From positions 1-64,000 of the IMG/VR virus record IMGVR_UViG_3300042295_001596: a stretch of DNA of 64,000 bases, one strand, 5' to 3'. Origin of the DNA: a virus. Positions 1 to 64,000 of this stretch are shown here, one piece after another (position 1 is the first letter of the stretch; each line of letters begins with the position of its first letter). A program made the translations under genes and the position numbers. The notes beneath the pieces were generated by a model that worked only from the letters and a program-made list of their open reading frames with translations, made no database searches and was not told the DNA's origin.

Positions 1-1
1 T

Positions 2-3000
2 GGTAACAATAACATAGGCATGGGCTTTGATGCCCTTGGCACCCTTGGCACTACCTCTGGTGGCAGTGACAACATTGCATTGGGGGCATGTGCTCTAAGG
101 AACAATCAGACCAATTCAAACATAGCAATTGGCGGCGCTGCCCTACAGCAGAATTGCAGTGGCACATTTAACATAGCACTGGGTATTGGTGCGCTAGGTG
201 CAAACACCGTTGGAACATGTAACATAGCAATTGGCCAACTCGCTGGAAGTCTGATCACAACTGGGTGCAACAACACAATAATTGGCAATTTGTCTGGCAC
301 TACGGGTTTGAATAACACTGTATTGATTGGTGCTGGCAGTTGTGAACGACTGAAAGTAGACTCAAGTGGGCTTTATGTTAATGGGGCATCTATTGGTAGC
401 TGTGGATATGCGTCTTTGGACTGCACTAGCAGTTATAAAATAGGCACATTTATGTCCAGCAGCACTGGGTTATATAACATGGCATTTGGCCTAGGTGCGC
501 TTTGTTGCAACCGTAATGGTAGTAGCAATACAGCTATCGGTGCGTCTGCTCTACGATGCAATACTGCTGGTAGCAATAACATTGCAGTTGGTTGTTTGGC
601 ACTCCAATTAAACCTAACTGGTAACAATAACATAGGCATGGGCTTTGATGCCCTTGGCATTAACCCTGGTGGCTGTGACAACATTGCATTGGGGGCATGT
701 GCTCTAAGGAACAATCTTACCAATTCAAACATAGCAATTGGCGGCGCTGCCCTACAGCAGAATACCAATGGCACATTTAACATAGCACTGGGTATTGGTG
801 CGCTGACTGCCAACACCACTGGAACATGTAACATAGCAATTGGCCAAAACGCTGGCTCCCTAATAACCACTGGGTTCAACAACACGGTAATTGGCAATTT
901 GTCTGGCACCGGGGGTTTGGTTTGCACTGTATTGATTGGTGCTGGCGCATGTGAACGACTGCGAGTAGACGGAACTGGGCTTTATGTTAATGGAGCATCT
1001 ATTGGTAGCTGTGGATATGCATGTTTGGACTGCACTTCCAGTTATAAAATAGGCACATTTATGTCCAGCAGTGCTGGGACATTTAACATGGCATTTGGCC
1101 AAGGGGCGCTTTGTTGTAATTTAACTGGTTGTAGCAATACAGCTATCGGTGCGTCTGCTCTACGATGCAACCAGAACGGGTCTCATAATATTGCAATTGG
1201 TTGTTTGGCACTTCAATTCAACACACTAGGTTGCAATAACATAGGCATGGGAGTTAATGCCCTAGGCACTAACTTGAATGGAAGTGACAACATAGCATTG
1301 GGGGCATTGGCCCTTTGCTCAAACACCACCGGTTGCAACATAGCAATTGGTTACTTTGCCCTATCGCAGAATACTACTGGGACTGGTAACATAGCACTGG
1401 GTATTGGTGCGCTGACTGCCAACACCACTGGAACATGTAACATAGCAATTGGCCAAAACGCTGGAAGTCTGATCACAACTGGGTTCAACAACACGGTAAT
1501 TGGCAATGTAACACCAGCAGCAGGCAGTGTATCTTGTGTGCTGATTGCTGCTGGCAGTTGTCTGCGACTGGCTATAGATGGGAATGGATTTGCTATAAAC
1601 GGCAACCCTGTGGGCTGTTGTGGATATGCGTGTTTGGACTGCACTAGCAGTTATAAAATAGGCACATCCAATACCAGCAGCACTGGGCTATTTAACATGG
1701 CATTTGGCCTAGCTGCGCTTTGTTGCAACCGTAATGGTTGTAGCAATACAGCTATCGGTGCGTCTGCTCTACGATGCAATACTAGCGGGTGTCACAACAT
1801 TGCAGTTGGTTGTTTAGCACTCCAATTTAATACAAGTGGTAACAATAACATAGGCATGGGCTTTGATGCCCTTGGAATTAACCCTGGTGGCTGTGACAAC
1901 ATTGCATTGGGGGCATGTGCTCTAAGGAACAATACCACCAATTCAAACATAGCAATTGGCGGCGCTGCCCTACAGCAGAATACTACTGGGACTGGTAACA
2001 TAGCACTGGGTATTGGTGCGCTGACTGCCAACACCACTGGAACATGTAACATAGCAATTGGCCAAAACGCTGGAAGTCTGATCACAACTGGGTTCAACAA
2101 CACGGTAATTGGCAATGTAACACCAGCAGCAGGCAGTGTATCTTGTGTGCTGATTGCTGCTGGCAGTTGTCTGCGACTGGCTATAGATGGGAATGGATTT
2201 GCTATAAACGGCAACCCTGTGGGCTGTTGTGGATATGCGTGTTTGGACTGCACTAGCAGTTATAAAATAGGCACATCCAATACCAGCAGCACTGGGCTAT
2301 TTAACATGGCATTTGGCCTAGCTGCGCTTTGTTGCAACCAAAATGGTAGTAATAATACAGCTATCGGTGCTTGTGCTCTACGATGCAATACAACTGGTAG
2401 CAATAACATTGCAGTTGGTTGTTGGGCACTCCAATTTAATACAAGTGGTATCAATAATATAGGCCTGGGCTTTGATGCCCTTGGCACTAACTTTTGTGGC
2501 AGTGACAACATTGCATTGGGGGCATGTGCTCTAAGGAACAATACCACCAATTCAAACATAGCAATTGGCGGCGCTGCCCTACAGCAGAATACCAATGGCA
2601 CAAACAACACTGCAATAGGACGATCAGCAGGTACGAGCAACACAAATGGCAGTAACAACGTGTTTTTGGGATGCGGTGCAAGTGGAGCAACAGCAACCAG
2701 CAACAACACAATAACTTTTGGTGATTCCAGCATTACTACACTGCGAGCTCAGGTAACTACTATTACTGCTTTGTCTGATGCTAGAGACAAAACTGACATC
2801 GAAGATATTCCTTTGGGATTGCAGCTGATACGTGATCTACGTCCAGTAAAATTCACATGGAATACTAGAGATGGCAGCCGAGTAGGGGTCAAGAGCGCTG
2901 GATTTATTGCTCAAGAAGTACTGGAAGTCAGCAATCGATATAATCTACAAGACTGGCTGCATTTGGTGCTTGAGGACAACCCAGAGAAGCTTGAAGCCAC

Positions 3001-3118
3001 AGTAGCTAACGTGTTCCCTGTGTTGATTCGAGCTGTGCAAGAGTTGGCTGAAAGCAACGATCAGCTCAATCAGCGTGTGACAGCTCTTGAACTTGCACTC
3101 ACTGCCAAAGGTGTGTAG
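2..3118 (+). CDS. Tail fibre with S74 intramolecular chaperone (5' partial)
   Basis: The reading frame is open from base 2 and the first residues match later internal repeats, so the gene begins before the window. About 900 residues are short Gly/Asn/Ala repeats of the type N-x-A-[IL]-G-x-x-A-L, as in trimeric beta-helical fibres. They are organised in super-repeats of about 606-610 bases, each restarting with GYxxLDCTSSYKIGT. The last ~115 residues are a Peptidase_S74 endosialidase chaperone domain (SDARDKTDI near its start, a GFIAQEV motif, then a C-terminal coiled coil). In this family the domain trimerises the fibre and then cleaves itself off. The body is unusually rich in cysteine. It probably binds the host receptor; neighbouring sugar-modifying genes may act on it. 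Confidence 0.9.
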   Translation, partial: GNNNIGMGFDALGTLGTTSGGSDNIALGACALRNNQTNSNIAIGGAALQQNCSGTFNIALGIGALGANTVGTCNIAIGQLAGSLITTGCNNTIIGNLSGTTGLNNTVLIGAGSCERLKVDSSGLYVNGASIGSCGYASLDCTSSYKIGTFMSSSTGLYNMAFGLGALCCNRNGSSNTAIGASALRCNTAGSNNIAVGCLALQLNLTGNNNIGMGFDALGINPGGCDNIALGACALRNNLTNSNIAIGGAALQQNTNGTFNIALGIGALTANTTGTCNIAIGQNAGSLITTGFNNTVIGNLSGTGGLVCTVLIGAGACERLRVDGTGLYVNGASIGSCGYACLDCTSSYKIGTFMSSSAGTFNMAFGQGALCCNLTGCSNTAIGASALRCNQNGSHNIAIGCLALQFNTLGCNNIGMGVNALGTNLNGSDNIALGALALCSNTTGCNIAIGYFALSQNTTGTGNIALGIGALTANTTGTCNIAIGQNAGSLITTGFNNTVIGNVTPAAGSVSCVLIAAGSCLRLAIDGNGFAINGNPVGCCGYACLDCTSSYKIGTSNTSSTGLFNMAFGLAALCCNRNGCSNTAIGASALRCNTSGCHNIAVGCLALQFNTSGNNNIGMGFDALGINPGGCDNIALGACALRNNTTNSNIAIGGAALQQNTTGTGNIALGIGALTANTTGTCNIAIGQNAGSLITTGFNNTVIGNVTPAAGSVSCVLIAAGSCLRLAIDGNGFAINGNPVGCCGYACLDCTSSYKIGTSNTSSTGLFNMAFGLAALCCNQNGSNNTAIGACALRCNTTGSNNIAVGCWALQFNTSGINNIGLGFDALGTNFCGSDNIALGACALRNNTTNSNIAIGGAALQQNTNGTNNTAIGRSAGTSNTNGSNNVFLGCGASGATATSNNTITFGDSSITTLRAQVTTITALSDARDKTDIEDIPLGLQLIRDLRPVKFTWNTRDGSRVGVKSAGFIAQEVLEVSNRYNLQDWLHLVLEDNPEKLEATVANVFPVLIRAVQELAESNDQLNQRVTALELALTAKGV
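1366..1730 (+). repeat. Exact 365-base repeat, copy 1 (in tail fibre)
   Basis: Bases 1366-1730 are identical to 1975-2339, an offset of 609 bases or one fibre super-repeat. Other super-repeats of the fibre have diverged at many positions, so this pair is a recent duplication or has been kept identical by gene conversion. Confidence 0.93.
1975..2339 (+). repeat. Exact 365-base repeat, copy 2 (in tail fibre)
   Basis: Second copy of the repeat at 1366-1730. It covers the same part of the super-repeat, including the GYACLDCTSSYKIGT junction. Such a repeat also invites assembly error or deletion. Confidence 0.93.
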
Positions 3119-3129
3119 ACTTTAGGCTT

Positions 3130-4038
3130 ATGATCCCACGCGGTGGCACTGAACTCATGATGGCCAATCTCTCTCAACAACTGGGAGGTTGGCCAACATC
3201 GTTGAATCTCATAGTAAGCAATTGCAGCTTACATCAAATAGATCCCAACAAAAAGAACGTTGTTTGGCAGCATCTCGACACCGACCAAGAGGCCAGTCAA
3301 GGTGCGGCTAATCCACAGTTTCAACAGGCTGTTGCTTGCTGGATATTTGTAAGTGAATGGCAACGTATAAAATGGATAAACTATTTTGGCATAGATCCAA
3401 ACAAAACAGTTGTGATCCGCAATGCCATACACTCTTTCAATTGGCAACTCAAACCCGCCTCTCAGCAAATTGAAATGATCTACACCAGCACTCCTTGGAG
3501 AGGACTTGATGTGTTGCTGGATGCTGTAGACCAACTGCAATATCAAAACTGGCGTCTCACAGTTTACAGCAGCACCATTATCTATGGCAAAGGTTTCAGT
3601 GACAGCACCATGAGAGGCTATCAGTCTTTGTTTGATCGCTGTCGCCAGCACACTCAAATCCAGTATGTTGGTTACGGGCTCAATCAAGCTGTGAGAAAGA
3701 GATTGCAAGGCAGTCACTTATGGGTATATCCCAGCACTTTCCCAGAAACCAGCTGCATCTCAGCAATAGAGGCTGCTAGTGCTGGGTGCCAGGTGGTCAC
3801 CACTCGACTTGGTGCTCTTGAAGAAACCCTTGGCGAAAGTGCTTGTTTTGTAGACTATACTACCAACAAACGGGTATTGTCAGCAGCCTTTGCTAAATCT
3901 CTTGATAACCAATTGAGCAAATATGATTCAAATAACCCTCAATGGCAAAATCAAGCATTATTATTTGACAAACTCTACAGTTGGAACACTAGAATACACG
4001 AATGGCAAATTTTAATCAATCAACTCGTCGCAGAGTAA
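3130..4038 (+). CDS. Glycosyltransferase, GT4-like
   Basis: 302 aa. It resembles GT-B retaining glycosyltransferases of family 4: a Gly-rich N-terminus (PRGGTELM), a central STPWRGLD stretch where GT4 enzymes often read RKG, and a C-terminal ETSCISAIEAASAGCQVV segment, matching the usual sugar-nucleotide E-x7-E region. Such enzymes move a sugar from a nucleotide donor onto a glycan. The gene begins 11 bases after the fibre gene and its stop overlaps the next start (TAATG), so the three form one operon. The frame is open further upstream without a clear start, so the N-terminus is slightly uncertain. The acceptor is unknown; the fibre or its capsule receptor is a guess from position. Confidence 0.72.
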   Translation: MIPRGGTELMMANLSQQLGGWPTSLNLIVSNCSLHQIDPNKKNVVWQHLDTDQEASQGAANPQFQQAVACWIFVSEWQRIKWINYFGIDPNKTVVIRNAIHSFNWQLKPASQQIEMIYTSTPWRGLDVLLDAVDQLQYQNWRLTVYSSTIIYGKGFSDSTMRGYQSLFDRCRQHTQIQYVGYGLNQAVRKRLQGSHLWVYPSTFPETSCISAIEAASAGCQVVTTRLGALEETLGESACFVDYTTNKRVLSAAFAKSLDNQLSKYDSNNPQWQNQALLFDKLYSWNTRIHEWQILINQLVAE

Positions 4039-4700
4039 TGATAGGCACCCCTAGCTATGATGGCAAGGTAGAGGTCAGCTACACTAGCAGTTTATTTTAT
4101 ACTACTAAAGCTGCTGAAAAAAGAAACATTGAACTTTTACCCTTATGGGTCAGCTTCGATGCATTGATTCAAAGAGCTAGAAATGACACCTTGCAATTAG
4201 CATATGAGATCGGTGTTGATGATCTCGTATGGATTGATCAAGATATTGAATGGACCCCGCAACAGTTTTTTAAACTACTGGATCATCCTGTAGATGTTGT
4301 GGGTGGCACATATCCCAAAAAAGGGGATCGTCCAGAATATGTTGTAAGACAAATGACTAAACGCCCTATTGACCCGCAAACTGGTTTGATGGAAGTTGAT
4401 GGCTTGGGCACAGGATTTGCACGCATGAGTCGACAAGCTATAAACCATTTGTGGAACACCAGTCAAGCCTATATTGATCCCAAAGACATGAAGCAACGCC
4501 GAATGATCTGTGATGTGATAGTTACCAACACCGGTCTTATGAGTGAGGACATACGTATGTTTGAAAAACTTCAGGAAGGCGGATTTCCCATATATCTTGA
4601 CACCACAATCACTTGCAAGCACGGCGGCTATAAGCAATATCAGGGTGACTTCCTACAATGGTACACAGGGCTGGGACAGACAAAAGGCCGGCAATTGTGA
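4038..4700 (+). CDS. GT-A-type glycosyltransferase-like protein
   Basis: 220 aa. I chose the ATG at 4038 because it shares its A with the TAA of the previous gene; an in-frame ATG at 4002 would overlap by 37 bases. N-terminal IGTPSYDGKVEVSY and a later LVWIDQDIEW match GT-A glycosyltransferases, where the acidic D-x-D binds metal and nucleotide sugar. A final Cys/His-containing segment (TCKHGGY) ends the domain. Similar proteins occur in many phages next to structural genes. Substrate unknown. Confidence 0.6.
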   Translation: MIGTPSYDGKVEVSYTSSLFYTTKAAEKRNIELLPLWVSFDALIQRARNDTLQLAYEIGVDDLVWIDQDIEWTPQQFFKLLDHPVDVVGGTYPKKGDRPEYVVRQMTKRPIDPQTGLMEVDGLGTGFARMSRQAINHLWNTSQAYIDPKDMKQRRMICDVIVTNTGLMSEDIRMFEKLQEGGFPIYLDTTITCKHGGYKQYQGDFLQWYTGLGQTKGRQL

Positions 4701-4768
4701 CTACCTACAAGTGTTGGTCAAGTTCTCAACAGCTTTTTAGTCTATTATAGGCAGATGAATCTTAAATT

Positions 4769-4798
4769 TTGGCAAAAATAGTCAATTTGCCTTATAAT
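4769..4798 (+). promoter_or_regulatory. Sigma70-type promoter
   Basis: TTGGCA at 4769-4774 and TATAAT at 4793-4798 with an 18-base spacer, in the 122-base gap before the gene at 4823. This start would drive the 4823-7452 pair. Confidence 0.55.
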
Positions 4799-4822
4799 AT
4801 CTTGAAGCTTCGAGGAACTAGA

Positions 4823-5755
4823 ATGACAAAAAAGATATTTTGGATAGACGGTGGTGCTGGTAGAGTAATCACCGCTATTCCTGCATTAATCAAATACGGT
4901 CGATTGCATCCCAACAGCGAATGGGCTGTGTTGGTTGGGGCATGGGATTTCTTATACTGGGGTATTCCCGAGCTGCAAGATCGCACCTACAATCTTGATA
5001 CAAAAGGTGTTTTTGACAACGTAGTCAAGAATGCTGATCAAATAGTAACCCCGGAGCCTTATCGTATCCCAGCATATTTTAGGCAAGAGATAAGTTTGGC
5101 TGAAGCTTTTGACAGGGAAATCAACCAAACTACAGATCACAGTGATTTATTGCCACCACGCTTGGCATTCAATCAACAAGAAACTCTAGTAGCCAAGAAT
5201 ACCATAGCTGATCTCAAAAGTGTGAGCAAAAAGAACAAAACTATTGTATTTCAACCCTTTGGCCGTGGTGCCAAACTGGATCGTGCCACAGTGATTGACG
5301 AAGAAAGCAGAAGCTTAAGCTCAAACGACTATTTGAGCCTGAGCCGGCGTCTTAATCAAAAATACAACATGATCTTTTTTGGCGAGCCTGACTTTCAATT
5401 GAAAGACGACAACTGGAGTGCCAAATACACTGCTGATTTAAGAGTTTGGTCAGCTCTAGTTGCCAACTCTGACTATTTTGTAGGATGTGACAGTGTAGGC
5501 CAGCATATTGCTAGAGCCTCTGGAGTACCAGGCACAGTAATTATTGGGAGTACGTTTCCCAAGAACACCAGCTATCCAGATTACTTTCAAATAATTGAAA
5601 AGCCTGCTGCTAGGAAATATAGTCCTATTCGTATTGCTGGTCTGGACGTAAATCTCAGCAATAGGCTGAATGAAGGCACAATGAAATTCTCAACCAAAGA
5701 ACTAGACGACATCTATCAAAAGATTGTTGCAGATATTGAAAGGAAAACACGCTGA
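4823..5755 (+). CDS. GT9-like glycosyltransferase, paralogue of the 59280-60209 gene
   Basis: 310 aa from the ATG at 4823, which has a GAGGA ribosome site 7 bases upstream; a longer TTG-started frame from 4769 would overlap the promoter. The protein opens with IDGGAGRVITAIPAL and has a late SDYFVGCDSVGQHIARA segment. Both resemble heptosyltransferase-type (GT9) GT-B enzymes, in which the Gly-rich loop and a late G-x-D-[ST] motif bind the nucleotide sugar. It is clearly homologous to the protein at 59280-60209 (shared GGAGRVI, SLAEAFD and GCDSVGQH motifs). Its TGA overlaps the next ATG by one base, so it is co-translated with the carbamoyltransferase. Confidence 0.68.
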   Translation: MTKKIFWIDGGAGRVITAIPALIKYGRLHPNSEWAVLVGAWDFLYWGIPELQDRTYNLDTKGVFDNVVKNADQIVTPEPYRIPAYFRQEISLAEAFDREINQTTDHSDLLPPRLAFNQQETLVAKNTIADLKSVSKKNKTIVFQPFGRGAKLDRATVIDEESRSLSSNDYLSLSRRLNQKYNMIFFGEPDFQLKDDNWSAKYTADLRVWSALVANSDYFVGCDSVGQHIARASGVPGTVIIGSTFPKNTSYPDYFQIIEKPAARKYSPIRIAGLDVNLSNRLNEGTMKFSTKELDDIYQKIVADIERKTR

Positions 5756-7452
5756 TGAAAATAATGGCCATCAATCCCGGTCACAACAGCAGTGTGGCGC
5801 TTGTTGAAGACGGTAAGTTGCTGTTTTATAGCGAGGAAGAACGATGGAGTCGCCTAAAGTATGACGGTAATCCATTTAGAGCCATGCTATGGGTACTAAC
5901 TAATCATTTGGTAGACCACTTGATCATTGGTGGGACCACCACTAATTGGGTTACTCTTCCTTGGACTAACGAGAATGCCTATGCTGCATTAGCTCGCAAA
6001 TTCAGTCCTAATGTGCAAGTTACCCTAATGGGCCATCTACATCACTTGGGTCATGCAGCTAATGCCTTCTATGGCAGTGGTTTTGAAACAGCATGCGCCT
6101 TGGTCGTAGATGGGGCCGGAAGCTATGTGCAAGAAAGCATGGGAGAAGGACTACCACTTACTGGGGGTTTTGAAACTGAAAGCATCTATCATTGCAGCTA
6201 TCCACATGAGTTCAACGCAGTTTACAAAAGATACAGTGACGGTGCGGAAACCAGCCTCTACTACGACAACGGTATCCAAGAATTTGATAATAATGTTACT
6301 ATTGTTAAGGCATACGAGAGTGTAAGTGATTATTTAGGATTTGGGGCTATTGAAGCTGGGAAGACCATGGGACTAGCTCCTTATGGCCAAGAAGACAGCA
6401 ACATTCCTGCCTTTTTCATCAACAATAAAGGCAACAAGAACTTGTTGATTCCTCGATATCCCACCGGCGCACACATTGACGAGAATAGATTTCCTTACTT
6501 GCGTAGATACACACAACCAAGTGACTGGCATAATAACTTTGAATTAGTGCGAGATCAAGACAAGAATCTAGCCTACCATGTGCAGAAAGAAACTGAAGAG
6601 CAGATGGTGAAGTTGATTGAGCGTGCTATTGACATTACTGGAGAAAATCGCATTGTAATCAGTGGTGGTTATGCACTCAACTGTGTTGCCAACTACAAAT
6701 ATCTAGAACGTTTCCCTAATATTGAGTTTTACATTGATCCCATTGCACATGATGGTGGAACAGCCATTGGTTTAGCTCGGCATGCTTATTATGTTCTGAG
6801 CCAAGATACTACACCTCAACCACTCTCTCATCTCTACTTGAGTGTGTTGCCAGACTATAATCAGATTGAAACCACTATTGCTTCTGTTGAAGGTATCAGC
6901 ATGAGAGACACATCACCTGCTGAAGTGGCACTACTGCTGGCAGAAGGCAATATTGTGGCTTTGTTTCAAGGCGCTAGTGAAGGTGGGCCTCGTGCACTAG
7001 GCAACAGAAGCATTCTTTTTGATCCTCGAGTAACCAACGGCAAGGATATTGTTAACCAAGTTAAAAATCGTGAATGGTTCCGCCCTTTTGCTGCGAGTGT
7101 GATGGCAGAACATGCAAATGACTGGTTTGACATGCGCAATCTCAATGAAAGCCCTTACATGATGTATGCTGTAAATGTGAAGGAAAGCCAAAGAGAGTTG
7201 ATTCCTGCAGTTACACATGTGGATGGCACCTGCAGAGTACAAACTGTCACCAGCGAGCAAAACTTGCATTTGTATCAGCTGCTAGATGCTTTTCGGCAAC
7301 AAACCGAAACACCGTTGCTGTTTAACACTAGTTTCAATCTAGCTGGGCAGCCATTGGTGGAAACACTGGTAGACGCCTTGATAACAATCTTCAACTGTGA
7401 TATCCACTACCTGTATCTTCCCGATCTGGGAATGTTAGTATGCAAACAGTAA
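5755..7452 (+). CDS. Carbamoyltransferase, NodU/CmcH/TobZ family
   Basis: 565 aa, the usual family length. These enzymes make carbamoyl-adenylate from carbamoyl phosphate and ATP and pass the carbamoyl group to a sugar hydroxyl. The N-terminal Kae1-like domain starts INPGHNSSVALVEDG and carries the metal-binding HxxxH (HHLGHAANAF, about residues 100-110). ISGGYALNCVANYK and AHDGGTAIG follow, then the C-terminal domain with EGGPRALGNRSI and LFNTSFNLAGQPLV. All key motifs look intact. The substrate is probably a sugar attached by a neighbouring glycosyltransferase. Confidence 0.92.
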   Translation: MKIMAINPGHNSSVALVEDGKLLFYSEEERWSRLKYDGNPFRAMLWVLTNHLVDHLIIGGTTTNWVTLPWTNENAYAALARKFSPNVQVTLMGHLHHLGHAANAFYGSGFETACALVVDGAGSYVQESMGEGLPLTGGFETESIYHCSYPHEFNAVYKRYSDGAETSLYYDNGIQEFDNNVTIVKAYESVSDYLGFGAIEAGKTMGLAPYGQEDSNIPAFFINNKGNKNLLIPRYPTGAHIDENRFPYLRRYTQPSDWHNNFELVRDQDKNLAYHVQKETEEQMVKLIERAIDITGENRIVISGGYALNCVANYKYLERFPNIEFYIDPIAHDGGTAIGLARHAYYVLSQDTTPQPLSHLYLSVLPDYNQIETTIASVEGISMRDTSPAEVALLLAEGNIVALFQGASEGGPRALGNRSILFDPRVTNGKDIVNQVKNREWFRPFAASVMAEHANDWFDMRNLNESPYMMYAVNVKESQRELIPAVTHVDGTCRVQTVTSEQNLHLYQLLDAFRQQTETPLLFNTSFNLAGQPLVETLVDALITIFNCDIHYLYLPDLGMLVCKQ

Positions 7453-7760
7453 ATTTAAAAGAGTTTCACTTGAGCAGTGCGTTACCTGGAGCAGGTAGCC
7501 CACTGCTCAACAGCATAATTAAACAAAATCCAAAGTTCTCTGCCACTATAAGTGATCCTTTGCATAGTTTTGTGCACATCCTTATAAGAGACATCAACAG
7601 CCCTGTTGGTGTGGTTGCACAAATAACTTGAGATCGACGCCGGCAAATACTCACAATGAGTTTGATATTGGATAGCATACAGTCCAAAAAAAGTGGTCGC
7701 TACTACCAATTCTCCAAGAGACTTGACGACTGTGTTGTAGGATCTGTAATTACCTTATGA
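7440..7760 (+). pseudogene. Sulfotransferase remnant with in-frame TGA
   Basis: A 63-codon frame (7440-7631) starts inside the carbamoyltransferase and ends at TGA 7629-7631. Its translation (FHLSSALPGAGSPLLNSIIK...SATISDPL) aligns with residues ~9-60 of the intact sulfotransferase at 62021 (YHMISGLPRSGSTLLSSILR...ASITDPL). After the TGA the same frame continues with recognisable homology (DRRRQILTMSLILDSIQ against SRRKNLVRALFDGYYQD) up to a second TGA at 7758. The PAPS-binding loop has lost its Arg-Ser-Gly-Ser core. The rest of the gene is missing; 7761-7882 holds no gene I can see. Confidence 0.75.
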
Positions 7761-7882
7761 TTTTTTGGTAATGAAACAGCTTAGAATTACAAAATATCCT
7801 CTAGATTCACGCATATAGCAGATCTTTTAACAAAAGTATGCAACACTGGAAGTTTCATACACCTACAAGAAAGCAATTATAA

Positions 7883-8758
7883 ATGGCAGGCACCTTATAT
7901 GGGATGATAACTGTTGCAAGCAGCAACCAATATACACATGTAGCCCTTACAAGTTTTTTCAAACACACAAAATTATCTGCAGAAGATAGGTTTGTGTTGA
8001 TTGACAACGACGGAGAATGGACTAAAAACTGGCATTTGGACTGTTTTGATCCCAACCTAGTATATGTGAATTCAAACCCTCAGAATTTTAGCACAAATAT
8101 CAATCAATTGCTGAGATGGGCTGATGAACAATATGCAGATTTAGTTTTCCTCAGCAATGATGTTGTTTTTACCCCCAAGTGGGCTACCCGTCTAGTGATA
8201 AATGACAGGACAGTGAGCATTCCCAGTTGTAATCAAACTCATTTTTATGGCTTTGACCCTACCTTAAATCTACAGCAATTTGGTGGTAGATTTCTACATT
8301 TGAATGTAGCTGCTCACACACATGCTGCACGGTCACCAGCACCTTTTGAGCGCCTTCTCATGCCCACCTATGTATGTAGAATTCCACGTCTAATTTACCA
8401 AGAAGTTGGAGGCTTTGATGAAGCGTTCAACATGGGAGGTGAAGATGTGGACTATAGATTGCGCCTACTTCAAAAAGGCTTTGAAATCAAATATTGCAGC
8501 AGTTATTTGCTACACTTCAACGGTTGCAGTAGTTGGAACGGGGCGGAAACCTTAGCTGAAACTCAACTGCGTAACCGGTTGTATATGCAAACTTTTATTG
8601 AGAAATGGGGAGAAGATTTACACGACTTGTGTATGAGTTCAGGACAACCAACATCTATTATTGAAAAATATCAATTACACGGGTTACTTAACGAATGCCG
8701 TTTCAACGACATAATAAAATCCTTGCTAACTGCACTAGAGTTCAATAAAGTTATATAA
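7883..8758 (+). CDS. Glycosyltransferase family 2-like
   Basis: 291 aa GT-A enzyme. An LVFLSNDVVF segment sits at the D-x-D position, and GGFDEAFNMGGEDVDYRLRL is the C-terminal GT2 motif holding the catalytic acidic residue (the ED) in rhamnosyl- and related transferases. No membrane segment is visible, so it is cytoplasmic. It ends just before a late-type promoter. Acceptor unknown. Confidence 0.78.
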   Translation: MAGTLYGMITVASSNQYTHVALTSFFKHTKLSAEDRFVLIDNDGEWTKNWHLDCFDPNLVYVNSNPQNFSTNINQLLRWADEQYADLVFLSNDVVFTPKWATRLVINDRTVSIPSCNQTHFYGFDPTLNLQQFGGRFLHLNVAAHTHAARSPAPFERLLMPTYVCRIPRLIYQEVGGFDEAFNMGGEDVDYRLRLLQKGFEIKYCSSYLLHFNGCSSWNGAETLAETQLRNRLYMQTFIEKWGEDLHDLCMSSGQPTSIIEKYQLHGLLNECRFNDIIKSLLTALEFNKVI

Positions 8759-8761
8759 ATA
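8754..8761 (+). promoter_or_regulatory. T4-type late promoter (TATAAATA)
   Basis: A perfect copy of the T4 late -10 consensus lies across the stop of the previous gene and 24 bases before the ATG at 8786. That gene has a strong ribosome site (CCAAGGAG), consistent with high late expression. Confidence 0.7.
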
Positions 8762-8785
8762 TGTTATATCCAAGGAGAAAAAAAC

Positions 8786-9094
8786 ATGAGTGAGACAGTG
8801 GGATCAATTATTGATCCACAAACAATAACTACTGAAATTGTTTTAAGTGAAAGAGTAGTAACAAATGAGTTTGTTATTGCTGAAATTTATGAAAGCATTG
8901 TGAACCGTTCTGTGCGGGCTGAGATTGAGCTTGGGCCATTTGTTACTGACACAAGACCAGATGGCAGCACGCAAACAAGAGGAAGCAGTCGTCGAGGGAT
9001 TACAGTGTGGGACAATGATGCGTATGATGCTATAAGGGACACTTGGCGCAACGAAGATCTCATTACACGTATCAAGACCATTTTGAACGGATAA
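8786..9094 (+). CDS. Small late protein of unknown function
   Basis: 102 aa, soluble and acidic, no recognised domain. It has a beta-rich N-terminal half (repeated VxxEIVLSERVVTNEFVIAEI) and a C-terminal W-rich part (VWDNDAYDAIRDTW). A perfect late promoter, a strong AAGGAG site and a terminator make it a single-gene transcription unit, the pattern expected for an abundant virion or virion-assembly protein. Function is an inference from that context only. Confidence 0.6.
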   Translation: MSETVGSIIDPQTITTEIVLSERVVTNEFVIAEIYESIVNRSVRAEIELGPFVTDTRPDGSTQTRGSSRRGITVWDNDAYDAIRDTWRNEDLITRIKTILNG

Positions 9095-9114
9095 TTTAAG
9101 TTATGCAAAAACAT

Positions 9115-9145
9115 GAAAACGGAGGGCATATTGTCCTCCGTTTTC
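9115..9145. terminator. Bidirectional rho-independent terminator
   Basis: Perfect 11-base stem GAAAACGGAGG / CCTCCGTTTTC with a 9-base loop, flanked by A- and T-rich ends inside the stem. It sits between convergent transcription units. Confidence 0.85.
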
Positions 9146-9285
9146 ACCTATGGTGCTATAGACGTGCACGCGGGGAAGACTGATTCACAAACAACCTTAC
9201 ACGTAGAAAGTTGATTTGGCTTGAGGTATCATAAATCCTTTTGAGGATCGCAACCTTGCTAGTGCATATGAAAGGAACGCAGTAG

Positions 9286-9334
9286 CTAAAAAGAACAAAG
9301 GTGCAGTGCTCCACAACGCTGCACCCTTGTTCTT
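9286..9334 (-). terminator. Rho-independent terminator of the MoxR gene
   Basis: Read on the minus strand, a 16-base stem (9319-9334 pairing with 9291-9306, one G-U) with a 12-base loop is followed by a T tract. It lies 20 bases after the stop of the gene at 9355. The 9146-9285 stretch holds no gene I can support. Confidence 0.85.
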
Positions 9335-9354
9335 GGTAACTCTAGTAGCTGAGT

Positions 9355-10569
9355 TTAGTTTGCGTTCATGCTCGGAATAAGTGACGAATATTGTTTCACA
9401 AAAACTTTCCATGAACTCAGTTGATTTGGCTTGATGGGGTGGTCACGTGTAGTTGCCATAAACGACCGAGCACCCATTACAACCATCTCCGGTTCAAAGT
9501 TGTCCATCATGAACTGGAAGAAGCGATCGGCGCTCTTATACATGTCATCGTGCGAATTCTTCACACCATTCTGCTTATTACTCTCAGCTTTCTTGACATC
9601 ATCTGTGAGCTCATACACCAGTGCAGTGGTCAGTGCATAGCAAATGTCCATCTGCTTCACGTTCAGCTTGGTGACTGTGCCATCAAGGATGTCGCGTGCA
9701 CGGGGTAGGTTAGCTGCTTGTCGACGATAGCTGAGGAACTTCAGGGCAGGACCCTCACCTACAGTGCCCTTGATGAGATCGCCAAGCACATCTGCTGGCA
9801 GATCCGTCTCGCGGTAGCTGCCATCCAGTTGGGGCTCATACAGCAGTTCGCTGACAAAGCTCCAGCTACGTGGGGTAGCAAACGCATAGCTTTCGCGACG
9901 GGGATCAAAGTCAAAGAGATCATTGGGCTGATAGCTGAGGTAACCCACCACATGCTCGTGGATGCGATTCATCATAGCCCATTCCTGCCAGTCATCAAAG
10001 TCCACAGCCAGCGTTGCATGGATGAAGCGATTTGCCAGCGGAGTTGGCATGTTGTAGGCCACACCCTTGTCACGCACTCGGTTACCAGCAGCAACCATCA
10101 CTGCATCATCAGGCAGCTGGTAACTGCCAATGCGCCGGTTCAGGATCAGCTGATATGTGGCAGCCTGCACAGAGGGTGGTGCTGCGCTCATCTCATCAAA
10201 AAACACCATTGCGCGGCTGTTGGGATCAGTGGGCAGATCGGTAGGGTTGCTCCACTTGAAAATCTTCTCTGTCAGTGGAACGTTGTGCTCATTCTTTACC
10301 ACGTTGCCTTCTGCATCGCGGATAGTCACTTCTGCGAGGTGCGGAATGCCTCGAATGTCAGTGGCCTCAAGTAGGGGAAGTCGAATGTCAATCAGTGGGC
10401 GCTTCTGAGCACGAGCAACCTCTGCAACAATGTCACTCTTGCCAATGCCAGGAGGGCCGGCGATGAAGAGAGGTCGCTTCCTACGCGTCACGTGATCGAT
10501 CATCACCTTCAGCTTGCTGGGACTGACAGTAGTGATTGTCTGGATTTTCTCTTGAGCTGCCTTAGCCAT
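9355..10569 (-). CDS. MoxR-like AAA+ ATPase
   Basis: 404 aa. Walker A GPPGIGKS at about residues 38-45, Walker B AMVFFDEMSAA at about 120, a sensor-1 VMVAAGNR and PLANRF typical of MoxR/CbbQ ATPases. These remodel protein complexes, often with a von Willebrand A partner; a vWA protein is encoded at 55752-56504. Own promoter upstream and terminator downstream make it a separate unit. ATPases of this type recur in T4-like phages of environmental bacteria; the target is unknown. Confidence 0.85.
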   Translation of the reverse strand: MAKAAQEKIQTITTVSPSKLKVMIDHVTRRKRPLFIAGPPGIGKSDIVAEVARAQKRPLIDIRLPLLEATDIRGIPHLAEVTIRDAEGNVVKNEHNVPLTEKIFKWSNPTDLPTDPNSRAMVFFDEMSAAPPSVQAATYQLILNRRIGSYQLPDDAVMVAAGNRVRDKGVAYNMPTPLANRFIHATLAVDFDDWQEWAMMNRIHEHVVGYLSYQPNDLFDFDPRRESYAFATPRSWSFVSELLYEPQLDGSYRETDLPADVLGDLIKGTVGEGPALKFLSYRRQAANLPRARDILDGTVTKLNVKQMDICYALTTALVYELTDDVKKAESNKQNGVKNSHDDMYKSADRFFQFMMDNFEPEMVVMGARSFMATTRDHPIKPNQLSSWKVFVKQYSSLIPSMNAN

Positions 10570-10606
10570 GTCTGCGTGTGTCCTTGCTGTTGTGTATTAC
10601 CAGCTG

Positions 10607-10634
10607 AATATATGGCAGGTATTTTTTACGTCAA
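10607..10634 (-). promoter_or_regulatory. Sigma70-type promoter of the MoxR gene
   Basis: On the minus strand: TTGACG (10629-10634), 16-base spacer, TATATT (10607-10612), about 40 bases before the ATG at 10569. Confidence 0.65.
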
Positions 10635-10642
10635 CACAAAAA

Positions 10643-11038
10643 TCATCCGAACATTTCAGCCCACGTCAGTATATTGCCACCCGCCATCTCCAGTTCCATA
10701 GCACGCTCAGAATGAAAAACTACAAACCGTTTTTGATCATAGTGATAAGGGCTTTTCACACTCCTATACAGATGGATGTGAACCTTTGGAATATTAAATG
10801 TGTTGAAAGGCTGTTTGCTGATATCAAATTCCCAAAATTGGTACATCCTACAAAGGATCAGAAGCCCTGTTGATGTTAACCGAAAACTAGGGCGTGTGCT
10901 GCTCCAATTTACAAACAGAATTTTACAAAAACCTTCAAAACCACCTTCCACAAGGTTTTCTGGAAAAGCTTGCTCAGTTGCATCTGGGTTGATCTGCTCG
11001 CAAAAATCTTCCCAGATTGCCCGCTGTAATTGGGTCAC
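10643..11038 (-). CDS. Hypothetical protein
   Basis: 131 aa with a GTG start (11036-11038) directly after the TAA of the gene upstream, so translation is coupled. Soluble, mixed alpha/beta, with many aromatic residues and no recognised motif. The convincing start coupling and position in an operon of small phage genes make it real; function unknown. Confidence 0.6.
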   Translation of the reverse strand: MTQLQRAIWEDFCEQINPDATEQAFPENLVEGGFEGFCKILFVNWSSTRPSFRLTSTGLLILCRMYQFWEFDISKQPFNTFNIPKVHIHLYRSVKSPYHYDQKRFVVFHSERAMELEMAGGNILTWAEMFG

Positions 11039-11341
11039 TTACACCTTGGGAGGTCTAGATATCTTAACACCTTGGGAAAACTCAAACACTTCAAATTTAG
11101 TTGTTTTGAACATTTTGTTAAGTTTATCAGCAAGATTGAAGGCATGCCCAGGACTTTCTGGAAAAGTGACCCTACGATATTTTGGATTTGAATCGTCATG
11201 CAGTGTATTGACACTCTTGAGGTTGATGGGGGTTCCATCATAAAATACAGCATAAATTGCCTTGGCCGCAATAATCTGTTCGCTCTGAAATGTCTTGGGA
11301 TCAGTGTAGCTCAACAACACTTTGGGCTTGGGACGACTCAT
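11039..11341 (-). CDS. Hypothetical protein
   Basis: 100 aa from the ATG at 11341, which has an AAGG site; a TTG-started frame from 11368 adds nine residues. It lies 28 bases after a late-type CATAAATA motif. Basic N-terminus (SRPKPKVLLSY); no recognised domain. First gene of a two-gene unit with 10643-11038. Confidence 0.6.
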   Translation of the reverse strand: MSRPKPKVLLSYTDPKTFQSEQIIAAKAIYAVFYDGTPINLKSVNTLHDDSNPKYRRVTFPESPGHAFNLADKLNKMFKTTKFEVFEFSQGVKISRPPKV

Positions 11342-11368
11342 GACTATTGCCTTGTTTCTGGTGTGCAA

Positions 11369-11376
11369 TATTTATG
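11369..11376 (-). promoter_or_regulatory. Late-type promoter motif (CATAAATA)
   Basis: One mismatch from the T4 late consensus TATAAATA, 28 bases before the ATG at 11341. Confidence 0.4.
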
Positions 11377-11394
11377 AGTCGTGAGTTTTCTCAG

Positions 11395-11808
11395 TCAGTC
11401 CACCTCGTAAACCACTCGCTTGAAAGTGGCAAAACGCTCCTCATGGGTCATGTTCTTGAGTTTTTTGCTGAGAATACTGAAGAGAAAGCTGAGAAAACGC
11501 TCAGGCACAAACTGAGTGTCTTTGCACACATGAGCATAGACATTGGGATTTAACAGTCGCATATCACGGATCAGCTCATGTTCACCATCTTTGCAGATGT
11601 TTGCTTGATACCATTTGCCACCCATGCATAGCCACATCCAAAATGTGGTGAAACTGCGAGATGTGAACAAAAGGCTGCCAGCAGCAATTACGCAAGTGGT
11701 GCCCTCTGAGGTTGGCAACCGGTCTACCAGGACACTTTCACCCAAATCGCTGGCGATTCGGAGGCATTCCAAATCTGAATGCTGGAAGTCTAGTAATCGT
11801 TGTCCCAT
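11395..11808 (-). CDS. Hypothetical protein
   Basis: 137 aa, overlapping the nucleotidyltransferase-like gene upstream by 19 bases. A central aromatic stretch (FTTFWMWLCMGGKWYQA) and a basic C-terminal helix are visible. No family recognised. Part of the 11395-16508 run of coupled minus-strand genes. Confidence 0.6.
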   Translation of the reverse strand: MGQRLLDFQHSDLECLRIASDLGESVLVDRLPTSEGTTCVIAAGSLLFTSRSFTTFWMWLCMGGKWYQANICKDGEHELIRDMRLLNPNVYAHVCKDTQFVPERFLSFLFSILSKKLKNMTHEERFATFKRVVYEVD

Positions 11809-12482
11809 GTTACTCCTCCCTTTGTAAGTTGCTCTACCGCAGTCAATAGCAATTCTTTGCTGGCTTCAAAACCATGCAAATGATATTTCAAGGTTCTCAA
11901 GGGCAAGTTGCGGGTGTTGTCAGAGTCTTTCAAGAGCAGCTCTCCAGAAAGGCTGCCCCAAGCAGCAGATTCTGAAGCCAGCAGTGTTTTCCCATCTGTG
12001 GCAAACTCACAATTGTGGAAGTCAAAGCTGTCCCAAACCTTCTCTACACTTTCTCCAAAGCGGCGTTTGATCATTTGCACTGTTATTCCTGTGAGCGGGG
12101 AATCACCTGGCATCCGATAAGTGATGGCATTATCACTTTGGTGTGCAACGTAAAACTTGTTTTTGGGTTTGGTCTGTAGGCATTTGAAGTTGTTGAAAAG
12201 CTCTACTGTGAAGGTGTTGTCTTCTTGTTCCATGCATTCAGTTTCTTTTTCAAACTCCTCCTGCACATTCACCATAAGAGAGGTTTCAAAGATTTTTTTC
12301 CAAGTGGCCAGCTGTTCCCCGCTGGTGAAAAACACATCTAAGTCACCAGTAGTCCAGGGATTGTTTTCCCAAAGTTTGCGTGCCGCGCCGCCAGCAATCC
12401 AAGGCCCTTCAGTAATACTCAAAGGAGGCATTCGAGCAATCAAAGTTTGGAATAAGGGATCAACCACAGGCTTCATCAACAT
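11790..12482 (-). CDS. Nucleotidyltransferase-fold protein (Pol beta type)
   Basis: 230 aa. WIAGGAARKL followed about 14 residues later by TTGDLDVFF fits the G-G-x-x-R ... D-[LIV]-D signature of Pol beta-type nucleotidyltransferases (CCA-adding and related enzymes). The acidic pair would bind metal. Such enzymes attach nucleotides to RNA, proteins or small molecules, and some act as toxins. No partner gene is obvious. Family membership is likely; substrate unknown. Confidence 0.55.
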   Translation of the reverse strand: MLMKPVVDPLFQTLIARMPPLSITEGPWIAGGAARKLWENNPWTTGDLDVFFTSGEQLATWKKIFETSLMVNVQEEFEKETECMEQEDNTFTVELFNNFKCLQTKPKNKFYVAHQSDNAITYRMPGDSPLTGITVQMIKRRFGESVEKVWDSFDFHNCEFATDGKTLLASESAAWGSLSGELLLKDSDNTRNLPLRTLKYHLHGFEASKELLLTAVEQLTKGGVTWDNDY

Positions 12483-12727
12483 CAGAACGTGCCTCCATTG
12501 AGATCTAGATTGCGTGGGGTTGATTGCAGTTGCCCCACAAGTTTTTCTTGTAGTTCCATCACTTTTTGTGCAAGATTTACATCGCGAGCCAACAATGCAG
12601 TTAAGCTCAAGGCCAAACTTTCCGCGTCTTCTCTTGACATGCGAATCTCTTTTGAGTTGTAGTCGCGAGCAGTGTTCACCAGTTTCACAAACTGATTGAT
12701 GGGATCACTGGAAAAGTTGCTGCTCAT
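12482..12727 (-). CDS. Small conserved phage-type protein
   Basis: 81 aa from the ATG at 12727, overlapping the upstream stop as ATGA; an upstream frame to 12838 is not needed. Predicted to be two helices: FVKLVNTARDY then EIRMSREDAESLALSLTALLARDVNLAQKVMELQEKL. Helical hairpins like this are common among small T4-like phage proteins. Function unknown. Confidence 0.6.
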   Translation of the reverse strand: MSSNFSSDPINQFVKLVNTARDYNSKEIRMSREDAESLALSLTALLARDVNLAQKVMELQEKLVGQLQSTPRNLDLNGGTF

Positions 12728-13200
12728 GGCTGTTTTTGTCCCTCTTTTTGTTTTTTGTTGAGCACTGTATTGAGTTCCAACTTGCTGGAAAATGGCCCCA
12801 CAGTAGGGGCGTTTTCTACAGTTTCCATCTTGGGACAAAAACTGGGACTCCAGCCATGACTATAGTGAATGCCCCAATATCCAGCTGCAAATCTACTTTT
12901 GCTGTGTGCTGTTTTTGAATAGGTAACAAAAGGAGAGTCTTGGACATTTTGTGGATTCGTATGCTTGATTGGCCAAACGCCAATTTTGTCCAAAGGTTCT
13001 TCCTTTGCTTCCAGTTGCTCAAAAGTGATGTGCCACCCCAGCGACTTTTCCAACGCCTCTTGACTAGAGAATGTTTCAGTTGTTTGGCTGCTTAGGAGCG
13101 TGTAAGATCCATCCTGGGCACTGAGCACTCCAACTCTATTCCCCCATTCAGTCAACATCCAACTTTGTGCACTGATGGGTTTGGCTGAGATTTTCTTCAT
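12724..13200 (-). CDS. Hypothetical phage protein
   Basis: 158 aa from the ATG at 13200 (a TTG two codons upstream is unlikely). N-terminal part with alternating hydrophobics (SWMLTEWGNRVGVLSAQ) and a central RFAAGYWGIHYSHGW motif, then FCPKMETVE. The layout resembles conserved hypothetical proteins of marine T4-like phages. It overlaps neighbours at both ends. Function unknown. Confidence 0.6.
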   Translation of the reverse strand: MKKISAKPISAQSWMLTEWGNRVGVLSAQDGSYTLLSSQTTETFSSQEALEKSLGWHITFEQLEAKEEPLDKIGVWPIKHTNPQNVQDSPFVTYSKTAHSKSRFAAGYWGIHYSHGWSPSFCPKMETVENAPTVGPFSSKLELNTVLNKKQKEGQKQP

Positions 13201-13702
13201 TGTCAACTACCTTGAACTTTGCCCTACGGGCCTTCGCTTGTGTTTCTGTCTGCCAGTTACACATCAAGTCTGCAACAGCAACCAGCTTTGTCAACTCATC
13301 AGGTGCTAGTGCCCCTGGATAAGATTCGTTGAATTTAAGCAATTGTTTTCTTAAGGAGTTTCCATGTTGGTTAAATGAATTTTCAAAAGGCAATATGTTG
13401 TAGTCAAAAACACCATCTGCTATTTTTAGGGTTATATCTATACCATCGCGGCACCAAATGCTAGCAGTATTTGGAATTGGGGCCTGTTGCCAATCAAAAC
13501 TTTCACTAGTAATACAAACCAAACGATTGTTGTTTTTGATGATGCGACTCCAAATTTTGTATAGGTCTGGTTCACCAATAAGTGGTACACACGTCTTTAA
13601 CCACCATCCGCGGCCAGGATGGCTCTTTTGTTGAAAGTGTGTGATCTCAGGAGGTTGACATGAGACTAGGATGTTCCAGATGTTTTGAAAATCCAAATCC
13701 AT
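13148..13702 (-). CDS. Hypothetical protein
   Basis: 184 aa; its last 17 codons overlap the start of the next gene. Trp-rich N-terminal half and a charged C-terminal helix (CNWQTETQAKARRAKFKVVDNEE). An AGTAAATA late-like motif lies 5 bases before the start but overlaps the rnh stop. No family recognised. Confidence 0.55.
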   Translation of the reverse strand: MDLDFQNIWNILVSCQPPEITHFQQKSHPGRGWWLKTCVPLIGEPDLYKIWSRIIKNNNRLVCITSESFDWQQAPIPNTASIWCRDGIDITLKIADGVFDYNILPFENSFNQHGNSLRKQLLKFNESYPGALAPDELTKLVAVADLMCNWQTETQAKARRAKFKVVDNEENLSQTHQCTKLDVD

Positions 13703-13710
13703 AGCCTTAT

Positions 13711-14691
13711 TTACTCGGTCAAGTGTCCTTGATATTCACTACTGAAACACACACTGTAATCTGAGGCTGTTTTTTCAATCCGCATCAAACCCCACTGTGC
13801 TGCAAATTTCAGCAATGCAATGCCCACTTGTGCCTTACGGGGTTGGTTTACTGCATTTTTGATGCAAGTATCCCAAGTTTCCACAAACTCTTGAGGCTGA
13901 GCGGTGAGATCAACAAGAGTACAGTTTCTTTCATATGCGTCACGAACTCGAATCTCTTCTCCGTTGTGGTCTGTCCACGTGCTGAGCATGAGATTGTTCC
14001 AGGAATAGCCTTGGGACACTTTGTTTTCAAATGCTTCCAACATCTTTTTCTTCCGCACACCTGGGAATGCACTCATGACATTATCACTGGCATCACCCCT
14101 AATGCATTTTTCAAACAAAATCCATTCAGGATGAGGCACTGGTAGTGCCTCGCCCTTCTTGTTGTGCGCAAGATTGCCATCTTTGTCGTAAATTCCGTTT
14201 ATGGTATAGAGCAACGCACTGATACCATCGTAAATTTTAACATTCGTGGCTAGCAGTTGTTGAAAGTCACTGTCAGTGCTGACAATCACATGATCATCAC
14301 CCGGATGCAATTGGATCCAACGTGCAATGAGATCATCTGCTTCAGCTTGTGGCGCCTTCAACACTGTTGCATTGGTACGCGAGCTTACGAACTTAATGAA
14401 GTCATCAAGAGCTTCATAAAACACTCGATCTTCTTCCTGTTCATCCGCTGTGCGCTGTCCAGCAGCTACTCGGCGATGAGCTTTGTAAGGCTGGTAAAAA
14501 TCCCGTCGCCAACTCCTGCTTTCGAGGCAGCACACTAAATGTGACCCATTGAAATCGTTCCACACCTTTTTGATGCTGGTGAAAATAATGTGCATGGCCA
14601 AGCCCACTTGTGCATTGAAATCTGGAGCTCTTACACCATATCGAACACGCATCGCCAAATTTTGCAGATCTACAATTACATAAGTGCTCAA
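13711..14691 (-). CDS. rnh: RNase H / flap 5'-3' exonuclease (T4 Rnh type)
   Basis: 326 aa. A TTG start at 14691 with GGAGA seven bases before it gives MSTYVIVDLQNLAMR, matching the family N-terminus; the frame extends to 14820 but would overlap the upstream gene by 80 bases. Metal-binding acids are in place: VIVDLQN, EAEADDLI-type (QAEADDLI), STDSDFQQL and GDASDN. The enzyme removes RNA primers and 5' flaps from lagging-strand fragments, working with the DNA polymerase, clamp and ligase found elsewhere in the window. Confidence 0.85.
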   Translation of the reverse strand: MSTYVIVDLQNLAMRVRYGVRAPDFNAQVGLAMHIIFTSIKKVWNDFNGSHLVCCLESRSWRRDFYQPYKAHRRVAAGQRTADEQEEDRVFYEALDDFIKFVSSRTNATVLKAPQAEADDLIARWIQLHPGDDHVIVSTDSDFQQLLATNVKIYDGISALLYTINGIYDKDGNLAHNKKGEALPVPHPEWILFEKCIRGDASDNVMSAFPGVRKKKMLEAFENKVSQGYSWNNLMLSTWTDHNGEEIRVRDAYERNCTLVDLTAQPQEFVETWDTCIKNAVNQPRKAQVGIALLKFAAQWGLMRIEKTASDYSVCFSSEYQGHLTE

Positions 14692-14740
14692 AGTTCTATC
14701 TCCACTATATGACACAACTCTAGCAAGGCTAGGCAGTGTG

Positions 14741-15361
14741 TCAACTGTATTCAGTCTTCTGTTTGTTAGGTCGCCTTGCTCTCCGGTTAGTTGGTATAGC
14801 AGTGGCAACAAATGCATCATCTTGTTCGCCCAAATCTGAGGCTACGGCTCGACAAACATCTGTTAACCACTTTTCCACTACTTCTTGCTCACTGGCACCT
14901 TCATAACCGTGGTTGCGGAGAAATTCCACAAAATAACTGTTGTAATCCAATTCAAAAAAGCTTCGTGACGGATCAGTGGGGTCCCAACTGATGTTGGGCA
15001 TAGCTACCCAAGGCTCTTTTTTGGCCTCAGCTGTTTGCTTCTCATGCTCATTGCGATCAATTTTGTTGTGTTTGAGTTCAACATCCAACAGGGCTATTGC
15101 ACGATCAACACTGGTTTCTTCAGTAGTCAGCATGCATATTTGCTGGTCAAACTCATACTCAGTAAGTTGCCCATATTTCTTTTTGGATTTGAGAGTTTTG
15201 ATCTCTTTCTGAAGAGGATCTTCCTCATTTATTTCAATCAAGCGTAACTCAAGGTCAAGACCCTGCATAGTGTATTCGGCTTCTGCAATTTGTCTTGTGC
15301 GACCTCGTAGACCCCAACTTCCTGGCCAAAGGCCAAAGGGGATTTTTAGATTCTTGCTCAT
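14741..15361 (-). CDS. Conserved phage protein of unknown function
   Basis: 206 aa. N-terminal GLWPGSWGLRGRTRQIAEAEY, a central charged coiled-coil region with several E/K-rich helices, then ISWDPTDPSRSFFELDYNSYFVEFLRNHGYEG. The N-terminal 'PGSWGL.G' plus helical region is a pattern I associate with T4-like phage hypothetical proteins close to recombination/replication genes. Start codon overlaps the upstream stop (ATGA). Confidence 0.6.
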   Translation of the reverse strand: MSKNLKIPFGLWPGSWGLRGRTRQIAEAEYTMQGLDLELRLIEINEEDPLQKEIKTLKSKKKYGQLTEYEFDQQICMLTTEETSVDRAIALLDVELKHNKIDRNEHEKQTAEAKKEPWVAMPNISWDPTDPSRSFFELDYNSYFVEFLRNHGYEGASEQEVVEKWLTDVCRAVASDLGEQDDAFVATAIPTNRRARRPNKQKTEYS

Positions 15362-15624
15362 GTTTTTTCCTTGAAGTTGTTTGGTAGCACATAACTGAGA
15401 TCTTGTAGATCAAACATGTAGTCGGGTGCTGAAAGTGGCACTGCATACCTCACTTGGGGATGGATGTATTTTTGGTGCTCTGAAATAGGACACTCAGCCA
15501 CCCTACTAGCTAGCGTGGAGAGATTGTGGGGATCCTGACCATACGAGATGGTGAAGAATCCCCGGTTGGCCACCAACAGCTCGCCACTATCTGAATACCA
15601 ATCAAATCTGACAGGTATGCTCAT
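15358..15624 (-). CDS. Hypothetical protein
   Basis: 88 aa, between queE (2 bases away) and the 206-aa gene (4-base overlap), so translated with them. Contains PDYMFDLQDLSYVLPNN near the C-terminus. No family recognised. Confidence 0.55.
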   Translation of the reverse strand: MSIPVRFDWYSDSGELLVANRGFFTISYGQDPHNLSTLASRVAECPISEHQKYIHPQVRYAVPLSAPDYMFDLQDLSYVLPNNFKEKT

Positions 15625-15626
15625 GC

Positions 15627-16508
15627 TTAGGCGTAACTTCCAAATAAATGCAATTGCATATTAAAGACGAATCCGTTCTGGACACAATAACGAGCAGCGT
15701 GTTCGTGATTGGCTTGAGCAGTTTGCATATTGATAAGCCCTGGCGTCCAAAAACTCACAACTTCATCCACAATACTGCGTTCTTCAAGACTAATTTGATT
15801 TTTCTCAGCTCGAATTTGCTTGCTTTTCTGCGGTTCATGGTTGTAAATGTTCATGGGACTTACAAACACCTTCTTACCAGTTTGGTCCCGCCAGTTGTGT
15901 GCCCAGTCAGGGACATTATTGTAAGGAGTATCAGAATCTGCACTCATTACAAATTTCAAACAGTCTGCTCTTCCTAGCATTTCTGCTCGTGGTTCAAGAT
16001 ATTTCACCGGACGGCCATTTTTTTCACTGCACTTGGGACTTACTACTAAGGTAGTTTCCTGAGGAATGTTCTGGACGATAGTGCCGTTGCTTTCAATTTG
16101 CGTTCGGGCAAACTGGGTATTCATATGCTCTAAAAATGGAACAATGTTTTTTTGTAGCATGGGCTCACCGCCAGTAAGCACGAGAACCATGTTGCGTTTC
16201 TTTACAGGATCACTTCCTGGACCCCCATACACAACATCAGCCCAAAGAGGGGTATTACCATTGAAGCTGTCAGAGATGCTCTTTGCGATTTTGGAGTCAA
16301 TCTCTTGGATTGTCATCCAATCACCATCATCAAAGAAAGTATCACAAAATGAACATTGGAGATTGCACTTGGCTAGCCTAACAAACACAGCAGGCTCGCC
16401 TCGATATGGGCCTTCTCCCTGAAATGTGGTGAAAATACTAGTTACAAAAAGTTCATCTTCTGCATTTTTGAAGTAACGTTCACCAACCAGCTCATTGCGT
16501 CCAAACAT
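15627..16508 (-). CDS. queE: 7-carboxy-7-deazaguanine synthase (QueE), radical SAM
   Basis: 293 aa. QueE turns 6-carboxytetrahydropterin into 7-carboxy-7-deazaguanine using SAM and a [4Fe-4S] cluster. Seen: FTTFQGEGPYRGEPAVFVRL, the CxxxCxxC-type cluster motif CNLQCSFCDT (three Cys), LVLTGGEPMLQ, ESNGT and a C-terminal NMQLHLF resembling the Q-x-H-K end of the family. It is longer than typical (~220 aa) because of insertions after the cluster motif. With folE, queD-like and dpdA in this window it supplies a 7-deazaguanine precursor for DNA modification. Confidence 0.88.
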   Translation of the reverse strand: MFGRNELVGERYFKNAEDELFVTSIFTTFQGEGPYRGEPAVFVRLAKCNLQCSFCDTFFDDGDWMTIQEIDSKIAKSISDSFNGNTPLWADVVYGGPGSDPVKKRNMVLVLTGGEPMLQKNIVPFLEHMNTQFARTQIESNGTIVQNIPQETTLVVSPKCSEKNGRPVKYLEPRAEMLGRADCLKFVMSADSDTPYNNVPDWAHNWRDQTGKKVFVSPMNIYNHEPQKSKQIRAEKNQISLEERSIVDEVVSFWTPGLINMQTAQANHEHAARYCVQNGFVFNMQLHLFGSYA

Positions 16509-16570
16509 CCTAGATTCTCCTATTTGTTATAATTTTGTTGTAACCATGCAGACAAGTCAAGGAGCTTGTG

Positions 16571-17155
16571 TTAAAGCTGCCAAACTAGTTGATAGCCGTC
16601 ATATACAAGCGGCACACAAATGTTTTGAAAGAATTCTTCCACATACTTGCCTTTGCCTATCCGAGAAGAAGAGTCACCAAAATTATCGTCCACAGCAATC
16701 ATTGTGCCTGGACCCAAACAACTCCAAATTGCAGTCAATTCTTTCATATGATGAAAACTACTGGGATGAGGATTGTCTGGGTAAAAATCAAAACTGTCGA
16801 GATAGAGTAAGTTTATCTGACGGTTTTCTGCCTGCAACTTTTGACTTAAATTTCGTAACCAAACAACACTGTCTTGACAAAAAATTTGTGTGTTTGAGCA
16901 CACTTGTGAGCGAGAAAAATTCACATGAGACTCATCCAAATCAACTGTCAATAGTTGCCCAGAAAAAGTTTCCACATACTTGTCAAAAATTATTGTACTG
17001 AAACCATCACCGTGGAATCCATGTTGTAGGCTGCGACTGCATCCAGTTTCAACAATCAACGGATTGGCAGTTTGTTTTAGATGATTTATCATTATTTCAA
17101 AGCTGGCTTGGCGCTTACCTGTTTGGGCCAGCATTTGTTCAAGGCTCATGTCCAT
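16571..17155 (-). CDS. SAM-dependent methyltransferase-like (class I)
   Basis: 194 aa from the ATG at 17155 (GGGAG site just upstream). LIVETGCSRSLQHGFHGDGFST with a later LLTVDLDE fits Methyltransf_24-type enzymes, where the Gly-rich loop and the acidic residue after strand 2 bind SAM. LLYLDSFDFYP and MIAVDDNFGD follow. Substrate unknown; neighbours are glycosyltransferases, so a sugar O-methyltransferase is plausible. Confidence 0.6.
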   Translation of the reverse strand: MDMSLEQMLAQTGKRQASFEIMINHLKQTANPLIVETGCSRSLQHGFHGDGFSTIIFDKYVETFSGQLLTVDLDESHVNFSRSQVCSNTQIFCQDSVVWLRNLSQKLQAENRQINLLYLDSFDFYPDNPHPSSFHHMKELTAIWSCLGPGTMIAVDDNFGDSSSRIGKGKYVEEFFQNICVPLVYDGYQLVWQL

Positions 17156-17171
17156 TTTTATTTCTCCCTTG

Positions 17172-18044
17172 TTATGTTCTGTAAGTGTGTTGGGTATCAA
17201 AAGGATAGATATCACTTGTTTTGACACCTAACCCAGGTGCAACATGTTGCGAGAATTTTTGTGCATTGGATAAGACAAAATTGGGAAAATAGTTGTTCAA
17301 TTCCACTGTTTCAAAAAACTGTCCTGGGGTGTGATGGCTACCTTTTGTGGCTATAAATCTGTCAATGTCAAAGTTTTCGACTATTTCAGGTATATTCTCA
17401 TTTGTATGAACAAAACTGTTGATCTTTTGAATACAATGCTGATTGTTTCCCAATGAGCTCCAATGCCAACCTCCATGCGCAACAAAGGCTGTGCCATCAG
17501 GCAACCCAACCCATGGAAACGTAAATGTTCGTTCTGTTTGAGGGTCAGTAAAGTCTTGAGACTTTGAGACAATAATACTTGGACCAGCTTGCCAATCTAC
17601 CCCATTTGTGGTTTTGATTCTCATGTAATTTAATTTATACAAATACTGTGGAGCAAACAAAATCCAACGAGTGTGCTGACTATCATGTTTTATGCTAGAA
17701 ACTACTGATGCTCGAGGAATTTCATCGGCATCAGTTACAATGATCAAATCATCAGGGCTTTTGTCTCCTAGTCCTCGAGCAAGACATCTGCGTTGATGAT
17801 TTTCTCTGAACCAAAGGTTGTCTTCACCGCCAGGCATGTCATCAACAACAATGTGACGAATTTTCTGGGCATATTTTTCAAAGCGTTGTTTGTTTAGATC
17901 AAAATACAAGGGCTTGAACATGCCAGTATGTGTAACATTTGATTCAGCTAACACAAAATAGTCAACAACGTCCCATAGCTCTTCAAGGCGTATTTCAAGT
18001 AGATCTAACTCATTGAAAAAAGTAAAACAATCATATACTTTCAA
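17172..18044 (-). CDS. Glycosyltransferase family 17
   Basis: 290 aa. The opening VYDCFTFFNELDLLEIRLEE, the D-x-D-type IIVTDADEIPR and the late GGWHWSSLG are hallmarks of GT17 (N-acetylglucosaminyltransferase III-like) proteins, which also occur in bacteria and viruses. The enzyme should transfer a sugar in an inverting, metal-dependent reaction. Acceptor unknown. Confidence 0.82.
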   Translation of the reverse strand: MKVYDCFTFFNELDLLEIRLEELWDVVDYFVLAESNVTHTGMFKPLYFDLNKQRFEKYAQKIRHIVVDDMPGGEDNLWFRENHQRRCLARGLGDKSPDDLIIVTDADEIPRASVVSSIKHDSQHTRWILFAPQYLYKLNYMRIKTTNGVDWQAGPSIIVSKSQDFTDPQTERTFTFPWVGLPDGTAFVAHGGWHWSSLGNNQHCIQKINSFVHTNENIPEIVENFDIDRFIATKGSHHTPGQFFETVELNNYFPNFVLSNAQKFSQHVAPGLGVKTSDIYPFDTQHTYRT

Positions 18045-18062
18045 TTTTTTGTCCTTTGGCAG

Positions 18063-18770
18063 TTACAACAGTATTTTGTTTTGCCAACTGTTGCACAAAT
18101 TTATTTTTTCTGATTCACTTACACCAGGAAAATGCACAGCCCAATCGCCTGGCTGCCATGAGCCATCTGTCAACAGTTTGTCCAAGGCAGGTTTTGGTAT
18201 ATAAGGATATAGGTTGTAATCATAGCTGTTTAACATTCGTTGAGGCACAACTTGAATCGTTTTGTCCCAAGGATGTGGAATTTTCAAAGACTCGCCTTGC
18301 GGGTAACTTGGGTGGTGTGTGCCGGGGAACCCAAATAACTGATTCAATGCCCACTGTTCTGAGTCCCAATGTTGCAAAGCTTCTTTTTCCACTTTCAATA
18401 ACTCGTGCAGTAATGACCGACACTGACTTGAGTTACGAAATAAAATGCTGCCTGTATTGAGGCCATTTACATCAGTTGAGATGAGTAAATCATGTGTGTC
18501 ACTAGTTTTTTCTTGTATGGTTGTTTTGAAGTTGGTGATCAAAACATCAGTATCAGTATACCAAAGCCAACTGAGATGTGGGTGTGTGTCAAAAAGTTCC
18601 AACACCGCATGGATTCTGTCAAAGTGACTGGTCCAAGTGGTTTTTTCAAACAGATGATAATTGTGTCTCTGAGCATACAGCTTTTTGTTTTTGTCCAAGG
18701 TTATTTTTGAAAGTTCTGAGAAATTGTTGTTGTAAACAACCAGCAGTCCATACATGTGTTGCCCGATCAA
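18063..18770 (-). CDS. Glycosyltransferase, GT34 (GMA12/MNN10)-like
   Basis: 235 aa. LSWLWYTDTDVLI (D-x-D metal/nucleotide-sugar site), LNTGSILFRNS and EQWALNQLF are the three motifs of galactosyl/mannosyltransferase family GT34. The start overlaps the next gene upstream as ATGA. Together with the GT17 and GT9-like genes it forms a three-glycosyltransferase cassette. Confidence 0.75.
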   Translation of the reverse strand: MIGQHMYGLLVVYNNNFSELSKITLDKNKKLYAQRHNYHLFEKTTWTSHFDRIHAVLELFDTHPHLSWLWYTDTDVLITNFKTTIQEKTSDTHDLLISTDVNGLNTGSILFRNSSQCRSLLHELLKVEKEALQHWDSEQWALNQLFGFPGTHHPSYPQGESLKIPHPWDKTIQVVPQRMLNSYDYNLYPYIPKPALDKLLTDGSWQPGDWAVHFPGVSESEKINLCNSWQNKILL

Positions 18771-19564
18771 AAATAATTTCCATTTATGCGGTCAAACCAA
18801 CAATCGCCCCCGCCTCCTAGAGGAGTTTGTGTTTTTGTATCCCGATTGCCTTCGCACCAATAGCTTTTGCCCAAACCTATCGCTATAGCCAATGGCGCAC
18901 TTTGATTGCCAATGAACATTTCACAACCTTGAATTACCTGTGCCAAATGCAACAGATCTAGGGTAGGAAAATAGTCAATAGTCTCCTTGAACTCTGTTTG
19001 CCACTCTTGATGTTCTCTAGGTGTGCCCACAAACACAGCCTGCTTGCACAGACCTTGTTTGATAAAATCCATCCATTTTTGTGTAGCACTGTTGTCTCTA
19101 TGTCTAGGTGTTCGATTGATTACTATGGGTCGATTGGGGATAAGGATTGGGCTAACCTGTGTGAGCCAAGGCTCTCTCAACAACTGGTGCTGCAATTGAA
19201 CGTCAGTCATATCCCATCCCAGTCCCAAGGCATAGGCTTGAGTTTGATTACCTTGCCAACCAGAAGGTAATATGAATTTCCAATTTTCAGCTGCTAAATC
19301 ATAATCAATGTGCTGGTTGGTATAGATTTGCACTTCATGCAAATAACTTTGGTGTAACAACAGGCTTTCAATGTTTTGAAAATCTTTTTCACTTATTCTG
19401 CCTGTGAAGGGCTGATTGTACCAACCCAACACATTTCGGCAAAACTCATCAAGGTATCCCAATTTGAGGTAAATGTTGCCACCCCCAAGGATTTTTACTG
19501 CACAAAGACTGTATATTATATCACCAGCAGTGGCATAGGTTATGAAGTTTTTCAGCACAATCAA
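18767..19564 (-). CDS. GT9-like glycosyltransferase
   Basis: 265 aa. N-terminal ITYATAGDIIYSLCAVKILGG is the Gly-Asp-type loop of GT-B enzymes. RPIVINRTPRHRD and CEMFIGNQSAPLAIAIGLGK, the G-N-x-S-x-P-x-x-x-A motif, fit the C-terminal donor-binding half. It looks more distant from GT9 proper than the 4823 and 59280 proteins. Substrate unknown. Confidence 0.6.
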   Translation of the reverse strand: MIVLKNFITYATAGDIIYSLCAVKILGGGNIYLKLGYLDEFCRNVLGWYNQPFTGRISEKDFQNIESLLLHQSYLHEVQIYTNQHIDYDLAAENWKFILPSGWQGNQTQAYALGLGWDMTDVQLQHQLLREPWLTQVSPILIPNRPIVINRTPRHRDNSATQKWMDFIKQGLCKQAVFVGTPREHQEWQTEFKETIDYFPTLDLLHLAQVIQGCEMFIGNQSAPLAIAIGLGKSYWCEGNRDTKTQTPLGGGGDCWFDRINGNYF

Positions 19565-19609
19565 CCCAAGAAAACTATTTCAAAACTATACCAGAGTCGT
19601 GCAAGATTG

Positions 19610-20191
19610 TCACTTTTTCCTAAGAATGATTTCGATAGCTGATTCACCAATGGGTGTCAGTGTTTGATCTTGATTTTGAATATGGTATCGATAACTGGCA
19701 TCCAAAAGCTCAAGCTTCAAGATAGTGAGTTCGGGAAAGTTGGCTAGGAAACTTGTGCAGCTTACAGAAACAGGACTCCAGCTGAGATTTTTTTGAATTG
19801 TCCAAGTAGTTTTGTGATCCCAGTTGAAACGACTGGGAAAAACCCCTTGTTCATAAAGGTCTTCATCTGGAACCAATAGGACCATATGCCCACCTGGTTG
19901 CAAAATTCTGCTCCAGTTTCTCATAGCTTCTGTAGGGTCTCTCATGTGCTCAAGACAATGGCTGCTGAGTAACCAATCAAAACTGTTGTCAGCTACACCT
20001 GCCATCAACTGCGCATCACCATCAGGTAGGTCCCAATTTCTCACCTGCTGCATTCCTGGAAAAAAATCTTTGTAATTGCTGACTGGGTCATCCCCAGCAC
20101 CAATGTCAATGCCATTGCCTACGAAATATCGAGTAATAAATCTGCTGTCAGAGAGCCTTCTCATAACAGCTTTACTGGTTTCATGTGTCAT
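19610..20191 (-). CDS. Class I SAM methyltransferase
   Basis: 193 aa. GIDIGAGDDP (motif I), DNSFDWLLSSHCLEHMRDP (motif IV region) and ILQPGGHMVLLVPDE are typical of Methyltransf_11 enzymes. Its 5' end is 10 bases inside the previous gene. Substrate unknown; the surrounding glycosyltransferases suggest a glycan. Confidence 0.75.
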   Translation of the reverse strand: MTHETSKAVMRRLSDSRFITRYFVGNGIDIGAGDDPVSNYKDFFPGMQQVRNWDLPDGDAQLMAGVADNSFDWLLSSHCLEHMRDPTEAMRNWSRILQPGGHMVLLVPDEDLYEQGVFPSRFNWDHKTTWTIQKNLSWSPVSVSCTSFLANFPELTILKLELLDASYRYHIQNQDQTLTPIGESAIEIILRKK

Positions 20192-20636
20192 TTTGATTCT
20201 CCAAACTGTTGTTTAACGCCTGCCAAGTGAGTTTCCCTTCTCTATGCTCAACTTCTGTTTCCAATGGCCTAATCAGGTCCTCATGGGAAACTTGTTTAGC
20301 TATCCTCAAACACTTTTTAACCCCTTGTAGATAACTTCTTGCTATAGCTACTTCCCCAGCGGCTTTTATGTCAATGCAGTTCTGCAAACTGTCTACCAAC
20401 TTAGATGCTGCCTTAGTGGGATGGTTTTGATGCCAAGTGACCTCACCTTGTATGCTGATGCTTAAGATGGTTTCGCCATAGTCATTGTCAACTCGCAATG
20501 CTTGAGTAGGCCTGGCATTACTGCTACCAAATGTCAGTAACGTACCAACCGTGTAACCTGATCCAAGGTTATTCACTGTGATACCGGTTACACTGCCTTG
20601 ACAGACACTGGTTACCTTAAAAATATTAGAGGCCAT
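20181..20636 (-). CDS. Hypothetical phage protein
   Basis: 151 aa from the ATG at 20636, which overlaps the upstream TGA (TGATG). The N-terminal third is a beta-rich VNNLGSGYTVGTLLTF segment, a motif I associate with phage structural proteins. The rest is helical and Lys/Glu-rich. A virion role is possible but unproven. Confidence 0.55.
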   Translation of the reverse strand: MASNIFKVTSVCQGSVTGITVNNLGSGYTVGTLLTFGSSNARPTQALRVDNDYGETILSISIQGEVTWHQNHPTKAASKLVDSLQNCIDIKAAGEVAIARSYLQGVKKCLRIAKQVSHEDLIRPLETEVEHREGKLTWQALNNSLENQNDT

Positions 20637-20920
20637 CAGGAACCTCTGGGCGATTGCAAAAACTCTATAAAACGAGCTTGATCTTCCACAGCCCAAAAAC
20701 TGAACCGAAAACTCTCATAGCTGATTTTTTCTGTGGACCAAATATTGGTGCAATTTTCCACACACCAATTGAACAACAGTTCATAACTGGGTTCATAACG
20801 TTGGTTGGATGGCTTGTAAAGCTCTTCGAAGCTAAGGAGTAATTGATTGTGAATGAGTATTGCCCGAACACTCTCGGGCAACACATTCCACTCTCTATAT
20901 CTACTGTTGATGATTTTCAT
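20636..20920 (-). CDS. Hypothetical protein with FxFWxxxxxxxxFxxF end
   Basis: 94 aa. The C-terminal RFSFWAVEDQARFIEFL resembles the ending of the tandem small-gene family at 46285-47504 (W.FWF....D...F.L.W), so it may be a distant member. Coupled to the next gene by overlap. Function unknown. Confidence 0.55.
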   Translation of the reverse strand: MKIINSRYREWNVLPESVRAILIHNQLLLSFEELYKPSNQRYEPSYELLFNWCVENCTNIWSTEKISYESFRFSFWAVEDQARFIEFLQSPRGS

Positions 20921-20959
20921 ATTTTGACCTAAAAATTCTCTGTTACAATAACTGTTGTA

Positions 20960-21640
20960 TTAGAGAGAGGTCAAGTCAACCATCTTCATAAATTCAGCAC
21001 GAGCACTGGGATCCTGTTTGAACGCACCACCCAGCTTGCTGGTAACTGTGCTGCTGCAATCATCTTCAACGCCACGATGACTTACGCAATAGTGCTTGCC
21101 GTGAATGACGACAGCAATGCTATCGGTTTCCAGGATATATTCCATTGCATGAAAGATCTGCTCAGTCAAACGCTCTTGAATTTGTGGTCGGCGGCTAAAG
21201 TATTCGACAATTCGATTGATCTTGCTTAGGCCCAATACCTTTTCTTTGGGAATATAAGCCACAGTTGCTACACCATCAATCACAATGAAGTGATGTTCGC
21301 AGGCACTTTTGACAGTGACATTTCGTTCACACACCATTTCATCATAGCCCATTTTGTTGGCAACAGTGGTGCACTTGGGGAAAGCTTCCCAATCAAGACC
21401 CCAAAAAAGTTCCTGGATAAACATGCGAGCCACTCGTGTCGGCGTTTCAGCCAAACTATCATCTGATAGATTCAAGCCCATTGTTTCCATGATGTCCTTG
21501 AACTTGCGTTCAATAATATCAATTTTGTCTGTGCGGCTTAGGGAATTTTCCACTGTTGGGGTTTCAACCCCTTTGGAAACTAGGTATTCATGTACTTTGC
21601 GACCCAGTTCAGGATCACATTTTGTGCGATTATAGCTCAT
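20960..21640 (-). CDS. folE: GTP cyclohydrolase I
   Basis: 226 aa from the ATG at 21640 (AGGAAAG site); a frame to 21676 is longer but lacks a better site. SACEHHF carries the Cys and His zinc ligands, LGLSKINRIVEYFSRRPQIQERLT the substrate pocket, and CVSHRGVEDDC the remaining zinc Cys and catalytic region. The enzyme converts GTP to dihydroneopterin triphosphate, the first step towards 7-deazaguanine. A perfect late-type TATAAATA lies 75 bases upstream. The N-terminus is about 30 residues longer than the core enzyme. Confidence 0.93.
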   Translation of the reverse strand: MSYNRTKCDPELGRKVHEYLVSKGVETPTVENSLSRTDKIDIIERKFKDIMETMGLNLSDDSLAETPTRVARMFIQELFWGLDWEAFPKCTTVANKMGYDEMVCERNVTVKSACEHHFIVIDGVATVAYIPKEKVLGLSKINRIVEYFSRRPQIQERLTEQIFHAMEYILETDSIAVVIHGKHYCVSHRGVEDDCSSTVTSKLGGAFKQDPSARAEFMKMVDLTSL

Positions 21641-21715
21641 ATCTTTCCTTTCAAAGCATCTGTCGTTTATGCACAACGGGTGTTTCCACCAATTTGCTAC
21701 CGTAATGTAGCAGAC

Positions 21716-21723
21716 TATTTATA
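21716..21723 (-). promoter_or_regulatory. T4-type late promoter (TATAAATA)
   Basis: Perfect consensus on the minus strand in the 103-base gap between dpdA and folE, pointing into folE. Confidence 0.6.
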
Positions 21724-21743
21724 ACACAAAAATTGTGTTATTG

Positions 21744-23402
21744 CTATTCAAATTCATCAAAATCCATGACAATGTTGTTATCAGCGTTCATTCCTGTGAT
21801 TTTGGCTAACATAGCAGAATGTTTTTCAATCAGTTGCATGGGTTTTTCACTAGTGAAGATCTCTTCACAAAGTCCCCCAGCAAATTCAATCAAGTCTTCG
21901 CTGATGTGATGTTTCCTCTCCTCCATTGGCAGGTCTTGCATTGCACATGCATGTTGAATAGCTTCAATATGAAGCTCAACATTGTGGCTCATGCCCAGCA
22001 CATAGCTGAGACCATCCATGCTGCTGGGCCATTTGACCTGATACTTTTCATGGTCCTTAAACTCTTTCTTGCCCCAATCAAACATGCCGCTGCCGTGGTC
22101 AGTGTGCTCATGCATAAGATAATGTTTGTATTCATCACTGTAGCGAAACTTCTCGCCATGAACGCCTTCCAAGCTTTGTTGATACAACAAGCTTTCAAAC
22201 TCTTTTTGTGAAAAAGCTTGTTTTTTGAAATTGAGATCTTCATAACCTTTGACACAGATATCACCAATGGTGATCCGCTTGCCAATGCTGCTTTCGCGAA
22301 CAGCATGTTTTTGATTGTGGCGATTGATCCAGTCTTGAAACAGTTCTTGACTGCCCTTAAGCTCTTTTTTGTCTGGCAACGAGTTGTTTTTATATGCAAT
22401 GCTTTGCGGACTTACTTCCCAACTGTAGTAGATGTTGCCTTTTGCTACGTTCACAAAAGGACTTGCTGCATCGTAACTGAGAGTTGTACGCTCGTTGATG
22501 TGCTTTCTCCACACTCGTTGAAGTGTAGTAAGAGCGCAGCCTGCCTTGATTTTGCCATTGCCTAGATAATGGATCCAATCTCTGTTATCCAAATACTTGC
22601 CATCTCGCATGATAATGATCCGACGGAGATTTATAGCAAAGTTGCTGGCTTGCACATTACTGAATGCCCAGGTTTCAAAAGGAAGATCTTTCACAACGTC
22701 CCACCAAATGTCACCTTCTTCTTGATTGCGCCCCTGCAACACATTCAAAAATTGTGTACTACCTTCCCGACGATTTTTGATGAAAAAGTTGTGATTCTCC
22801 ATACTGCTTTCAAGACAGTCTCTAAAGTTCTTAACCCCAGGATGTAGGTTCTCACCTGTGATGGGATCGTTACCAAACTTCAACAAGCTGCCTGTGGGGA
22901 CATCTAATACCATACTGTAGTCACAAGTGTGTTCAAGCCAGCGTAGGATTTTCATCCTAATGGCGTCTTTGTCCTTCATCCAGTCTTGATCAGTTTGCTT
23001 TTCTTTTTTCTGCCAAGGCCATTTGAGAACGCCAGTAGCAATCTGATAACCACCACTGTCGCCCACAATTACTGAGGCGTTTTTGTCTCGCTTTTGCACC
23101 ATAGCTTCTTGGATATCACTTTGAGCAGGATCCCAATAACTGTGACCGCTGCTGTAGAGTGCAGTGGGATAATAAAATAAGTTGGTATTGGTTTGCAGAA
23201 AGTCCAAATCCTGCAATCCACCCGGCAGCCCCTTGACTGTGCGAGCGTTGGGCTGACTTACTAGTCGCACATAGATCGCTGAGATTGAAGGAAGAAAAAT
23301 AGCATAGTCCTTGTTGGTGGTCCACATGTCTCTACCCACCACAGGTTGCATGTTTTGATCAATTTTTTTCAAATGTGGGTTGGGGCTGGAAAGTTTTGTC
23401 AT
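21744..23402 (-). CDS. dpdA: DNA 7-deazaguanine transglycosylase (DpdA, TGT family)
   Basis: 552 aa, longer than tRNA-guanine transglycosylases. VIVGDSGGYQIATG holds the TGT-like catalytic Asp region. YSMVLDVPTG, FLNVLQGRNQEEGDIWW and HYLGNGKIKAGCALTTLQR are the other barrel motifs of phage DpdA. The family exchanges guanine in DNA for a 7-deazaguanine base (PreQ0 or a derivative), which protects phage DNA from restriction. The C-terminal ~150 residues are helical. I see no Cys cluster of the bacterial TGT zinc type. Placed between folE and a glycosyltransferase. Confidence 0.87.
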   Translation of the reverse strand: MTKLSSPNPHLKKIDQNMQPVVGRDMWTTNKDYAIFLPSISAIYVRLVSQPNARTVKGLPGGLQDLDFLQTNTNLFYYPTALYSSGHSYWDPAQSDIQEAMVQKRDKNASVIVGDSGGYQIATGVLKWPWQKKEKQTDQDWMKDKDAIRMKILRWLEHTCDYSMVLDVPTGSLLKFGNDPITGENLHPGVKNFRDCLESSMENHNFFIKNRREGSTQFLNVLQGRNQEEGDIWWDVVKDLPFETWAFSNVQASNFAINLRRIIIMRDGKYLDNRDWIHYLGNGKIKAGCALTTLQRVWRKHINERTTLSYDAASPFVNVAKGNIYYSWEVSPQSIAYKNNSLPDKKELKGSQELFQDWINRHNQKHAVRESSIGKRITIGDICVKGYEDLNFKKQAFSQKEFESLLYQQSLEGVHGEKFRYSDEYKHYLMHEHTDHGSGMFDWGKKEFKDHEKYQVKWPSSMDGLSYVLGMSHNVELHIEAIQHACAMQDLPMEERKHHISEDLIEFAGGLCEEIFTSEKPMQLIEKHSAMLAKITGMNADNNIVMDFDEFE

Positions 23403-23411
23403 AGATATATC

Positions 23412-24500
23412 TTACTTTACTGTGGTTGATCTAGCAACTGTGTTGCTGATGTTTTCAAACATTACGCTAGCTGAAAGATATTTTTGTAAGAGCACTTTCT
23501 TTTGCTTTTCCAACTGCCTACTGAACTTTTTGGGGTGATTCAATCTGTACTGAATAAATTCAGTCAATTGTTGTTTGTGTGTTTGATAACTTTCCCAATC
23601 TTGAGTCCAGTTGCTGGGATAGAGAAAATCAGGATGATACATTTCGCTGTAGCTGCACCGATTGGGCAGCACTGGGATCACATCTGCCAGCACAGCTTCC
23701 ATTACACTGATGCCCAAGTTTTCATGCAAGCTACAGGAAAAAATTACTTGGCAGTCAGCCAGCTTTTCGTAATAACTGCTTTTGTTGAGATTCATTTTTT
23801 GTGTAATACACCAAGGCTGTTTCATGCTGTTGGAGAGATCTTCAGCAATTTCAGGCTGCTTATCTGGATTGTAACGGTGTGGCCAAATAACGCCCTGTTT
23901 CCTCTCTCGGCTGTCCTGCATAATATCTTGCATTTGTTTGACAATAGCAGAGTGTGGTTGCCCACTAGTTTTGGCTTTGTGATGATATTCATTGCTGATG
24001 CCCAGATTGCTCAAAAACATTTTTTTATGAAAATCTGTTGCATACCAATTCTCATCGCAGGCATGAAACAGTGCCTGCTCAGCTAGCCAGGGCCACGGTT
24101 TGCTCATTTTATATCCAAGGATATCAGTGGGATCGTATGCTCCAGCATGCCAGTAACCTTGTATGTTCCAATTATATCCCATGAGATCATTCATATACTT
24201 GACTTGCAGAATCACTGGATTCCAAGCGTCAGTGAACAAATGCACATCATTTGGAGTTGTTTCTCCAGCATCATGTTTGTTGAGAAACTCAACCAGTTGA
24301 GTGCTTTTCCATCTGTTGGTGTCGCTGAAATTCAAAAATGCACCAGATGTGGTGCTTGTAGTGTTTTGGACCCCATCAAGTTGGATTACTTTTGCTGCAT
24401 TTCCAACTATTTCTTGGAGCCGCAACGGAATCTCGTGATACCATTGTTGGGTGTAGCGATTATCCAATGGCTCGATAGGCCATACAAATACATTGGGCAT
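23412..24500 (-). CDS. GT-B glycosyltransferase, queuosine-mannosyltransferase (GTDC1)-like
   Basis: 362 aa. The C-terminal FSCSLHENLGISVMEAVLAD, then PVLPNRCSYSEMYHPDFLY, closely follows the pattern of GTDC1/DUF3524 enzymes (HE-[FN]-[FL]-G-[IV]-[AS]-M-EAV...P-x2-x-Y-x-E-x-[FY]). Human GTDC1 mannosylates queuosine in tRNA. The gene lies 9 bases from dpdA on the same strand. The opening FVWPIEPLDNRYTQQWYHEI differs from the bacterial GTDC1 start, so assignment is tentative. I infer a role in adding a sugar to a 7-deazaguanine base or nucleoside. Confidence 0.55.
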   Translation of the reverse strand: MPNVFVWPIEPLDNRYTQQWYHEIPLRLQEIVGNAAKVIQLDGVQNTTSTTSGAFLNFSDTNRWKSTQLVEFLNKHDAGETTPNDVHLFTDAWNPVILQVKYMNDLMGYNWNIQGYWHAGAYDPTDILGYKMSKPWPWLAEQALFHACDENWYATDFHKKMFLSNLGISNEYHHKAKTSGQPHSAIVKQMQDIMQDSRERKQGVIWPHRYNPDKQPEIAEDLSNSMKQPWCITQKMNLNKSSYYEKLADCQVIFSCSLHENLGISVMEAVLADVIPVLPNRCSYSEMYHPDFLYPSNWTQDWESYQTHKQQLTEFIQYRLNHPKKFSRQLEKQKKVLLQKYLSASVMFENISNTVARSTTVK

Positions 24501-24594
24501 TTTTGATCCTTCAAATATTCTCTAATAGAGATAGTATATAAACCACAGGAGTTTTTGACAATTATAGCATTGAAAATTATAAGGTTATCGCCAA

Positions 24595-24654
24595 TACAAA
24601 GTATTTGAGCCAGCACAATCCTATCTCGATCTCCTGGCGCTCAAATACTTTGTA
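24595..24654 (-). other. Long perfect hairpin in the 170-base gap
   Basis: TACAAAGTATTTGAGC (24595-24610) and its exact complement at 24639-24654 form a 16-base stem with a 28-base loop. It follows the queD-like stop and precedes the glycosyltransferase by ~95 bases. No T tract follows, so it is more like an mRNA-processing or regulatory stem than a simple terminator. Confidence 0.65.
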
Positions 24655-24670
24655 TAGCAATCCTTGGTGG

Positions 24671-25042
24671 TTATGCAGCGTCCCAGGCTAGCACAGCCCC
24701 ATTCTCACCATCTTCACTAACGTCAATGCTCACTGCACGACCTGGATAGCGAGCAGAGATTTGGGCGTAGAGGTCTTCGGCGATCATCTCGCAGCTTTTG
24801 AAATCCAGTTGGATCACACCATCACCATAGAGACTTTCCAGCCAACGCTTGAAAATGATAAATTCAATGTCTCGGTCTAGGTGATTGACGCCAATTCCAA
24901 CCTTGAAATGAAACATGTGCCTATGCGGATATTGAAGAAAATTTACATCTGCAAGGGAGGGGTCAGTTCCAGCTGCTGGATACTTGTGAATCCCTTCACG
25001 TTGAAAAGTCACGTAGATTTTTCTTGTAGTTGGTTCTGTCAT
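24671..25042 (-). CDS. queD: QueD-like 6-carboxytetrahydropterin synthase
   Basis: 123 aa T-fold protein. FQREGIHKYPAAG, then PHRHMFHFKVGIGV supplies the zinc His cluster. CEMIAEDLYAQI and the late EDGENGA correspond to the catalytic and pterin-anchoring Glu of QueD. It differs from bacterial QueD in lacking the usual FxAAH-x-L start but matches the phage version. It would convert the FolE product to 6-carboxytetrahydropterin, the substrate of QueE. Confidence 0.7.
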   Translation of the reverse strand: MTEPTTRKIYVTFQREGIHKYPAAGTDPSLADVNFLQYPHRHMFHFKVGIGVNHLDRDIEFIIFKRWLESLYGDGVIQLDFKSCEMIAEDLYAQISARYPGRAVSIDVSEDGENGAVLAWDAA

Positions 25043-25098
25043 TATTTCTCTCTTTGTTATGTGTTCAGATTATATGCTGTAGTCAGCTAAATCAACCG

Positions 25099-25326
25099 CT
25101 ACACCAATTGATTTACTGTGCAATATTTGAGGCCACATTGTGCACTACAAAACTCAATACGGGTGGTCCCCATGTCACGGAAATATTCTGGCCAAATGTC
25201 ACTTTGAGTATGGACTACTGCCCCATCATTGTCACAAACGTATTTCCTGTAAGGCTCACAGCTTGTGCCGCATGCAACACATTTGAGAGTGGGAAAATTT
25301 GATGGAATGGTTTTTTTATGTTTCAT
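25099..25326 (-). CDS. Small zinc-finger-like protein
   Basis: 75 aa. CVACGTSC and FCSAQCGLKYC provide two Cys clusters (CxxCxxxC and CxxxCxxxxC), enough for one or two zinc sites. It overlaps the start of the GT4 gene by four bases. The C-terminal FCSAQC motif resembles small treble-clef proteins. Function unknown. Confidence 0.65.
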   Translation of the reverse strand: MKHKKTIPSNFPTLKCVACGTSCEPYRKYVCDNDGAVVHTQSDIWPEYFRDMGTTRIEFCSAQCGLKYCTVNQLV

Positions 25327-26315
25327 TTGGGTACCAGCGTATCAACAAAGATATCAGTTGTTTTTTCCCAACTCCATCGCTTGCTGCCTTCAAAAACAGT
25401 TTTTCGACTCAATGTCAAACATTGCGAGATAGCTGTCTGAATATCCTCATTTAGCACACCAGTCACCCCATCATCTACAACATCTATTGGACCCTGCACA
25501 GGAAATGCTGCAACAGGAGTACCAACACTCATGCTTTCAATCATAACCAACCCAAACGTGTCACTTTTGCTGGTGAAAACAAAGCAGTCAGCATTTTGGA
25601 ACTGCTGTACCAGTTGCTTACCGCTCAATTGCCCAGTAAATGTCACCCAGGGGTATTTGTTCTGTAACCGCTTGAGATCAGGGCCATCACCAACACACAC
25701 TAGATTGTATTTTTCTGCTGATAGGCTACAAAACACCTCTAAATTTTTCTCAGCACTGATTCGACCAACACTCAACAATGTGGGCTTGGTGTCACACTTG
25801 CGGTCATTAAATTGAAACAGTTGGGTGTTGACTCCCCGTGACCATGTGATGGCTTGAGACAGGCCAAGCGACACCATCTCTCTTTGCATAGTAGGAGTGT
25901 TGACCAAAGTTGCTGCACTATTTTGATGAAACCATTTGAGATACCTCATGGTTTTGAGGGCCGGCACACCAAATTTTTCCTTGAGATAGTGATCCCATCT
26001 TGTGTGAAAGCTAGTTGTGTAGCGCCAATTTTTGTTTTGAAAAAATTGCCTAGCAGTTAAGCCCAGCACACCTTCTGTACAAATGTGCAAGTGTGTGGGT
26101 TCATACGCCTCTATTCTTTTTTTCAAATTCCAAAAATTCAATGGTATGCGAGCACCTGGATATACCAATGCAGGCATAGACATCATTTGATCAGGAGTGA
26201 TGTGAATGAGATTCTGTATGCCTCGAGAAAACATTTGTTTTTTCACTGCATTCATTGTAGTTACAACACCATTCACTTGGTCTTGGCAGTTGTCATCAAC
26301 AATCACAAGTCTCAT
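25323..26315 (-). CDS. Glycosyltransferase family 4, mannosyltransferase-like
   Basis: 330 aa. VDDNCQDQVNGVVTT is the N-terminal acceptor loop of the SqdX/MgtA-type GT4 enzymes (DN..P..NGV). LLSVGRISAEKNLEVF and SDTFGLVMIESMSVGTPVAAF, the E-x7-E donor motif, complete the GT-B fold. Such enzymes add glucose, mannose or sulfoquinovose to lipids. It overlaps by 4 bases with an LpxH-like hydrolase, a pairing also seen in bacteria, suggesting joint transfer from a host lineage. Confidence 0.85.
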   Translation of the reverse strand: MRLVIVDDNCQDQVNGVVTTMNAVKKQMFSRGIQNLIHITPDQMMSMPALVYPGARIPLNFWNLKKRIEAYEPTHLHICTEGVLGLTARQFFQNKNWRYTTSFHTRWDHYLKEKFGVPALKTMRYLKWFHQNSAATLVNTPTMQREMVSLGLSQAITWSRGVNTQLFQFNDRKCDTKPTLLSVGRISAEKNLEVFCSLSAEKYNLVCVGDGPDLKRLQNKYPWVTFTGQLSGKQLVQQFQNADCFVFTSKSDTFGLVMIESMSVGTPVAAFPVQGPIDVVDDGVTGVLNEDIQTAISQCLTLSRKTVFEGSKRWSWEKTTDIFVDTLVPK

Positions 26316-27100
26316 TCAAGGCTCCATGTGTTTTTCGTCATCATACTTTTTGTTTCAGTGTCGTAAACCAGTAGCTCTATTGAGCCATCAAAGTTTTCAA
26401 CCAAAGCTGACACAGTTTCACAAAAATCACCACAATTCATATACACAAACCCATCCTCAAACGTTTTCAACGATGGAGAATGAATATGGCCACAAATTAC
26501 TCCATGAAATGCTTCGTCCCGAGCATATTGTACTACATGTTGCTCGTATTTGGTGATAAATGCAACAGCTTGTTTCGTGTTTGTTTTAAGGTATGAACTT
26601 AGACTCCAATAATCTTTTCCAAAAAACCGGCGCATATGATTCAAATGTGTGTTCAACCACAGTAAAAAACTGTGTGCTTTGTCGCCCATCAAGCTAAGCC
26701 ATTTGTGATATCGAATTACACCGTCAAACAAATCACCGTGTGTTACCAAAAATCTCTGCCCATGAACAGAGTGATGTTCAAAGGCATTGCCCAGCTCAAT
26801 GTTGCCAAAAGTGTGTATGTCTGGAATCCATGCTCGAAGGTACTCATCATGATTACCTAAAACATATCTCACCTGTGTGCCTCTCTTGGCCGCAGTGAGA
26901 ATTCTTCGAACCACATTGCTATGTGTTTGTGGCCAGAATTTGCTGCTTTTCAATTTCCACAAATCAAATATGTCACCAACGAGGTATAGATTTTGGCAGG
27001 AGTTGTGTTTCAAAAACTCCACAAGTAGCTCAGCTTGGCATGCACGACTACCAAGATGCGTATCGCTTATGAAGATGCTACGATATTTGCTGTTTGGCAT
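26312..27100 (-). CDS. UDP-2,3-diacylglucosamine hydrolase (LpxH)-like phosphoesterase
   Basis: 262 aa calcineurin-like metallophosphoesterase. SIFISDTHLGSRACQAELL, LYLVGDIFDLW, VLGNHDEYL, VTHGDLFDGVI and VICGHIHSPSL carry the five metal-binding motifs in order. LpxH-type enzymes split UDP-diacylglucosamine in lipid A synthesis; related ones act on other lipid-linked phosphates. Overlaps neighbours at both ends (ATGA and one base). With the GT4 gene it might modify host lipid. Confidence 0.85.
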   Translation of the reverse strand: MPNSKYRSIFISDTHLGSRACQAELLVEFLKHNSCQNLYLVGDIFDLWKLKSSKFWPQTHSNVVRRILTAAKRGTQVRYVLGNHDEYLRAWIPDIHTFGNIELGNAFEHHSVHGQRFLVTHGDLFDGVIRYHKWLSLMGDKAHSFLLWLNTHLNHMRRFFGKDYWSLSSYLKTNTKQAVAFITKYEQHVVQYARDEAFHGVICGHIHSPSLKTFEDGFVYMNCGDFCETVSALVENFDGSIELLVYDTETKSMMTKNTWSLE

Positions 27101-27630
27101 TATAGACCTTTCAGGTTCATCAAAACTTTTTTATAGTTACTAAGATTCTTGTTCTGAAACCTCTTGTCGTTTGCGTCAATCCAGCGCCAAAAATTCTCCT
27201 GTAAGAGAGGATGAACCTCAGGAAGGTCTAACTCAAATTCTGGCATTTCCACTTCTGCCATGCTCAAATAAATGTCGCCGCTTTTGGGATTTTTGAAAAA
27301 ATCCACGTCCCAACAGTTCAACCCTTCTTGAAACTTGCAGCGAGTTTTGTGGATTACGGGTTTAGCTATCAAGAAAAGTTTGTGATAGTCGTGGATTGAA
27401 ATTTCTGTTTCGATCTCCACTGTATTTCCAGTAACCTTGGTTTTGAAAGTGAACCAATGCGTTTCTGCATCACCATTGTGTGGTACCACATGTCGAATTC
27501 TTGCACTTTTGTTGATATAACCCTGTGTTATTTCAAAGGTTTGCACAAGGGGTTGGCGTTTCAAATGTCGTAGTAGCTCCTGCGGGCTTTCAGGTCGCAG
27601 GAGCATTTTGCGTTCGTGTTCAACTGGCAC
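27100..27630 (-). CDS. CYTH-domain (triphosphate tunnel) protein
   Basis: 176 aa. GTG start at 27630 with GGAG seven bases upstream gives MPVEHERKML, placing the E-x-E-x-K motif (EHERK) at the N-terminus as usual; a longer ATG frame to 27654 runs through a terminator. QGYINKSARIR, WFTFKTKV, VEIETEIS, IHKTRCKF and LSMAEVEM are the charged strands of the tunnel. CYTH proteins bind triphosphates (thiamine triphosphate, tripolyphosphate) or act as cyclases. Substrate here unknown. Confidence 0.72.
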   Translation of the reverse strand: MPVEHERKMLLRPESPQELLRHLKRQPLVQTFEITQGYINKSARIRHVVPHNGDAETHWFTFKTKVTGNTVEIETEISIHDYHKLFLIAKPVIHKTRCKFQEGLNCWDVDFFKNPKSGDIYLSMAEVEMPEFELDLPEVHPLLQENFWRWIDANDKRFQNKNLSNYKKVLMNLKGL

Positions 27631-27641
27631 AAGCAGTCTCC

Positions 27642-27667
27642 AAAAAATGGGCACTGTGGGGTGCCCA
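27642..27667 (-). terminator. Rho-independent terminator of the clamp gene
   Basis: Minus strand TGGGCAC, 6-base loop, GTGCCCA, then TTTTTT (27642-27647). It begins 10 bases after the stop of the sliding-clamp gene. Confidence 0.85.
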
Positions 27668-27677
27668 CTGTGTCCTA

Positions 27678-28430
27678 TTAGCGCAGCTTTGCTGGCAGCA
27701 CATACTTGTATGTGGTAATGCCAGTATTGAGCTTGAGCTGAATAGCACCCTTGACGGAGAAGCTCATTTCAGCATCAGCACCATCAACCAGCTTCAAAAG
27801 TGCAGATACAAGAGCAATAGGCCATTTGTGTGAGCTTTCAAACTCGCCCGTAACCCCTGTAGCAAACACTACACCGCCGCGTTGAGTAGCTGCACCTTCA
27901 TCTCCAATGAAAAACTTGAGGTTACCATCAACTGTCTTGGGAATGAAGTATTGCTCGTAGCTGCTGAGACTGCCAGCAGCCCAATTGAACTGTTGAATGT
28001 TGCTTTTGCTGGGTTTGATTTTCACGTCCCACTGTGGTTCCATGTACTTGGGTTGATCTGGGACCATGTTTTTTGCTAGGAAGCGATAATTGATGAAACT
28101 ATTGCTCTTGTTTGTGTAGTGCATCTCAGTGGGAACGTCTACACCTTCACGCTCAGTAAGCACTAGTTCAAGCTTGCTGTCTTTGTGGGCAAACTCGGAA
28201 TCATTCACAATGCTGTTGAGCAAGCCTAGATTGGCAAGGCCAAATTCTCCAGCCCAGCCGTCCACAGGATGCAAAGTTTCAGCCTTGAGAATCACTTGTT
28301 TGTCTTTGTCAATAGCCTCAATGGTGCTGGTTTTGGCGCCACCAGACACCTTGATTTTTTCGTAAAAGCCAGTACTGATCACGTTCTTTGCAAGATCAGA
28401 AATTGCATCCTTAATAGCTGTTGCTGTCAT
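27678..28430 (-). CDS. 45: Sliding clamp (T4 gp45-like)
   Basis: 250 aa from the ATG at 28430. The LANLGLLNSIVNDSEF segment matches the T4 gp45 GFLGILSLVNDD region. The overall pattern of two similar beta/alpha/beta halves fits a trimeric DNA clamp. In T4 the clamp tethers the gp43 polymerase and also activates late transcription, in line with the late promoters here. Terminator directly downstream. Confidence 0.8.
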   Translation of the reverse strand: MTATAIKDAISDLAKNVISTGFYEKIKVSGGAKTSTIEAIDKDKQVILKAETLHPVDGWAGEFGLANLGLLNSIVNDSEFAHKDSKLELVLTEREGVDVPTEMHYTNKSNSFINYRFLAKNMVPDQPKYMEPQWDVKIKPSKSNIQQFNWAAGSLSSYEQYFIPKTVDGNLKFFIGDEGAATQRGGVVFATGVTGEFESSHKWPIALVSALLKLVDGADAEMSFSVKGAIQLKLNTGITTYKYVLPAKLR

Positions 28431-28432
28431 TT

Positions 28433-28636
28433 TCAATAACTCCCTTTGTTACCCATTTTGCGTTGTGTTGTCTCTTCGTCAACCAGGATGGCATTTTGTT
28501 TCAAATCATCATCAGTCCAACCCATCATGTTCTTGAGTATGAACCTTCGACTTAGCCAAGGTGGTGCACTGTTCAATGCTTCAAATAAAGTTTTGAGTTC
28601 AGTAGGCTCATATATTCGAGTTTTTTGGGATTTCAT
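28433..28636 (-). CDS. Small protein resembling a portal C-terminal segment
   Basis: 67 aa, two bases before the clamp gene. LSRRFILKNMMGWTDDDLKQNAILVDEE resembles, to my eye, the C-terminal 'KNxLxxTDxDIxxxxxxIxxE' segment of T4 portal protein gp20. The rest of the portal is absent. It may be a detached domain or chance similarity. Confidence 0.5.
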   Translation of the reverse strand: MKSQKTRIYEPTELKTLFEALNSAPPWLSRRFILKNMMGWTDDDLKQNAILVDEETTQRKMGNKGSY

Positions 28637-28654
28637 AATTTTTCCACAATTGAG

Positions 28655-29287
28655 TCAGTTGTCAAACACAACCTTTGTAATATAGTGAGCGATGCTCACG
28701 GGTATGTCAACTCTTAAGGGACACCACAGTCGCATTTGATCTTCTTTTTTGAACAGGAGTGCAACGCTGTCTAAATCACTTGAACCTTTGTATGCCACAT
28801 AGGCAGTGTGCTCGGGTACCCGATCACTAACAAATATTTGACTGCCTTGTTTGTCAAATTTGCGCAACACGCCTGCTGAGTACCAACAGCCCACTTGTTT
28901 ACAGGAATTGCTGTCATCAATATACAGTTGATTGTCTGGTATTTGGGCACGTATCTCCGGAGTTGTGAAAATGAGATTACCACAGCCTCGACGATTTTGA
29001 TGCCCTAATAAGGTTGACTGTCTACGGAGTGCAAATGGCAATCCATCGTATTTTTCCACCACAGTGTTTGCTTGTGAAAACAGCAAATCTTCAGCTTCAA
29101 TTATGCTGTCGACTTCATGAAAGTCGTCCACTACTGAATCTAGACACACATGGCCAGTAACGAACACTAAGGTGCTAGTGGGGGTGCTTGTTGGTGAGTT
29201 CCAAGAAGCCGGTGAAGTTGGAGGGTAGGACTTATACCGTAAGAGTTGAGCCCTCTCTTCAAGAGAGGTTCCAAAGAGAGGGCTCAC
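28655..29287 (-). CDS. Hypothetical protein, start uncertain
   Basis: 210 aa if it begins with the GTG at 29287, but that start lies inside a hairpin and the first ~35 residues (PPTSPASWNSPTSTPTSTL) look non-coding or linker-like. The core from about 29160 (FVTGHVCLDSVVDDFHEV onwards) is well structured and contains CxxxxC pairs. A GTG near 29164 or 29138 is possible. No family recognised. Confidence 0.5.
   Translation of the reverse strand: MSPLFGTSLEERAQLLRYKSYPPTSPASWNSPTSTPTSTLVFVTGHVCLDSVVDDFHEVDSIIEAEDLLFSQANTVVEKYDGLPFALRRQSTLLGHQNRRGCGNLIFTTPEIRAQIPDNQLYIDDSNSCKQVGCWYSAGVLRKFDKQGSQIFVSDRVPEHTAYVAYKGSSDLDSVALLFKKEDQMRLWCPLRVDIPVSIAHYITKVVFDN
29248..29285 (-). other. Hairpin with two alternative pairings
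   Basis: GAGCCCTCTCTT (29248-29259) pairs perfectly with AAGAGAGGGCTC (29274-29285). A second copy of AAGAGAGG at 29261-29268 can pair with the same arm instead. It lies 11 bases after the Pro/Lys-rich gene and could be a terminator without U tract or an RNA switch. Confidence 0.55.
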
Positions 29288-29296
29288 TAGAATTGG

Positions 29297-29671
29297 CTAA
29301 TTAGTTTTCTTTTTGGCTGGTGCCTTGCGTTGACTAGGCGCCTTGGGTTCCTTAAGGGCTGTTGTAGCTTTTGGCTTTTTCCCTGTTTTAGCTGGGGGAG
29401 GTTCCTGTGATGGCTCTTGTTTGGCAGTAATTACAGGGGCAGGTTGCTGCAACACTGGTGGATCTGTTGGACTAGACGTGATTGGTTGGTATGCACCTTT
29501 TTCAATTACAAGGGCTGCCTTCTCTGAGCTGGGTGGCACAGGATTTCCAGCGGGTGTCACAACTATTGGCTGGATTGGTTCTGTCCTGGGTGCAAGAGTA
29601 GTTGAAACTGGTGTTTGATCAGGCCCAAACATCCGTCGTATGCGTTCGTATAAGGCAGAAAAAATATTCAT
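29297..29671 (-). CDS. Disordered Pro/Lys-rich protein
   Basis: 124 aa. An N-terminal helix MNIFSALYERIRRMFG is followed by a low-complexity region rich in Pro, Thr and Ala and a very basic tail (KKPKATTALKEPKAPSQRK). This layout suits a nucleic-acid-binding or scaffold-anchoring protein. No homologue recognised. Confidence 0.55.
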   Translation of the reverse strand: MNIFSALYERIRRMFGPDQTPVSTTLAPRTEPIQPIVVTPAGNPVPPSSEKAALVIEKGAYQPITSSPTDPPVLQQPAPVITAKQEPSQEPPPAKTGKKPKATTALKEPKAPSQRKAPAKKKTN

Positions 29672-29734
29672 GAATTATTCCTTAAGGTTGACTTTTGTCA
29701 AATCTACTTGACATATAGCTCCGTTGTCAACCTT
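29672..29734 (-). promoter_or_regulatory. Cluster of TTGAC elements
   Basis: The gap after the polymerase stop holds three TTGAC/GTCAA elements including the palindrome TTGACTTTTGTCAA and a second inverted pair around ATCTAC. A TTGACA with AATAAT 16 bases on would sit too close to the ATG to be an ordinary promoter. Possibly an operator. Confidence 0.3.
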
Positions 29735-32491
29735 TCAAAAACTAAACATGCTGTCAAAAGTTTCGTTGTTTTTGGCATCTTCAAGATTCCAGTGCAATAC
29801 ACCCAACAAGTTTTCCAGTTTCTTGTCCAAAATTGTGGCCTCCATAAGAGCGTTGTCAAAAGGCATAGACTTGAACCAATCAGGAAGATACAGTTGATCT
29901 ACAGGGTATGCAACAGATGTCATACCCAAAGGGTTTGATCTCAGCTTACAGACAATCACCTTTTGCCCGTCTTGAATTCGCATTGATCCATAATCGTTGT
30001 AGATCTCACACAATAGGTTCCAGTTTAGGCTCGCAAGGACATGGCCCGGAATAGTTTTTCTTTTCCCAGTGTCTTTGTTGAGGTCAACGCTTTCCTGAGC
30101 TTTCTTAATCATGCCATATTGAGTAAGGTTATTCACCCTTTTGGGGCTGCCTTTTGCCCAGCTGGGCCATTGGCTGAACTCTGTGCGGAACTCCTTGATG
30201 CGCGTGAAAATGCTGTCTTTGTCAACCTCAGTCAAAACCAAAGTTAAAATCTCACTCAAGAAGTCCTGGACTGGTTTTGGTGTATCACTTCTCTTGAGAT
30301 CAAGCCCCATAACTTTGATCTCACCTGGCTTGCCATCTACATCCTTTCGCTTGCCTTCTTTGTCGTAGATCATCACAGCATACCGTTTTTTGGTAATGAA
30401 CAATCCATGGCTTGCTACTAGTTCACGGCCAGCTTTGATCACACTCCTGGATTCAGGTACATTGAATGCCTGTTTCATAAATCCAGGAAAGCTTTGGTTA
30501 GTGATGTCTGCAACTTGATCATACAGTTGCACCACTGCTTCACGACTCCAATCAAAGCTTTTGAAGTCTTCAAGCTGGCTCATTACTGGATATGCGCTAA
30601 AATAAATGCTGTCGGTGTCGCCATATATGACAGCATCACCTTTGTAGTGATATTTCCCTGATATTACCTCATTGATCTTACTACCCATGTGTTTGACGAT
30701 ACATCTACCTGTTAAAGTAGTACTTTGTGCAATACGGTTGTCAAACCACGATGAGCTAGAATTTCCGATAGCTCCATAAAGTGAATTTAGCAAAATTTTC
30801 TTAATCAACTGCCTTCTGTCATAAAAATCAGCTTTTTCTTGATACTCACTCTTCTTAGAGGGATTAGGTTCTTCATCAGCTTTTTTGAAACATGCTTTGG
30901 CTTCTGCCTGCAACTCCTTTCTCTCACCATACCAGCGGGCCAGCAAGCCTGGTACCACACCTTCCTTGTTGAGATCAAAAATAGTGCCATTGGCACTGAG
31001 CGTCATTTGCTTTTTGGGATTTTCAAAAATCCATTGATACAGTTCGTCAGCACTGAGTTCCACAGTGGTGCCGTCTTCAAAGTCCACAGTCAGCATAACC
31101 ATTTCCCTATTCATCACTTGGTTATACTCAATAATGCCAAACATCTCGTTCCAACTGTCAGCAAAAGTGCGTTTTTCCTTTTGCATCCTGTGTTGAATCA
31201 AACGATCATTACCCACAGGGCGGATTTGCCCCACTACTGTTTCCTTGCTCATGTTCAAACTTCGAATAGCACTGGGATATAGACTGTTGATGTCTACACC
31301 GCCAATCCATTTGTGCATGCCTTCAACTGGGTCAGCCACATATGCACCAGCAATACCATTGGGCTCAATGTCTTCACCCTGATCGTCTTTCATGATTTCA
31401 GGATTGTCTCTACGTCGAGTAGGAACACATAAGCCAAGATCATGTGCTTCGTTAGTAATGGCATTGTCAATAAGCTGTACTGACCCCATTGTTGTTTGGA
31501 TCAACACTCCGTTTGTGTGTGCTAGATCATTGCTTAGATCAATGAATTTCAGCTTGCGATCAATTTTCACCAACAGCATAACGTCTTGCCTGTTATAGGC
31601 AATGAACTTTTCAAAGTCTTCGTTATAGAGCTTGTCCAAGCTGCCTTCGTAAGCTATCTTCTTGTCGCCCACTTCATACTCGCCCACAAAGTCCAGTCGA
31701 TAACTGTGCATCTCGTGATAGGTATGCTTGCGGTACAGTTGCAGATAGTCAAGATGGACTCTGCCCACTAGATCAAAAGTAATAGTGGGCTTGCCATAGC
31801 TTTCATACTCCCTTTTCTTGGGAAATTTGTTCCAGAGACACAGCCTTTTAGTGTGCTCCTTACTCAAAATTTGAATGATACGATTGTGCAAATAGGGAAT
31901 ATCATAACCCTCTGAATTCCAACCTGTGAGAACATCTGCATCCTCAATGAGGGTGAGAAACACATCCAATAGCTCAGTTTCATTGCTACACAGCACAGTG
32001 TCTTCAAATTTGTCCACAACTGCTGATGCTTGCTCTACTGTGAGTGTTTTGGGTTTGAGGACAAGAGTAAAGTTTTTGCCCAGCCAACTCAAATATACAG
32101 ATACTGCTGTAATGGGATTGAACGCCTCGTCAGTTGACGAGAAGCCCCGATCAGGATCAAAATCAGTTTCCAAGTCAAAAAACGCCACATGCAACTGTGG
32201 ACTTGCTGTATTTTTGTAATGTTCATAAAAACAACGGAAAATGGGATTGCTATCACTTTCATATTGTTGTGTTTTTGGAACCAAGCGACACTCTCTTTGA
32301 AACTCTTCCCAACGATTGGTTTCAAATTTATCCAGCCGTTCACCATAAATGCTAGTGTATTTTCCACGCTCACTGGGAAAATACATTACGTATTTGCTGG
32401 GATATGTGTTGTAGACTCGTTTGTGGTTTACACGCTCCACAACTTGAATACAGTGTTTGTCTTTCTCCAAAATAGCATCAACATACGTCAT
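29735..32491 (-). CDS. 43: DNA polymerase, family B (T4 gp43-like)
   Basis: 918 aa from the ATG at 32491 (GGAG six bases upstream, start overlaps the previous TGA). 3'-5' exonuclease motifs VAFFDLETDFD, GWNSEGYDIPYL and an ExoIII-type YNRQDVMLL occupy the first third. The polymerase motifs are GVDINSLYPSAI (A), KKILLNSLYGAIGN (B) and IYGDTDSIYF (C), with KKRYAVMIYD downstream. This is the phage replicase; it acts with the clamp (27678), Rnh (13711) and ligase (50138). Confidence 0.96.
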   Translation of the reverse strand: MTYVDAILEKDKHCIQVVERVNHKRVYNTYPSKYVMYFPSERGKYTSIYGERLDKFETNRWEEFQRECRLVPKTQQYESDSNPIFRCFYEHYKNTASPQLHVAFFDLETDFDPDRGFSSTDEAFNPITAVSVYLSWLGKNFTLVLKPKTLTVEQASAVVDKFEDTVLCSNETELLDVFLTLIEDADVLTGWNSEGYDIPYLHNRIIQILSKEHTKRLCLWNKFPKKREYESYGKPTITFDLVGRVHLDYLQLYRKHTYHEMHSYRLDFVGEYEVGDKKIAYEGSLDKLYNEDFEKFIAYNRQDVMLLVKIDRKLKFIDLSNDLAHTNGVLIQTTMGSVQLIDNAITNEAHDLGLCVPTRRRDNPEIMKDDQGEDIEPNGIAGAYVADPVEGMHKWIGGVDINSLYPSAIRSLNMSKETVVGQIRPVGNDRLIQHRMQKEKRTFADSWNEMFGIIEYNQVMNREMVMLTVDFEDGTTVELSADELYQWIFENPKKQMTLSANGTIFDLNKEGVVPGLLARWYGERKELQAEAKACFKKADEEPNPSKKSEYQEKADFYDRRQLIKKILLNSLYGAIGNSSSSWFDNRIAQSTTLTGRCIVKHMGSKINEVISGKYHYKGDAVIYGDTDSIYFSAYPVMSQLEDFKSFDWSREAVVQLYDQVADITNQSFPGFMKQAFNVPESRSVIKAGRELVASHGLFITKKRYAVMIYDKEGKRKDVDGKPGEIKVMGLDLKRSDTPKPVQDFLSEILTLVLTEVDKDSIFTRIKEFRTEFSQWPSWAKGSPKRVNNLTQYGMIKKAQESVDLNKDTGKRKTIPGHVLASLNWNLLCEIYNDYGSMRIQDGQKVIVCKLRSNPLGMTSVAYPVDQLYLPDWFKSMPFDNALMEATILDKKLENLLGVLHWNLEDAKNNETFDSMFSF

Positions 32492-32703
32492 CCAAAACTC
32501 CATAATCCATATAAATTCAACCCTGTATAAAACAACATCATTACAGCGAGTAATAGATTCTTACGCAAAATACTGCTGATGGTCAAGGCTACACTGCCAA
32601 ACAACCAAAACAAATACAATGTGCTCAAAGGTAATATTTGAAAGGCTTAAACGGCGACAGCCAGCAGTATGCTGGCTGTACCTAAAATCTCCAAAAAAAA
32701 CAT
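32488..32703 (-). pseudogene. Small two-to-three-helix membrane protein interrupted by TAA
   Basis: From ATG 32703 the frame gives MFFLEILGTASILLAVAV, then TAA (32647-32649). The same frame continues as AFQILPLSTLYLFWLFGSVA and more hydrophobic helix, with RKN between helices, ending GLWSFG-TGA over the polymerase start. The whole resembles the ~70-aa PnuC/SemiSWEET-like membrane proteins of phages. The stop replaces one codon in an otherwise unbroken frame. Nonsense mutation, readthrough or sequence error are all possible. Confidence 0.6.
32657..32679 (-). other. Perfect 10-base hairpin
   Basis: ACAGCCAGCA (32657-32666), 3-base loop, TGCTGGCTGT (32670-32679), inside the 5' half of the interrupted membrane-protein frame and just before its TAA. 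Very stable in RNA; no T tract follows. Confidence 0.6.
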
Positions 32704-32715
32704 TACAATCCATTT

Positions 32716-32736
32716 AGATCTTTGAGTCAAAGATCT
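32716..32736 (-). other. Hairpin after dsbA
   Basis: AGATCTTTGA and TCAAAGATCT form an almost loopless perfect inverted repeat 32 bases after the dsbA stop. It may mark the 3' end of the dsbA message or act as a protein-binding palindrome. Confidence 0.5.
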
Positions 32737-32767
32737 ATAAAAATGTATCCTTGCTTTGAGTGCAGCC

Positions 32768-33043
32768 TTAGGAAACACCTGCTGCTTTTAGCACTTCTTC
32801 AACACTGTCCAGCTGTGTTTGAAGATCGTTCAAAGTGTCTTGATTCTGCTGGCTCATCTTGTAGGCGGTTCGGATAGCCATGTTTAGGATCTTTTTGTCA
32901 ATATCCAGTTCCTCACTTACTGATCCCACTTGGTCTTTTAGTCCCTCTTTGAGGGTAGCAATCTCGCGCAACACATCAATACCTGAATTCACAAGGGCCA
33001 TAATCTTTGAGCGATCATTTGGTCCTAGAGTGCCGATACCCAT
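32768..33043 (-). CDS. dsbA: DsbA-like late-transcription DNA-binding protein
   Basis: 91 aa, nearly all helical: RSKIMALVNSGIDVLREIATLKEGLKDQ then ELDIDKKILNMAIRTAYK and a C-terminal coiled coil LNDLQTQLDSVEEVLKAAG. Length and the E-x-L-x-[IV]-D-x-K-x-[FL]-x-x-[ML] core match T4 DsbA, a double-strand DNA-binding protein that helps transcription from late promoters. Consistent with late TATAAATA motifs in the window. Confidence 0.65.
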   Translation of the reverse strand: MGIGTLGPNDRSKIMALVNSGIDVLREIATLKEGLKDQVGSVSEELDIDKKILNMAIRTAYKMSQQNQDTLNDLQTQLDSVEEVLKAAGVS

Positions 33044-33134
33044 CTACTTTTGCTCCACGTTTGTTGTATGCCATGATTGTGTGGCAGACAGCACATGTGT
33101 CAAACAACAATAAGGCTGCTGGCTTGGACTCCAT
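33015..33134 (-). CDS. 39-aa CxxC mini-protein overlapping two genes
   Basis: ATG 33132-33134 opens a 39-codon frame: MESKPAALLLFDTCAVCHTI, then MAYNKRGAKVDGYRHSRTK, TGA 33015-33017. CxxCH and the basic C-terminus look like a half zinc ribbon. It bridges the 3' end of the propeller gene and the 5' end of dsbA in another frame. No clear ribosome site. Too short to be sure. Confidence 0.4.
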   Translation of the reverse strand: MESKPAALLLFDTCAVCHTIMAYNKRGAKVDGYRHSRTK

Positions 33135-34095
33135 TGTTATATCCAATGAGGGAGAATTCTTGTGTGCTCTGGGCTTGCCAAGGAGTTTTGAATCCAGTGT
33201 ACTGGTTCAACATGCCTCCAACAGAAAAGTTAAATGACTCTTGGCTTGTTAAGGGGTTTTGGAAATTAGCTACGTCCTGGAATCTATAGCCCTCTTGTGT
33301 AGTGCTCCGCCAATTCAAAGCTGTGTCGTTGAACCAAACTGTAGATCCTGACAGTGCAACAATAGCTTCTTTGCCCAGTGTGGATCGGTATAATAACCGC
33401 GTAAATGGTTTGGATTTGCCTTGATCTTTTAAATTATCAAACAATGTCCATTCTGTGCTTGTGGTTTGAAAATCGTTGGTATAGGCTATCCAGCCTTTGC
33501 CGCCCAGCCAAACTTTTACACTACTTCCTACGTGGGCTTCAATACTGTAAATACCGCCAGGGATAATATCTGGAAGTAGTATTCTTGTCCAAGAGTCAGT
33601 GTTGTCTTCACTATAGATTACCACAGGCTGTCGCAGATGATTTGTGCAGCCCACAGCAATCCATTTTCCTAGGCCCAAGTGTTTGATATCAAACAAAGTC
33701 ATGGGTTCTTGATAACTGACAAATTTTCTGACCCAAGTTGCTGGACCACCATTTCCAGACACTGCGACAAATCCAGTTTCTGCAAGGTTACTGAAGTTTT
33801 TTTCATGTCCCACAACTGTGAACAATCCTTGTCCCCATGTGATTTTGTTAACAAGCCAACTTTTGTTTTCAGGAGTGTAGGAATACCAATTTACACCATC
33901 ACCACTTACTGTGAAGTCTCCAAAATTTGTAGCACCAACCCACGTATTGTTTCCATACGCCATGGATTGTATGCTGCCCAGTCCATTGACTGGACTATTG
34001 CCTGTAGTCCAGCCTAATTCATTGGTAGAGAAGGCATATAATGCCCTGCTGTACCACCGTGTGGGATCCATACCAAAACTATACAAAGTTGCCAT
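33100..34095 (-). CDS. Beta-propeller-like protein, probably virion-associated
   Basis: 331 aa. At least five repeats with W or G-[VI]-x-V-[SG]-x-[ND]-G-x-x-W patterns (FTVSGDGVNWYSY, FVAVSGNGGPATWV, IAVGCTNHLRQPVVIYSEDNTDSW, GWIAYTNDFQTTSTEWTLF, AIVALSGSTVWF) indicate a sialidase/BNR-type propeller. No catalytic set is seen. Such proteins often form fibre or baseplate tips. It is the last gene before dsbA and begins 7 bases after the 371-aa gene. Confidence 0.6.
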   Translation of the reverse strand: MATLYSFGMDPTRWYSRALYAFSTNELGWTTGNSPVNGLGSIQSMAYGNNTWVGATNFGDFTVSGDGVNWYSYTPENKSWLVNKITWGQGLFTVVGHEKNFSNLAETGFVAVSGNGGPATWVRKFVSYQEPMTLFDIKHLGLGKWIAVGCTNHLRQPVVIYSEDNTDSWTRILLPDIIPGGIYSIEAHVGSSVKVWLGGKGWIAYTNDFQTTSTEWTLFDNLKDQGKSKPFTRLLYRSTLGKEAIVALSGSTVWFNDTALNWRSTTQEGYRFQDVANFQNPLTSQESFNFSVGGMLNQYTGFKTPWQAQSTQEFSLIGYNNGVQASSLIVV

Positions 34096-34101
34096 TTCAG
34101 C

Positions 34102-35217
34102 TTATTTAACCGAGGGAAATTTGCCATTGCTTTGAGTTTGAGGAGGAACTCCTCCTGCTGTGACTTTGTTGAGAAATTTCCGGGCTTGTTTTTGAACAGC
34201 ATCAGGTCCCACATCGGTGGTAGTGTTCACACCTTTAACTATCTTGCCCACACCAGCTGTTTCGCCAAGACTGGGTTTGAGAATCAAGTAGCCATCTGTT
34301 CCTGGCGAGAGAGAGTAGGGAAAACTCTCTTGCTTGGTTACCCAAGTCCAACCCAGATGTCTTGCTAATTTTGGTGCCATACTCTTATAACGCTTTTTCC
34401 TGCTCGGGGCCCAAGCCTGGAACCAAAGTCCATTTACAGGTAAGGTTTTTTGATGATCAATAGCATACTTGAGAAGTTGAAACACAGCACTGAAGACTTT
34501 AAAGGCTGAACCTGTGCCACTTATGTCCATGCCATACTCTGTGTGCCTAAATTCCACCTCGTAAATACCCCTCTTCTGAGGCTCTTGCAATCGAGACATT
34601 CGAAGCTCGTATTCGTTGCCATCAATTTCAAACAAAAAATCAATATAGCTGTCGCCTTCTGTTTTTATCTTCCATTTATCCCGGGGAAGTTGGTAATCAA
34701 AAGCCTCTTGCAATTTTGGTTGAACTATTGCACTGGGCTTATATACAACAAAGTCACTTGTGTCAAAATCAAAATATACTTTGGCACCAGCTCTCTGCGC
34801 CAACATTTGACCCAATGCGCTATAGAGCTTGTTCCTGCTGCCGCGTCCACCAATAAAAGTCAAGTAGTCCCATTCATGAGATCCAAGCCAACCAAAGAGG
34901 CGTCGCACCAATTCTTTCCACAAGGGTATGGCCTTAAGGCCCATTGTGCCAGTTTGTTCTATTTCCCCATCCACTGTCCATAACCAAACATAGCCCTTGG
35001 CTTGTGGATTGGGCTCTAAATCACTGGCAGCCAATGCATCCTGTAAGTCTTTTTGATTTTTATCTTGAGTAAGTCTTTGTTCGACTAAATGGTCATCATA
35101 CTCAAAGCTTGTAATATATCTTGAAACTGAGCCCACATTGTCTTGTTGCCATTTGGTTGTCAATGGCTGATAAGCTTCTAGCAACTTCTTTAAGGGCACT
35201 AAATGGTAAATTCTCAT
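34102..35217 (-). CDS. Repeat-domain protein, probable internal head protein
   Basis: 371 aa. It begins MRIYHLVPLKKLLEAYQPL, a helix with an L-L-E that could be a prohead-protease site. Two copies of a ~140-aa domain of unknown function follow (about residues 60-160 and 168-315), each with a sheet, a V-G-E/ISGTG turn, a helix, and a DYLTF-x-G-x-x-x-SRNKLY motif. The same domain occurs twice in the next gene upstream. The C-terminus is Gln/Gly/Pro-rich. It overlaps that gene by 4 bases. Function unknown. Confidence 0.65.
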   Translation of the reverse strand: MRIYHLVPLKKLLEAYQPLTTKWQQDNVGSVSRYITSFEYDDHLVEQRLTQDKNQKDLQDALAASDLEPNPQAKGYVWLWTVDGEIEQTGTMGLKAIPLWKELVRRLFGWLGSHEWDYLTFIGGRGSRNKLYSALGQMLAQRAGAKVYFDFDTSDFVVYKPSAIVQPKLQEAFDYQLPRDKWKIKTEGDSYIDFLFEIDGNEYELRMSRLQEPQKRGIYEVEFRHTEYGMDISGTGSAFKVFSAVFQLLKYAIDHQKTLPVNGLWFQAWAPSRKKRYKSMAPKLARHLGWTWVTKQESFPYSLSPGTDGYLILKPSLGETAGVGKIVKGVNTTTDVGPDAVQKQARKFLNKVTAGGVPPQTQSNGKFPSVK

Positions 35218-38108
35218 ACTTTTATAAGGTTTCCTTTGAGATCTGTGATAGTAATCCTATCAATACTTACAGGTGTTACCTGACAATTGGGCAGCAAATT
35301 ATCTCTATCTGAAGGCTGCATGGTATCTACTGGCATATATGCTCGTGCAGTTTTATCCTCAGGTGTTATTTCCCAACTTAAGATGTATTTGCCAAACCAA
35401 TCATGCTCACCAACATCAAAAAATATAGCAATAACTGGAGTGAAAGGATATTCCACAGTGCTATATCGGCCAAATTCTCTAGCACCAGTCTCATCATATT
35501 TTGGTTTCAGTCCGCCTGACTTTATTATACTTGTAAGCTTATTGGTCATATGGTATACTCGCTGGCCCACAATACTTTTGCCTGGATATAAATTATATTG
35601 GGAATATTGCATGCCAGGCTCATACCAAATATTTGCTCCAGGACGCAAACCTTTGTAACTTAAACTTTCGTCCAAGTTAGTGAATGATGCAAGCTTGTCC
35701 TGCTTGACAATTGCAAAGCTTTTGTTAGTGTGCAACACTGTGCTATCAGCAGGTGCCAACTGTTTTGCCAGCCGGAGATAGAGCTTGTTGCGGCTGCGCT
35801 CATCCCCACTGAAGTTGATGTAGTCCCAGCTGTGGGTCTGGAAAAACCATTTGAGTTTTCGTATAATCAAATCAAATAATTGGGCACTTTTTTGGTCAAA
35901 CATACCTGTTACAGAGATGCTGTGATCTACAGAGAAGGACACTTCATATCCAACCCAGTTTTCTGGCACTTGCTTTTGCAAGATAGTTTGAAGCTCATAA
36001 GAAGCGTCTTTTACGACTGCTATTTGCACTTCACTGCCAGCAAATTCAAATTCAGTGTAGTGGGTTGAACCGCCCTTTATTGATTGCCAATCTCCAGGAA
36101 GTGGCTTGCCTTTAAAAACTTCATCCAGCTCTTGAGATTTTGCTGCCAACAAATGGTTTTTGATCAGCAGGAACCAATCTCCAAATTGCATTGGCTCTGA
36201 ATCAAGTCCTGGAGATATCTGACTCAATATTTTAGTATATACTCTTTGTCTACTGTCCCCAGCACCTGCGAAGACCAAATAGTCCCATTCTATATTTTGT
36301 AGTAGTCCTATGATTTTTCCTACAACAATTGAAATTACATTCGCTGCACCTGTGCCTAGTAAGCCTGTTGGATCAGTTTCGCCATCTACCCTGAATATTA
36401 TTTCTCTGCCAACCAGGTTTGCTCCAGCCTCTATGTTTTTCTTCATCAACACATAGGCACCAGATTGGGCCCAATCCCGACTCACACTTATTGTGATCTT
36501 ATATCCTTGAAGATCAAACTCTGTTTCAAACATTTCTGCGTCGCCGCTTCCATATTTTTTCCAATCGCCTGGAATATGCTCACCACTTATGATTTCATCA
36601 ACTCTAGTTGCTCCGCCGCAATGTTTGTTTTGAAACCAGTTGGCTTGGCGTTTGTCTAGAGTTGTAGCACCCTGGCGTGTTTTGAGTTTTTGTGTTTTGT
36701 CACATGTGACACCTCCGCCATACAGTCTGGTGATTTTGGATTTGAGAGTGCCAGGCGCACCTTTGCGCTCTGTTAACAATGTATCAACAGGCATTTTCTC
36801 CCAATGCAGCCATGCTGATGGTGCAACTTGGTTGTGCACACCAGGATCGTATTCTACAACCTTTCCTCGGTATATCTCCCTTATTTGATTCGCTGGTATA
36901 GAGCCTTTGACTCCCACTTCATGTGATCCTGTGCCTTGCACATGCACAATTTTTGATTCATCAGGTTTGGGCACTGCAATTACCCATGCTGGATTGTCCC
37001 AGTTGGCTTTTTGATTCCATGGTGCAAAACTATGAGCATAAGTTTCAGCTGACCTGGGTTCAGTTGAAAAATAGGTTAAGCCCTGTTGCCCAGCCAAGTT
37101 ATACTCGCCTTTGCTTTGTATCACTCCTGTTTTTTTGATATTTTGAAATTCATGATTACTCATGCCCCTATACACTAGGTTGGGATTTGGAGTTATGTTT
37201 AAATTGGCACGCAAATGAGATTTGGGAACAAGCTGATCTTTTACGGCGATGACTTTGCCATCATCGTCTTCAAGTGGGTCACTTTTGATGTCAAAATAAT
37301 TGGGATCATATTCGCCCAATCTACCTCTCCAGGTTACACGGTATGTGTCTCTTTTGTTTTCATTTTCTTCTGAGAGACTTTTTTGAGTCTTTAACAGCAG
37401 TTCAAAAAACGGGCCAGATACACTAGTGTTTGCTCTCTGTGGTACAAGACGCAGGTTGAGTGCTTCAATCCATTCAGGTTTGATGTGCCTAGCACGCAAT
37501 CCACCGACAAAAAACAAATGAGTTTCAACAGGTGCATCGCCTTCAGTTTCTAGGACCGCATACATTCTGTTGCGGCCTTCGTGCCCAATTACTCTTGCGG
37601 ATTTATTATAACGACCTTTTTCCCATTCTATTGGTATGTCTAAGACCAGCCAAGGACTGGCCATTCCCTGCCCTTGATCTAGTTGCTGTTTGATATAATC
37701 CACACTCCCAGCATGTTCTCTTGACAAAGGGCTAGCCAATTTCAAAAATACACTGGGCTTCATCGCGACTCTCAAGCCAAGATAATCCACATTCTTATTG
37801 TCAGGCACTTCCCCAATGCCACTCACATTGTCGATTTTTACTTCATTTAGCAGGGCAAACAGCTCTATCAGAAGAGCTTCTTGAGCAGGCTTTTTCTCAA
37901 GTTTGCTCAATTTCTTGTAATAGTTAAGATCCTCACCCAAGTGATCCAAGGCTATTTCTCGCGCCACACTCCGCAACCGGGTGTGTTCCATCTCCACTTT
38001 GATGCCCTGTGCCAGCTGTTTCTCCACAGAGTCTGTTGACACTTTGTATTTTTTAGCCAGCTCAGCTACGCTACTGGTAGGCTTGTTCAATAGGTCATTC
38101 AGTTTCAT
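35214..38108 (-). CDS. Large multidomain 'polyvalent' protein with two ART-like domains
   Basis: 964 aa from the ATG at 38108 (a TTG at 38123 is unlikely). Order: N-terminal MKLNDLL and helical region; ~105-235 a ParB/Srx-like domain (ARVIGHEGRNRMYAVLETEG); ~305-425 an ADP-ribosyltransferase-like domain (NLVYRGMSNHEF, TYFSTEPRSAETYA); a Cys pair (GGGVTCD, NKHCGG); ~505-650 and ~665-805 two copies of the repeat domain (GDW, DYLVFAG, SRNKLYLRL); ~835-964 a second ART-like domain (GQRVYHMTNKLTSIIKSGGL). This matches polyvalent proteins delivered with phage DNA. Catalytic activity untested. Confidence 0.7.
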   Translation of the reverse strand: MKLNDLLNKPTSSVAELAKKYKVSTDSVEKQLAQGIKVEMEHTRLRSVAREIALDHLGEDLNYYKKLSKLEKKPAQEALLIELFALLNEVKIDNVSGIGEVPDNKNVDYLGLRVAMKPSVFLKLASPLSREHAGSVDYIKQQLDQGQGMASPWLVLDIPIEWEKGRYNKSARVIGHEGRNRMYAVLETEGDAPVETHLFFVGGLRARHIKPEWIEALNLRLVPQRANTSVSGPFFELLLKTQKSLSEENENKRDTYRVTWRGRLGEYDPNYFDIKSDPLEDDDGKVIAVKDQLVPKSHLRANLNITPNPNLVYRGMSNHEFQNIKKTGVIQSKGEYNLAGQQGLTYFSTEPRSAETYAHSFAPWNQKANWDNPAWVIAVPKPDESKIVHVQGTGSHEVGVKGSIPANQIREIYRGKVVEYDPGVHNQVAPSAWLHWEKMPVDTLLTERKGAPGTLKSKITRLYGGGVTCDKTQKLKTRQGATTLDKRQANWFQNKHCGGATRVDEIISGEHIPGDWKKYGSGDAEMFETEFDLQGYKITISVSRDWAQSGAYVLMKKNIEAGANLVGREIIFRVDGETDPTGLLGTGAANVISIVVGKIIGLLQNIEWDYLVFAGAGDSRQRVYTKILSQISPGLDSEPMQFGDWFLLIKNHLLAAKSQELDEVFKGKPLPGDWQSIKGGSTHYTEFEFAGSEVQIAVVKDASYELQTILQKQVPENWVGYEVSFSVDHSISVTGMFDQKSAQLFDLIIRKLKWFFQTHSWDYINFSGDERSRNKLYLRLAKQLAPADSTVLHTNKSFAIVKQDKLASFTNLDESLSYKGLRPGANIWYEPGMQYSQYNLYPGKSIVGQRVYHMTNKLTSIIKSGGLKPKYDETGAREFGRYSTVEYPFTPVIAIFFDVGEHDWFGKYILSWEITPEDKTARAYMPVDTMQPSDRDNLLPNCQVTPVSIDRITITDLKGNLIKV

Positions 38109-41100
38109 TAGGATCTTCTTCAAGGTTGCGGATTTTTTTCACCGTTGTAGTAGGCTTTCCCCAAGGTTCCGGCCAGCGTTGCGTAAATTTCAGCCTCACA
38201 TTGGCTGCAGGAATTGGCTTGTAGATGACCCATGCATCGTAATCGTGCTGAATATCCAATGCTGGATCAGGAGTTAGATCATTGGGATCTTGAACCTTGA
38301 TTTCCCATATATCCATACTCTCGCCCTCATCTTGACTCCAATAGTAAGCCCAATCTTCAGCTTGTTCAAAAGTTTCAAACAGAAACACACCTGGTTGTCG
38401 CAATATATGATCATGTTCCTTTGTTTTGGGAACAAGTCCTCTCTGGCGTATGCTCAAACGGTTTCTTGTTCTTGTGACATGATAGAGTTTAGTGGGCAGT
38501 GGCTCATCTCCCTGCCCGAGCCACGGGGCAGCTTCTGAGACCTGGTCTTTGTTTAAATCTAGTAACATCACAGGATACCCAGTTGAACTGCGAGCTATTT
38601 CTTTGAAGTCATAAGACTTATACCATTTCTCAAGTTGTGATTGTCTTTTGGGATCATCTGAGACAGCAGTGAGAATGACAGCATGAGCCTGGTTGTCTAT
38701 TGCATCCCCAATACCAGCCTCTAAAATCCAGCTACCTACTCCAGACCCTTGATGATCTTCCTCGACCCATATGTTTTTGAACACAGCTATTGTTTTGTAT
38801 CTGCGTTGCAATTTTTCTGCAAGGTCGGCGGGTGCATTTTCACTTGCAAGATAATTGACCAATTGTGGGGTAGATGTATCAGTTATGTAGGCTTCGAGAC
38901 CTCCATGTTCCTCTTGTTGATCAATGCTTATGCTTTCATTTGTCTTGCTCTTGCCCCAGTTTTTTGCACCCTTTTTCCTGCACTGCACTAATGCACCGCT
39001 GGCATAGGCACTGGGCCAAACTTTGTAGCGACTCTTGACTTTGTAGTAGCAGGCATCTTGTTTTTCACTGAGCATAGAGTAGTTAACCATTTGGCCTCCG
39101 CAATGTGGACAACTGGAGTTTTCTTTCAGCTCATGCTCTGTCAAAGCCAGTTGTATGTTTTTCACATCTTCTGTGCGTATGTGCACAAGATTGCTCATGC
39201 CCATGCTTCGACTGTTCCAATAGCCTTGGTTGTGGAGATGCATCATCATATAGTAGAGATATTCTGGCATCAGCTGTTCAGTAGCTGTGACTTTGATTCC
39301 AATATGATAGGGACTGAATTCTTTGGCTGGTGTGCCCACATTTGTTCTATCACTGCGTCGCACAAGCCAAAAGTCAGCATCAGGAAAATTAGTTTTGATA
39401 GTGCAGAGATCTCCCAATTTTGTAGAGCCAACACTTTCTTTTGTGGCTACGTTCCGGGCCTTGCCTTCACGTTCAGGATTGGGATCTTCTCTACGCTTGC
39501 GCCTAGCAGCAGTTGCACGTTTTTTCTTGCCCAGTGCCCAAGCCTTCCGCTGTGGCAGGCATTTGGGCTTGCCTTCGCCTTCACTGCCTCTAGCACAGTC
39601 GCCTCTGATCTTGCCATCTGTCCCAAATCGCACCCATTTTTGTTTGAACCAATCACGCAAGCTTTCATCCAAATATTGCGCTTCCCAATCCATGAAGTTT
39701 TCAGCAAATTTTTGGCACCGTTCTCGTATGTTTGTATCAGCAGTAACCATAATATTGAAAGTGCGTTGACTTTGGGATTGAGTTGTATCAGAGTAGCCGC
39801 AATAGACTTTTTTGACAGGACTCTTGTTGATTAGGTCAGTACAACTTTCACCATATCTTGGCATCTGCTCGCTGCATGGACTGCATGTGGTTACAATTAT
39901 ACAGCCATCAGGTATGCTTCCGTATTTTTTACGATAAGCCCTCATAGCCAATCGTTCAGCATGATACCATTTGTCATTGGCAAATGTGCTGAAACCTATT
40001 ACAAGACGGTTGCGGGGATCCAACAACCCTGCGGCTACCCATCCGTATTTGTCAGGGTTTTTCTTTCGTCTGGTGTCAACTAGGTTACACAATGCAACTA
40101 AGATGCGATCCAGCTTTTTATAGTTGTGTATTTCTACGTTATTGTTTTCATTCAAGGGCTTGCTAGTTGTCTTTCCGCCCTTTTGTCGTTTGCGTCTAGC
40201 AGCACAGTGAGCACGTTGGCTGAACCCTTGAGGATTAGAGCAGTTGATACTCTTCTTATACTTTTTGGTCCATTTTTCCTCAACAACAGAGGGATTGCCA
40301 TTCTCTATACCACTAGATTCCCACTTGCGGAAAAGAGGATGGTCAACACTTTTGGGACTGTAGACTTCCATGCTGCGATAGGCATAGTCGTTGCCACCCA
40401 AGTATTGCACATACCCTCTCAAAGCCCAAGCGCCCATGGCAGGTGCAGCACTGTGGTGAGTATAATGTTCGCTATCCGCAGCCACAACACTGCCATCTTT
40501 GTAGATCACAAATCTGGCACTGTGATACTTGTTGTTGCGTGCCAACCTTTTCAAATCTTGAATTGTGGGATTTTTGTGAACCATACGCTGGTCTTCATCA
40601 GTCCAAGCTTCTTCCAACTTCTTTCCCATTTGGACTAAACTGGTGCCTGTAAATGGGTTGTTTGATCCTCTGTTCTCCACATCGTAACCCAGCTTGTGAT
40701 AAAAGCCTTCGCTTTCCCATTTGGCCTCTACGACGCTCTTGGTGGCCCCTTTGTTCTTTGCGATAGTCAAGGCTTGTAACATCAACGCTTTGCCAGCACC
40801 AGGTTTGTTGTCATAACTGCCCAACCATTTCACATGCGCCACTTGATTTTCAATCACCACATGTATTGCAGTTACACTGAACACGCCTAGATCTGGGGTA
40901 TAGTTATAGAGGAAAATGCTATTTTTTCCCAAGTTGGGATTGTCAAGTGCTCGTAAGTTATTTTTAACCACATAAGCAACAGCCTCTAAGGCTTTGAAAT
41001 CCTTGTCAAGTTTTTCATACTTTGGTCCCGCAGCATCATAGCTGGCGTCGTTAATCTCTTCTTGCTCATATGTGATTGCACCCAATAAGTCTTCTAGATC

Positions 41101-41823
41101 TGCGCGATCCAGTTGATTAGCTGATTCCTCAAGAGGTAAGTTCCAATAACCAGTTCCTTGATCTTGAAATCCCATCTTCTCATAAAATTTGTGGCTGTTC
41201 CAGATGGGTTTCACAACAGCGAGTAAGGCACCTTGTTTCTGGCTTTGTGCTAACCCCTGCTCCAAAAGTTGCCTACCAGTGCCATTCAAACTACCTAACC
41301 AAGTGATTTTTGCTGTCTTGTTGTCGAGCAGTATGTGCAATGCACTTTGGCAACCTTCAGTGTAGAGCCAAATGCTGTTGTTACCTAGTTGTGGATCGTT
41401 TTCAAAAAGCTTCTGTGATTCCAAAACGTGACTGATGGCACGCAAGGCTCGATAGGCTTTGCTTTGCGTTCCCAGTTGACTGCTTGCCGTCGTTAGCTGG
41501 CGAGAAATTTGTTCGTTGTAGGTTTGCATCAGTGTCCCACAAGAAGTGAGAACAGCTATAGTTGGTGATGTATGGGGTGTTGTAGAGCGAGAATCAAACA
41601 CTATATCCTTGGCTGGATCTTTGTAGATAGAGGTTGTTATATATCCTGATTGCAGGATATTAGGCGCATTGTCTAGTATAGTGCTATGATAGAGTTCACT
41701 GGGATTATTTTTTGACTCTTCCGGCTTGTCATTCTTTGGGTCAGTGTCTTCCCACTGGCTGAACACACTGGGTTTTTGATTCTGTTGGTCCTCCTTGTTT
41801 TCCAAAATATCAACCAGCTTCAT
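38095..41823 (-). CDS. 1242-aa 'polyvalent' protein: ART, GNAT, deaminase, HsdS-like, DUF5872
   Basis: Order by residue: MKLVDILEN start (I-L-E site); ~42-65 ART-like start (ELYHSTILDNAPNILQSG); ~125-230 and ~275-385 two GNAT-like acetyltransferases (GTGRQLLEQGLAQ; AGKALMLQALTI); ~415-555 DUF-type with NCSNPQGFSQRAHCAARRKR; ~565-700 nucleic-acid/nucleotide deaminase (HAE at 621-623, TTCSPC at 645-650, ESC 659-661); ~720-795 DUF5872-like basic region; ~800-895 type I restriction specificity-like domain (MPEYLYYMMMHLHNQGYW); ~905-955 zinc finger CPHCGG plus a YKVWPSAYASGALVQCRKKG motif; ~1000-1090 third GNAT (DHQGSGVGSWIL); ~1110-1210 RNA-phosphotransferase/ART-like (LYHVTRTRNRLSIRQRGLVP). Probably packaged and injected. 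Confidence 0.72.
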   Translation of the reverse strand: MKLVDILENKEDQQNQKPSVFSQWEDTDPKNDKPEESKNNPSELYHSTILDNAPNILQSGYITTSIYKDPAKDIVFDSRSTTPHTSPTIAVLTSCGTLMQTYNEQISRQLTTASSQLGTQSKAYRALRAISHVLESQKLFENDPQLGNNSIWLYTEGCQSALHILLDNKTAKITWLGSLNGTGRQLLEQGLAQSQKQGALLAVVKPIWNSHKFYEKMGFQDQGTGYWNLPLEESANQLDRADLEDLLGAITYEQEEINDASYDAAGPKYEKLDKDFKALEAVAYVVKNNLRALDNPNLGKNSIFLYNYTPDLGVFSVTAIHVVIENQVAHVKWLGSYDNKPGAGKALMLQALTIAKNKGATKSVVEAKWESEGFYHKLGYDVENRGSNNPFTGTSLVQMGKKLEEAWTDEDQRMVHKNPTIQDLKRLARNNKYHSARFVIYKDGSVVAADSEHYTHHSAAPAMGAWALRGYVQYLGGNDYAYRSMEVYSPKSVDHPLFRKWESSGIENGNPSVVEEKWTKKYKKSINCSNPQGFSQRAHCAARRKRQKGGKTTSKPLNENNNVEIHNYKKLDRILVALCNLVDTRRKKNPDKYGWVAAGLLDPRNRLVIGFSTFANDKWYHAERLAMRAYRKKYGSIPDGCIIVTTCSPCSEQMPRYGESCTDLINKSPVKKVYCGYSDTTQSQSQRTFNIMVTADTNIRERCQKFAENFMDWEAQYLDESLRDWFKQKWVRFGTDGKIRGDCARGSEGEGKPKCLPQRKAWALGKKKRATAARRKRREDPNPEREGKARNVATKESVGSTKLGDLCTIKTNFPDADFWLVRRSDRTNVGTPAKEFSPYHIGIKVTATEQLMPEYLYYMMMHLHNQGYWNSRSMGMSNLVHIRTEDVKNIQLALTEHELKENSSCPHCGGQMVNYSMLSEKQDACYYKVKSRYKVWPSAYASGALVQCRKKGAKNWGKSKTNESISIDQQEEHGGLEAYITDTSTPQLVNYLASENAPADLAEKLQRRYKTIAVFKNIWVEEDHQGSGVGSWILEAGIGDAIDNQAHAVILTAVSDDPKRQSQLEKWYKSYDFKEIARSSTGYPVMLLDLNKDQVSEAAPWLGQGDEPLPTKLYHVTRTRNRLSIRQRGLVPKTKEHDHILRQPGVFLFETFEQAEDWAYYWSQDEGESMDIWEIKVQDPNDLTPDPALDIQHDYDAWVIYKPIPAANVRLKFTQRWPEPWGKPTTTVKKIRNLEEDPNETE

Positions 41824-42448
41824 TTACAGGCTCCACATGTGTCATATAGCTGTCATCTGTATAAAAGTCCACAGCGTTCTCCACACTGTAGACTGTCATG
41901 TCTATTTGATACCCAGGATTACTGGTTATAGGATTTTTCACCCAAGCATTGTCATGCCAAATGATTCTATTGTTGGGATAAAGATAATAGTTTCCTTCAT
42001 CCATTTTGAACAAATGCGCGCATTTGTGTTCAGGCGTTTCACTGAAATTGGTGTCAGTAAAAGCAGAGTTTTCCCAACCCCAGTCTAAAGTCATACAGTA
42101 TTGTCCTTGACGACGTTCCCCAGTGTAAACCAACAACGTAGCCCTTAACCCCGCCATGCGTTGCCGGACCTGCACATCAATATAATGACTGAAACAGTCC
42201 CAATAAACATGTTCTGCAAGTGGTCTTACTGGTGCATCATTACGCCAACAAAAAGCAGTTATGGGTCGACGTGTCCAGTTCACTCCATTTTCCAAAAATG
42301 CTTCAAATAAAGGCGTGCGTTTCTCCATACTTGCGACACTGTGTACATCACAGGGAGTGAACTCGCCGTGGCCTTTGGTGTGATTGTAAAGGTATTGGTT
42401 ACGTATTAGGCATGTTAAAACGGGGATATTATGATTCAAATATGGCAT
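41810..42448 (-). CDS. Conserved phage protein of unknown function
   Basis: 212 aa from the ATG at 42448 (a longer frame runs to 42553). Overlaps the 1242-aa gene by 14 bases. PVLTCLIRNQYLYNH, GVNWTRRPITAFCWRND and KCAHLFKMDEGNYYLYPNN with WHDNAWVKN show a compact domain rich in aromatic residues and Cys. The DEGNYYLYPNNRIIW segment resembles hypothetical proteins of T4-like phages. It has a late-like AATAAATA only 4 bases before the ATG. Confidence 0.6.
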   Translation of the reverse strand: MPYLNHNIPVLTCLIRNQYLYNHTKGHGEFTPCDVHSVASMEKRTPLFEAFLENGVNWTRRPITAFCWRNDAPVRPLAEHVYWDCFSHYIDVQVRQRMAGLRATLLVYTGERRQGQYCMTLDWGWENSAFTDTNFSETPEHKCAHLFKMDEGNYYLYPNNRIIWHDNAWVKNPITSNPGYQIDMTVYSVENAVDFYTDDSYMTHVEPVNEAG

Positions 42449-42452
42449 AGTA

Positions 42453-42460
42453 TATTTATT
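42453..42460 (-). promoter_or_regulatory. Late-like motif (AATAAATA) close to the ATG
   Basis: One mismatch from the T4 late consensus, ending 4 bases before the ATG at 42448. If used, the message would be nearly leaderless. Confidence 0.3.
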
Positions 42461-42544
42461 GTCTGGACAGTGAGCACAATACAAAGGCAGTAAACATGAG
42501 AATTGGATTGCAACCCTCCAGAAATTTGTTGCATAATCAAAATT

Positions 42545-43276
42545 ATGACCCAATTATTGATTTTTAGCGGCGCTGGTTTGAGTGCTGAAAGCGGCATCCC
42601 CACATTTAGAGAAGATAGCGAAGGTTTATGGAGCCGTTATGATCCATTGGTTTACAGTAATTACGCCACTTGGCGACAAAACTTTCAAATTGTAAATGAA
42701 TTTCACAGCGACTTACGGGAAATGCTTCTGAAGTTTCAGCCAAACGCCGCCCACAAACAGGTGGCAGAATGGCAGAGAAAATACAGTGCAACAGTGATAA
42801 CTCAAAATGCAGACCTCTTGCTAGAGGAGGCTGGTTGCATCCCTGTTGTGCATGTTCACGGACAGCTGGATGAAATGCAATGCGAAAACTGTGGCCATGT
42901 TTGGAATATTGGCTACACTCGATACAACATCTCCCTAGGTTGTCCCAATTGCCAAAGCCTGACTGATGTCAAGCCTGCGGTAGTGTTGTTTGGTGAACCA
43001 GCACCCAAATACCAATATCTCTACAACACACTGGACAGCCTTACAGACAAAAGCCTGTTCCTGTGTATTGGAACATCAGGCTCAGTTGTTCCTGTTGATA
43101 ACTTCGCAAAAGTGTTGGATTGTCCTAGTGTAATCAACGTGTTAAATTTAAATCGGGACATTGACGGCTACTTGCCTCCGATAGTTCCTTCTCACTGGAC
43201 TCACTGCCTATTAGGGCCTGTAACTCAACAACTGCACAAAATAGACAAGATCTTACAAGAGCATTTTGGTTTCTAA
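42545..43276 (+). CDS. Sirtuin-type NAD-dependent deacylase (Sir2 family)
   Basis: 243 aa from the ATG at 42545. IFSGAGLSAESGIPTFRE (NAD-binding), VITQNADLLLEEAG (catalytic TQN-x-D), VVHVHGQL (catalytic His), and two CxxC pairs (CENCGHVW, GCPNCQSL) for the structural zinc, then LCIGTSGSVVPV. Sirtuins remove acyl groups from lysine using NAD, or in defence systems act as NADases. Here all deacylase motifs are present. It is the first of a short plus-strand cluster next to ART-like proteins. Confidence 0.9.
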   Translation: MTQLLIFSGAGLSAESGIPTFREDSEGLWSRYDPLVYSNYATWRQNFQIVNEFHSDLREMLLKFQPNAAHKQVAEWQRKYSATVITQNADLLLEEAGCIPVVHVHGQLDEMQCENCGHVWNIGYTRYNISLGCPNCQSLTDVKPAVVLFGEPAPKYQYLYNTLDSLTDKSLFLCIGTSGSVVPVDNFAKVLDCPSVINVLNLNRDIDGYLPPIVPSHWTHCLLGPVTQQLHKIDKILQEHFGF

Positions 43277-43279
43277 ATA
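43272..43279 (+). promoter_or_regulatory. Late-type promoter motif (TCTAAATA)
   Basis: One mismatch from TATAAATA, overlapping the sirtuin stop codon and 30 bases before the ATG at 43310. Confidence 0.4.
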
Positions 43280-43309
43280 ACACAAACGTTTCAAGATCTG
43301 GGAAACCAA

Positions 43310-43888
43310 ATGAAAATTCAAGACCTTACGCAACCTTTGAATGAAAGTGTAAATCAAGCCATTCAATGGCACCAGGATAACAAAGTTCCGCTAGTTGATA
43401 ACATATTCCGTATTCACAGCCCAGCTTGGTTTGAGTTTTTTTGTGAGATGCGACGTCGTGTTTCTTGTGGAGATATACTCTTGGAACACGCTCTTGACCA
43501 GGACATGATTGAGAGTGATTTAGGCACGTTTGGTGTGTATGAAGGCAGAATGGTTCCGTTGGATTGTATTTTTGAAACTCCAGAAAGTCTTGATGAGGCT
43601 GAGTATCAAGGAAAAGCTGTTGAGCTTAACAAGCCCAAGAGAGGCGGTCCTAAAAAGTATTACGTCTACGTCAAGAATCCCAAAACAGGCAGGGTCAAAA
43701 AAATTGCCTTTGGTGATGTGTCAGGTTTGAGTGTTAAAATCCGCGATCCCAAACGACGCAAAGCGTTTGCTTCTCGTCACAACTGTGAACAAAAAACAGA
43801 CAAAATGAAGGCTGGATACTGGGCGTGTAGAGTTCCCCGCTATACTAAATCCTTGGGATTGAGTCCAATTAGTGCCAAATGGTGGTAA
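43310..43888 (+). CDS. Putative virion/internal head protein with basic C-terminal domain
   Basis: 192 aa. Starts MKIQDLTQPLNESVNQAI, with an L-N-E that could be a prohead-protease site. The C-terminal ~75 residues (KKYYVYVKNPKTGRVKKIAFGD, then SVKIRDPKRRKAFASRHNCEQK, CRVPRYTKSLGLS) are strongly basic and of a type I know from T4-like phage virion proteins. A late-type promoter and TAATG overlap with the cupin gene fit late expression. Confidence 0.65.
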   Translation: MKIQDLTQPLNESVNQAIQWHQDNKVPLVDNIFRIHSPAWFEFFCEMRRRVSCGDILLEHALDQDMIESDLGTFGVYEGRMVPLDCIFETPESLDEAEYQGKAVELNKPKRGGPKKYYVYVKNPKTGRVKKIAFGDVSGLSVKIRDPKRRKAFASRHNCEQKTDKMKAGYWACRVPRYTKSLGLSPISAKWW

Positions 43889-44151
43889 TGAATCCCTACA
43901 GTGACAAGAAACAAATTCAAGGTTTGGAAAGAACATTCTTTCAATCTGTAGATTCTCATGAGCTAGTGTGGCATCGAGATCACTGTCACAGACTTATTAC
44001 AGTGGTTGAGGGTAATGGTTGGCAACTTCAAATGGACAACTGCATGCCCTGCAATCTCAAGCCCGGCGATGTCGTGAGAATCCCCCGAGACACCTTCCAT
44101 AGACTATTGAAGGGCTCAGGGGATTTGAAATTGTTGATAGTTGAAGATTAG
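43888..44151 (+). CDS. Small cupin protein
   Basis: 87 aa from the ATG at 43888, sharing a base with the preceding TAA. WHRDHCHRLITVVEGNGWQLQ and LKPGDVVRIPRDTFHRLL are the two cupin motifs; His residues could bind a metal. Single-domain cupins bind or isomerise small molecules. No substrate indicated. Confidence 0.78.
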   Translation: MNPYSDKKQIQGLERTFFQSVDSHELVWHRDHCHRLITVVEGNGWQLQMDNCMPCNLKPGDVVRIPRDTFHRLLKGSGDLKLLIVED

Positions 44152-44170
44152 GTACCAGTGGCCATTATAC

Positions 44171-44758
44171 TTACTTACCTTGAACCAGTGGGCTGATAAC
44201 AGAGTTTGGTGCCAACACTCGATAAACGCTTGACCTATTGATCTTAAGCCGCCTTGCGATCTCACTTGCACCAACCCCTTGGGATTTTAGTGACTGAATC
44301 TCAGCCAGCTGCCTGCGTGCTGTTGGCGCCCTGCCCTTGTAGCGCCGCTCTGCCTTTGCCTTGGCGATGCCCTCTCGCTGCCGCTCAAGCATCATTTGAC
44401 GCTCAAACTCTGCTACTGCGCCTAAAACAGTCAGCATCAACTTGGATATTGCATTTCGTGTGTCTAATTCCATGCCGTTCATGCTCTGCACTATTAGGCC
44501 AATTTCTCGCTTTTCCAAATCTTCTACAATTTTGAGAAGATCTGATGTACTTCGAGCCAACCGGTCTACTCGTGTAACCATAAACACATCTTTTTCACGA
44601 ATATATGACATCGCTGCGGTGAGCTGCGGTCTACTTCCAACAGCACTGGTTTGTTCTGCGAAGATTTTTTCACACCCAGCCTGTTGCAATGCTGCAATTT
44701 GAGATTCTAGACTTGCGGATTGTTCATGTGTGCTAGTCCTTGCATAACCTATAAGCAT
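44171..44758 (-). CDS. Serine recombinase (resolvase/invertase)
   Basis: 195 aa from the ATG at 44758 (AAGGAAA site). GYARTSTHEQSASLESQIAAL contains the catalytic Ser; VTRVDRLARSTSDLL and EFERQMMLERQREGIAKAKAE are the other resolvase motifs. The C-terminus (VGASEIARRLKINRSSVYRVL) is the helix-turn-helix that binds the recombination site. Invertases of this kind switch phage tail-fibre genes; resolvases belong to transposons. I see no terminal inverted repeats or a partner transposase here. Confidence 0.9.
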   Translation of the reverse strand: MLIGYARTSTHEQSASLESQIAALQQAGCEKIFAEQTSAVGSRPQLTAAMSYIREKDVFMVTRVDRLARSTSDLLKIVEDLEKREIGLIVQSMNGMELDTRNAISKLMLTVLGAVAEFERQMMLERQREGIAKAKAERRYKGRAPTARRQLAEIQSLKSQGVGASEIARRLKINRSSVYRVLAPNSVISPLVQGK

Positions 44759-44780
44759 TACTTTTTCCTTATAATATAAT

Positions 44781-45161
44781 TCAGCTATTGAGGTCAGGAG
44801 CTTCGCGTTCAAACTCCTTGATATTCCAAGCTTTCACCCCAAAATATTCCTGCAACAGCTTGAGCACAATATTGGAATCAAAGTCCTTACAAGAAAACAC
44901 GTCTAGGTGAAGTGTCCAAGTGTGAGGTACAAAATGACATACAATAGCCGATGTAGTAATAAGTTGCACAGCACTGATACCAGCTTTAGTAACATCGTGG
45001 TCTGCGAACCAATGAATCTCTGGTCGACCAAATGCAATCATATCAATATCGTTAACCAGTTGGTCAACCCATTTGGTTACAGTCTCTTTGTCGTTGATGG
45101 CTTCATTGCACCCTGCTGCATCGACGACCAAATGTTTGCCCCAGCTTGGTAGGTTTTTCAT
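44781..45161 (-). CDS. S-adenosylmethionine decarboxylase-like (SpeD fold) protein
   Basis: 126 aa. WGKHLVVDAAGCN opening, AVQLITTSAIVCHFVPHTWT and LHLDVFSCKDFD follow the class 1 AdoMet decarboxylase pattern (S-x-I-x-x-H...D-[VI]-F-[TS]-C), in which the Ser becomes the pyruvoyl cofactor. The enzyme would feed spermidine synthesis. The cleavage pair is T-S rather than E-S, so activity is uncertain. Perfect late promoter 40 bases upstream. Confidence 0.68.
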   Translation of the reverse strand: MKNLPSWGKHLVVDAAGCNEAINDKETVTKWVDQLVNDIDMIAFGRPEIHWFADHDVTKAGISAVQLITTSAIVCHFVPHTWTLHLDVFSCKDFDSNIVLKLLQEYFGVKAWNIKEFEREAPDLNS

Positions 45162-45201
45162 CTCATATGTGCTCCTTGGTATAAAAGATGGTTTAAGTGG
45201 T

Positions 45202-45209
45202 TATTTATA
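45202..45209 (-). promoter_or_regulatory. T4-type late promoter (TATAAATA)
   Basis: Perfect consensus on the minus strand, overlapping the end of the UV-endonuclease gene and 40 bases before the ATG at 45161. Confidence 0.6.
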
Positions 45210-46263
45210 GTGTTTGAGAATAGTCATATAATTCTCTAGCAGCTAAATTCTTTTCCTTGGCTTCGCACATGAGATCCATCCTATCCCAAAACTCAAGACA
45301 GTAGCTGTTCAACGCCTTGTTCCAAGGTCGCTTGCTGTGGGCACGCAGCTTGCTTCGTTTGATACCACTTGACTCGAGCAACGCAATGTCTGGCCTGGTT
45401 GTGTTGCTGTGGGAGGGAAGTACATCTTCGTGCGGCCAAGCCACATGAATTTCTGGACGTGCACCACGCCAACTTTCAATCACCTGGGTCAGCCTTGGGT
45501 CATCTGGACTGAGATACGTTCCTTGATGAATCCAGTAGTGGTTGATGTCGAGACAGATCTTCACCTTGTCTTTCAAGGGCAAGAGATGATCGAGACCGTA
45601 ACTGTACTCATCATTCTCCACACTCAGCCATTGCTTTGTGTCACTGCTCAGCCGAGCAAAGCTGTGTTGAAAGTAATCAAGGAAATCGTCTCGACGGGCA
45701 CCACCATGGATGTTGATCTCCTGTCGCTGATCACTTCCATCAAAGCCCATGAGCCGGAAAATCTCCGAGTGGTACTCGAGGTCTTCAATAGCACGCTCCA
45801 CCACCTCGGGCTCATGACTCACAAGCATAGTGAACTGTCCAGGATGCGTGCTGAGTCGAATGTCGAAGTCACGTGCTAGTTTGCCTACCTCCCCAAATCC
45901 GCGCAGTGCTTCAATCATCACAGATTCTTGATAGGCAGAGCTCCAATTGGCGTGTGTGCGAGCAGGGAGAATCTCACTGCCAATTCGCATCATTCGGAGT
46001 TCTTGTGGCCAACTGCCTACAAGCTGAAACTGCCTCATAAGTACCTCAGTGTTGTAGCGCACAATGCCACACAGCTTGTCAATGGCTTGTGTACGTGTGA
46101 GCTTTTCCAGTGAGGTTACAGTTGTGCCTTTTGTGTTGTAGAGGCTGTGCCACTCTGCTGCGCTCTTCTTGTCTTTGAACTCTGTTTCAGATACAAATTT
46201 ACAGCAAAAACCAATTCGCTTGTCAGTCACCAGAGTCTCCTGTGTTACACACTTTTTTAACAT
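45205..46263 (-). CDS. uvsE: UV DNA damage endonuclease (UvdE/UvsE)
   Basis: 352 aa from ATG 46263; a TTG at 46281 adds six residues and neither start has a strong ribosome site. RIGFCCKFV opening, LRMMRIGSEILP, RLSTHPGQFTML, QEINIHGGARRDD, LSVENDEYSYGL, CLDINHYWIHQG and HVAWPHED carry the metal-binding His/Glu/Asp set of the TIM-barrel endonuclease. It nicks DNA 5' to UV photoproducts. Useful to a phage of sunlit water. Confidence 0.92.
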   Translation of the reverse strand: MLKKCVTQETLVTDKRIGFCCKFVSETEFKDKKSAAEWHSLYNTKGTTVTSLEKLTRTQAIDKLCGIVRYNTEVLMRQFQLVGSWPQELRMMRIGSEILPARTHANWSSAYQESVMIEALRGFGEVGKLARDFDIRLSTHPGQFTMLVSHEPEVVERAIEDLEYHSEIFRLMGFDGSDQRQEINIHGGARRDDFLDYFQHSFARLSSDTKQWLSVENDEYSYGLDHLLPLKDKVKICLDINHYWIHQGTYLSPDDPRLTQVIESWRGARPEIHVAWPHEDVLPSHSNTTRPDIALLESSGIKRSKLRAHSKRPWNKALNSYCLEFWDRMDLMCEAKEKNLAARELYDYSQTL

Positions 46264-46284
46264 AGTTTGCTGTTGCGTCAAAAC

Positions 46285-46626
46285 TTATTGCCAGGTCAAC
46301 CGAAACTCAGTTACTGCCTCTTGGCTATAAAATAGAACATAGAGTGGGAAGCGTTTCAGTAGGTCCGGATAGCTTCCCGCGTCCTCTTTGATGTCTTCAA
46401 TTACCTTGCTGTTCATGTGTATCAAGCTGAAGCCACTGTCTCGCCAACTGTTGGTCCAACCACCGGGCTCACCAGCTGAGAACACTACCCTGAACCACGT
46501 GTAGGCATTGGCGGGCACTTCTTTGCCCCAGCTTTCTAGGCACCACCTGTAGATGGGCAGCACTTTTTCAAACTCATGCACCTTCTCCACAAAGATGTCT
46601 TGCCAGCGAATCTCGTTTATAGCCAT
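46285..46626 (-). CDS. Small tandem-family protein, copy 4
   Basis: 113 aa, the most divergent member of four adjacent paralogues. Shares the C-terminal [DE]-A-V-x-x-F-[RS]-L-[TV]-W (here EAVTEFRLTWQ) and a preceding FPLYVLFYSQ strand. Overlaps the next copy by ten bases. Function unknown. Confidence 0.6.
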   Translation of the reverse strand: MAINEIRWQDIFVEKVHEFEKVLPIYRWCLESWGKEVPANAYTWFRVVFSAGEPGGWTNSWRDSGFSLIHMNSKVIEDIKEDAGSYPDLLKRFPLYVLFYSQEAVTEFRLTWQ

Positions 46627-46925
46627 GTGAGTTGAAACCTAGTCATGTCGCTTTTGTTGGCGAACCAAAACACCCAGTCGCCATTGTCGTGGAGATCATC
46701 GTAAATGAAACACCAATCTCCTTCAAAGTAGTCCAACCAGCCCCACATTGCCTCCTGGATGATGTTGCCTGCTCTTTCTTCACAGAGCTCTTTTTCACAC
46801 CAGGCCTGCATTTCTTGCAATTTGGCGCTGTTGAGGATATCCTGTTCAATACTCACACAGTAAGCAAACACATATTGCAAGAGGTCTTTGCGCTCGTAGC
46901 CATCAATACTTCTTTGGATTTTCAT
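46617..46925 (-). CDS. Small tandem-family protein, copy 3
   Basis: 102 aa. AWCEKELCEE helix, then GDWVFWFANKSDMTRFQLTW, the family ending. Cytoplasmic, aromatic-rich. Lies one base from copy 2. Function unknown. Confidence 0.6.
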   Translation of the reverse strand: MKIQRSIDGYERKDLLQYVFAYCVSIEQDILNSAKLQEMQAWCEKELCEERAGNIIQEAMWGWLDYFEGDWCFIYDDLHDNGDWVFWFANKSDMTRFQLTWL

Positions 46926-46926
46926 G

Positions 46927-47163
46927 CTACCCCCATACCAATGAGAATTTCACAGCATCATCTTCCGTGAGAAACCAAAACACATCACCGGTCCAAGTGT
47001 ATCTGTCAGCGCCAATCACAGTGTTGCACCATTGATGTATCTCCTGCCACTTGCCAAAATGTTCTTTTGACGTGTAGACAAAAGGATACTCGGCGTCCTG
47101 AAGATCTTTGCCGTACACAATTCTGTCTTTAGGAAGCCGAGTCCATTTTGTTATATCAAACAT
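46927..47163 (-). CDS. Small tandem-family protein, copy 2
   Basis: 78 aa. I chose the ATG at 47163 because MFDITKWTRLPKDR aligns with TDISKWRKLPPNQR of copy 1; a GTG frame from 47253 is longer but poorly supported. EIHQWCNTVIG, YTWTGDVFWFLTEDDAVKFS (then LVWG) are almost identical to copy 1, also at DNA level, showing a recent duplication. Confidence 0.65.
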   Translation of the reverse strand: MFDITKWTRLPKDRIVYGKDLQDAEYPFVYTSKEHFGKWQEIHQWCNTVIGADRYTWTGDVFWFLTEDDAVKFSLVWG

Positions 47164-47243
47164 GGGCGTCTCTGCTGAAAGATAGGGCCATATGGTAACT
47201 CGAATATCAATGTCAACTAGGAAAACCAATGTTTTTTTCCATG

Positions 47244-47504
47244 TTAGCCCCACACAAGTGAGAATTTTACTGCATCATCTTCTGTGAGGAACCAAAACAC
47301 ATCACCAGTCCAGGTGTAGTTGTCTTGTCCCAAAACATTTTGGCACCATGCGTGAATCTCACTCCATTTATTACTCTGTGAATTTTGAACCAGAACATAC
47401 GGATAACCAGCAGCCAATAGATTATTGCTAGAGACTCTTTGGTTCGGAGGCAGTTTCCGCCACTTGCTGATGTCTGTCCCAATTGGTGCAAACCAGTCCC
47501 TCAC
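47244..47504 (-). CDS. Small tandem-family protein, copy 1
   Basis: 86 aa. A GTG at 47502-47504 overlaps the TGA of the upstream gene as GTGA, a coupled start. SEIHAWCQNVLG, YTWTGDVFWFLTEDDAVKFS. Family function unknown. Confidence 0.6.
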   Translation of the reverse strand: MRDWFAPIGTDISKWRKLPPNQRVSSNNLLAAGYPYVLVQNSQSNKWSEIHAWCQNVLGQDNYTWTGDVFWFLTEDDAVKFSLVWG

Positions 47505-48652
47505 AGAAACCAATGTGGCACCACGCGGCTGGTGTCCTGCACAATCTCTCGGGCACTGTCTCGAATGATGAGCCCAGCTGGCTTGTCTCCCACCACCCAA
47601 CTGCCAATCACAGCATGATGGCCATCTTGCTGGAACAGTCGCGCCCGCTGTTGGTAGATCCGGTGCCCGTGATACTTGCCCGCAGTGCTCGCTACCTCGC
47701 GTCCATTGCTCACAATACTGATGTTGGCACCCTCACGGCTGAGCATGGGCTTAGCCACGTAGTCGCTGCCACCAGCTTCTGTTGAGGTCCAGTAGGCAGG
47801 CAGAATGTTGGGGTGATCCGGGAACATCTCGTGGAGCACAGGCAGAATGCCTTTGTTGCTCAGTATGCACTTCCAGATGGGTTCAATGATGCCGCTGACA
47901 TCATTCCTTGTGTGCTGGCCAAACTCATCCGAGAACATCCACTCCCACGGATACAGCTTGAACCAATACTTGATGGGGCGATCTTCCAGGTCCACAAACT
48001 GATTGTTGAGCCAGCCAATGTCGCCTAGGTTGATGAAGCGTGCATCAAGGCCAGCCTGTGTGGCCAGGTCCTGAAGATACACACAAGTCTGCCGCTCTTC
48101 CTCATTGTCCCCAAAGCCAGCAAAGTAAAAGGGCTCACCCGGTGGCATGAGCACGCGAATCTCAGTAAATCGCTCCACGAGGCGCTCATGTAGGCTGTTG
48201 AACTGATCTGCGCCACGGCGCTCGTCCTGTAGCCAAAACCACTGCATCATAGCCGACTCAATCACCATAGTGGGCGTGTCAGCGTTGTATTCCAGCATCT
48301 TGGGCGGACCCTTGCCGTCATAGGCGAAGTCAAATCGCCCATAGAGTGATGGGTCGTTCCGTGCCCAACTCCACTGGATGTAGTCGTGATAGTCAGCTGG
48401 GATGCCCATGCGCGTCATCAGCTCACGGTCATTGAACACTCGGTCCACAGCATCGAGGCAGCGAGCATGCACCTCTTCGGTAGCAGCTTCCAGCTCATCA
48501 ATCTCGGCACTGGTGAACTCGTAGGCCACAGTCTCGTCCCAGTAGGTGCCATCTCCACCAGTGCTGGGGTTGCCACTTGTGTGAAACGTGAAGCCCACTT
48601 CCTCGGCACGCTCGCGCCAGTTGGGACGGGCCTGCATTGTGTGACGTCGCAT
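47501..48652 (-). CDS. Glutathionylspermidine-synthase-like ATP-grasp (YjfC/YgiC family)
   Basis: 383 aa from the ATG at 48652 (AAGGAG site). RPNWRERAEEVGFTFH opening and YGRFDFAYDGKGPPKMLEYN, DTPTMVIES, GWLNNQFVDLEDRPIKYWFKLYPWEWM, SEF and YVAKPMLSREGANI are the family's substrate and ATP-grasp motifs; length matches YjfC/YgiC (about 385). It lacks the amidase domain of full Gss enzymes. YjfC-type enzymes may join a peptide or polyamine to a target. Own promoter; next to yjfM- and yjfL-like genes as in enterobacteria. Confidence 0.9.
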   Translation of the reverse strand: MRRHTMQARPNWRERAEEVGFTFHTSGNPSTGGDGTYWDETVAYEFTSAEIDELEAATEEVHARCLDAVDRVFNDRELMTRMGIPADYHDYIQWSWARNDPSLYGRFDFAYDGKGPPKMLEYNADTPTMVIESAMMQWFWLQDERRGADQFNSLHERLVERFTEIRVLMPPGEPFYFAGFGDNEEERQTCVYLQDLATQAGLDARFINLGDIGWLNNQFVDLEDRPIKYWFKLYPWEWMFSDEFGQHTRNDVSGIIEPIWKCILSNKGILPVLHEMFPDHPNILPAYWTSTEAGGSDYVAKPMLSREGANISIVSNGREVASTAGKYHGHRIYQQRARLFQQDGHHAVIGSWVVGDKPAGLIIRDSAREIVQDTSRVVPHWFL

Positions 48653-48674
48653 ATGATGTCTCCTTCTGAGCCTT

Positions 48675-48702
48675 ACTGTAGCAGAATTTTTGGGTTTGTC
48701 AA
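48675..48702 (-). promoter_or_regulatory. Sigma70-type promoter of the YjfC-like gene
   Basis: Minus strand TTGACA (48697-48702), 16-base spacer ending in GC, TACAGT (48675-48680), 22 bases before the ATG. It overlaps the stop of the lipoprotein gene. Confidence 0.7.
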
Positions 48703-49415
48703 CCGCCGCCCGAGCTGCCCATACCAGCACCACTACCACCAAATCCACCGCGGCTAGCACTGCTGGTGCTCACAGCACTTGAGCCACTAGAGGGGACACT
48801 CGCGCGGCTTACAGAGGTGGGCATAGTCCGGGCCACTGTGCCTGCACTGCTTGCAGCCGGAGCACCTGGAGAGGCGGGCTTTACATTCCATCCAGCGCGG
48901 GCTGCGCCCTGGTTCATGCCACTGCCCAAGCGCCCGCTGTCATAACTCGAGCCGCCTCCGTAGTAGTTTCCTACCATAACTGGTGTAGTGGCCCCACCGC
49001 CGCCGTGGTAACCACCAGCCATCACTCGACGATCTTCGCGCTCTCGGGCATTTGTAGGGCTGTTGTAGCCTTGAAAGTAAACCGGCCGAGTATCTGCTGT
49101 CATGCGTCCTGCCATGAAGCCAACCATGGCTGGTAGCCAAATGTTGCCCGAATTTCCCGGTCCAGTTACCGACGTGCAACGCTCGTGTCCACGAGCAATA
49201 CAGCTTTGCTCGTCATTGTATTTCGGCGCTGTAGACACATGATCGCTCATGGCCTTGTACCAGCGATCATCACAATTTGTGCCTCCCATGCTCTTGCATT
49301 GGTCAGCACTCTCGTAGATGGGATCACCATCCTTGGGCTTGTCATCACAAGCTGTGAGGCTGATGGCGCTTACTGAGCCCAACAGCACTAGAGCAATTTT
49401 TTGACTGTGTCGCAT
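48699..49415 (-). CDS. DUF1190 lipoprotein (YjfM/YgiB family)
   Basis: 238 aa. A lipoprotein signal (KIALVLLGSVSAISLTAC, lipobox L-T-A-C at about residues 20-23) is followed by DUF1190: Cys-rich SADQCKSMG, DDRWYKAMSDHVSTAPKY, SCIARGHERCTSV. A long Gly/Ser/Ala-rich tail ends the protein. The cysteine would be lipid-anchored in the envelope. Phage-encoded lipoproteins often block superinfection; in bacteria this family goes with YjfC and DUF350. Confidence 0.88.
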   Translation of the reverse strand: MRHSQKIALVLLGSVSAISLTACDDKPKDGDPIYESADQCKSMGGTNCDDRWYKAMSDHVSTAPKYNDEQSCIARGHERCTSVTGPGNSGNIWLPAMVGFMAGRMTADTRPVYFQGYNSPTNAREREDRRVMAGGYHGGGGATTPVMVGNYYGGGSSYDSGRLGSGMNQGAARAGWNVKPASPGAPAASSAGTVARTMPTSVSRASVPSSGSSAVSTSSASRGGFGGSGAGMGSSGGG

Positions 49416-49433
49416 GTGTGTCTCCTGCGAGGA

Positions 49434-49461
49434 CTATAGCAGGTTTAAGGAAAGTGTCAAG
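49434..49461 (-). promoter_or_regulatory. Sigma70-type promoter of the lipoprotein gene
   Basis: Minus strand TTGACA (49456-49461), 16-base spacer ending in GC, TATAGT (49434-49439), 18 bases before the ATG at 49415. Confidence 0.75.
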
Positions 49462-49462
49462 C

Positions 49463-49861
49463 TTAGTAGGTGAAGCAGGCTGCCTGTAGGATACCAACAG
49501 CCAGGCTGCTGGTACCCAACATGATTGCATCAGCCATGCAGCGGTCAACTGCAATACTGCGCTGTAGGTTGCCAAACACCCAGTTCATGATCTCCCACAT
49601 TAGGAGTTGCATAGCCAGTGCCACAGCACACCAAATGACCTTGTCAAGCCAACCAGTGCTGTAGATGATCACAGAGGCCATAGCTACTGTCATGCCCAGC
49701 AGGGTGCCAGCAAAACTCAGTGCTGCGGCTGTGTTCCCTTCTCGGATGAGTTGGATCTCATCATAGGGCGTGATCCGGATGTAGATGTAGAGGCTGATGA
49801 CAATCATCACAAGGCTGCTGCCAAAATACAGCAGGAAGTTGGGCAGGGTAGCTAGTAGCAT
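49463..49861 (-). CDS. DUF350 membrane protein (YjfL/UPF0719 family)
   Basis: 132 aa with four hydrophobic segments: LPNFLLYFGSSLVMIVISLY, ALSFAGTLLGMTVAMASVI, VIWCAVALAMQLLMWEIMN and ADAIMLGTSSLAVGILQAAC. TPYDEIQLIREGNTAAALSF is the typical loop after helix 1. Inner-membrane protein. With the lipoprotein and ATP-grasp genes it completes a yjfL-yjfM-yjfC set, each gene with its own spacing and promoter. Confidence 0.88.
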   Translation of the reverse strand: MLLATLPNFLLYFGSSLVMIVISLYIYIRITPYDEIQLIREGNTAAALSFAGTLLGMTVAMASVIIYSTGWLDKVIWCAVALAMQLLMWEIMNWVFGNLQRSIAVDRCMADAIMLGTSSLAVGILQAACFTY

Positions 49862-49877
49862 CTCTGGGTTTCCTTTT

Positions 49878-50138
49878 TCAGAAAAATGTCAAAATAACCT
49901 GGGCAGCCACGCCAGGGTCCACGATCACCACACTGTCTCTATTGTTGAGCCAGCCGTTGGGACTGCGAGCATGGCAGTAATACCACCGACTGCCTTGATT
50001 GTGGGGTCCATGGCTGCGTCCCAGGGTACTCTTGCATAGCACCATAATGGGCTTGAGCTCAGCACGCCTTTCCTTGGCATTTGTTGCAGTGCTGAAAAAT
50101 ATCCAGCCTGGGCTCTTGGGCAGTTTCTCATACTTCAT
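49878..50138 (-). CDS. Hypothetical protein
   Basis: 86 aa from the ATG at 50138, overlapping the ligase stop (TAATG). Basic; WYYCHARSPNGWLNNRDSVV in the C-terminal half. It lies between the ligase and the DUF350 gene. No family recognised. Confidence 0.55.
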   Translation of the reverse strand: MKYEKLPKSPGWIFFSTATNAKERRAELKPIMVLCKSTLGRSHGPHNQGSRWYYCHARSPNGWLNNRDSVVIVDPGVAAQVILTFF

Positions 50139-51487
50139 TAGATCTTCTCGCCTGGGGCCCAGCCACGCCAACGCTCAAAGCGAGGAAAGCGCAGGCTATA
50201 CGTGTCACCGTTCTCACTCTTGGAGATGAGATCTGCTCGTATCTCACCAATACGCCCAACTGCCTTTTTCCGGTGCTTCCAGATCACATCACGATCCTCG
50301 TCGCTCCAGCCGCTGCCTACACTAACCGAGATCACTCGTCCTTGATCCTCGCCACCAAACTCCACAGCACCCATGGTGTGTTCATACTTGGTGCCAGGTT
50401 TACCTGGAACAACAGCAGTTACCTCAAGGTCTACAAAAATAAATGGTTTTGTCTTCAACCAATTTGAGCTTCGCTTGCACTTGTAAGGAGCCCCGGGATC
50501 CTTCACCATGATTCCTTCTACGCCACTGTCAAGTGCCTCGCGGTTGAACTCGCTGAGGCGAGCCTGCCCCTCCTCTGTGTCTAGGTCAATTTCCACCTTG
50601 GGCACAACACTGACCTGGTCCTTGGTAGCAGACTTCAGGAGCGGTTCCAGCTCACACAGTGCGAGGTGACGATCACGCTGCGAGACCTTGTATTCGCCCT
50701 TGAGAAATGCACTCAAGGGCACAATGTCAAACAGTGCAAGATGTGCATCAGAAGTGTCAACGTTCTTCTTGCGCTTGAACTGCTTCATCATAGCCTGAAA
50801 GCTGGCAGACACAACCTCCCCATCCAGCACAACGCTTTCAGTTAGTTGGGGCAAGAGTGTAGCCAGCGCCTCAGTTAGTTGAGGGAAGTTATTGTTGATG
50901 TGGCCATTCCGGCTGTATTGGATTACTTCGCCAGTAGCCTTGTTCAACACAGTGAGCAACCTTGCTCCATCCAGCTTGAAGTCGCACAGCTTCTTGCCCC
51001 GCATGTCATTGGGGTGATCGTCACTGTCCTTGGCCAGCTGGCAAGTGAACACTGGCACAGTGTAAGCTTTGGCGTCTTTGCCGAGCTTGCCTAGCACCTT
51101 GTTGATGGTGGTCTCACTCAGGCCGCACTTGAAGTCCTTGAGTAGCACGCGCCTATACCAATTGTTCCACTCGTGCGTGTTGCAGCTTTCAGCAGCTTCC
51201 AACACAGCGTCACGAGCATCATGCCCGGTAAGCTTGCGATTCTTCAGTGCATCTGCGAGAGTTTTGAAGTGTGCAAACGTGTAGCTGCCCGCAGCTGGTC
51301 CCTGCTCAGTATCATCAATAAGCGGAACCTTCTTGATGCCAAAGGTCACGAGCGCATCAAACGCCAGCATTGCACCTTTAAAAAAGTCTGTGATGCCCAG
51401 CTTCCAAGCCTGCTCAACAATCGCTTCCTTGTCCAGCCGACTGTTGGTGGCTTCTAGTGCAACAATTACGTCAGCTGCGGTTTGCAT
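50138..51487 (-). CDS. 30: ATP-dependent DNA ligase (T4 gp30-like)
   Basis: 449 aa. The adenylation motif KLDGAR sits at about residues 172-177 (CDFKLDGARLL); SVVLDGEVV, DSGVEGIMVKDPGAPY and SSNWLKTKP are motifs III-V. N-terminal helical DNA-binding part RRVLLKDFKCGLSETTINKVL. Seals Okazaki fragments and nicks. Own promoter that overlaps an upstream hairpin. Confidence 0.93.
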   Translation of the reverse strand: MQTAADVIVALEATNSRLDKEAIVEQAWKLGITDFFKGAMLAFDALVTFGIKKVPLIDDTEQGPAAGSYTFAHFKTLADALKNRKLTGHDARDAVLEAAESCNTHEWNNWYRRVLLKDFKCGLSETTINKVLGKLGKDAKAYTVPVFTCQLAKDSDDHPNDMRGKKLCDFKLDGARLLTVLNKATGEVIQYSRNGHINNNFPQLTEALATLLPQLTESVVLDGEVVSASFQAMMKQFKRKKNVDTSDAHLALFDIVPLSAFLKGEYKVSQRDRHLALCELEPLLKSATKDQVSVVPKVEIDLDTEEGQARLSEFNREALDSGVEGIMVKDPGAPYKCKRSSNWLKTKPFIFVDLEVTAVVPGKPGTKYEHTMGAVEFGGEDQGRVISVSVGSGWSDEDRDVIWKHRKKAVGRIGEIRADLISKSENGDTYSLRFPRFERWRGWAPGEKI

Positions 51488-51513
51488 ACGCTCTCTTCCC
51501 TCTTTGTCAGCAC

Positions 51514-51541
51514 ACTATACAGCAGTGTGTGCGGGAGTCAA
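51514..51541 (-). promoter_or_regulatory. Sigma70-type promoter of the ligase gene
   Basis: Minus strand TTGACT (51536-51541), 16-base spacer, TATAGT (51514-51519), 27 bases before the ATG at 51487. Its -35 lies inside the hairpin 51529-51563. Confidence 0.65.
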
Positions 51542-51563
51542 CACCAAATTGTGACTCCCGCAC
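51529..51563 (-). terminator. Hairpin between the 64-aa gene and ligase
   Basis: GTGCGGGAGTCA / TGACTCCCGCAC, a perfect 12-base stem with an 11-base loop, starting 6 bases after the upstream stop. No T tract follows, so termination may need a factor. It could instead be an operator over the ligase -35. Confidence 0.55.
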
Positions 51564-51568
51564 AAAAT

Positions 51569-51763
51569 TTAGGCTGCTAGGCGCAGGTAGCCATATTTGC
51601 GAAGCAGTGTTTCCAGCGGCTGCTCATTTACCACCAGTCGACCCTTTTCGTTCACTGTCACTGAGCCCACACCGCGGAGGTTGTTTTCATCTTCGCCATA
51701 CACAACTCGATCACCAATGTTGGCCACAAAGCCCCGACGAGGTTCAGCAGAATAAATTACCAT
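51569..51763 (-). CDS. Hypothetical small protein
   Basis: 64 aa with a strong own promoter and AAGGAGAG-type site. IGDRVVYGEDENNLRGVGSV then NEKGRLVVNEQPLETLLRKY suggests a small beta-barrel (KOW/SH3-like). Early expression likely from the promoter. Function unknown. Confidence 0.6.
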   Translation of the reverse strand: MVIYSAEPRRGFVANIGDRVVYGEDENNLRGVGSVTVNEKGRLVVNEQPLETLLRKYGYLRLAA

Positions 51764-51798
51764 TTGAGTCTCTCCTTTGTGTGTTTGTAGTGTATCTG

Positions 51799-51827
51799 TA
51801 TATAGCGCGTAGTTTTTGTGCTGTCAA
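51799..51827 (-). promoter_or_regulatory. Sigma70-type promoter of the 64-aa gene
   Basis: Minus strand TTGACA (51822-51827), 17-base spacer ending in GC, TATATA (51799-51804), 35 bases before the ATG at 51763. Confidence 0.75.
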
Positions 51828-51860
51828 CACCCTGCCAGTCAAAAACGTTTCAAAGAGTTA

Positions 51861-52400
51861 TCAATTTTTGTTCAGTTTCCGATCACACTCCTTATATACA
51901 CGAAGTGCCTCAGCATATAGACCTGGATCAGCATCCGCCAGCACCTCTAGGAGAGCACGCTTCTCTCGAAGCCATACTACAGCGAAACCTGGGTCATTGT
52001 CAACAATACTCTCAGCATTATCAATAAGATCTGCAAGCTTGATGTTCCGAGCCTCTGTGCTAGCTAGCTTGGTGTGCTCCAGGTCTAGAGCTTTGCGTGC
52101 TCGCCGGTTCCCATCTTCAGGCCGACTAACATCAGTTAGCATCTCCACGAGGTGATACACATTGTTACCAAACAGGTCACGAATCAGTTCAAGGTCCACA
52201 TTGGTGTCCTCAACTGCGTCGTGAAGCCAGGCGGCAGCACGCATCTCATCCGAGACAGGGGCCTGGCTGAACTTGTCCAAGGTAGCCACCACACGCTCGC
52301 AGTGTGTCCAGTAAGGTGCATCTGAATACTTGCGTCGCTGTCCCACAGCAGAGTGAGCAGCAATTGAGAAGATCTTTGCACTGTGAACTAGATCACTCAT
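51861..52400 (-). CDS. HD-domain alarmone (ppGpp) hydrolase-like
   Basis: 179 aa from the ATG at 52400 inside the previous gene's end. AAHSAVGQRRKYSDAPYWTH, AAWLHDAVEDTNVD (catalytic HD) and HTKLASTEARNIKLADLIDN follow the SpoT/MESH1 hydrolase pattern (H...HD-x-x-E-D...N-x-K-x-x-D). It would split (p)ppGpp and damp the host stringent response. Only the hydrolase domain is present. Confidence 0.78.
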   Translation of the reverse strand: MSDLVHSAKIFSIAAHSAVGQRRKYSDAPYWTHCERVVATLDKFSQAPVSDEMRAAAWLHDAVEDTNVDLELIRDLFGNNVYHLVEMLTDVSRPEDGNRRARKALDLEHTKLASTEARNIKLADLIDNAESIVDNDPGFAVVWLREKRALLEVLADADPGLYAEALRVYKECDRKLNKN

Positions 52401-52752
52401 AGCCAAACCTTTCGTAATATCCGGCGCCTGTTTGACGCCAAAGTTGATCCACATATGCTTCAAGGGCTTCAACACTAGCGCAATGCGCGTCATTGAGCAC
52501 AATGACCCGAATCAACGCTGCACAATCGCTGGTGTATAGATGCACTTCCGGCTCATAAGTGAGTTGCGCACCCGGATAGCCAGGCACATTCTTCCAGTTG
52601 TACTGGATCACATCGATGAAATAACGAATGCCCTTTTCATCTGACACACGCTTTTGATACCCGTATTGGTTGAACTCTGGATCAAGTCGGGAAGGAAGAG
52701 GATTAGGAAACCTCTTGTAGCCACTCTCAACCAAAGCTTCCTGAGTCAGCAT
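52393..52752 (-). CDS. Hypothetical protein
   Basis: 119 aa, promoter-proximal partner of the HD protein (8-base overlap). IRYFIDVIQYNWKNVPGYPG, LTYEPEVHLYTSDC give a compact alpha/beta domain; it ends YYERFGYE. No family recognised. Confidence 0.6.
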   Translation of the reverse strand: MLTQEALVESGYKRFPNPLPSRLDPEFNQYGYQKRVSDEKGIRYFIDVIQYNWKNVPGYPGAQLTYEPEVHLYTSDCAALIRVIVLNDAHCASVEALEAYVDQLWRQTGAGYYERFGYE

Positions 52753-52775
52753 ATGTGCCTCCTGTTATGGAGCTC

Positions 52776-52803
52776 ATAATAGCTGACTCAGGAAAAATGT
52801 CAA
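52776..52803 (-). promoter_or_regulatory. Sigma70-type promoter of the 119-aa/HD operon
   Basis: Minus strand TTGACA (52798-52803), 16-base spacer ending in GC, TATTAT (52776-52781), 23 bases before the ATG at 52752; ribosome site CAGGAGG. Confidence 0.75.
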
Positions 52804-52811
52804 CAGGAGAT

Positions 52812-54116
52812 TTAGCTTGTGGCTCGCTGCACCACTGAAGCGATGTAGTCGCACATACCCTCTGTGATTGTGGGACTGCAACCCAGGAAAAACACGCGGT
52901 CGAGCACCAAGTTGGCATTGGAATAATCTCGATAGTCACCGAGATGGCGATACCCAGGATGCACTAGGATATTGCCAGCAAAATAATTTCTGGTTTGAAT
53001 CCTATTTCCCTCTAGGAAGCTCACAAGGTGCTCTTTCTGTTCTTTGCTTTCACAAATCACAGGCACACCGAACCAACTGGTCTCGGCTTCTCTTCGCTCA
53101 TTCACCACACGCACCCCCGGCACAGTTTCTAAAATATCTTGGATGCGAGTTTTGTTGATACGGCGAAGAGCGTGTATCTTTTCCCATTTTTTCAGCTGAA
53201 CTAAGCCAACTCCACCTTGCATGTCTAGTGGCTTGAGATTATAGCCCATGTTGCTGAACAAATATTTGTGGTCCATGACCGTGTCATACTCTTGGATCCA
53301 CTTTTTGAACCTCTCGCCACACATGCCACACTGAATGAGATTTTGTGCCCCCACACAATGGCAGTCGCGACCCCACCAGCTGATGCTCCGTGCCAGGGTG
53401 ACGATCTCTTTACTCTTGCTGCTCACCATACCGCCTTCCATGGTGCAGAGATGGTGTGCTGGATAAAAGCTACAAGATGCTGCCACACTGAAGTCGGTGA
53501 GATACTGTCCTCGCCACTTGCTGCCTAGGCTGTCACAGTTGTCTGAGATGAGCTGGAGCTTGTGCCGGGCTGCAATCTCTTGAATCCTATCAAAGTCATA
53601 GGGATTGCCCAACACGGGACTGCTGAACACCGCAACCGTTTTTGATGTGATTTTTGACTCCAGTTGTGTCAAATCCCAGTTGAGATCAGAGAAGTCAATG
53701 TCCACAAAAACTGGCTTGAGATTGTTTTGTACAATGGGAGCAATAGTAGTGGGGAAGCCACACACACAAACCAAAATCTCGCTGTCGTCACTCCACCCAA
53801 AACTCTTTTTCAGTGCTGCAATCATTGCGAGATTGGCCGAGCTCCCGCTGTTTACCATCACATTATGGGGTAGATTGAACTTTTCGCCAAAACCCTTTTC
53901 AAAGCGAGCAACCTTTTCACCACTGCTCAACCATTTGCCCTTCAATATGCTGTGCATCATTTCGGCAATTTCATCTTGATCCCAGTAGGGACCAGAATAA
54001 TAAACAGTGGATTTACCAGGTTCAAAATCACCTGAGTTGGCCATGTAAGGAAACAAATTGGGTTCTTCATTACCAACTTGGTTAAGAAAATCTTGTATGT
54101 GGGCGCGAATGCTCAT
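52812..54116 (-). CDS. DegT-family PLP enzyme, RfbH/ColD-like dehydratase
   Basis: 434 aa. NSGSSANLAMIAAL and the cofactor segment SFYPAHHLCTMEGGM, with His in place of the Schiff-base Lys. That replacement marks the RfbH (CDP-4-keto-6-deoxyglucose 3-dehydratase) and ColD branch, which deoxygenates sugars instead of transaminating. CxxC-type Cys (CGMCGERF) could hold an Fe-S cluster as in RfbH. Next gene is an epimerase/dehydratase, suggesting a 3,6-dideoxysugar. Confidence 0.82.
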   Translation of the reverse strand: MSIRAHIQDFLNQVGNEEPNLFPYMANSGDFEPGKSTVYYSGPYWDQDEIAEMMHSILKGKWLSSGEKVARFEKGFGEKFNLPHNVMVNSGSSANLAMIAALKKSFGWSDDSEILVCVCGFPTTIAPIVQNNLKPVFVDIDFSDLNWDLTQLESKITSKTVAVFSSPVLGNPYDFDRIQEIAARHKLQLISDNCDSLGSKWRGQYLTDFSVAASCSFYPAHHLCTMEGGMVSSKSKEIVTLARSISWWGRDCHCVGAQNLIQCGMCGERFKKWIQEYDTVMDHKYLFSNMGYNLKPLDMQGGVGLVQLKKWEKIHALRRINKTRIQDILETVPGVRVVNERREAETSWFGVPVICESKEQKEHLVSFLEGNRIQTRNYFAGNILVHPGYRHLGDYRDYSNANLVLDRVFFLGCSPTITEGMCDYIASVVQRATS

Positions 54117-54137
54117 GAAAAACTCAAGGCCTTTTTG

Positions 54138-54983
54138 TTAAGAGTGTGTGGAAATGCTGCGGATAAGATCAGTTAAGCCTTGTGTCAAACACACTTGAGG
54201 CGCAAACCCCAAACTTTGAAGCAGGGTCGTATCAAGCCAAAAATCTCGACTTTGTATTTTTTGATGAAATTCAGGTGTTGGTATGCCATTGATCTGAGAT
54301 CTACTATTTGTTAGATGGGCAGATATGTCAATCACATCACGCAATAGCGTGGCATGCCCTGAGCCAATGTTGTAGATAGTGTTGAGCTCACCTTTTTCAA
54401 GCACCAAGCTGATGGCTCTTACTGCGTCGTCAATATAGAGTAAGTCTCTGTAAACCATACCATTCTCATACAAGTCAATGGGTTTGTTATGATACAATTG
54501 TGAGACCATGTGTTGGATAGCGTTTTTCTTTGTGCTTGCTCCAGCGTCTCCTGGCCCATAAATGTTAGACAAACGCAGGATACGATACTTGACGCCAAAG
54601 GTGTTGCACCAGCTCATCAAGAGCTGCTCTGCTGTTCTCTTGGTAATGCTGTAAAATCCCCGAGGATCACAATGCGCAGTTTCAGGAACAGGTAATTGTG
54701 TATGACTTCCATACACAAACCAAGATGACACAAAATTGAAAACAACATCTGGTTGATTGCAGTGTTGTAGGGTCTCCATCAATACATTTAAATTTGTATT
54801 GATGTCCTTGTGCAGGTCACTGAATACATTATAATTGTCAGTTGTAGAGATGAGATACAGTATGTTGTTTGTGGGAGGAGTTCGGGAATTTCGAGGAACA
54901 CCTATGCATTTGTGTTGGGTTTTTTGAACAAATGCACTGCCCACAAATCCTGTGGCCCCAAAAACTGAAATTGCTGTTTCCAT
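54138..54983 (-). CDS. NAD-dependent sugar epimerase/dehydratase (extended SDR)
   Basis: 281 aa. GATGFVGSAF (NAD-binding G-x-x-G-x-x-G), FVSSWFVYG, YSITKRTAEQL (catalytic Y-x-x-x-K), and LYIDDAVRAI. It probably reduces or epimerises a nucleotide-linked keto sugar made by the DegT-family enzyme next door. Confidence 0.85.
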   Translation of the reverse strand: METAISVFGATGFVGSAFVQKTQHKCIGVPRNSRTPPTNNILYLISTTDNYNVFSDLHKDINTNLNVLMETLQHCNQPDVVFNFVSSWFVYGSHTQLPVPETAHCDPRGFYSITKRTAEQLLMSWCNTFGVKYRILRLSNIYGPGDAGASTKKNAIQHMVSQLYHNKPIDLYENGMVYRDLLYIDDAVRAISLVLEKGELNTIYNIGSGHATLLRDVIDISAHLTNSRSQINGIPTPEFHQKIQSRDFWLDTTLLQSLGFAPQVCLTQGLTDLIRSISTHS

Positions 54984-55021
54984 GCATTATATTTGTGCAC
55001 AGAAACAGCAATGTCAATTTG

Positions 55022-55759
55022 TCATTGAGTTTTTCGTACCCAACTGGGTGGAGGCTTGCAGAAGCCAGGCTCGCTACCTGGGAAGGCGACTCGAGTCTGA
55101 TAACTGTTTCTTTCCTTGAGACGGATACCCATTTTTTGAAGGTTGTCAGCACTGTCATAAAAGATGGTTTGAACAACCTGCGGTTGATTGCTGTTTCGTT
55201 CAAATCTCACATGAGTGGTATTGAAGGACGTTTCTTGACCAAATCCAGTACCAACACTGCCTATACTCATTGAACTAGCAGCTATTGACCCAGAGGCTCG
55301 CAGCACACTCTTGCCAAGTTGATGAATGTCAACGGCTCCATAAAATGGAAAGGGTTGCCCAGTGTAGCTGGGCTCTTTTTGGAGAAACCAAGCTACACCA
55401 ATCACCCCAACATTGCTGGTGTCTGAACCAGATTCTGCTGCATAACTATGCTTCTTGCTGCCAAATACAAACTCAGCTGCCTGTTCCCTATTCAACATCC
55501 AGCCAGGAACGCTTGTGGTTCCCTGTGCTGGAATCAAAAACCCATTGCTTTCATAACTGGCGGGCTTGCCATCAATTACGCAGATGCCGTCAACAGACAC
55601 TACAGCCATCACTGGGCTTAAGGTGTGGTTTTGAAGTTCAATAACATAGTTACTGCCCGCTCGACCCTCAATCCAGGTTTGGCCACGATGAGGGTATTCA
55701 TCAGCTGGAGAGCGACCTTTGGGCCGAATAATAAAATCCAACCCATAGCCGTTACGCAT
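55022..55759 (-). CDS. Conserved phage protein with NVGVIGVAWF motif
   Basis: 245 aa. WIEGRAGSNYVIELQNHTLS then VMAVVSVDGICVIDGKPAS and SNVGVIGVAWFLQKE form a beta-sandwich domain I recognise from other phage proteins of unknown role. Gln/Ser-rich tail. Overlaps the vWA gene by 8 bases. Perhaps a head or tail decoration. Confidence 0.6.
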   Translation of the reverse strand: MRNGYGLDFIIRPKGRSPADEYPHRGQTWIEGRAGSNYVIELQNHTLSPVMAVVSVDGICVIDGKPASYESNGFLIPAQGTTSVPGWMLNREQAAEFVFGSKKHSYAAESGSDTSNVGVIGVAWFLQKEPSYTGQPFPFYGAVDIHQLGKSVLRASGSIAASSMSIGSVGTGFGQETSFNTTHVRFERNSNQPQVVQTIFYDSADNLQKMGIRLKERNSYQTRVAFPGSEPGFCKPPPSWVRKTQ

Positions 55760-56504
55760 TTTTGTTGCCCATTACCGTGTTGCGATCAACTGCGCTATAC
55801 ATAGTCTCGCTTGCATAGAGATCAGCGGTAGATACTCCAGCACTTTTGGCCATGCGAACACGAGTAGTGGTCTTGCTTAGCACATCCATGGTGTCTGCCA
55901 TGCTGTTGGTTGAGTAGGTTACTGTGTTACTTTGTTGCATACCAAATGTGTGACCCATTGCAAATGCATCTACATTGGCACCAAGGAAGGTGAAAGTCCA
56001 GTCAGAGGCTTCACTCAGCTTGACCATTTCCTTGATTTGAGCTGTGTTGTAGCTGCGGCTTGAGTTTTCCTCGCCGTCAGTTACAATCACAACCAGCACA
56101 CCTGGCCGTTCGGCCTGAGGCACTGAGTTAAGAACCTTGTTGATCTTTTCCAAAGTGTGCCCAATAGCATCCATTAGGTTGGTGCCACCACCAGGCTGAT
56201 AGTCAGCTGATGTAAGTGCCTTAACAGACTTCACATGTTGATTTTCAAACAATGTAGTGATTTGTGGGGCGTCAAATTTAACAATAGTGAGATAGGCATC
56301 ACCAGCGCCTTCGGCAGTCTTTTGTCCTTCAACAAACTCATTCAATCCAGAAATTGTAGCATCGCGCACACGGCCCATGCTTCCACTTTCATCAAGAACC
56401 ACTGCAATAAGAGTTCCATTGCGACCAGCTGCGGCTGGTGTCCAATTCACTAGTGATTGTGCAGGAAAAGGATTTGCCCAGACTGGGTTATTATTTTGTT
56501 GCAT
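55752..56504 (-). CDS. von Willebrand factor A domain protein
   Basis: 250 aa. MIDAS metal site: VVLDESGSMG (DxSxS), the GGGTNL threonine, and VIVTDGEENSS. The N-terminal ~25 residues are a linker. vWA proteins often pair with MoxR ATPases such as the one at 9355. Late-like GTTAAATA at 56579-56586 upstream. Co-transcribed with the conserved phage protein. Confidence 0.88.
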   Translation of the reverse strand: MQQNNNPVWANPFPAQSLVNWTPAAAGRNGTLIAVVLDESGSMGRVRDATISGLNEFVEGQKTAEGAGDAYLTIVKFDAPQITTLFENQHVKSVKALTSADYQPGGGTNLMDAIGHTLEKINKVLNSVPQAERPGVLVVIVTDGEENSSRSYNTAQIKEMVKLSEASDWTFTFLGANVDAFAMGHTFGMQQSNTVTYSTNSMADTMDVLSKTTTRVRMAKSAGVSTADLYASETMYSAVDRNTVMGNKNA

Positions 56505-56548
56505 TACTTGCCTTCTTTCACGTCCAGGTCTAAACTGCCTGGAGATAC

Positions 56549-56579
56549 AAACATGCTGAACACTGTATCCAGCATGTTT
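56549..56579 (-). other. Hairpin between the RyR-domain and vWA genes
   Basis: AAACATGCTG / CAGCATGTTT, a perfect 10-base stem with an 11-base loop, 34 bases after the stop at 56613. It may terminate the upstream message weakly (TTTGT follows). A second short stem TCCAGG/CCTGGA lies at 56523-56543. Confidence 0.5.
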
Positions 56580-56612
56580 ATTTAACGGTGATAATTTTAA
56601 GGGTGCAAGTTT

Positions 56613-57191
56613 TTAGGCGGTAGTTTTTTGACTGATCTGGTAACCAAAATTGTCTAGGATACTCAATAAGTCTTTTACAGCCTCTATGTTTTGTTCTCTA
56701 GCTGTAGAGGGCAATTGTTCCCAAGGTTGTATAAGTGGGTGTGTTTTCTGGGCTGTGCTCATTTTGATACCAAATTTCCATCCCTTGTCAACTGCTTCTT
56801 TCATCCAGCGAGTGTGCTGGTGTTTTGCCCAAAGATTTAAGATTTCGTCAATAGCAGTGTCTTGTATGCGTGTAGCTCCAGGAGAGGCTGTAACAGTATT
56901 TTGGCTACTGTCAATGAGGAAGTCGCCTTTGGGGAAAGTTTTGTTCCATTCTTGAACCAGGAAGTACAATTCACTATCAGTTATGTCGCGAACCAAAGGA
57001 ATTGTATAACAAAATTTGCCTGAACGGGTTTTTTTGGCATAAAAATTACTTTCTCGTGTGATATCGTGACTGTATAAAGTGGTCTTTCCAATAAGACCAC
57101 TAGGTAGTTGTGTTTCAACACAGGTAAACCACTGCAATACAACAGATTTAGACAGTTTTTGTGGCACAATCAACGATATATAATTACTCAT
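56613..57191 (-). CDS. RyR-domain protein
   Basis: 192 aa. The C-terminal half, IDEILNLWAKHQHTRWMKEA and DKGWKFG...KTHPLIQPWEQLPSTARE, matches the ryanodine-receptor (RyR) domain (H-x-x-W...GW-x-[YF]-G...K-x-HP-x-[LM]-x-P[YW]-x-x-L...R-x-x-[ND]). The N-terminal ~110 residues are unrecognised. RyR domains in prokaryotes are thought to bind nucleotides and occur in conflict systems. A late-like AATAAATA ends 5 bases before the ATG. Confidence 0.7.
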   Translation of the reverse strand: MSNYISLIVPQKLSKSVVLQWFTCVETQLPSGLIGKTTLYSHDITRESNFYAKKTRSGKFCYTIPLVRDITDSELYFLVQEWNKTFPKGDFLIDSSQNTVTASPGATRIQDTAIDEILNLWAKHQHTRWMKEAVDKGWKFGIKMSTAQKTHPLIQPWEQLPSTAREQNIEAVKDLLSILDNFGYQISQKTTA

Positions 57192-57196
57192 GCAGC

Positions 57197-57204
57197 TATT
57201 TATT
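57197..57204 (-). promoter_or_regulatory. Late-like motif (AATAAATA) close to the ATG
   Basis: One mismatch from the late consensus, 5 bases before the ATG at 57191, the same arrangement as at 42453. Confidence 0.3.
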
Positions 57205-57219
57205 CAAATTGGTTTGAGG

Positions 57220-57543
57220 TCACAAATAGCATGCATCCATACACAACTGAACTCCTGCAATTTTGTCACTACCCAACATCAAACTGTTGCGTAGAGTCAT
57301 CACGCATATGCTTTGTTTTTCAACCATAAGTCGGTTATAGAGATCTACAAATTTACCGTGCAAATTGTTGTCACCCCCATTCCATACAAACTGGTCTTGA
57401 TTCACCAACATTGTGATAGGTTCCTGGTCAATATTGAACACATAATGCCTACCTGTGGCATCAATAAGATGCAGGCACCAACAAATAACAGGCTCCACTA
57501 CTGGTTCTTCAAGAGCTTCTTCCAGAGCGACGGTTGTATCCAT
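57220..57543 (-). CDS. Hypothetical protein
   Basis: 107 aa with a late-type promoter and AAGGAG site. Acidic N-terminus (ALEEALEEPVVEPV) then a beta-rich core WCLHLIDATGRHYVFNID and Cys/Met-rich end. No family recognised. Confidence 0.55.
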   Translation of the reverse strand: MDTTVALEEALEEPVVEPVICWCLHLIDATGRHYVFNIDQEPITMLVNQDQFVWNGGDNNLHGKFVDLYNRLMVEKQSICVMTLRNSLMLGSDKIAGVQLCMDACYL

Positions 57544-57569
57544 ATAATTTACTCCTTGAGGTTTTTGGT

Positions 57570-57577
57570 TATTTAGA
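57570..57577 (-). promoter_or_regulatory. Late-type promoter motif (TCTAAATA)
   Basis: Same variant as at 43272, 27 bases before the ATG at 57543, just past the stop of the upstream gene. Confidence 0.4.
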
Positions 57578-58502
57578 GTGTGATTTTTTTGGTTTCAATC
57601 TTTTTGATTATTTTGTCCACAGACTCGTCATCCGCTGTGAGCAGCTCAAAATCATAATATTGTGGTGGCTCAAGCTCAGCTTCATCACCGCTGCGCATCC
57701 ACACCAACACATCAGGATTGATGACTTGCCGTTGATCGTCAAGAGGACATGCATGATCTAAAATCACACAACTGCTTCGATCGTTACGTGCCATAGTTAG
57801 CATGCGATAGCTTTGTCTCATTCTGCCATCAATGCTAAAATCAATGTCTTTGTCACGCACTCTCACGTCCCAACTGCGCATCAAAGCACTGCTTGGCAAT
57901 TTCTCATGCAGCTTTCGAGACATCTCTGCACGATTGCTGCCAGGTGCACCCATCACCAACACTCTAAACTTGCGATCAGTACACAGACGATAATACTGCA
58001 CCATACCCTGATCAAGGCTGTGAAATACCCACGGCCTGAAAAACACACCTTGGCTGGGTTCCAACAAAATGTTGGTGTGCAAATTCCACTCAAACAAATT
58101 CATGTAGTTGAAGTTGTAGCCGTCAAGTGCTGTTTCTGCATCAACTTCGCCAGAGGAGTTAATATGATGATAGAGGTTGAGAGTTGTTCTCTCCAGTGCA
58201 CAGACAAAGGCCCACTCATTGGGTGAGTCAAACTCTTCAAAATGAATCACGTTGTTCAAGGGACGGCGAAACACTCCGCTGCGCTTGTGATCAATAACCA
58301 CACGCTCGCCCAATACCTTGCTCATTACCGGCTCAAGTCGATCCAGCACCATGTTGAAGTTTTCCAACTCCATTCCATAACTGTTGGGCGTGAATCTCAG
58401 CCCCTGCACCACTTGTGCGGCTCGTTGTGCATCCTGTGGATTTAAAAAATTGTCAGCATGGATCAATTTCACCATGCCTCTCACCATTGGTGTGCTAGTC
58501 AT
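57573..58502 (-). CDS. APS-kinase-like protein with N-terminal beta-helix/oxygenase-like domain
   Basis: 309 aa. Residues ~1-185 carry IHFEEF, NEWAFVCALE, VFFRPWVFHSL, a double-stranded beta-helix (cupin/oxygenase-like) arrangement. Residues ~190-309 resemble APS kinase: P-loop position VLVMGAPGSNRAEM, DFSIDGRMRQSYRMLTMA and VILDHACPLDDQRQVINPDV, and LVWMRSGD. The P-loop lacks the usual Lys-Thr/Ser (reads S-N-R-A), so ATP turnover is doubtful. A sulfotransferase lies at 62021. GGAG site before ATG 58502. Confidence 0.6.
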   Translation of the reverse strand: MTSTPMVRGMVKLIHADNFLNPQDAQRAAQVVQGLRFTPNSYGMELENFNMVLDRLEPVMSKVLGERVVIDHKRSGVFRRPLNNVIHFEEFDSPNEWAFVCALERTTLNLYHHINSSGEVDAETALDGYNFNYMNLFEWNLHTNILLEPSQGVFFRPWVFHSLDQGMVQYYRLCTDRKFRVLVMGAPGSNRAEMSRKLHEKLPSSALMRSWDVRVRDKDIDFSIDGRMRQSYRMLTMARNDRSSCVILDHACPLDDQRQVINPDVLVWMRSGDEAELEPPQYYDFELLTADDESVDKIIKKIETKKITL

Positions 58503-59280
58503 TCAAAAGTCTCCAAATCTCACTGGCTGTATCTAGGAACAAGGCACTCAAAATATGTGAGGGGTCAGCTACCACCAGTGGAGCGCCTTCATCTCCTTGC
58601 CATCGCAACTCAGCATTCAAGGGCAAACTGCACAAAATTTTGGTATCAAATTCTTGGCACAACGTGGCTGCACCAGAGTGACCAAAAACATGATTAGTAT
58701 GTCCGCAATTCTCACAAACATGTGTGCTCATGTTTTCCACGACGCCCAACAACCGTAATCCTCTGTTTTGATACATTTGCATGCCTCGTCTTGTATCAGC
58801 AACAGCCACCCGTTGCGGGGTTGTCACAGTCACTACTCCTGCAGAGGGTAATTTGTCACAAATGCTGGTGTGAACATCTCCAGTGCCTGGAGGCATGTCC
58901 ACTACTAAACAGTCTAGTTCTCCCCAATCAGTGTGGCACAACAAATTGATTACACCCATACTCATCATTGGACCTCGCCAACTAACAGCTTGACTTTCAC
59001 TTATTCTCGTGGCCAACGTGGTTATTTTTACACCATATTGAACAAAAGGCAAGCTCAGCTGGGGGTCAGTGCTGACTTTTACACTGGTGTTTTCTGGTAA
59101 TGCCCACATCACTGCTTGACTGGGACCAGAAATATCAGCATCCAATAGTCCTATACGCAAGCCTTGATGAGCTAAGCTGGCTGCCAAGTTTGCAGCTACA
59201 GTGCTTTTGCCTACACCGCCTTTGCCACTGCTGACCAGCAAATGGTGCTTCACACCTGTCAATCCACTTGACCCTGTCAT
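58495..59280 (-). CDS. Mrp/ApbC-type Fe-S carrier ATPase
   Basis: 261 aa. Deviant Walker A SSGKGGVGKSTVAANLA, LLDADISGPSQ, LVVDMPPGTGDVHTSI and the cluster-binding CxxC (HVCENCGHTNHVFG). Mrp proteins carry [4Fe-4S] clusters to target enzymes. Overlaps both neighbours. QueE in this window needs such a cluster; a link is an inference. Confidence 0.9.
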   Translation of the reverse strand: MTGSSGLTGVKHHLLVSSGKGGVGKSTVAANLAASLAHQGLRIGLLDADISGPSQAVMWALPENTSVKVSTDPQLSLPFVQYGVKITTLATRISESQAVSWRGPMMSMGVINLLCHTDWGELDCLVVDMPPGTGDVHTSICDKLPSAGVVTVTTPQRVAVADTRRGMQMYQNRGLRLLGVVENMSTHVCENCGHTNHVFGHSGAATLCQEFDTKILCSLPLNAELRWQGDEGAPLVVADPSHILSALFLDTASEIWRLLND

Positions 59281-60209
59281 CAGTTTTTAAACACTTCAAA
59301 ATTTACAATTTGTGCGATTTCGTCAATTTGTTTGTTGCTGAACCGCATTATGCCATCATTCATCCGGTCCGCAAATTCACAATCTGTGCCAGTAAGTCTG
59401 ATAGGGCTATATACTGGCTTTTGCCCATTACGGTAGATTTTGAAATGGTTGGGATAGCTGACATTGATTTCATCTGTACTGCCCATCATCACCAAACCAG
59501 GCTTCGCCATAGAGCGCGCCATGTGTTGCCCTACGCTGTCGCACCCAACAAAATAGTCACACTCTGCTATAAAACTCAAATACATTCTGAGATCTGGATT
59601 CATGGTGTCAAGATCAATACTGGTTTTGTCTCCAGGGTGCTTAAGCTCACGCAAGCCAAAATACACTACCAAAATGTCTTTGTTGAATTTTTGAACCAGG
59701 CTGAGATAGTCATCAGGATCCATGCTGCGATGGCTGCTGTCATAGGGTTTTCCATTCATCATGCCAATGCCGCTGCCGTAGGGTTGGATTACAACAAGTC
59801 GACGTTTGTTGGTTTCGGCTAGCTTTTCCTTGATAAGTCGTCTCACAGTGTCTCTTTCCAGATTGCTGATGTAGAGATGTGGATGTTCCAAATCACAGTG
59901 ATCATCAGTTTTGTTGATTTCCTCATCAAAGGCCTCAGCTAAGCTCAAACGCTGATTGTAGTAGCCGTGAATATAATAAGGCTCTGGACACACCACACGA
60001 TTGTTTCGGATGAACAAGTCAAACGCACCTTTTTGGCTAATACTAAAACTGCGATTTTGCAGTAATGGGTGGCTCCAGAACAGCAACTCCCAGCCATGTA
60101 TCAGCACCTTGAAGTCGTCTGTTGGGTTCAATCGTGCATATTTCTCCAGTGCTGGTATGGCTGCAATCACACGGCCGGCGCCACCGTTAATGATGAATGT
60201 CGTGTTCAT
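59280..60209 (-). CDS. GT9-like glycosyltransferase, paralogue of the 4823 gene
   Basis: 309 aa from the ATG at 60209 (AAAGGA site); the frame runs to 60407 but inside the methyltransferase. IINGGAGRVIAAIPAL, SLAEAFDEEINKTDDH and CDYFVGCDSVGQHMARSM match the 4823 protein closely. Same proposed activity; the two sit in similar gene blocks at the window's ends. Confidence 0.68.
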   Translation of the reverse strand: MNTTFIINGGAGRVIAAIPALEKYARLNPTDDFKVLIHGWELLFWSHPLLQNRSFSISQKGAFDLFIRNNRVVCPEPYYIHGYYNQRLSLAEAFDEEINKTDDHCDLEHPHLYISNLERDTVRRLIKEKLAETNKRRLVVIQPYGSGIGMMNGKPYDSSHRSMDPDDYLSLVQKFNKDILVVYFGLRELKHPGDKTSIDLDTMNPDLRMYLSFIAECDYFVGCDSVGQHMARSMAKPGLVMMGSTDEINVSYPNHFKIYRNGQKPVYSPIRLTGTDCEFADRMNDGIMRFSNKQIDEIAQIVNFEVFKN

Positions 60210-60852
60210 TGAGGATCCTTTTGTTGGGTTTGGTGAGCAATCGCCACCAGCTGTTTTTGTGAACTCTTGGTGTGGTAACGTGGGAAGGGATGAGCCCTTG
60301 TGCTTGTGTTTCAAATCCTGTTTTCTCCAAAACTGTAGTGGTGGGAACCCCATCATCATAAAAACTTGTTTGATTGGGAATGGCTTTAGTGATGTTTTCC
60401 ACCACAAAAATTGTTCCCCCTGGCTGCAAAAGGTGCCACAGAAGGGGAATTTCCTGCTCTATATAAGGACTATGTTGCAAAACCCAAACACACATCACAT
60501 GAGTGAAAGTTCCTGATTTCAACAAGCCAGGCGCATCACTCAATGCCACAGAAGAGAAGTTTTTGTGATTCACATAATCATTTGCCAATTCCAGCATCTC
60601 TGGTTGCAGATCCACACCCACTACACTACAGCTATGCGCTTGAATCAATGCCTGGCTTAATCGACCCACACCACACCCCCAATCCAGCACTCTACTGTTT
60701 TCATCAACAGGGGAGAATGTGGTCAACATATTGAGTGCCCATTGGGTTTCTTTTTCCCATCTGCCAGCAGTGGTGCCACCTTCAGGAGTTAAGATCAAGC
60801 TTTGTGCATGTTCAAAACTTTCGGGTTTGAAAAAATCAGGATTGTAGCTCAT
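60187..60852 (-). CDS. Class I SAM methyltransferase
   Basis: 221 aa. VLDWGCGVGRLSQALIQ (motif I), VVGVDLQPEMLELA, VMCVWVLQHSPY and LLQPGGTIFVVENI. Overlaps the GT9-like gene by 23 bases and the YkgJ-like gene by 17. A glycan methyltransferase is plausible. Confidence 0.8.
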   Translation of the reverse strand: MSYNPDFFKPESFEHAQSLILTPEGGTTAGRWEKETQWALNMLTTFSPVDENSRVLDWGCGVGRLSQALIQAHSCSVVGVDLQPEMLELANDYVNHKNFSSVALSDAPGLLKSGTFTHVMCVWVLQHSPYIEQEIPLLWHLLQPGGTIFVVENITKAIPNQTSFYDDGVPTTTVLEKTGFETQAQGLIPSHVTTPRVHKNSWWRLLTKPNKRILNEHDIHH

Positions 60853-61213
60853 GGTACTTTCGCAATTCCCAGGTGGTGTCTAAGTCTTTGGCCCATTTTG
60901 CCAAGTTTTGATAGCTGCTGAGAGGCACTTGCGGCCAAACTTCTGTCGCATGCAACCTTTGTGTTTTGTCTGCCATTCTTTCAACAGTGACCAAGAGCCC
61001 GCACTCACTGGGACGCATGCTGTCGTCCAACAGCCCTTGTAGCCAAAGGCATTGAAACCGAGTGCAGAATTCAGGTTTAGTGATGTAAATGGTGCAACCT
61101 GTGGTGTGCAAAAATCTGCAGGGGGTGCCGCGAGTTTGAATGTTTCCATAGGCATTGCCATAGAGATGGCCTTCACAACAGGCAGTGCAACTCCCGCAAC
61201 TTCTATTGGGCAT
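60836..61213 (-). CDS. YkgJ-family Cys-cluster protein
   Basis: 125 aa. SCGSCTACCEGHL, then GTPCRFL, GCTIYITKPEFCTRFQC supply eight or more Cys in the CxxCxxCC...C...C...C order of the YkgJ zinc/iron-chelating family. Role unknown; possibly metal or Fe-S handling, next to the Mrp gene. Confidence 0.75.
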   Translation of the reverse strand: MPNRSCGSCTACCEGHLYGNAYGNIQTRGTPCRFLHTTGCTIYITKPEFCTRFQCLWLQGLLDDSMRPSECGLLVTVERMADKTQRLHATEVWPQVPLSSYQNLAKWAKDLDTTWELRKYHELQS

Positions 61214-62018
61214 AATTTTGCCACCACTGTTTCCAGTCTAAGAATGGATCCATTTGCGCATCAAATTGCATGTGCAGAGCCAAGCTGGGAATAGGATTGA
61301 ATCTAATGGCTGGTCCGTTCCGCCAAATATTCCAGATAGTGTTGTCTTCTGTGTAGCGAAACTCATTTTCCTTGCCCTTGCGCAAATACATGCCGCTGTA
61401 GTTCAAACTCAAGGCCTCAAACAAACCCCAATTTTGTTCTATCAAGCTTGGCACAGTCAACATCACAAAAGTTGTGTAGATGCCGCTTCTCCAGTGGCGA
61501 GCTGTGCCATGCACTAGCCAACAGGGTGGGGTAGGTGGATCATAGCATTCAGGCGCGTCGAATGGATATAATACTATCTGATCATTGTTCAATTTTTGTT
61601 TGAAGAGGAAATAGCTGTCCACCATCTCTTGTAGAGAGGATGGCGCATGTAAGTAGTCATCTTCCACACAATACACTAAGTCACTACTGCTGTTTTTGGC
61701 ACGCAAAAACACCTCATGTCCTGAGTTTTGATAGCCTTGCGTTTCCAATTGAACCAGTTCAAAATTTGGTAAGAGAGATCCCTTTTCCTTAAGAAATTCC
61801 ACTAACGCCGGGCTGCTGCTGTCGTCCAACACAGTGAGTTTTACGTGAAACCAAGTGCAGTGTAGGATGGCAGCCACAAGGCTGTTGAAACAGCCCTTTA
61901 CCAAGTCAATTTTTTCCATGTCACAATAGCGCACCCGCCAATCATTGTGTACATTGGCTCGATCACAAGTGCGCAAAATCACATGCAACTCAAGAGGATT
62001 GGTATTTTGAATACTCAT
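61203..62018 (-). CDS. Glycosyltransferase family 2-like
   Basis: 271 aa from ATG 62018 (GGAG site). LHVILRTCDR opening, LTVLDDSSSP (first GT2 Asp), LVYCVEDDYLHAP (D-x-D-type) and a late AIRFNPIPSLALH. Cytoplasmic GT-A enzyme. Acceptor unknown. Confidence 0.75.
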   Translation of the reverse strand: MSIQNTNPLELHVILRTCDRANVHNDWRVRYCDMEKIDLVKGCFNSLVAAILHCTWFHVKLTVLDDSSSPALVEFLKEKGSLLPNFELVQLETQGYQNSGHEVFLRAKNSSSDLVYCVEDDYLHAPSSLQEMVDSYFLFKQKLNNDQIVLYPFDAPECYDPPTPPCWLVHGTARHWRSGIYTTFVMLTVPSLIEQNWGLFEALSLNYSGMYLRKGKENEFRYTEDNTIWNIWRNGPAIRFNPIPSLALHMQFDAQMDPFLDWKQWWQNYAQ

Positions 62019-62020
62019 GC

Positions 62021-62800
62021 TCAATATCTCCAAACTTCCATATTGGAGTATTGGCTTAAGATATCTGGAGGCAAAATAGTTTCTCTAGGCCGCCATTCTA
62101 CTCTGCTGTGTATTTTATGTAATTGCATACCAATCTCTGCATCATACTCGTCCCAACTGGCCTCTACCGCGTCAAAATCATGAGGGTAGTAGGGTTCTCC
62201 GATGAAATTATACACTGCCTGGAGCACGCCTTGGGGATTTCGACACAACTGTTCGTATTCGATCAACATCAACATATGTTTTTCTGCACTAGTAATAGCT
62301 TGTTTCACTCCAGTATAGGCAAATTCCACTATGCCATTCTTCTCCATCAACAAGTTCATCCGATCATACACACTGTCGCCAATCCCACCAAAAATGGTGT
62401 TTTTGTCAAAAGGGTGTCGTCGATGTGCAGTTTCAAAACTGTCCAAAACCCATTTGAGGTCACGCACACAAACCAACACTCGTGAGCTGGGATAAACCTC
62501 CTGGATTTGTGGCAAGAGTCGGGTCCAGGCTCGGTTGGTGTTCCAACAAATACTTTTGTCTACATCTTGGTAGTAGCCGTCAAACAATGCTCGCACAAGA
62601 TTTTTTCTGCGACTCACTGGTACTTCTGTTCGCATACCAGGACTGTCTACACTAGTTTCAATCACTCCTCGAACCATAGTGGCCAGTGGATCAGTAATGC
62701 TGGCATGCATCACTGGATTCTGCCGCAAAATGCTGCTTAGCAAGGTGCTTCCGCTCCGTGGTAGCCCGCTTATCATGTGATAGTGTTTTTCAGTTGTCAT
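62021..62800 (-). CDS. Sulfotransferase (PAPS-dependent)
   Basis: 259 aa from the ATG at 62800. MISGLPRSGSTLLSSIL is the 5'-phosphosulfate loop; SSRVLVCVRDLKWVLDSFE the 3'-phosphate-binding strand with its Arg. It moves sulfate from PAPS to a hydroxyl, probably on a glycan. The dead copy at 7440 is a relative. Overlaps the upstream gene by 11 bases. Confidence 0.85.
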   Translation of the reverse strand: MTTEKHYHMISGLPRSGSTLLSSILRQNPVMHASITDPLATMVRGVIETSVDSPGMRTEVPVSRRKNLVRALFDGYYQDVDKSICWNTNRAWTRLLPQIQEVYPSSRVLVCVRDLKWVLDSFETAHRRHPFDKNTIFGGIGDSVYDRMNLLMEKNGIVEFAYTGVKQAITSAEKHMLMLIEYEQLCRNPQGVLQAVYNFIGEPYYPHDFDAVEASWDEYDAEIGMQLHKIHSRVEWRPRETILPPDILSQYSNMEVWRY

Positions 62801-64000
62801 TTTGTTGTTTTTCTCGTAGAGTTGTTTTAATAATTTCACCTGCTCTCTGCAATGGTGTAGACCAACACCCTGGAGTCTGTTGCTTCAGTACACGTAAGCT
62901 TTTTGAATACCATGGCGTGCTCTCGTCAGTATGTGTGCTGGTCCAAACATAATATTCCAAAATAGGCACACACACAATCCCAGGCACTCCCATACTGGCG
63001 GCTGCATGTATTATACTAGTACAACTGCTGAGCACAATATCCATTTGACTGAGATAGTCCAGTGTGTCGTCCCAGGAGTTGATCCTGGCTCGAAGATTAT
63101 GGCATCTCTCGTGCGTGTGCTGTAGATCAAAATTGTAGATTTCAACATCCGAGGGTATCACACTCAGCATCTGCTCCAAAGGAATACAGCGATAAATGTC
63201 CTGCTCAAAATAAGGGTTGCCTTGACATTTTACCCCAACACGTAGTTTTTTTGACGCAGGCAGTTTGGTATGAGGTTGGCCAGACGCTGTGAGATAAGGC
63301 CCTTTCCAAAGGTCTTGTTCGCCAACACCCAAATCAATAGGCAAGTTCATGAGATAAGTCCAGGGCTGATGAACATCAATCTCCTCCTCATTCACCAACA
63401 CTTCAAATCCATGTCGGCGGAACACTTGGGCTAATCCAGGGCGGTCTAATATGCTGAAAAGTTTTGGTTGCATACCCAAGTTTTTGAGATGGTTGAAGAA
63501 CCTGATGTTGATGAGCTCGTCACCAGCTCCTCCGCAGGCATTCACATAGAGAGTTTGGCCTGGCACCTTCACTCCATTCCAAATTCTCATTCCTTTGATG
63601 TCAAAAACAGTTGTGCGATCTCTGTCCGTGTGTAGGAACCACCGAATTCCTTCAGCAGTTTGTCCAGCTCGGAGCAGTGGATGAGTGTCAGTTATGCGCA
63701 GATTCTCGCACTGGTCAGCTGTGACCCAAGGCTGACACTTCAAATCATTTATTACTCTTTCGCTCTCGCCACGCTCACCATTTAACTTCAAACTGGCAGC
63801 ATAACTCACTATAGCGTCAAAGTCATTTGGGCGCATTTCCAAATTTATCTTATTGTAAAATAATGCTTTTTCTGGCTGATTTGCACGATAATAGGCTTTG
63901 CCTAAGTTCACTCTTGCTACATAAGATTCTTCAGGTGTAGTGCACATACCTGCAACAGTTTCAGCACACTTGACAGCCAAGTCTGTATGACCAATCTTTA
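62790..64000 (-). CDS. TPR-glycosyltransferase (GT-B), 5' partial
   Basis: At least 403 codons; the frame is open to the window edge, so the start lies beyond it. TPR-like helices occupy the first ~100 visible residues (YVARVNLGKAYYRANQPEKA), followed by a GT9-type half: GGAGDELINIRFFNHL, LRVGVKCQGNP and MDIVLSSCTSIIHAAASMGV (the donor-binding S/T-S-x-x-x-H-x-A-G motif). TPR-linked transferases of this type glycosylate proteins or glycans in bacteria. Confidence 0.7.
   Translation of the reverse strand, partial: KIGHTDLAVKCAETVAGMCTTPEESYVARVNLGKAYYRANQPEKALFYNKINLEMRPNDFDAIVSYAASLKLNGERGESERVINDLKCQPWVTADQCENLRITDTHPLLRAGQTAEGIRWFLHTDRDRTTVFDIKGMRIWNGVKVPGQTLYVNACGGAGDELINIRFFNHLKNLGMQPKLFSILDRPGLAQVFRRHGFEVLVNEEEIDVHQPWTYLMNLPIDLGVGEQDLWKGPYLTASGQPHTKLPASKKLRVGVKCQGNPYFEQDIYRCIPLEQMLSVIPSDVEIYNFDLQHTHERCHNLRARINSWDDTLDYLSQMDIVLSSCTSIIHAAASMGVPGIVCVPILEYYVWTSTHTDESTPWYSKSLRVLKQQTPGCWSTPLQRAGEIIKTTLREKQQNDN

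Follow-up and report, generated by a model that had tools for sequence, protein, structure and literature searches.

Does the glycosyltransferase gene that lies beside a DpdA-like gene in this viral genome help to place a sugar on a 7-deazaguanine base of DNA? In the window, that is, the whole stretch of 64,000 nucleotides analyzed here, the glycosyltransferase (GT) is encoded on the minus strand at positions 23412 to 24500 (362 amino acids), followed on the same strand by a putative DNA guanine transglycosylase (DpdA; 21744 to 23402; 552 amino acids). The nine bases said to part the two genes were exact, running from the stop of GT to the start of DpdA (23403 to 23411). We consider it probable that they form a two-step cassette for DNA hypermodification, in which DpdA would insert a 7-deazaguanine and GT would add a sugar to it.

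The predicted structure of GT showed a GT-B fold (mean pLDDT 93.7). The C-terminal donor-binding block (23610 to 23753, minus strand; approximately residues 250 to 297) contains the pair E260/E268, corresponding to the EX7E motif, which we take to be the GT4 signature. These two glutamates were invariant in an alignment of 74 sequences (A3), as were R209 and K214, which are putative donor-site residues. The alignment comprised the window GT and 73 of the 105 GT loci; the remainder, many of them near copies, were left out by hand, including loci with a stop inside the matched stretch (L058, L066, L080, L091, and L103). The fold, the EX7E pair, and the R/K donor site together assign GT to the retaining GT-B enzymes of the GT4 type. 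GT scored below the cutoff of the Pfam family Glycos_transf_1 (16.6 bits, with 26.4 needed), which was matched at E ≤ 0.05 by 36 of the 74 members. Sequence searches of the PDB with GT gave nothing useful, and the best match of the A3 profile was a designed protein (E = 0.001).

The preliminary description had likened GT to GTDC1/QTMAN, the PF12038 family of tRNA-queuosine alpha-mannosyltransferases, on the basis of a C-terminal motif block. The A3 profile matched all 14 bacterial QTMAN proteins (30.6 to 51.5 bits; E = 2e−9 to 1e−15), while no protein encoded at ordinary GT4 loci in the same set of genomes exceeded 5.8 bits. In the reverse search, the QTMAN profile matched the 74 GT members (28.3 to 58.3 bits, 49.8 for the window GT), the top ordinary protein reaching 22.8 bits. 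The block is therefore real and beyond chance. Alignment of the profiles with hhalign (probability 98.6; E = 5e−16; residues 145 to 325) likewise indicates that the C-terminal donor half of GT is clearly homologous, at the sequence level, to that of QTMAN. The likeness held for this half and did not extend to QTMAN proper, since the N-terminal halves could not be aligned (hhalign probability 1.6) and the QTMAN_N domain (PF12038) was found in none of the 74 members at E ≤ 0.05; nor was it among the 25 of 35 families listed at E ≤ 1. When the GT model was compared with the PDB, ordinary GT4 enzymes were the best fold matches (6kih: Z 26.3, rmsd 3.3, 326 residues aligned), which speaks formally against a QTMAN identity. 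This comparison does not discriminate, because the PDB has no sequence close to the bacterial QTMAN that was tried.

The neighboring gene had to be approached by structure prediction, since its product was left unnamed by Pfam, PHROGs, NCBIfam, and PADLOC and had no relevant sequence match in the PDB. The AlphaFold model (mean pLDDT 85.1) has the TGT/DpdA fold: its top Foldseek match was the DNA preQ0 insertase DpdA (7ui4; E = 7e−6), the eight matches at E ≤ 0.001 were all DpdA or TGT chains, and alignment with 1j2b gave a Z of 19.5 (rmsd 5.0, 305 residues aligned). The earlier naming of this gene as dpdA was thus borne out as far as the fold is concerned. Both of its presumed catalytic aspartates, D115 in the motif DSGG (D115 to G118; 23049 to 23060, minus strand) and D311 (22470 to 22472, minus strand), were invariant in a 39-member alignment, and we take them to be the equivalents of D102 and D280 of TGT. 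This alignment (A4) held the window DpdA and 38 of the 93 DpdA loci, the rest being dropped by hand, many as near copies and some for a stop inside the matched stretch (L140, L167, and L188). The Pfam TGT family (PF01702) had no match in the window contig, and none either in two phage genomes with DpdA/DpdA2 (9g and nt-1). From the fold, the invariant residues, and the gene company, we infer that the enzyme would exchange chosen guanines of DNA for a 7-deazaguanine.

Genes for the synthesis of such a base lie nearby. FolE (GTP cyclohydrolase I; 20960 to 21676, minus strand) was identified by a family library match, and a QueE-like radical SAM protein (15627 to 16508, minus strand) is a probable 7-carboxy-7-deazaguanine synthase (phrog_2076, E = 1e−49) that matched the NCBIfam QueE models below their cutoffs. 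The third member of the cassette is a PTPS/QueD-like protein of 123 amino acids (24671 to 25042, minus strand), whose family (phrog_17812) lacks the Cys and the Asp-His motif of QueD; a role as a decarboxylase (DpdL) would be conceivable. The phage FolE and QueE, with a QueD from phage or host, would produce 7-carboxy-7-deazaguanine. Further changes to this compound, by the altered PTPS-like protein or by enzymes of the host, may precede the insertion of the base by DpdA. GT, combining the donor half shared with QTMAN and an acceptor half of its own, would then use a nucleotide sugar to glycosylate the 7-substituent of the inserted base, as its homology and linkage suggest. The identity of the base is uncertain because a search of 12 viral records with GT revealed no QueC at cutoff. 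The phage genes would therefore yield the carboxylate or, after decarboxylation, a base that offers no obvious acceptor. A fusion of a nucleotidyltransferase and a mannose-P-isomerase-like domain lay immediately upstream of GT in eight loci, and we count it in favor of the proposal as a candidate sugar supply. Hydroxymethylated pyrimidines (hmC/hmU) as the acceptor are unsupported for the window lineage: no member of the thymidylate synthase family was found in the 180.7-kb contig of the window, which may be incomplete, or in a 328.6-kb relative, and there is thus no evident route to them. Of 11 records searched, four did contain such a gene: Paride, Phosso, PhiXhv-12, and one viral contig.

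The same enzymes could instead work on tRNA, the transglycosylase exchanging a guanine that GT would then glycosylate, as QTMAN does with queuosine. The QTMAN-like half of GT would fit such a role, and the DpdA model resembles tRNA TGTs and DpdA about equally (Foldseek E = 1e−5 and 7e−6, respectively). The 50 VIA-align matches listed for this model were all TGT; 7ui4 was not among them, an absence to which we give no weight. However, the 64-kb window has no tRNA gene, the GT members have no QTMAN_N, and no QueA was found in the four viral records searched, so that there would be no phage-made queuosine to glycosylate. Moreover, the 158 viral loci found through GT or DpdA encode a sliding clamp in 128 cases and a family B DNA polymerase in 107, and we regard an action on tRNA as unlikely.

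The co-occurrence of GT and dpdA across phage genomes, which the preliminary description had proposed to check, was confirmed. Once two near copies of the window (L006 and L009) were removed from the 80 A1 loci, a DpdA-type gene was present in 65 of the 78 GT-found viral loci, and in 36 of the 39 with 5-kb flanks on both sides; all 78 had at least one deazaguanine gene. Conversely, GT was found in 61 of the 80 DpdA-found loci and in 52 of the 56 with at least 4 kb downstream, leaving 4 well-flanked loci without it. Nearly all pairs (137 of 139) were encoded on one strand. Among the three well-flanked GT loci with no DpdA type nearby (L041, L062, and L063), L063 carries one in another part of its contig, while the 416-kb contig of L062 matched neither the window-type DpdA profile nor Pfam TGT. 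These counts are not independent events, since the GT loci are relatives of one another (GT clusters: 2 at 50% identity, 8 at 60%, and 26 at 70%). As a control, 79 loci were anchored on the clamp gene: 53 had DpdA and GT, 25 DpdA only, and 1 neither. Where the downstream sequence reached 7.5 kb (33 loci), DpdA, GT, and the PTPS-like protein were always encoded, and this sample is thus too close to discriminate. The pairing itself is real.

Among annotated phages, GT was found in 19 records and the window type of DpdA in 13, with both in 12. The cassette occurs in the cultured phages Paride, Phosso, ACP17, and X1. In the last two, GT is kept although the transglycosylase type differs: that of X1 is annotated as a queuine tRNA-ribosyltransferase, and that of ACP17 is its homolog, with a DSGG motif. 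In PhiXhv-12, a GAT-QueC fusion and a PIG-L de-N-acetylase immediately precede a distant GT homolog. GT was absent from five other deazaguanine phages (9g, nt-1, CP220, Dp-1, and 2.275.O). The window-type DpdA profile had no match at E ≤ 10 in the genomes of nt-1, 9g, CP220, and Dp-1, a search run without a positive control; elsewhere the same profile matched 13 of 17 records.

Islands with GT and DpdA were also found in Magnetospirillum, Sulfitobacter, Shimia, Azospirillum, and other bacteria, together with a YhhQ-type base importer or PTPS/QueD and, in most, an integrase-like gene. That of Magnetospirillum aberrantis also encodes a CoiA-nuclease-domain protein and a HEPN protein. In PADLOC, neither GT and DpdA of the window nor the eight island proteins examined had a Dpd match. 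The YhhQ-type (Vut_1) protein, likely a base importer, is encoded immediately upstream of GT in five bacterial and four viral loci, the latter being one lineage with an identical importer. For the islands with YhhQ, queuine in DNA followed by a QTMAN-type mannosyl transfer was considered and is not favored: QueA was present in the nine bacterial genomes tested, and salvage of preQ0 or preQ1 is thus as likely as that of queuine.

The position of GT directly after the importer gene in some loci would also suit another order of steps, in which GT sugars the base, or a soluble deazaguanine nucleotide, and DpdA inserts it already sugared. The linkage of GT and DpdA fits this order equally, and a bulky base can be exchanged, as is seen with the eukaryotic TGT, which incorporates queuine intact. 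QTMAN, in contrast, adds its sugar to queuosine after insertion in tRNA. The relevant passages of PMC12518689 are in keeping with this order for QTMAN, and we find glycosylation before insertion improbable.

Alternatively, GT may be an enzyme of host envelope or virion glycans that travels with the cassette. Ordinary GT4 enzymes are its best fold matches, and family library matches revealed further glycosyltransferases in the window (17172 to 18770 and 25323 to 26315). Nevertheless, GT remains linked to the cassette with different types of transglycosylase, in different phage lineages, and also in bacteria, while the other GT4 of the window was found in 3 of the 80 DpdA-found loci and scored 6.5 bits with the QTMAN profile, which makes a hitchhiking glycan enzyme very unlikely. 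A repurposed GT fold, for instance an accessory subunit of DpdA or an enzyme of sugar-free chemistry on the carboxylate, would suit an acceptor half unlike that of QTMAN and the lack of an obvious sugar acceptor on 7-carboxy-7-deazaguanine and plain 7-deazaguanine, but it is highly improbable given the invariance of R209, K214, E260, and E268 and the nucleotide-sugar-type enzymes that adjoin GT in some loci.

The proposed glycosylation of a base inserted in DNA has parallels in several known systems. T4 uses phage GT-B enzymes to place sugar on the modified base hmC, as proposed here for GT; the window differs in having a guanine analogue as the presumed base, QTMAN as the sequence kin of GT, and no gene of the thymidylate synthase/hydroxymethylase family in its contig. 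QTMAN/GTDC1 acts on a 7-deazaguanine, as GT would, but GT is set apart by its diverged N-terminal half and its linkage to DpdA and deazaguanine synthesis genes. Bacterial dpd islands, reportedly described by Thiaville in 2016 as DpdA-K, are likewise genomic islands with a DNA deazaguanine transglycosylase; unlike them, the islands found here have no PADLOC Dpd match and pair DpdA with GT. Phage DpdA systems yielding dG+ in 9g and dPreQ0 in nt-1, as outlined in parts of Hutinet 2019 (PMC6884629), share FolE, QueE, and a TGT-fold transglycosylase with the window. The window-type cassette differs from these two in the absence of QueC, and from 9g, nt-1, CP220, and Dp-1 in its type of DpdA and the added GT. 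A deazaguanine synthesis and incorporation system is reported in PA5oct, where the relevant passages place no GT with it (PMC7824862), and the main text of the Paride paper (PMC10761892) does not contain the term “deaza.” We found no link between a glycosyltransferase and DpdA in the literature searched, whose coverage did not include the most relevant works, Cui 2023 and de Crecy-Lagard 2024.

In DNA, hydroxymethyl-pyrimidines are known to bear sugars. Deazaguanines have been described there in sugar-free form, as in the passages of PMC6884629 on phages. The repeated occurrence of the pair, in numerous viruses and in certain bacteria, makes a DNA base coated with sugar its probable product. 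Such a bulky group would protect the DNA against nucleases, in the way that glucosyl-hmC protects that of T4. More speculatively, and with doubts outweighing our confidence, sugared 7-deazaguanine may be a widespread DNA hypermodification of large phages, the bacterial islands a self-marking immune system, and QTMAN and GT two branches of one deazaguanine-glycosylating stock. A glycosylated deazaguanine in DNA, if true, would be the DNA counterpart of mannosyl-queuosine, would join DNA sugars with DNA deazaguanines, and would extend the chemistry with which phages shield their genomes.

In the window, which spans the initial 64 kb of a viral record 180,697 bases long, the QTMAN-like glycosyltransferase (GT; 23412-24500, 362 codons) and the putative DNA guanine transglycosylase DpdA (21744-23402, 552 codons) are both encoded on the minus strand with nine bases between them, as the preliminary description had stated. 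FolE (20960-21676) lies downstream of the pair and a QueD-like small protein of family phrog_17812 (PTPS-like; 24671-25042) upstream of the GT; QueE is at 15627-16508, and no tRNA genes were found within the 64-kb window. Other genes of the window include a cluster of GT17- and GT34-family proteins, a weak GT9-like match and a methyltransferase (16571-20191), unrelated in sequence to the QTMAN-like GT. Another GT4, an ordinary one, lies upstream of the cassette together with a metallophosphoesterase (25323-27100); few related loci have them. An open frame on the plus strand (3091-4035), perhaps another glycosyltransferase, scored a weak 11.4 bits with the profile of QTMAN (GTDC1), the tRNA-queuosine mannosyltransferase family.

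The pairing of GT and DpdA is genuine and conserved, and it is tied to deazaguanine cassettes. Scanning viral contigs with the GT as anchor gave at least 598 relatives; the best 80 were retained and the 78 new ones among them counted, with up to 8 kb fetched on each side. Among these 78 loci, DpdA of the window type was found in 61, a transglycosylase of the type of phages ACP17 and X1 in 4, FolE in 62, QueE in 52, the PTPS-like gene in 71 and QueD in 15, and all 78 carried at least one of DpdA, FolE, QueE, PTPS-like and QueD. The co-occurrence that had been proposed as a check held in both directions: 36 of the 39 GT-found loci with 5 kb on both sides had a DpdA-type gene, and the GT was present in 61 of the 80 DpdA-found loci (best 80 of 593 relatives), or 52 of the 56 that extend >=4 kb downstream. 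The two genes share a strand in 137 of 139 pairs, with a median gap of 1,689 bases (<100 bases in 17 pairs). The GT-found loci are akin, forming 2 clusters at 50% GT identity, 8 at 60% and 26 at 70%. A phosphoribosyltransferase, which might salvage the guanine released by DpdA, is near the cassette in 89 loci (e.g., L024, 18925-19386). A conserved protein of ~180 amino acids occurs in 108 loci, often between DpdA and the PTPS-like gene; the single example scanned (L059, 5899-6453) had no Pfam match.

Among 50,697 annotated phage records, 19 had the GT, 13 the window-type DpdA and 12 both (hypergeometric p 1e-42, uncorrected for kinship; 11 of the 12 shared records are close Pseudomonas phages). 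Paride and ten phages closely related to it have DpdA next to the GT, in the reverse of the window's order. In Phosso the GT is flanked by a PTPS-like gene and FolE/QueE, and DpdA is located elsewhere. The neighbor of the GT in ACP17 and X1 is a different type of transglycosylase; X1 annotates it as a transglycosylase, and the ACP17 protein, listed as hypothetical, has a DSGG motif. The three remaining GT records are PhiXhv-15, PhiXhv-16 and Ep032. PhiXhv-12 has a distant GT homolog (E 2e-25) and a weak DpdA match (E 3e-7). Its cluster (L029, 5609-9695) runs from a GATase-QueC fusion, annotated as glutamine-fructose-6-phosphate aminotransferase, through a PIG-L de-N-acetylase to the GT homolog, and possibly places glucosamine on an archaeosine-type base. 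The GT had no match in the five deazaguanine phages searched (9g, nt-1, CP220, Dp-1 and Vibrio phage 2.275.O), the last of which carries QueC and a gene annotated as 7-cyano-7-deazaguanine reductase.

The scan of species genomes revealed 18 bacterial GT loci, 17 with DpdA. Three of these (L111, L113 and L117) lie on phage-like MAG contigs that encode polymerase and clamp; GT and DpdA were also found on contigs of Magnetospirillum, Sulfitobacter, Shimia, Pelagibacterium, Azospirillum and Aurantimonas. Of the 18 loci, 9 had an integrase-like family (confirmed by Pfam in L122), 8 a MASE1-type sensor family (just below the Pfam cut-off in L122) and 6 a YhhQ-type importer. The islands of Magnetospirillum (L114-L116, L118-L119) and other bacteria (L120-L125) combine GT and DpdA with a YhhQ-type importer or PTPS/QueD, and most of them hold the MASE1-type sensor and the integrase-like gene. 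M. aberrantis (L118) encodes a CoiA-nuclease-domain protein and a HEPN protein. PADLOC gave no Dpd match among the island proteins tested, its only matches being Lamassu LmuA/LmuB beside the Shimia island; these genes (L122, 1396-4867) adjoin the GT-DpdA island of Shimia ponticola.

None of the family libraries tried matched the DpdA frame. The Pfam miss is uninformative: according to passages of PMC6884629, 9g and nt-1 carry DpdA and DpdA2, yet the TGT model had no match anywhere in their genomes either. In a Foldseek search, the AlphaFold model, built from 39 sequences (mean pLDDT 85.1), was closest to 7ui4, the DpdA that inserts preQ0 into DNA; the eight chains that reached E<=0.001 all belonged to DpdA or TGT. 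With VIA-align, every one of the 50 matches listed was a TGT (1j2b: Z 19.5, rmsd 5.0, 305 residues). D115, in the DSGG motif, and D311 are unchanged in 39/39 sequences; by TGT precedent, we take them to be the general acid/base and the nucleophile, respectively. The window DpdA profile found no match in the genomes of nt-1, 9g, CP220 and Dp-1, which suggests a separate DpdA subfamily.

The GT had been described as GTDC1-like, with the C-terminal motif block of that family. Its predicted structure (mean pLDDT 93.7) has a GT-B fold, and the closest structures were GT4-type enzymes such as sucrose-phosphate synthase, MshA and BshA (Z 26.3, 25.0 and 24.9). QTMAN_N proteins for a comparison of profiles came from the 14 genomes, among 150, that had them; as a control, 30 GT4 loci were taken from eight of these 14 genomes (29 ordinary; L244 is a QTMAN locus). 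The GT profile scored 30.6-51.5 bits on the 14 QTMAN proteins, and at most 5.8 bits among proteins of the 29 ordinary loci. The QTMAN profile found 74/74 GT members at 28.3-58.3 bits (median 38; window GT, 49.8) versus <=22.8 bits for ordinary proteins, leaving no overlap between the groups; the window's other GT4 scored 6.5 bits. The aligned stretch spans residues 145-325 (probability 98.6, E 5e-16), whereas the N-terminal halves aligned alone gave no alignment (probability 1.6) and QTMAN_N matched 0/74 GT members at E<=0.05. Thus the donor half resembles QTMAN and the acceptor half does not, which makes the GT a relative of the QTMAN family rather than one of its members.

The weakest point of the DNA-glycosylation reading is the group on the base that would carry the sugar. 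None of the 12 viral records with the GT that were searched had a QueC match at cut-off; three gave sub-threshold matches. Of the loci scanned with a small profile built from two QueC sequences, L030 and L029 were the only ones to match. QueD proper is in 10 of the 12, and was not found in the contig of the window or its 328.6-kb relative. With this gene complement, the phages encode the path to 7-carboxy-7-deazaguanine. The PTPS-like family has conserved His residues, a candidate zinc site, and lacks the Cys and Asp-His motif characteristic of QueD; since its gene also stands beside a true QueD in several genomes, it probably has another role, likely as an extra deazaguanine enzyme. Hydroxymethyl-pyrimidines need a thymidylate-synthase family gene; none was found in the contig of the window or the 328.6-kb relative.

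Directly upstream of the GT, 8 loci (L039, L042, L044, L047, L050, L052, L057 and L058; one scanned with Pfam, the rest homologs by profile) encode a nucleotidyltransferase with a cytidylyltransferase-like domain fused to a mannose-6-phosphate-isomerase-like cupin; in 7 of the 8, the open frame of the fusion overlaps the GT frame. A Vut_1/YhhQ-type importer has this position in 5 bacterial loci and 4 viral ones, the latter forming a single lineage whose importer proteins are identical. Of all these importer loci, L078 and L124 are above the Vut_1 Pfam cut-off and L122 just below. Overlaps of importer and fusion frames with the GT were measured on stop-to-stop frames. The chemical product of the cassette is a prediction, and we consider it fairly probable that these phages add a sugar to deazaguanine in their DNA.
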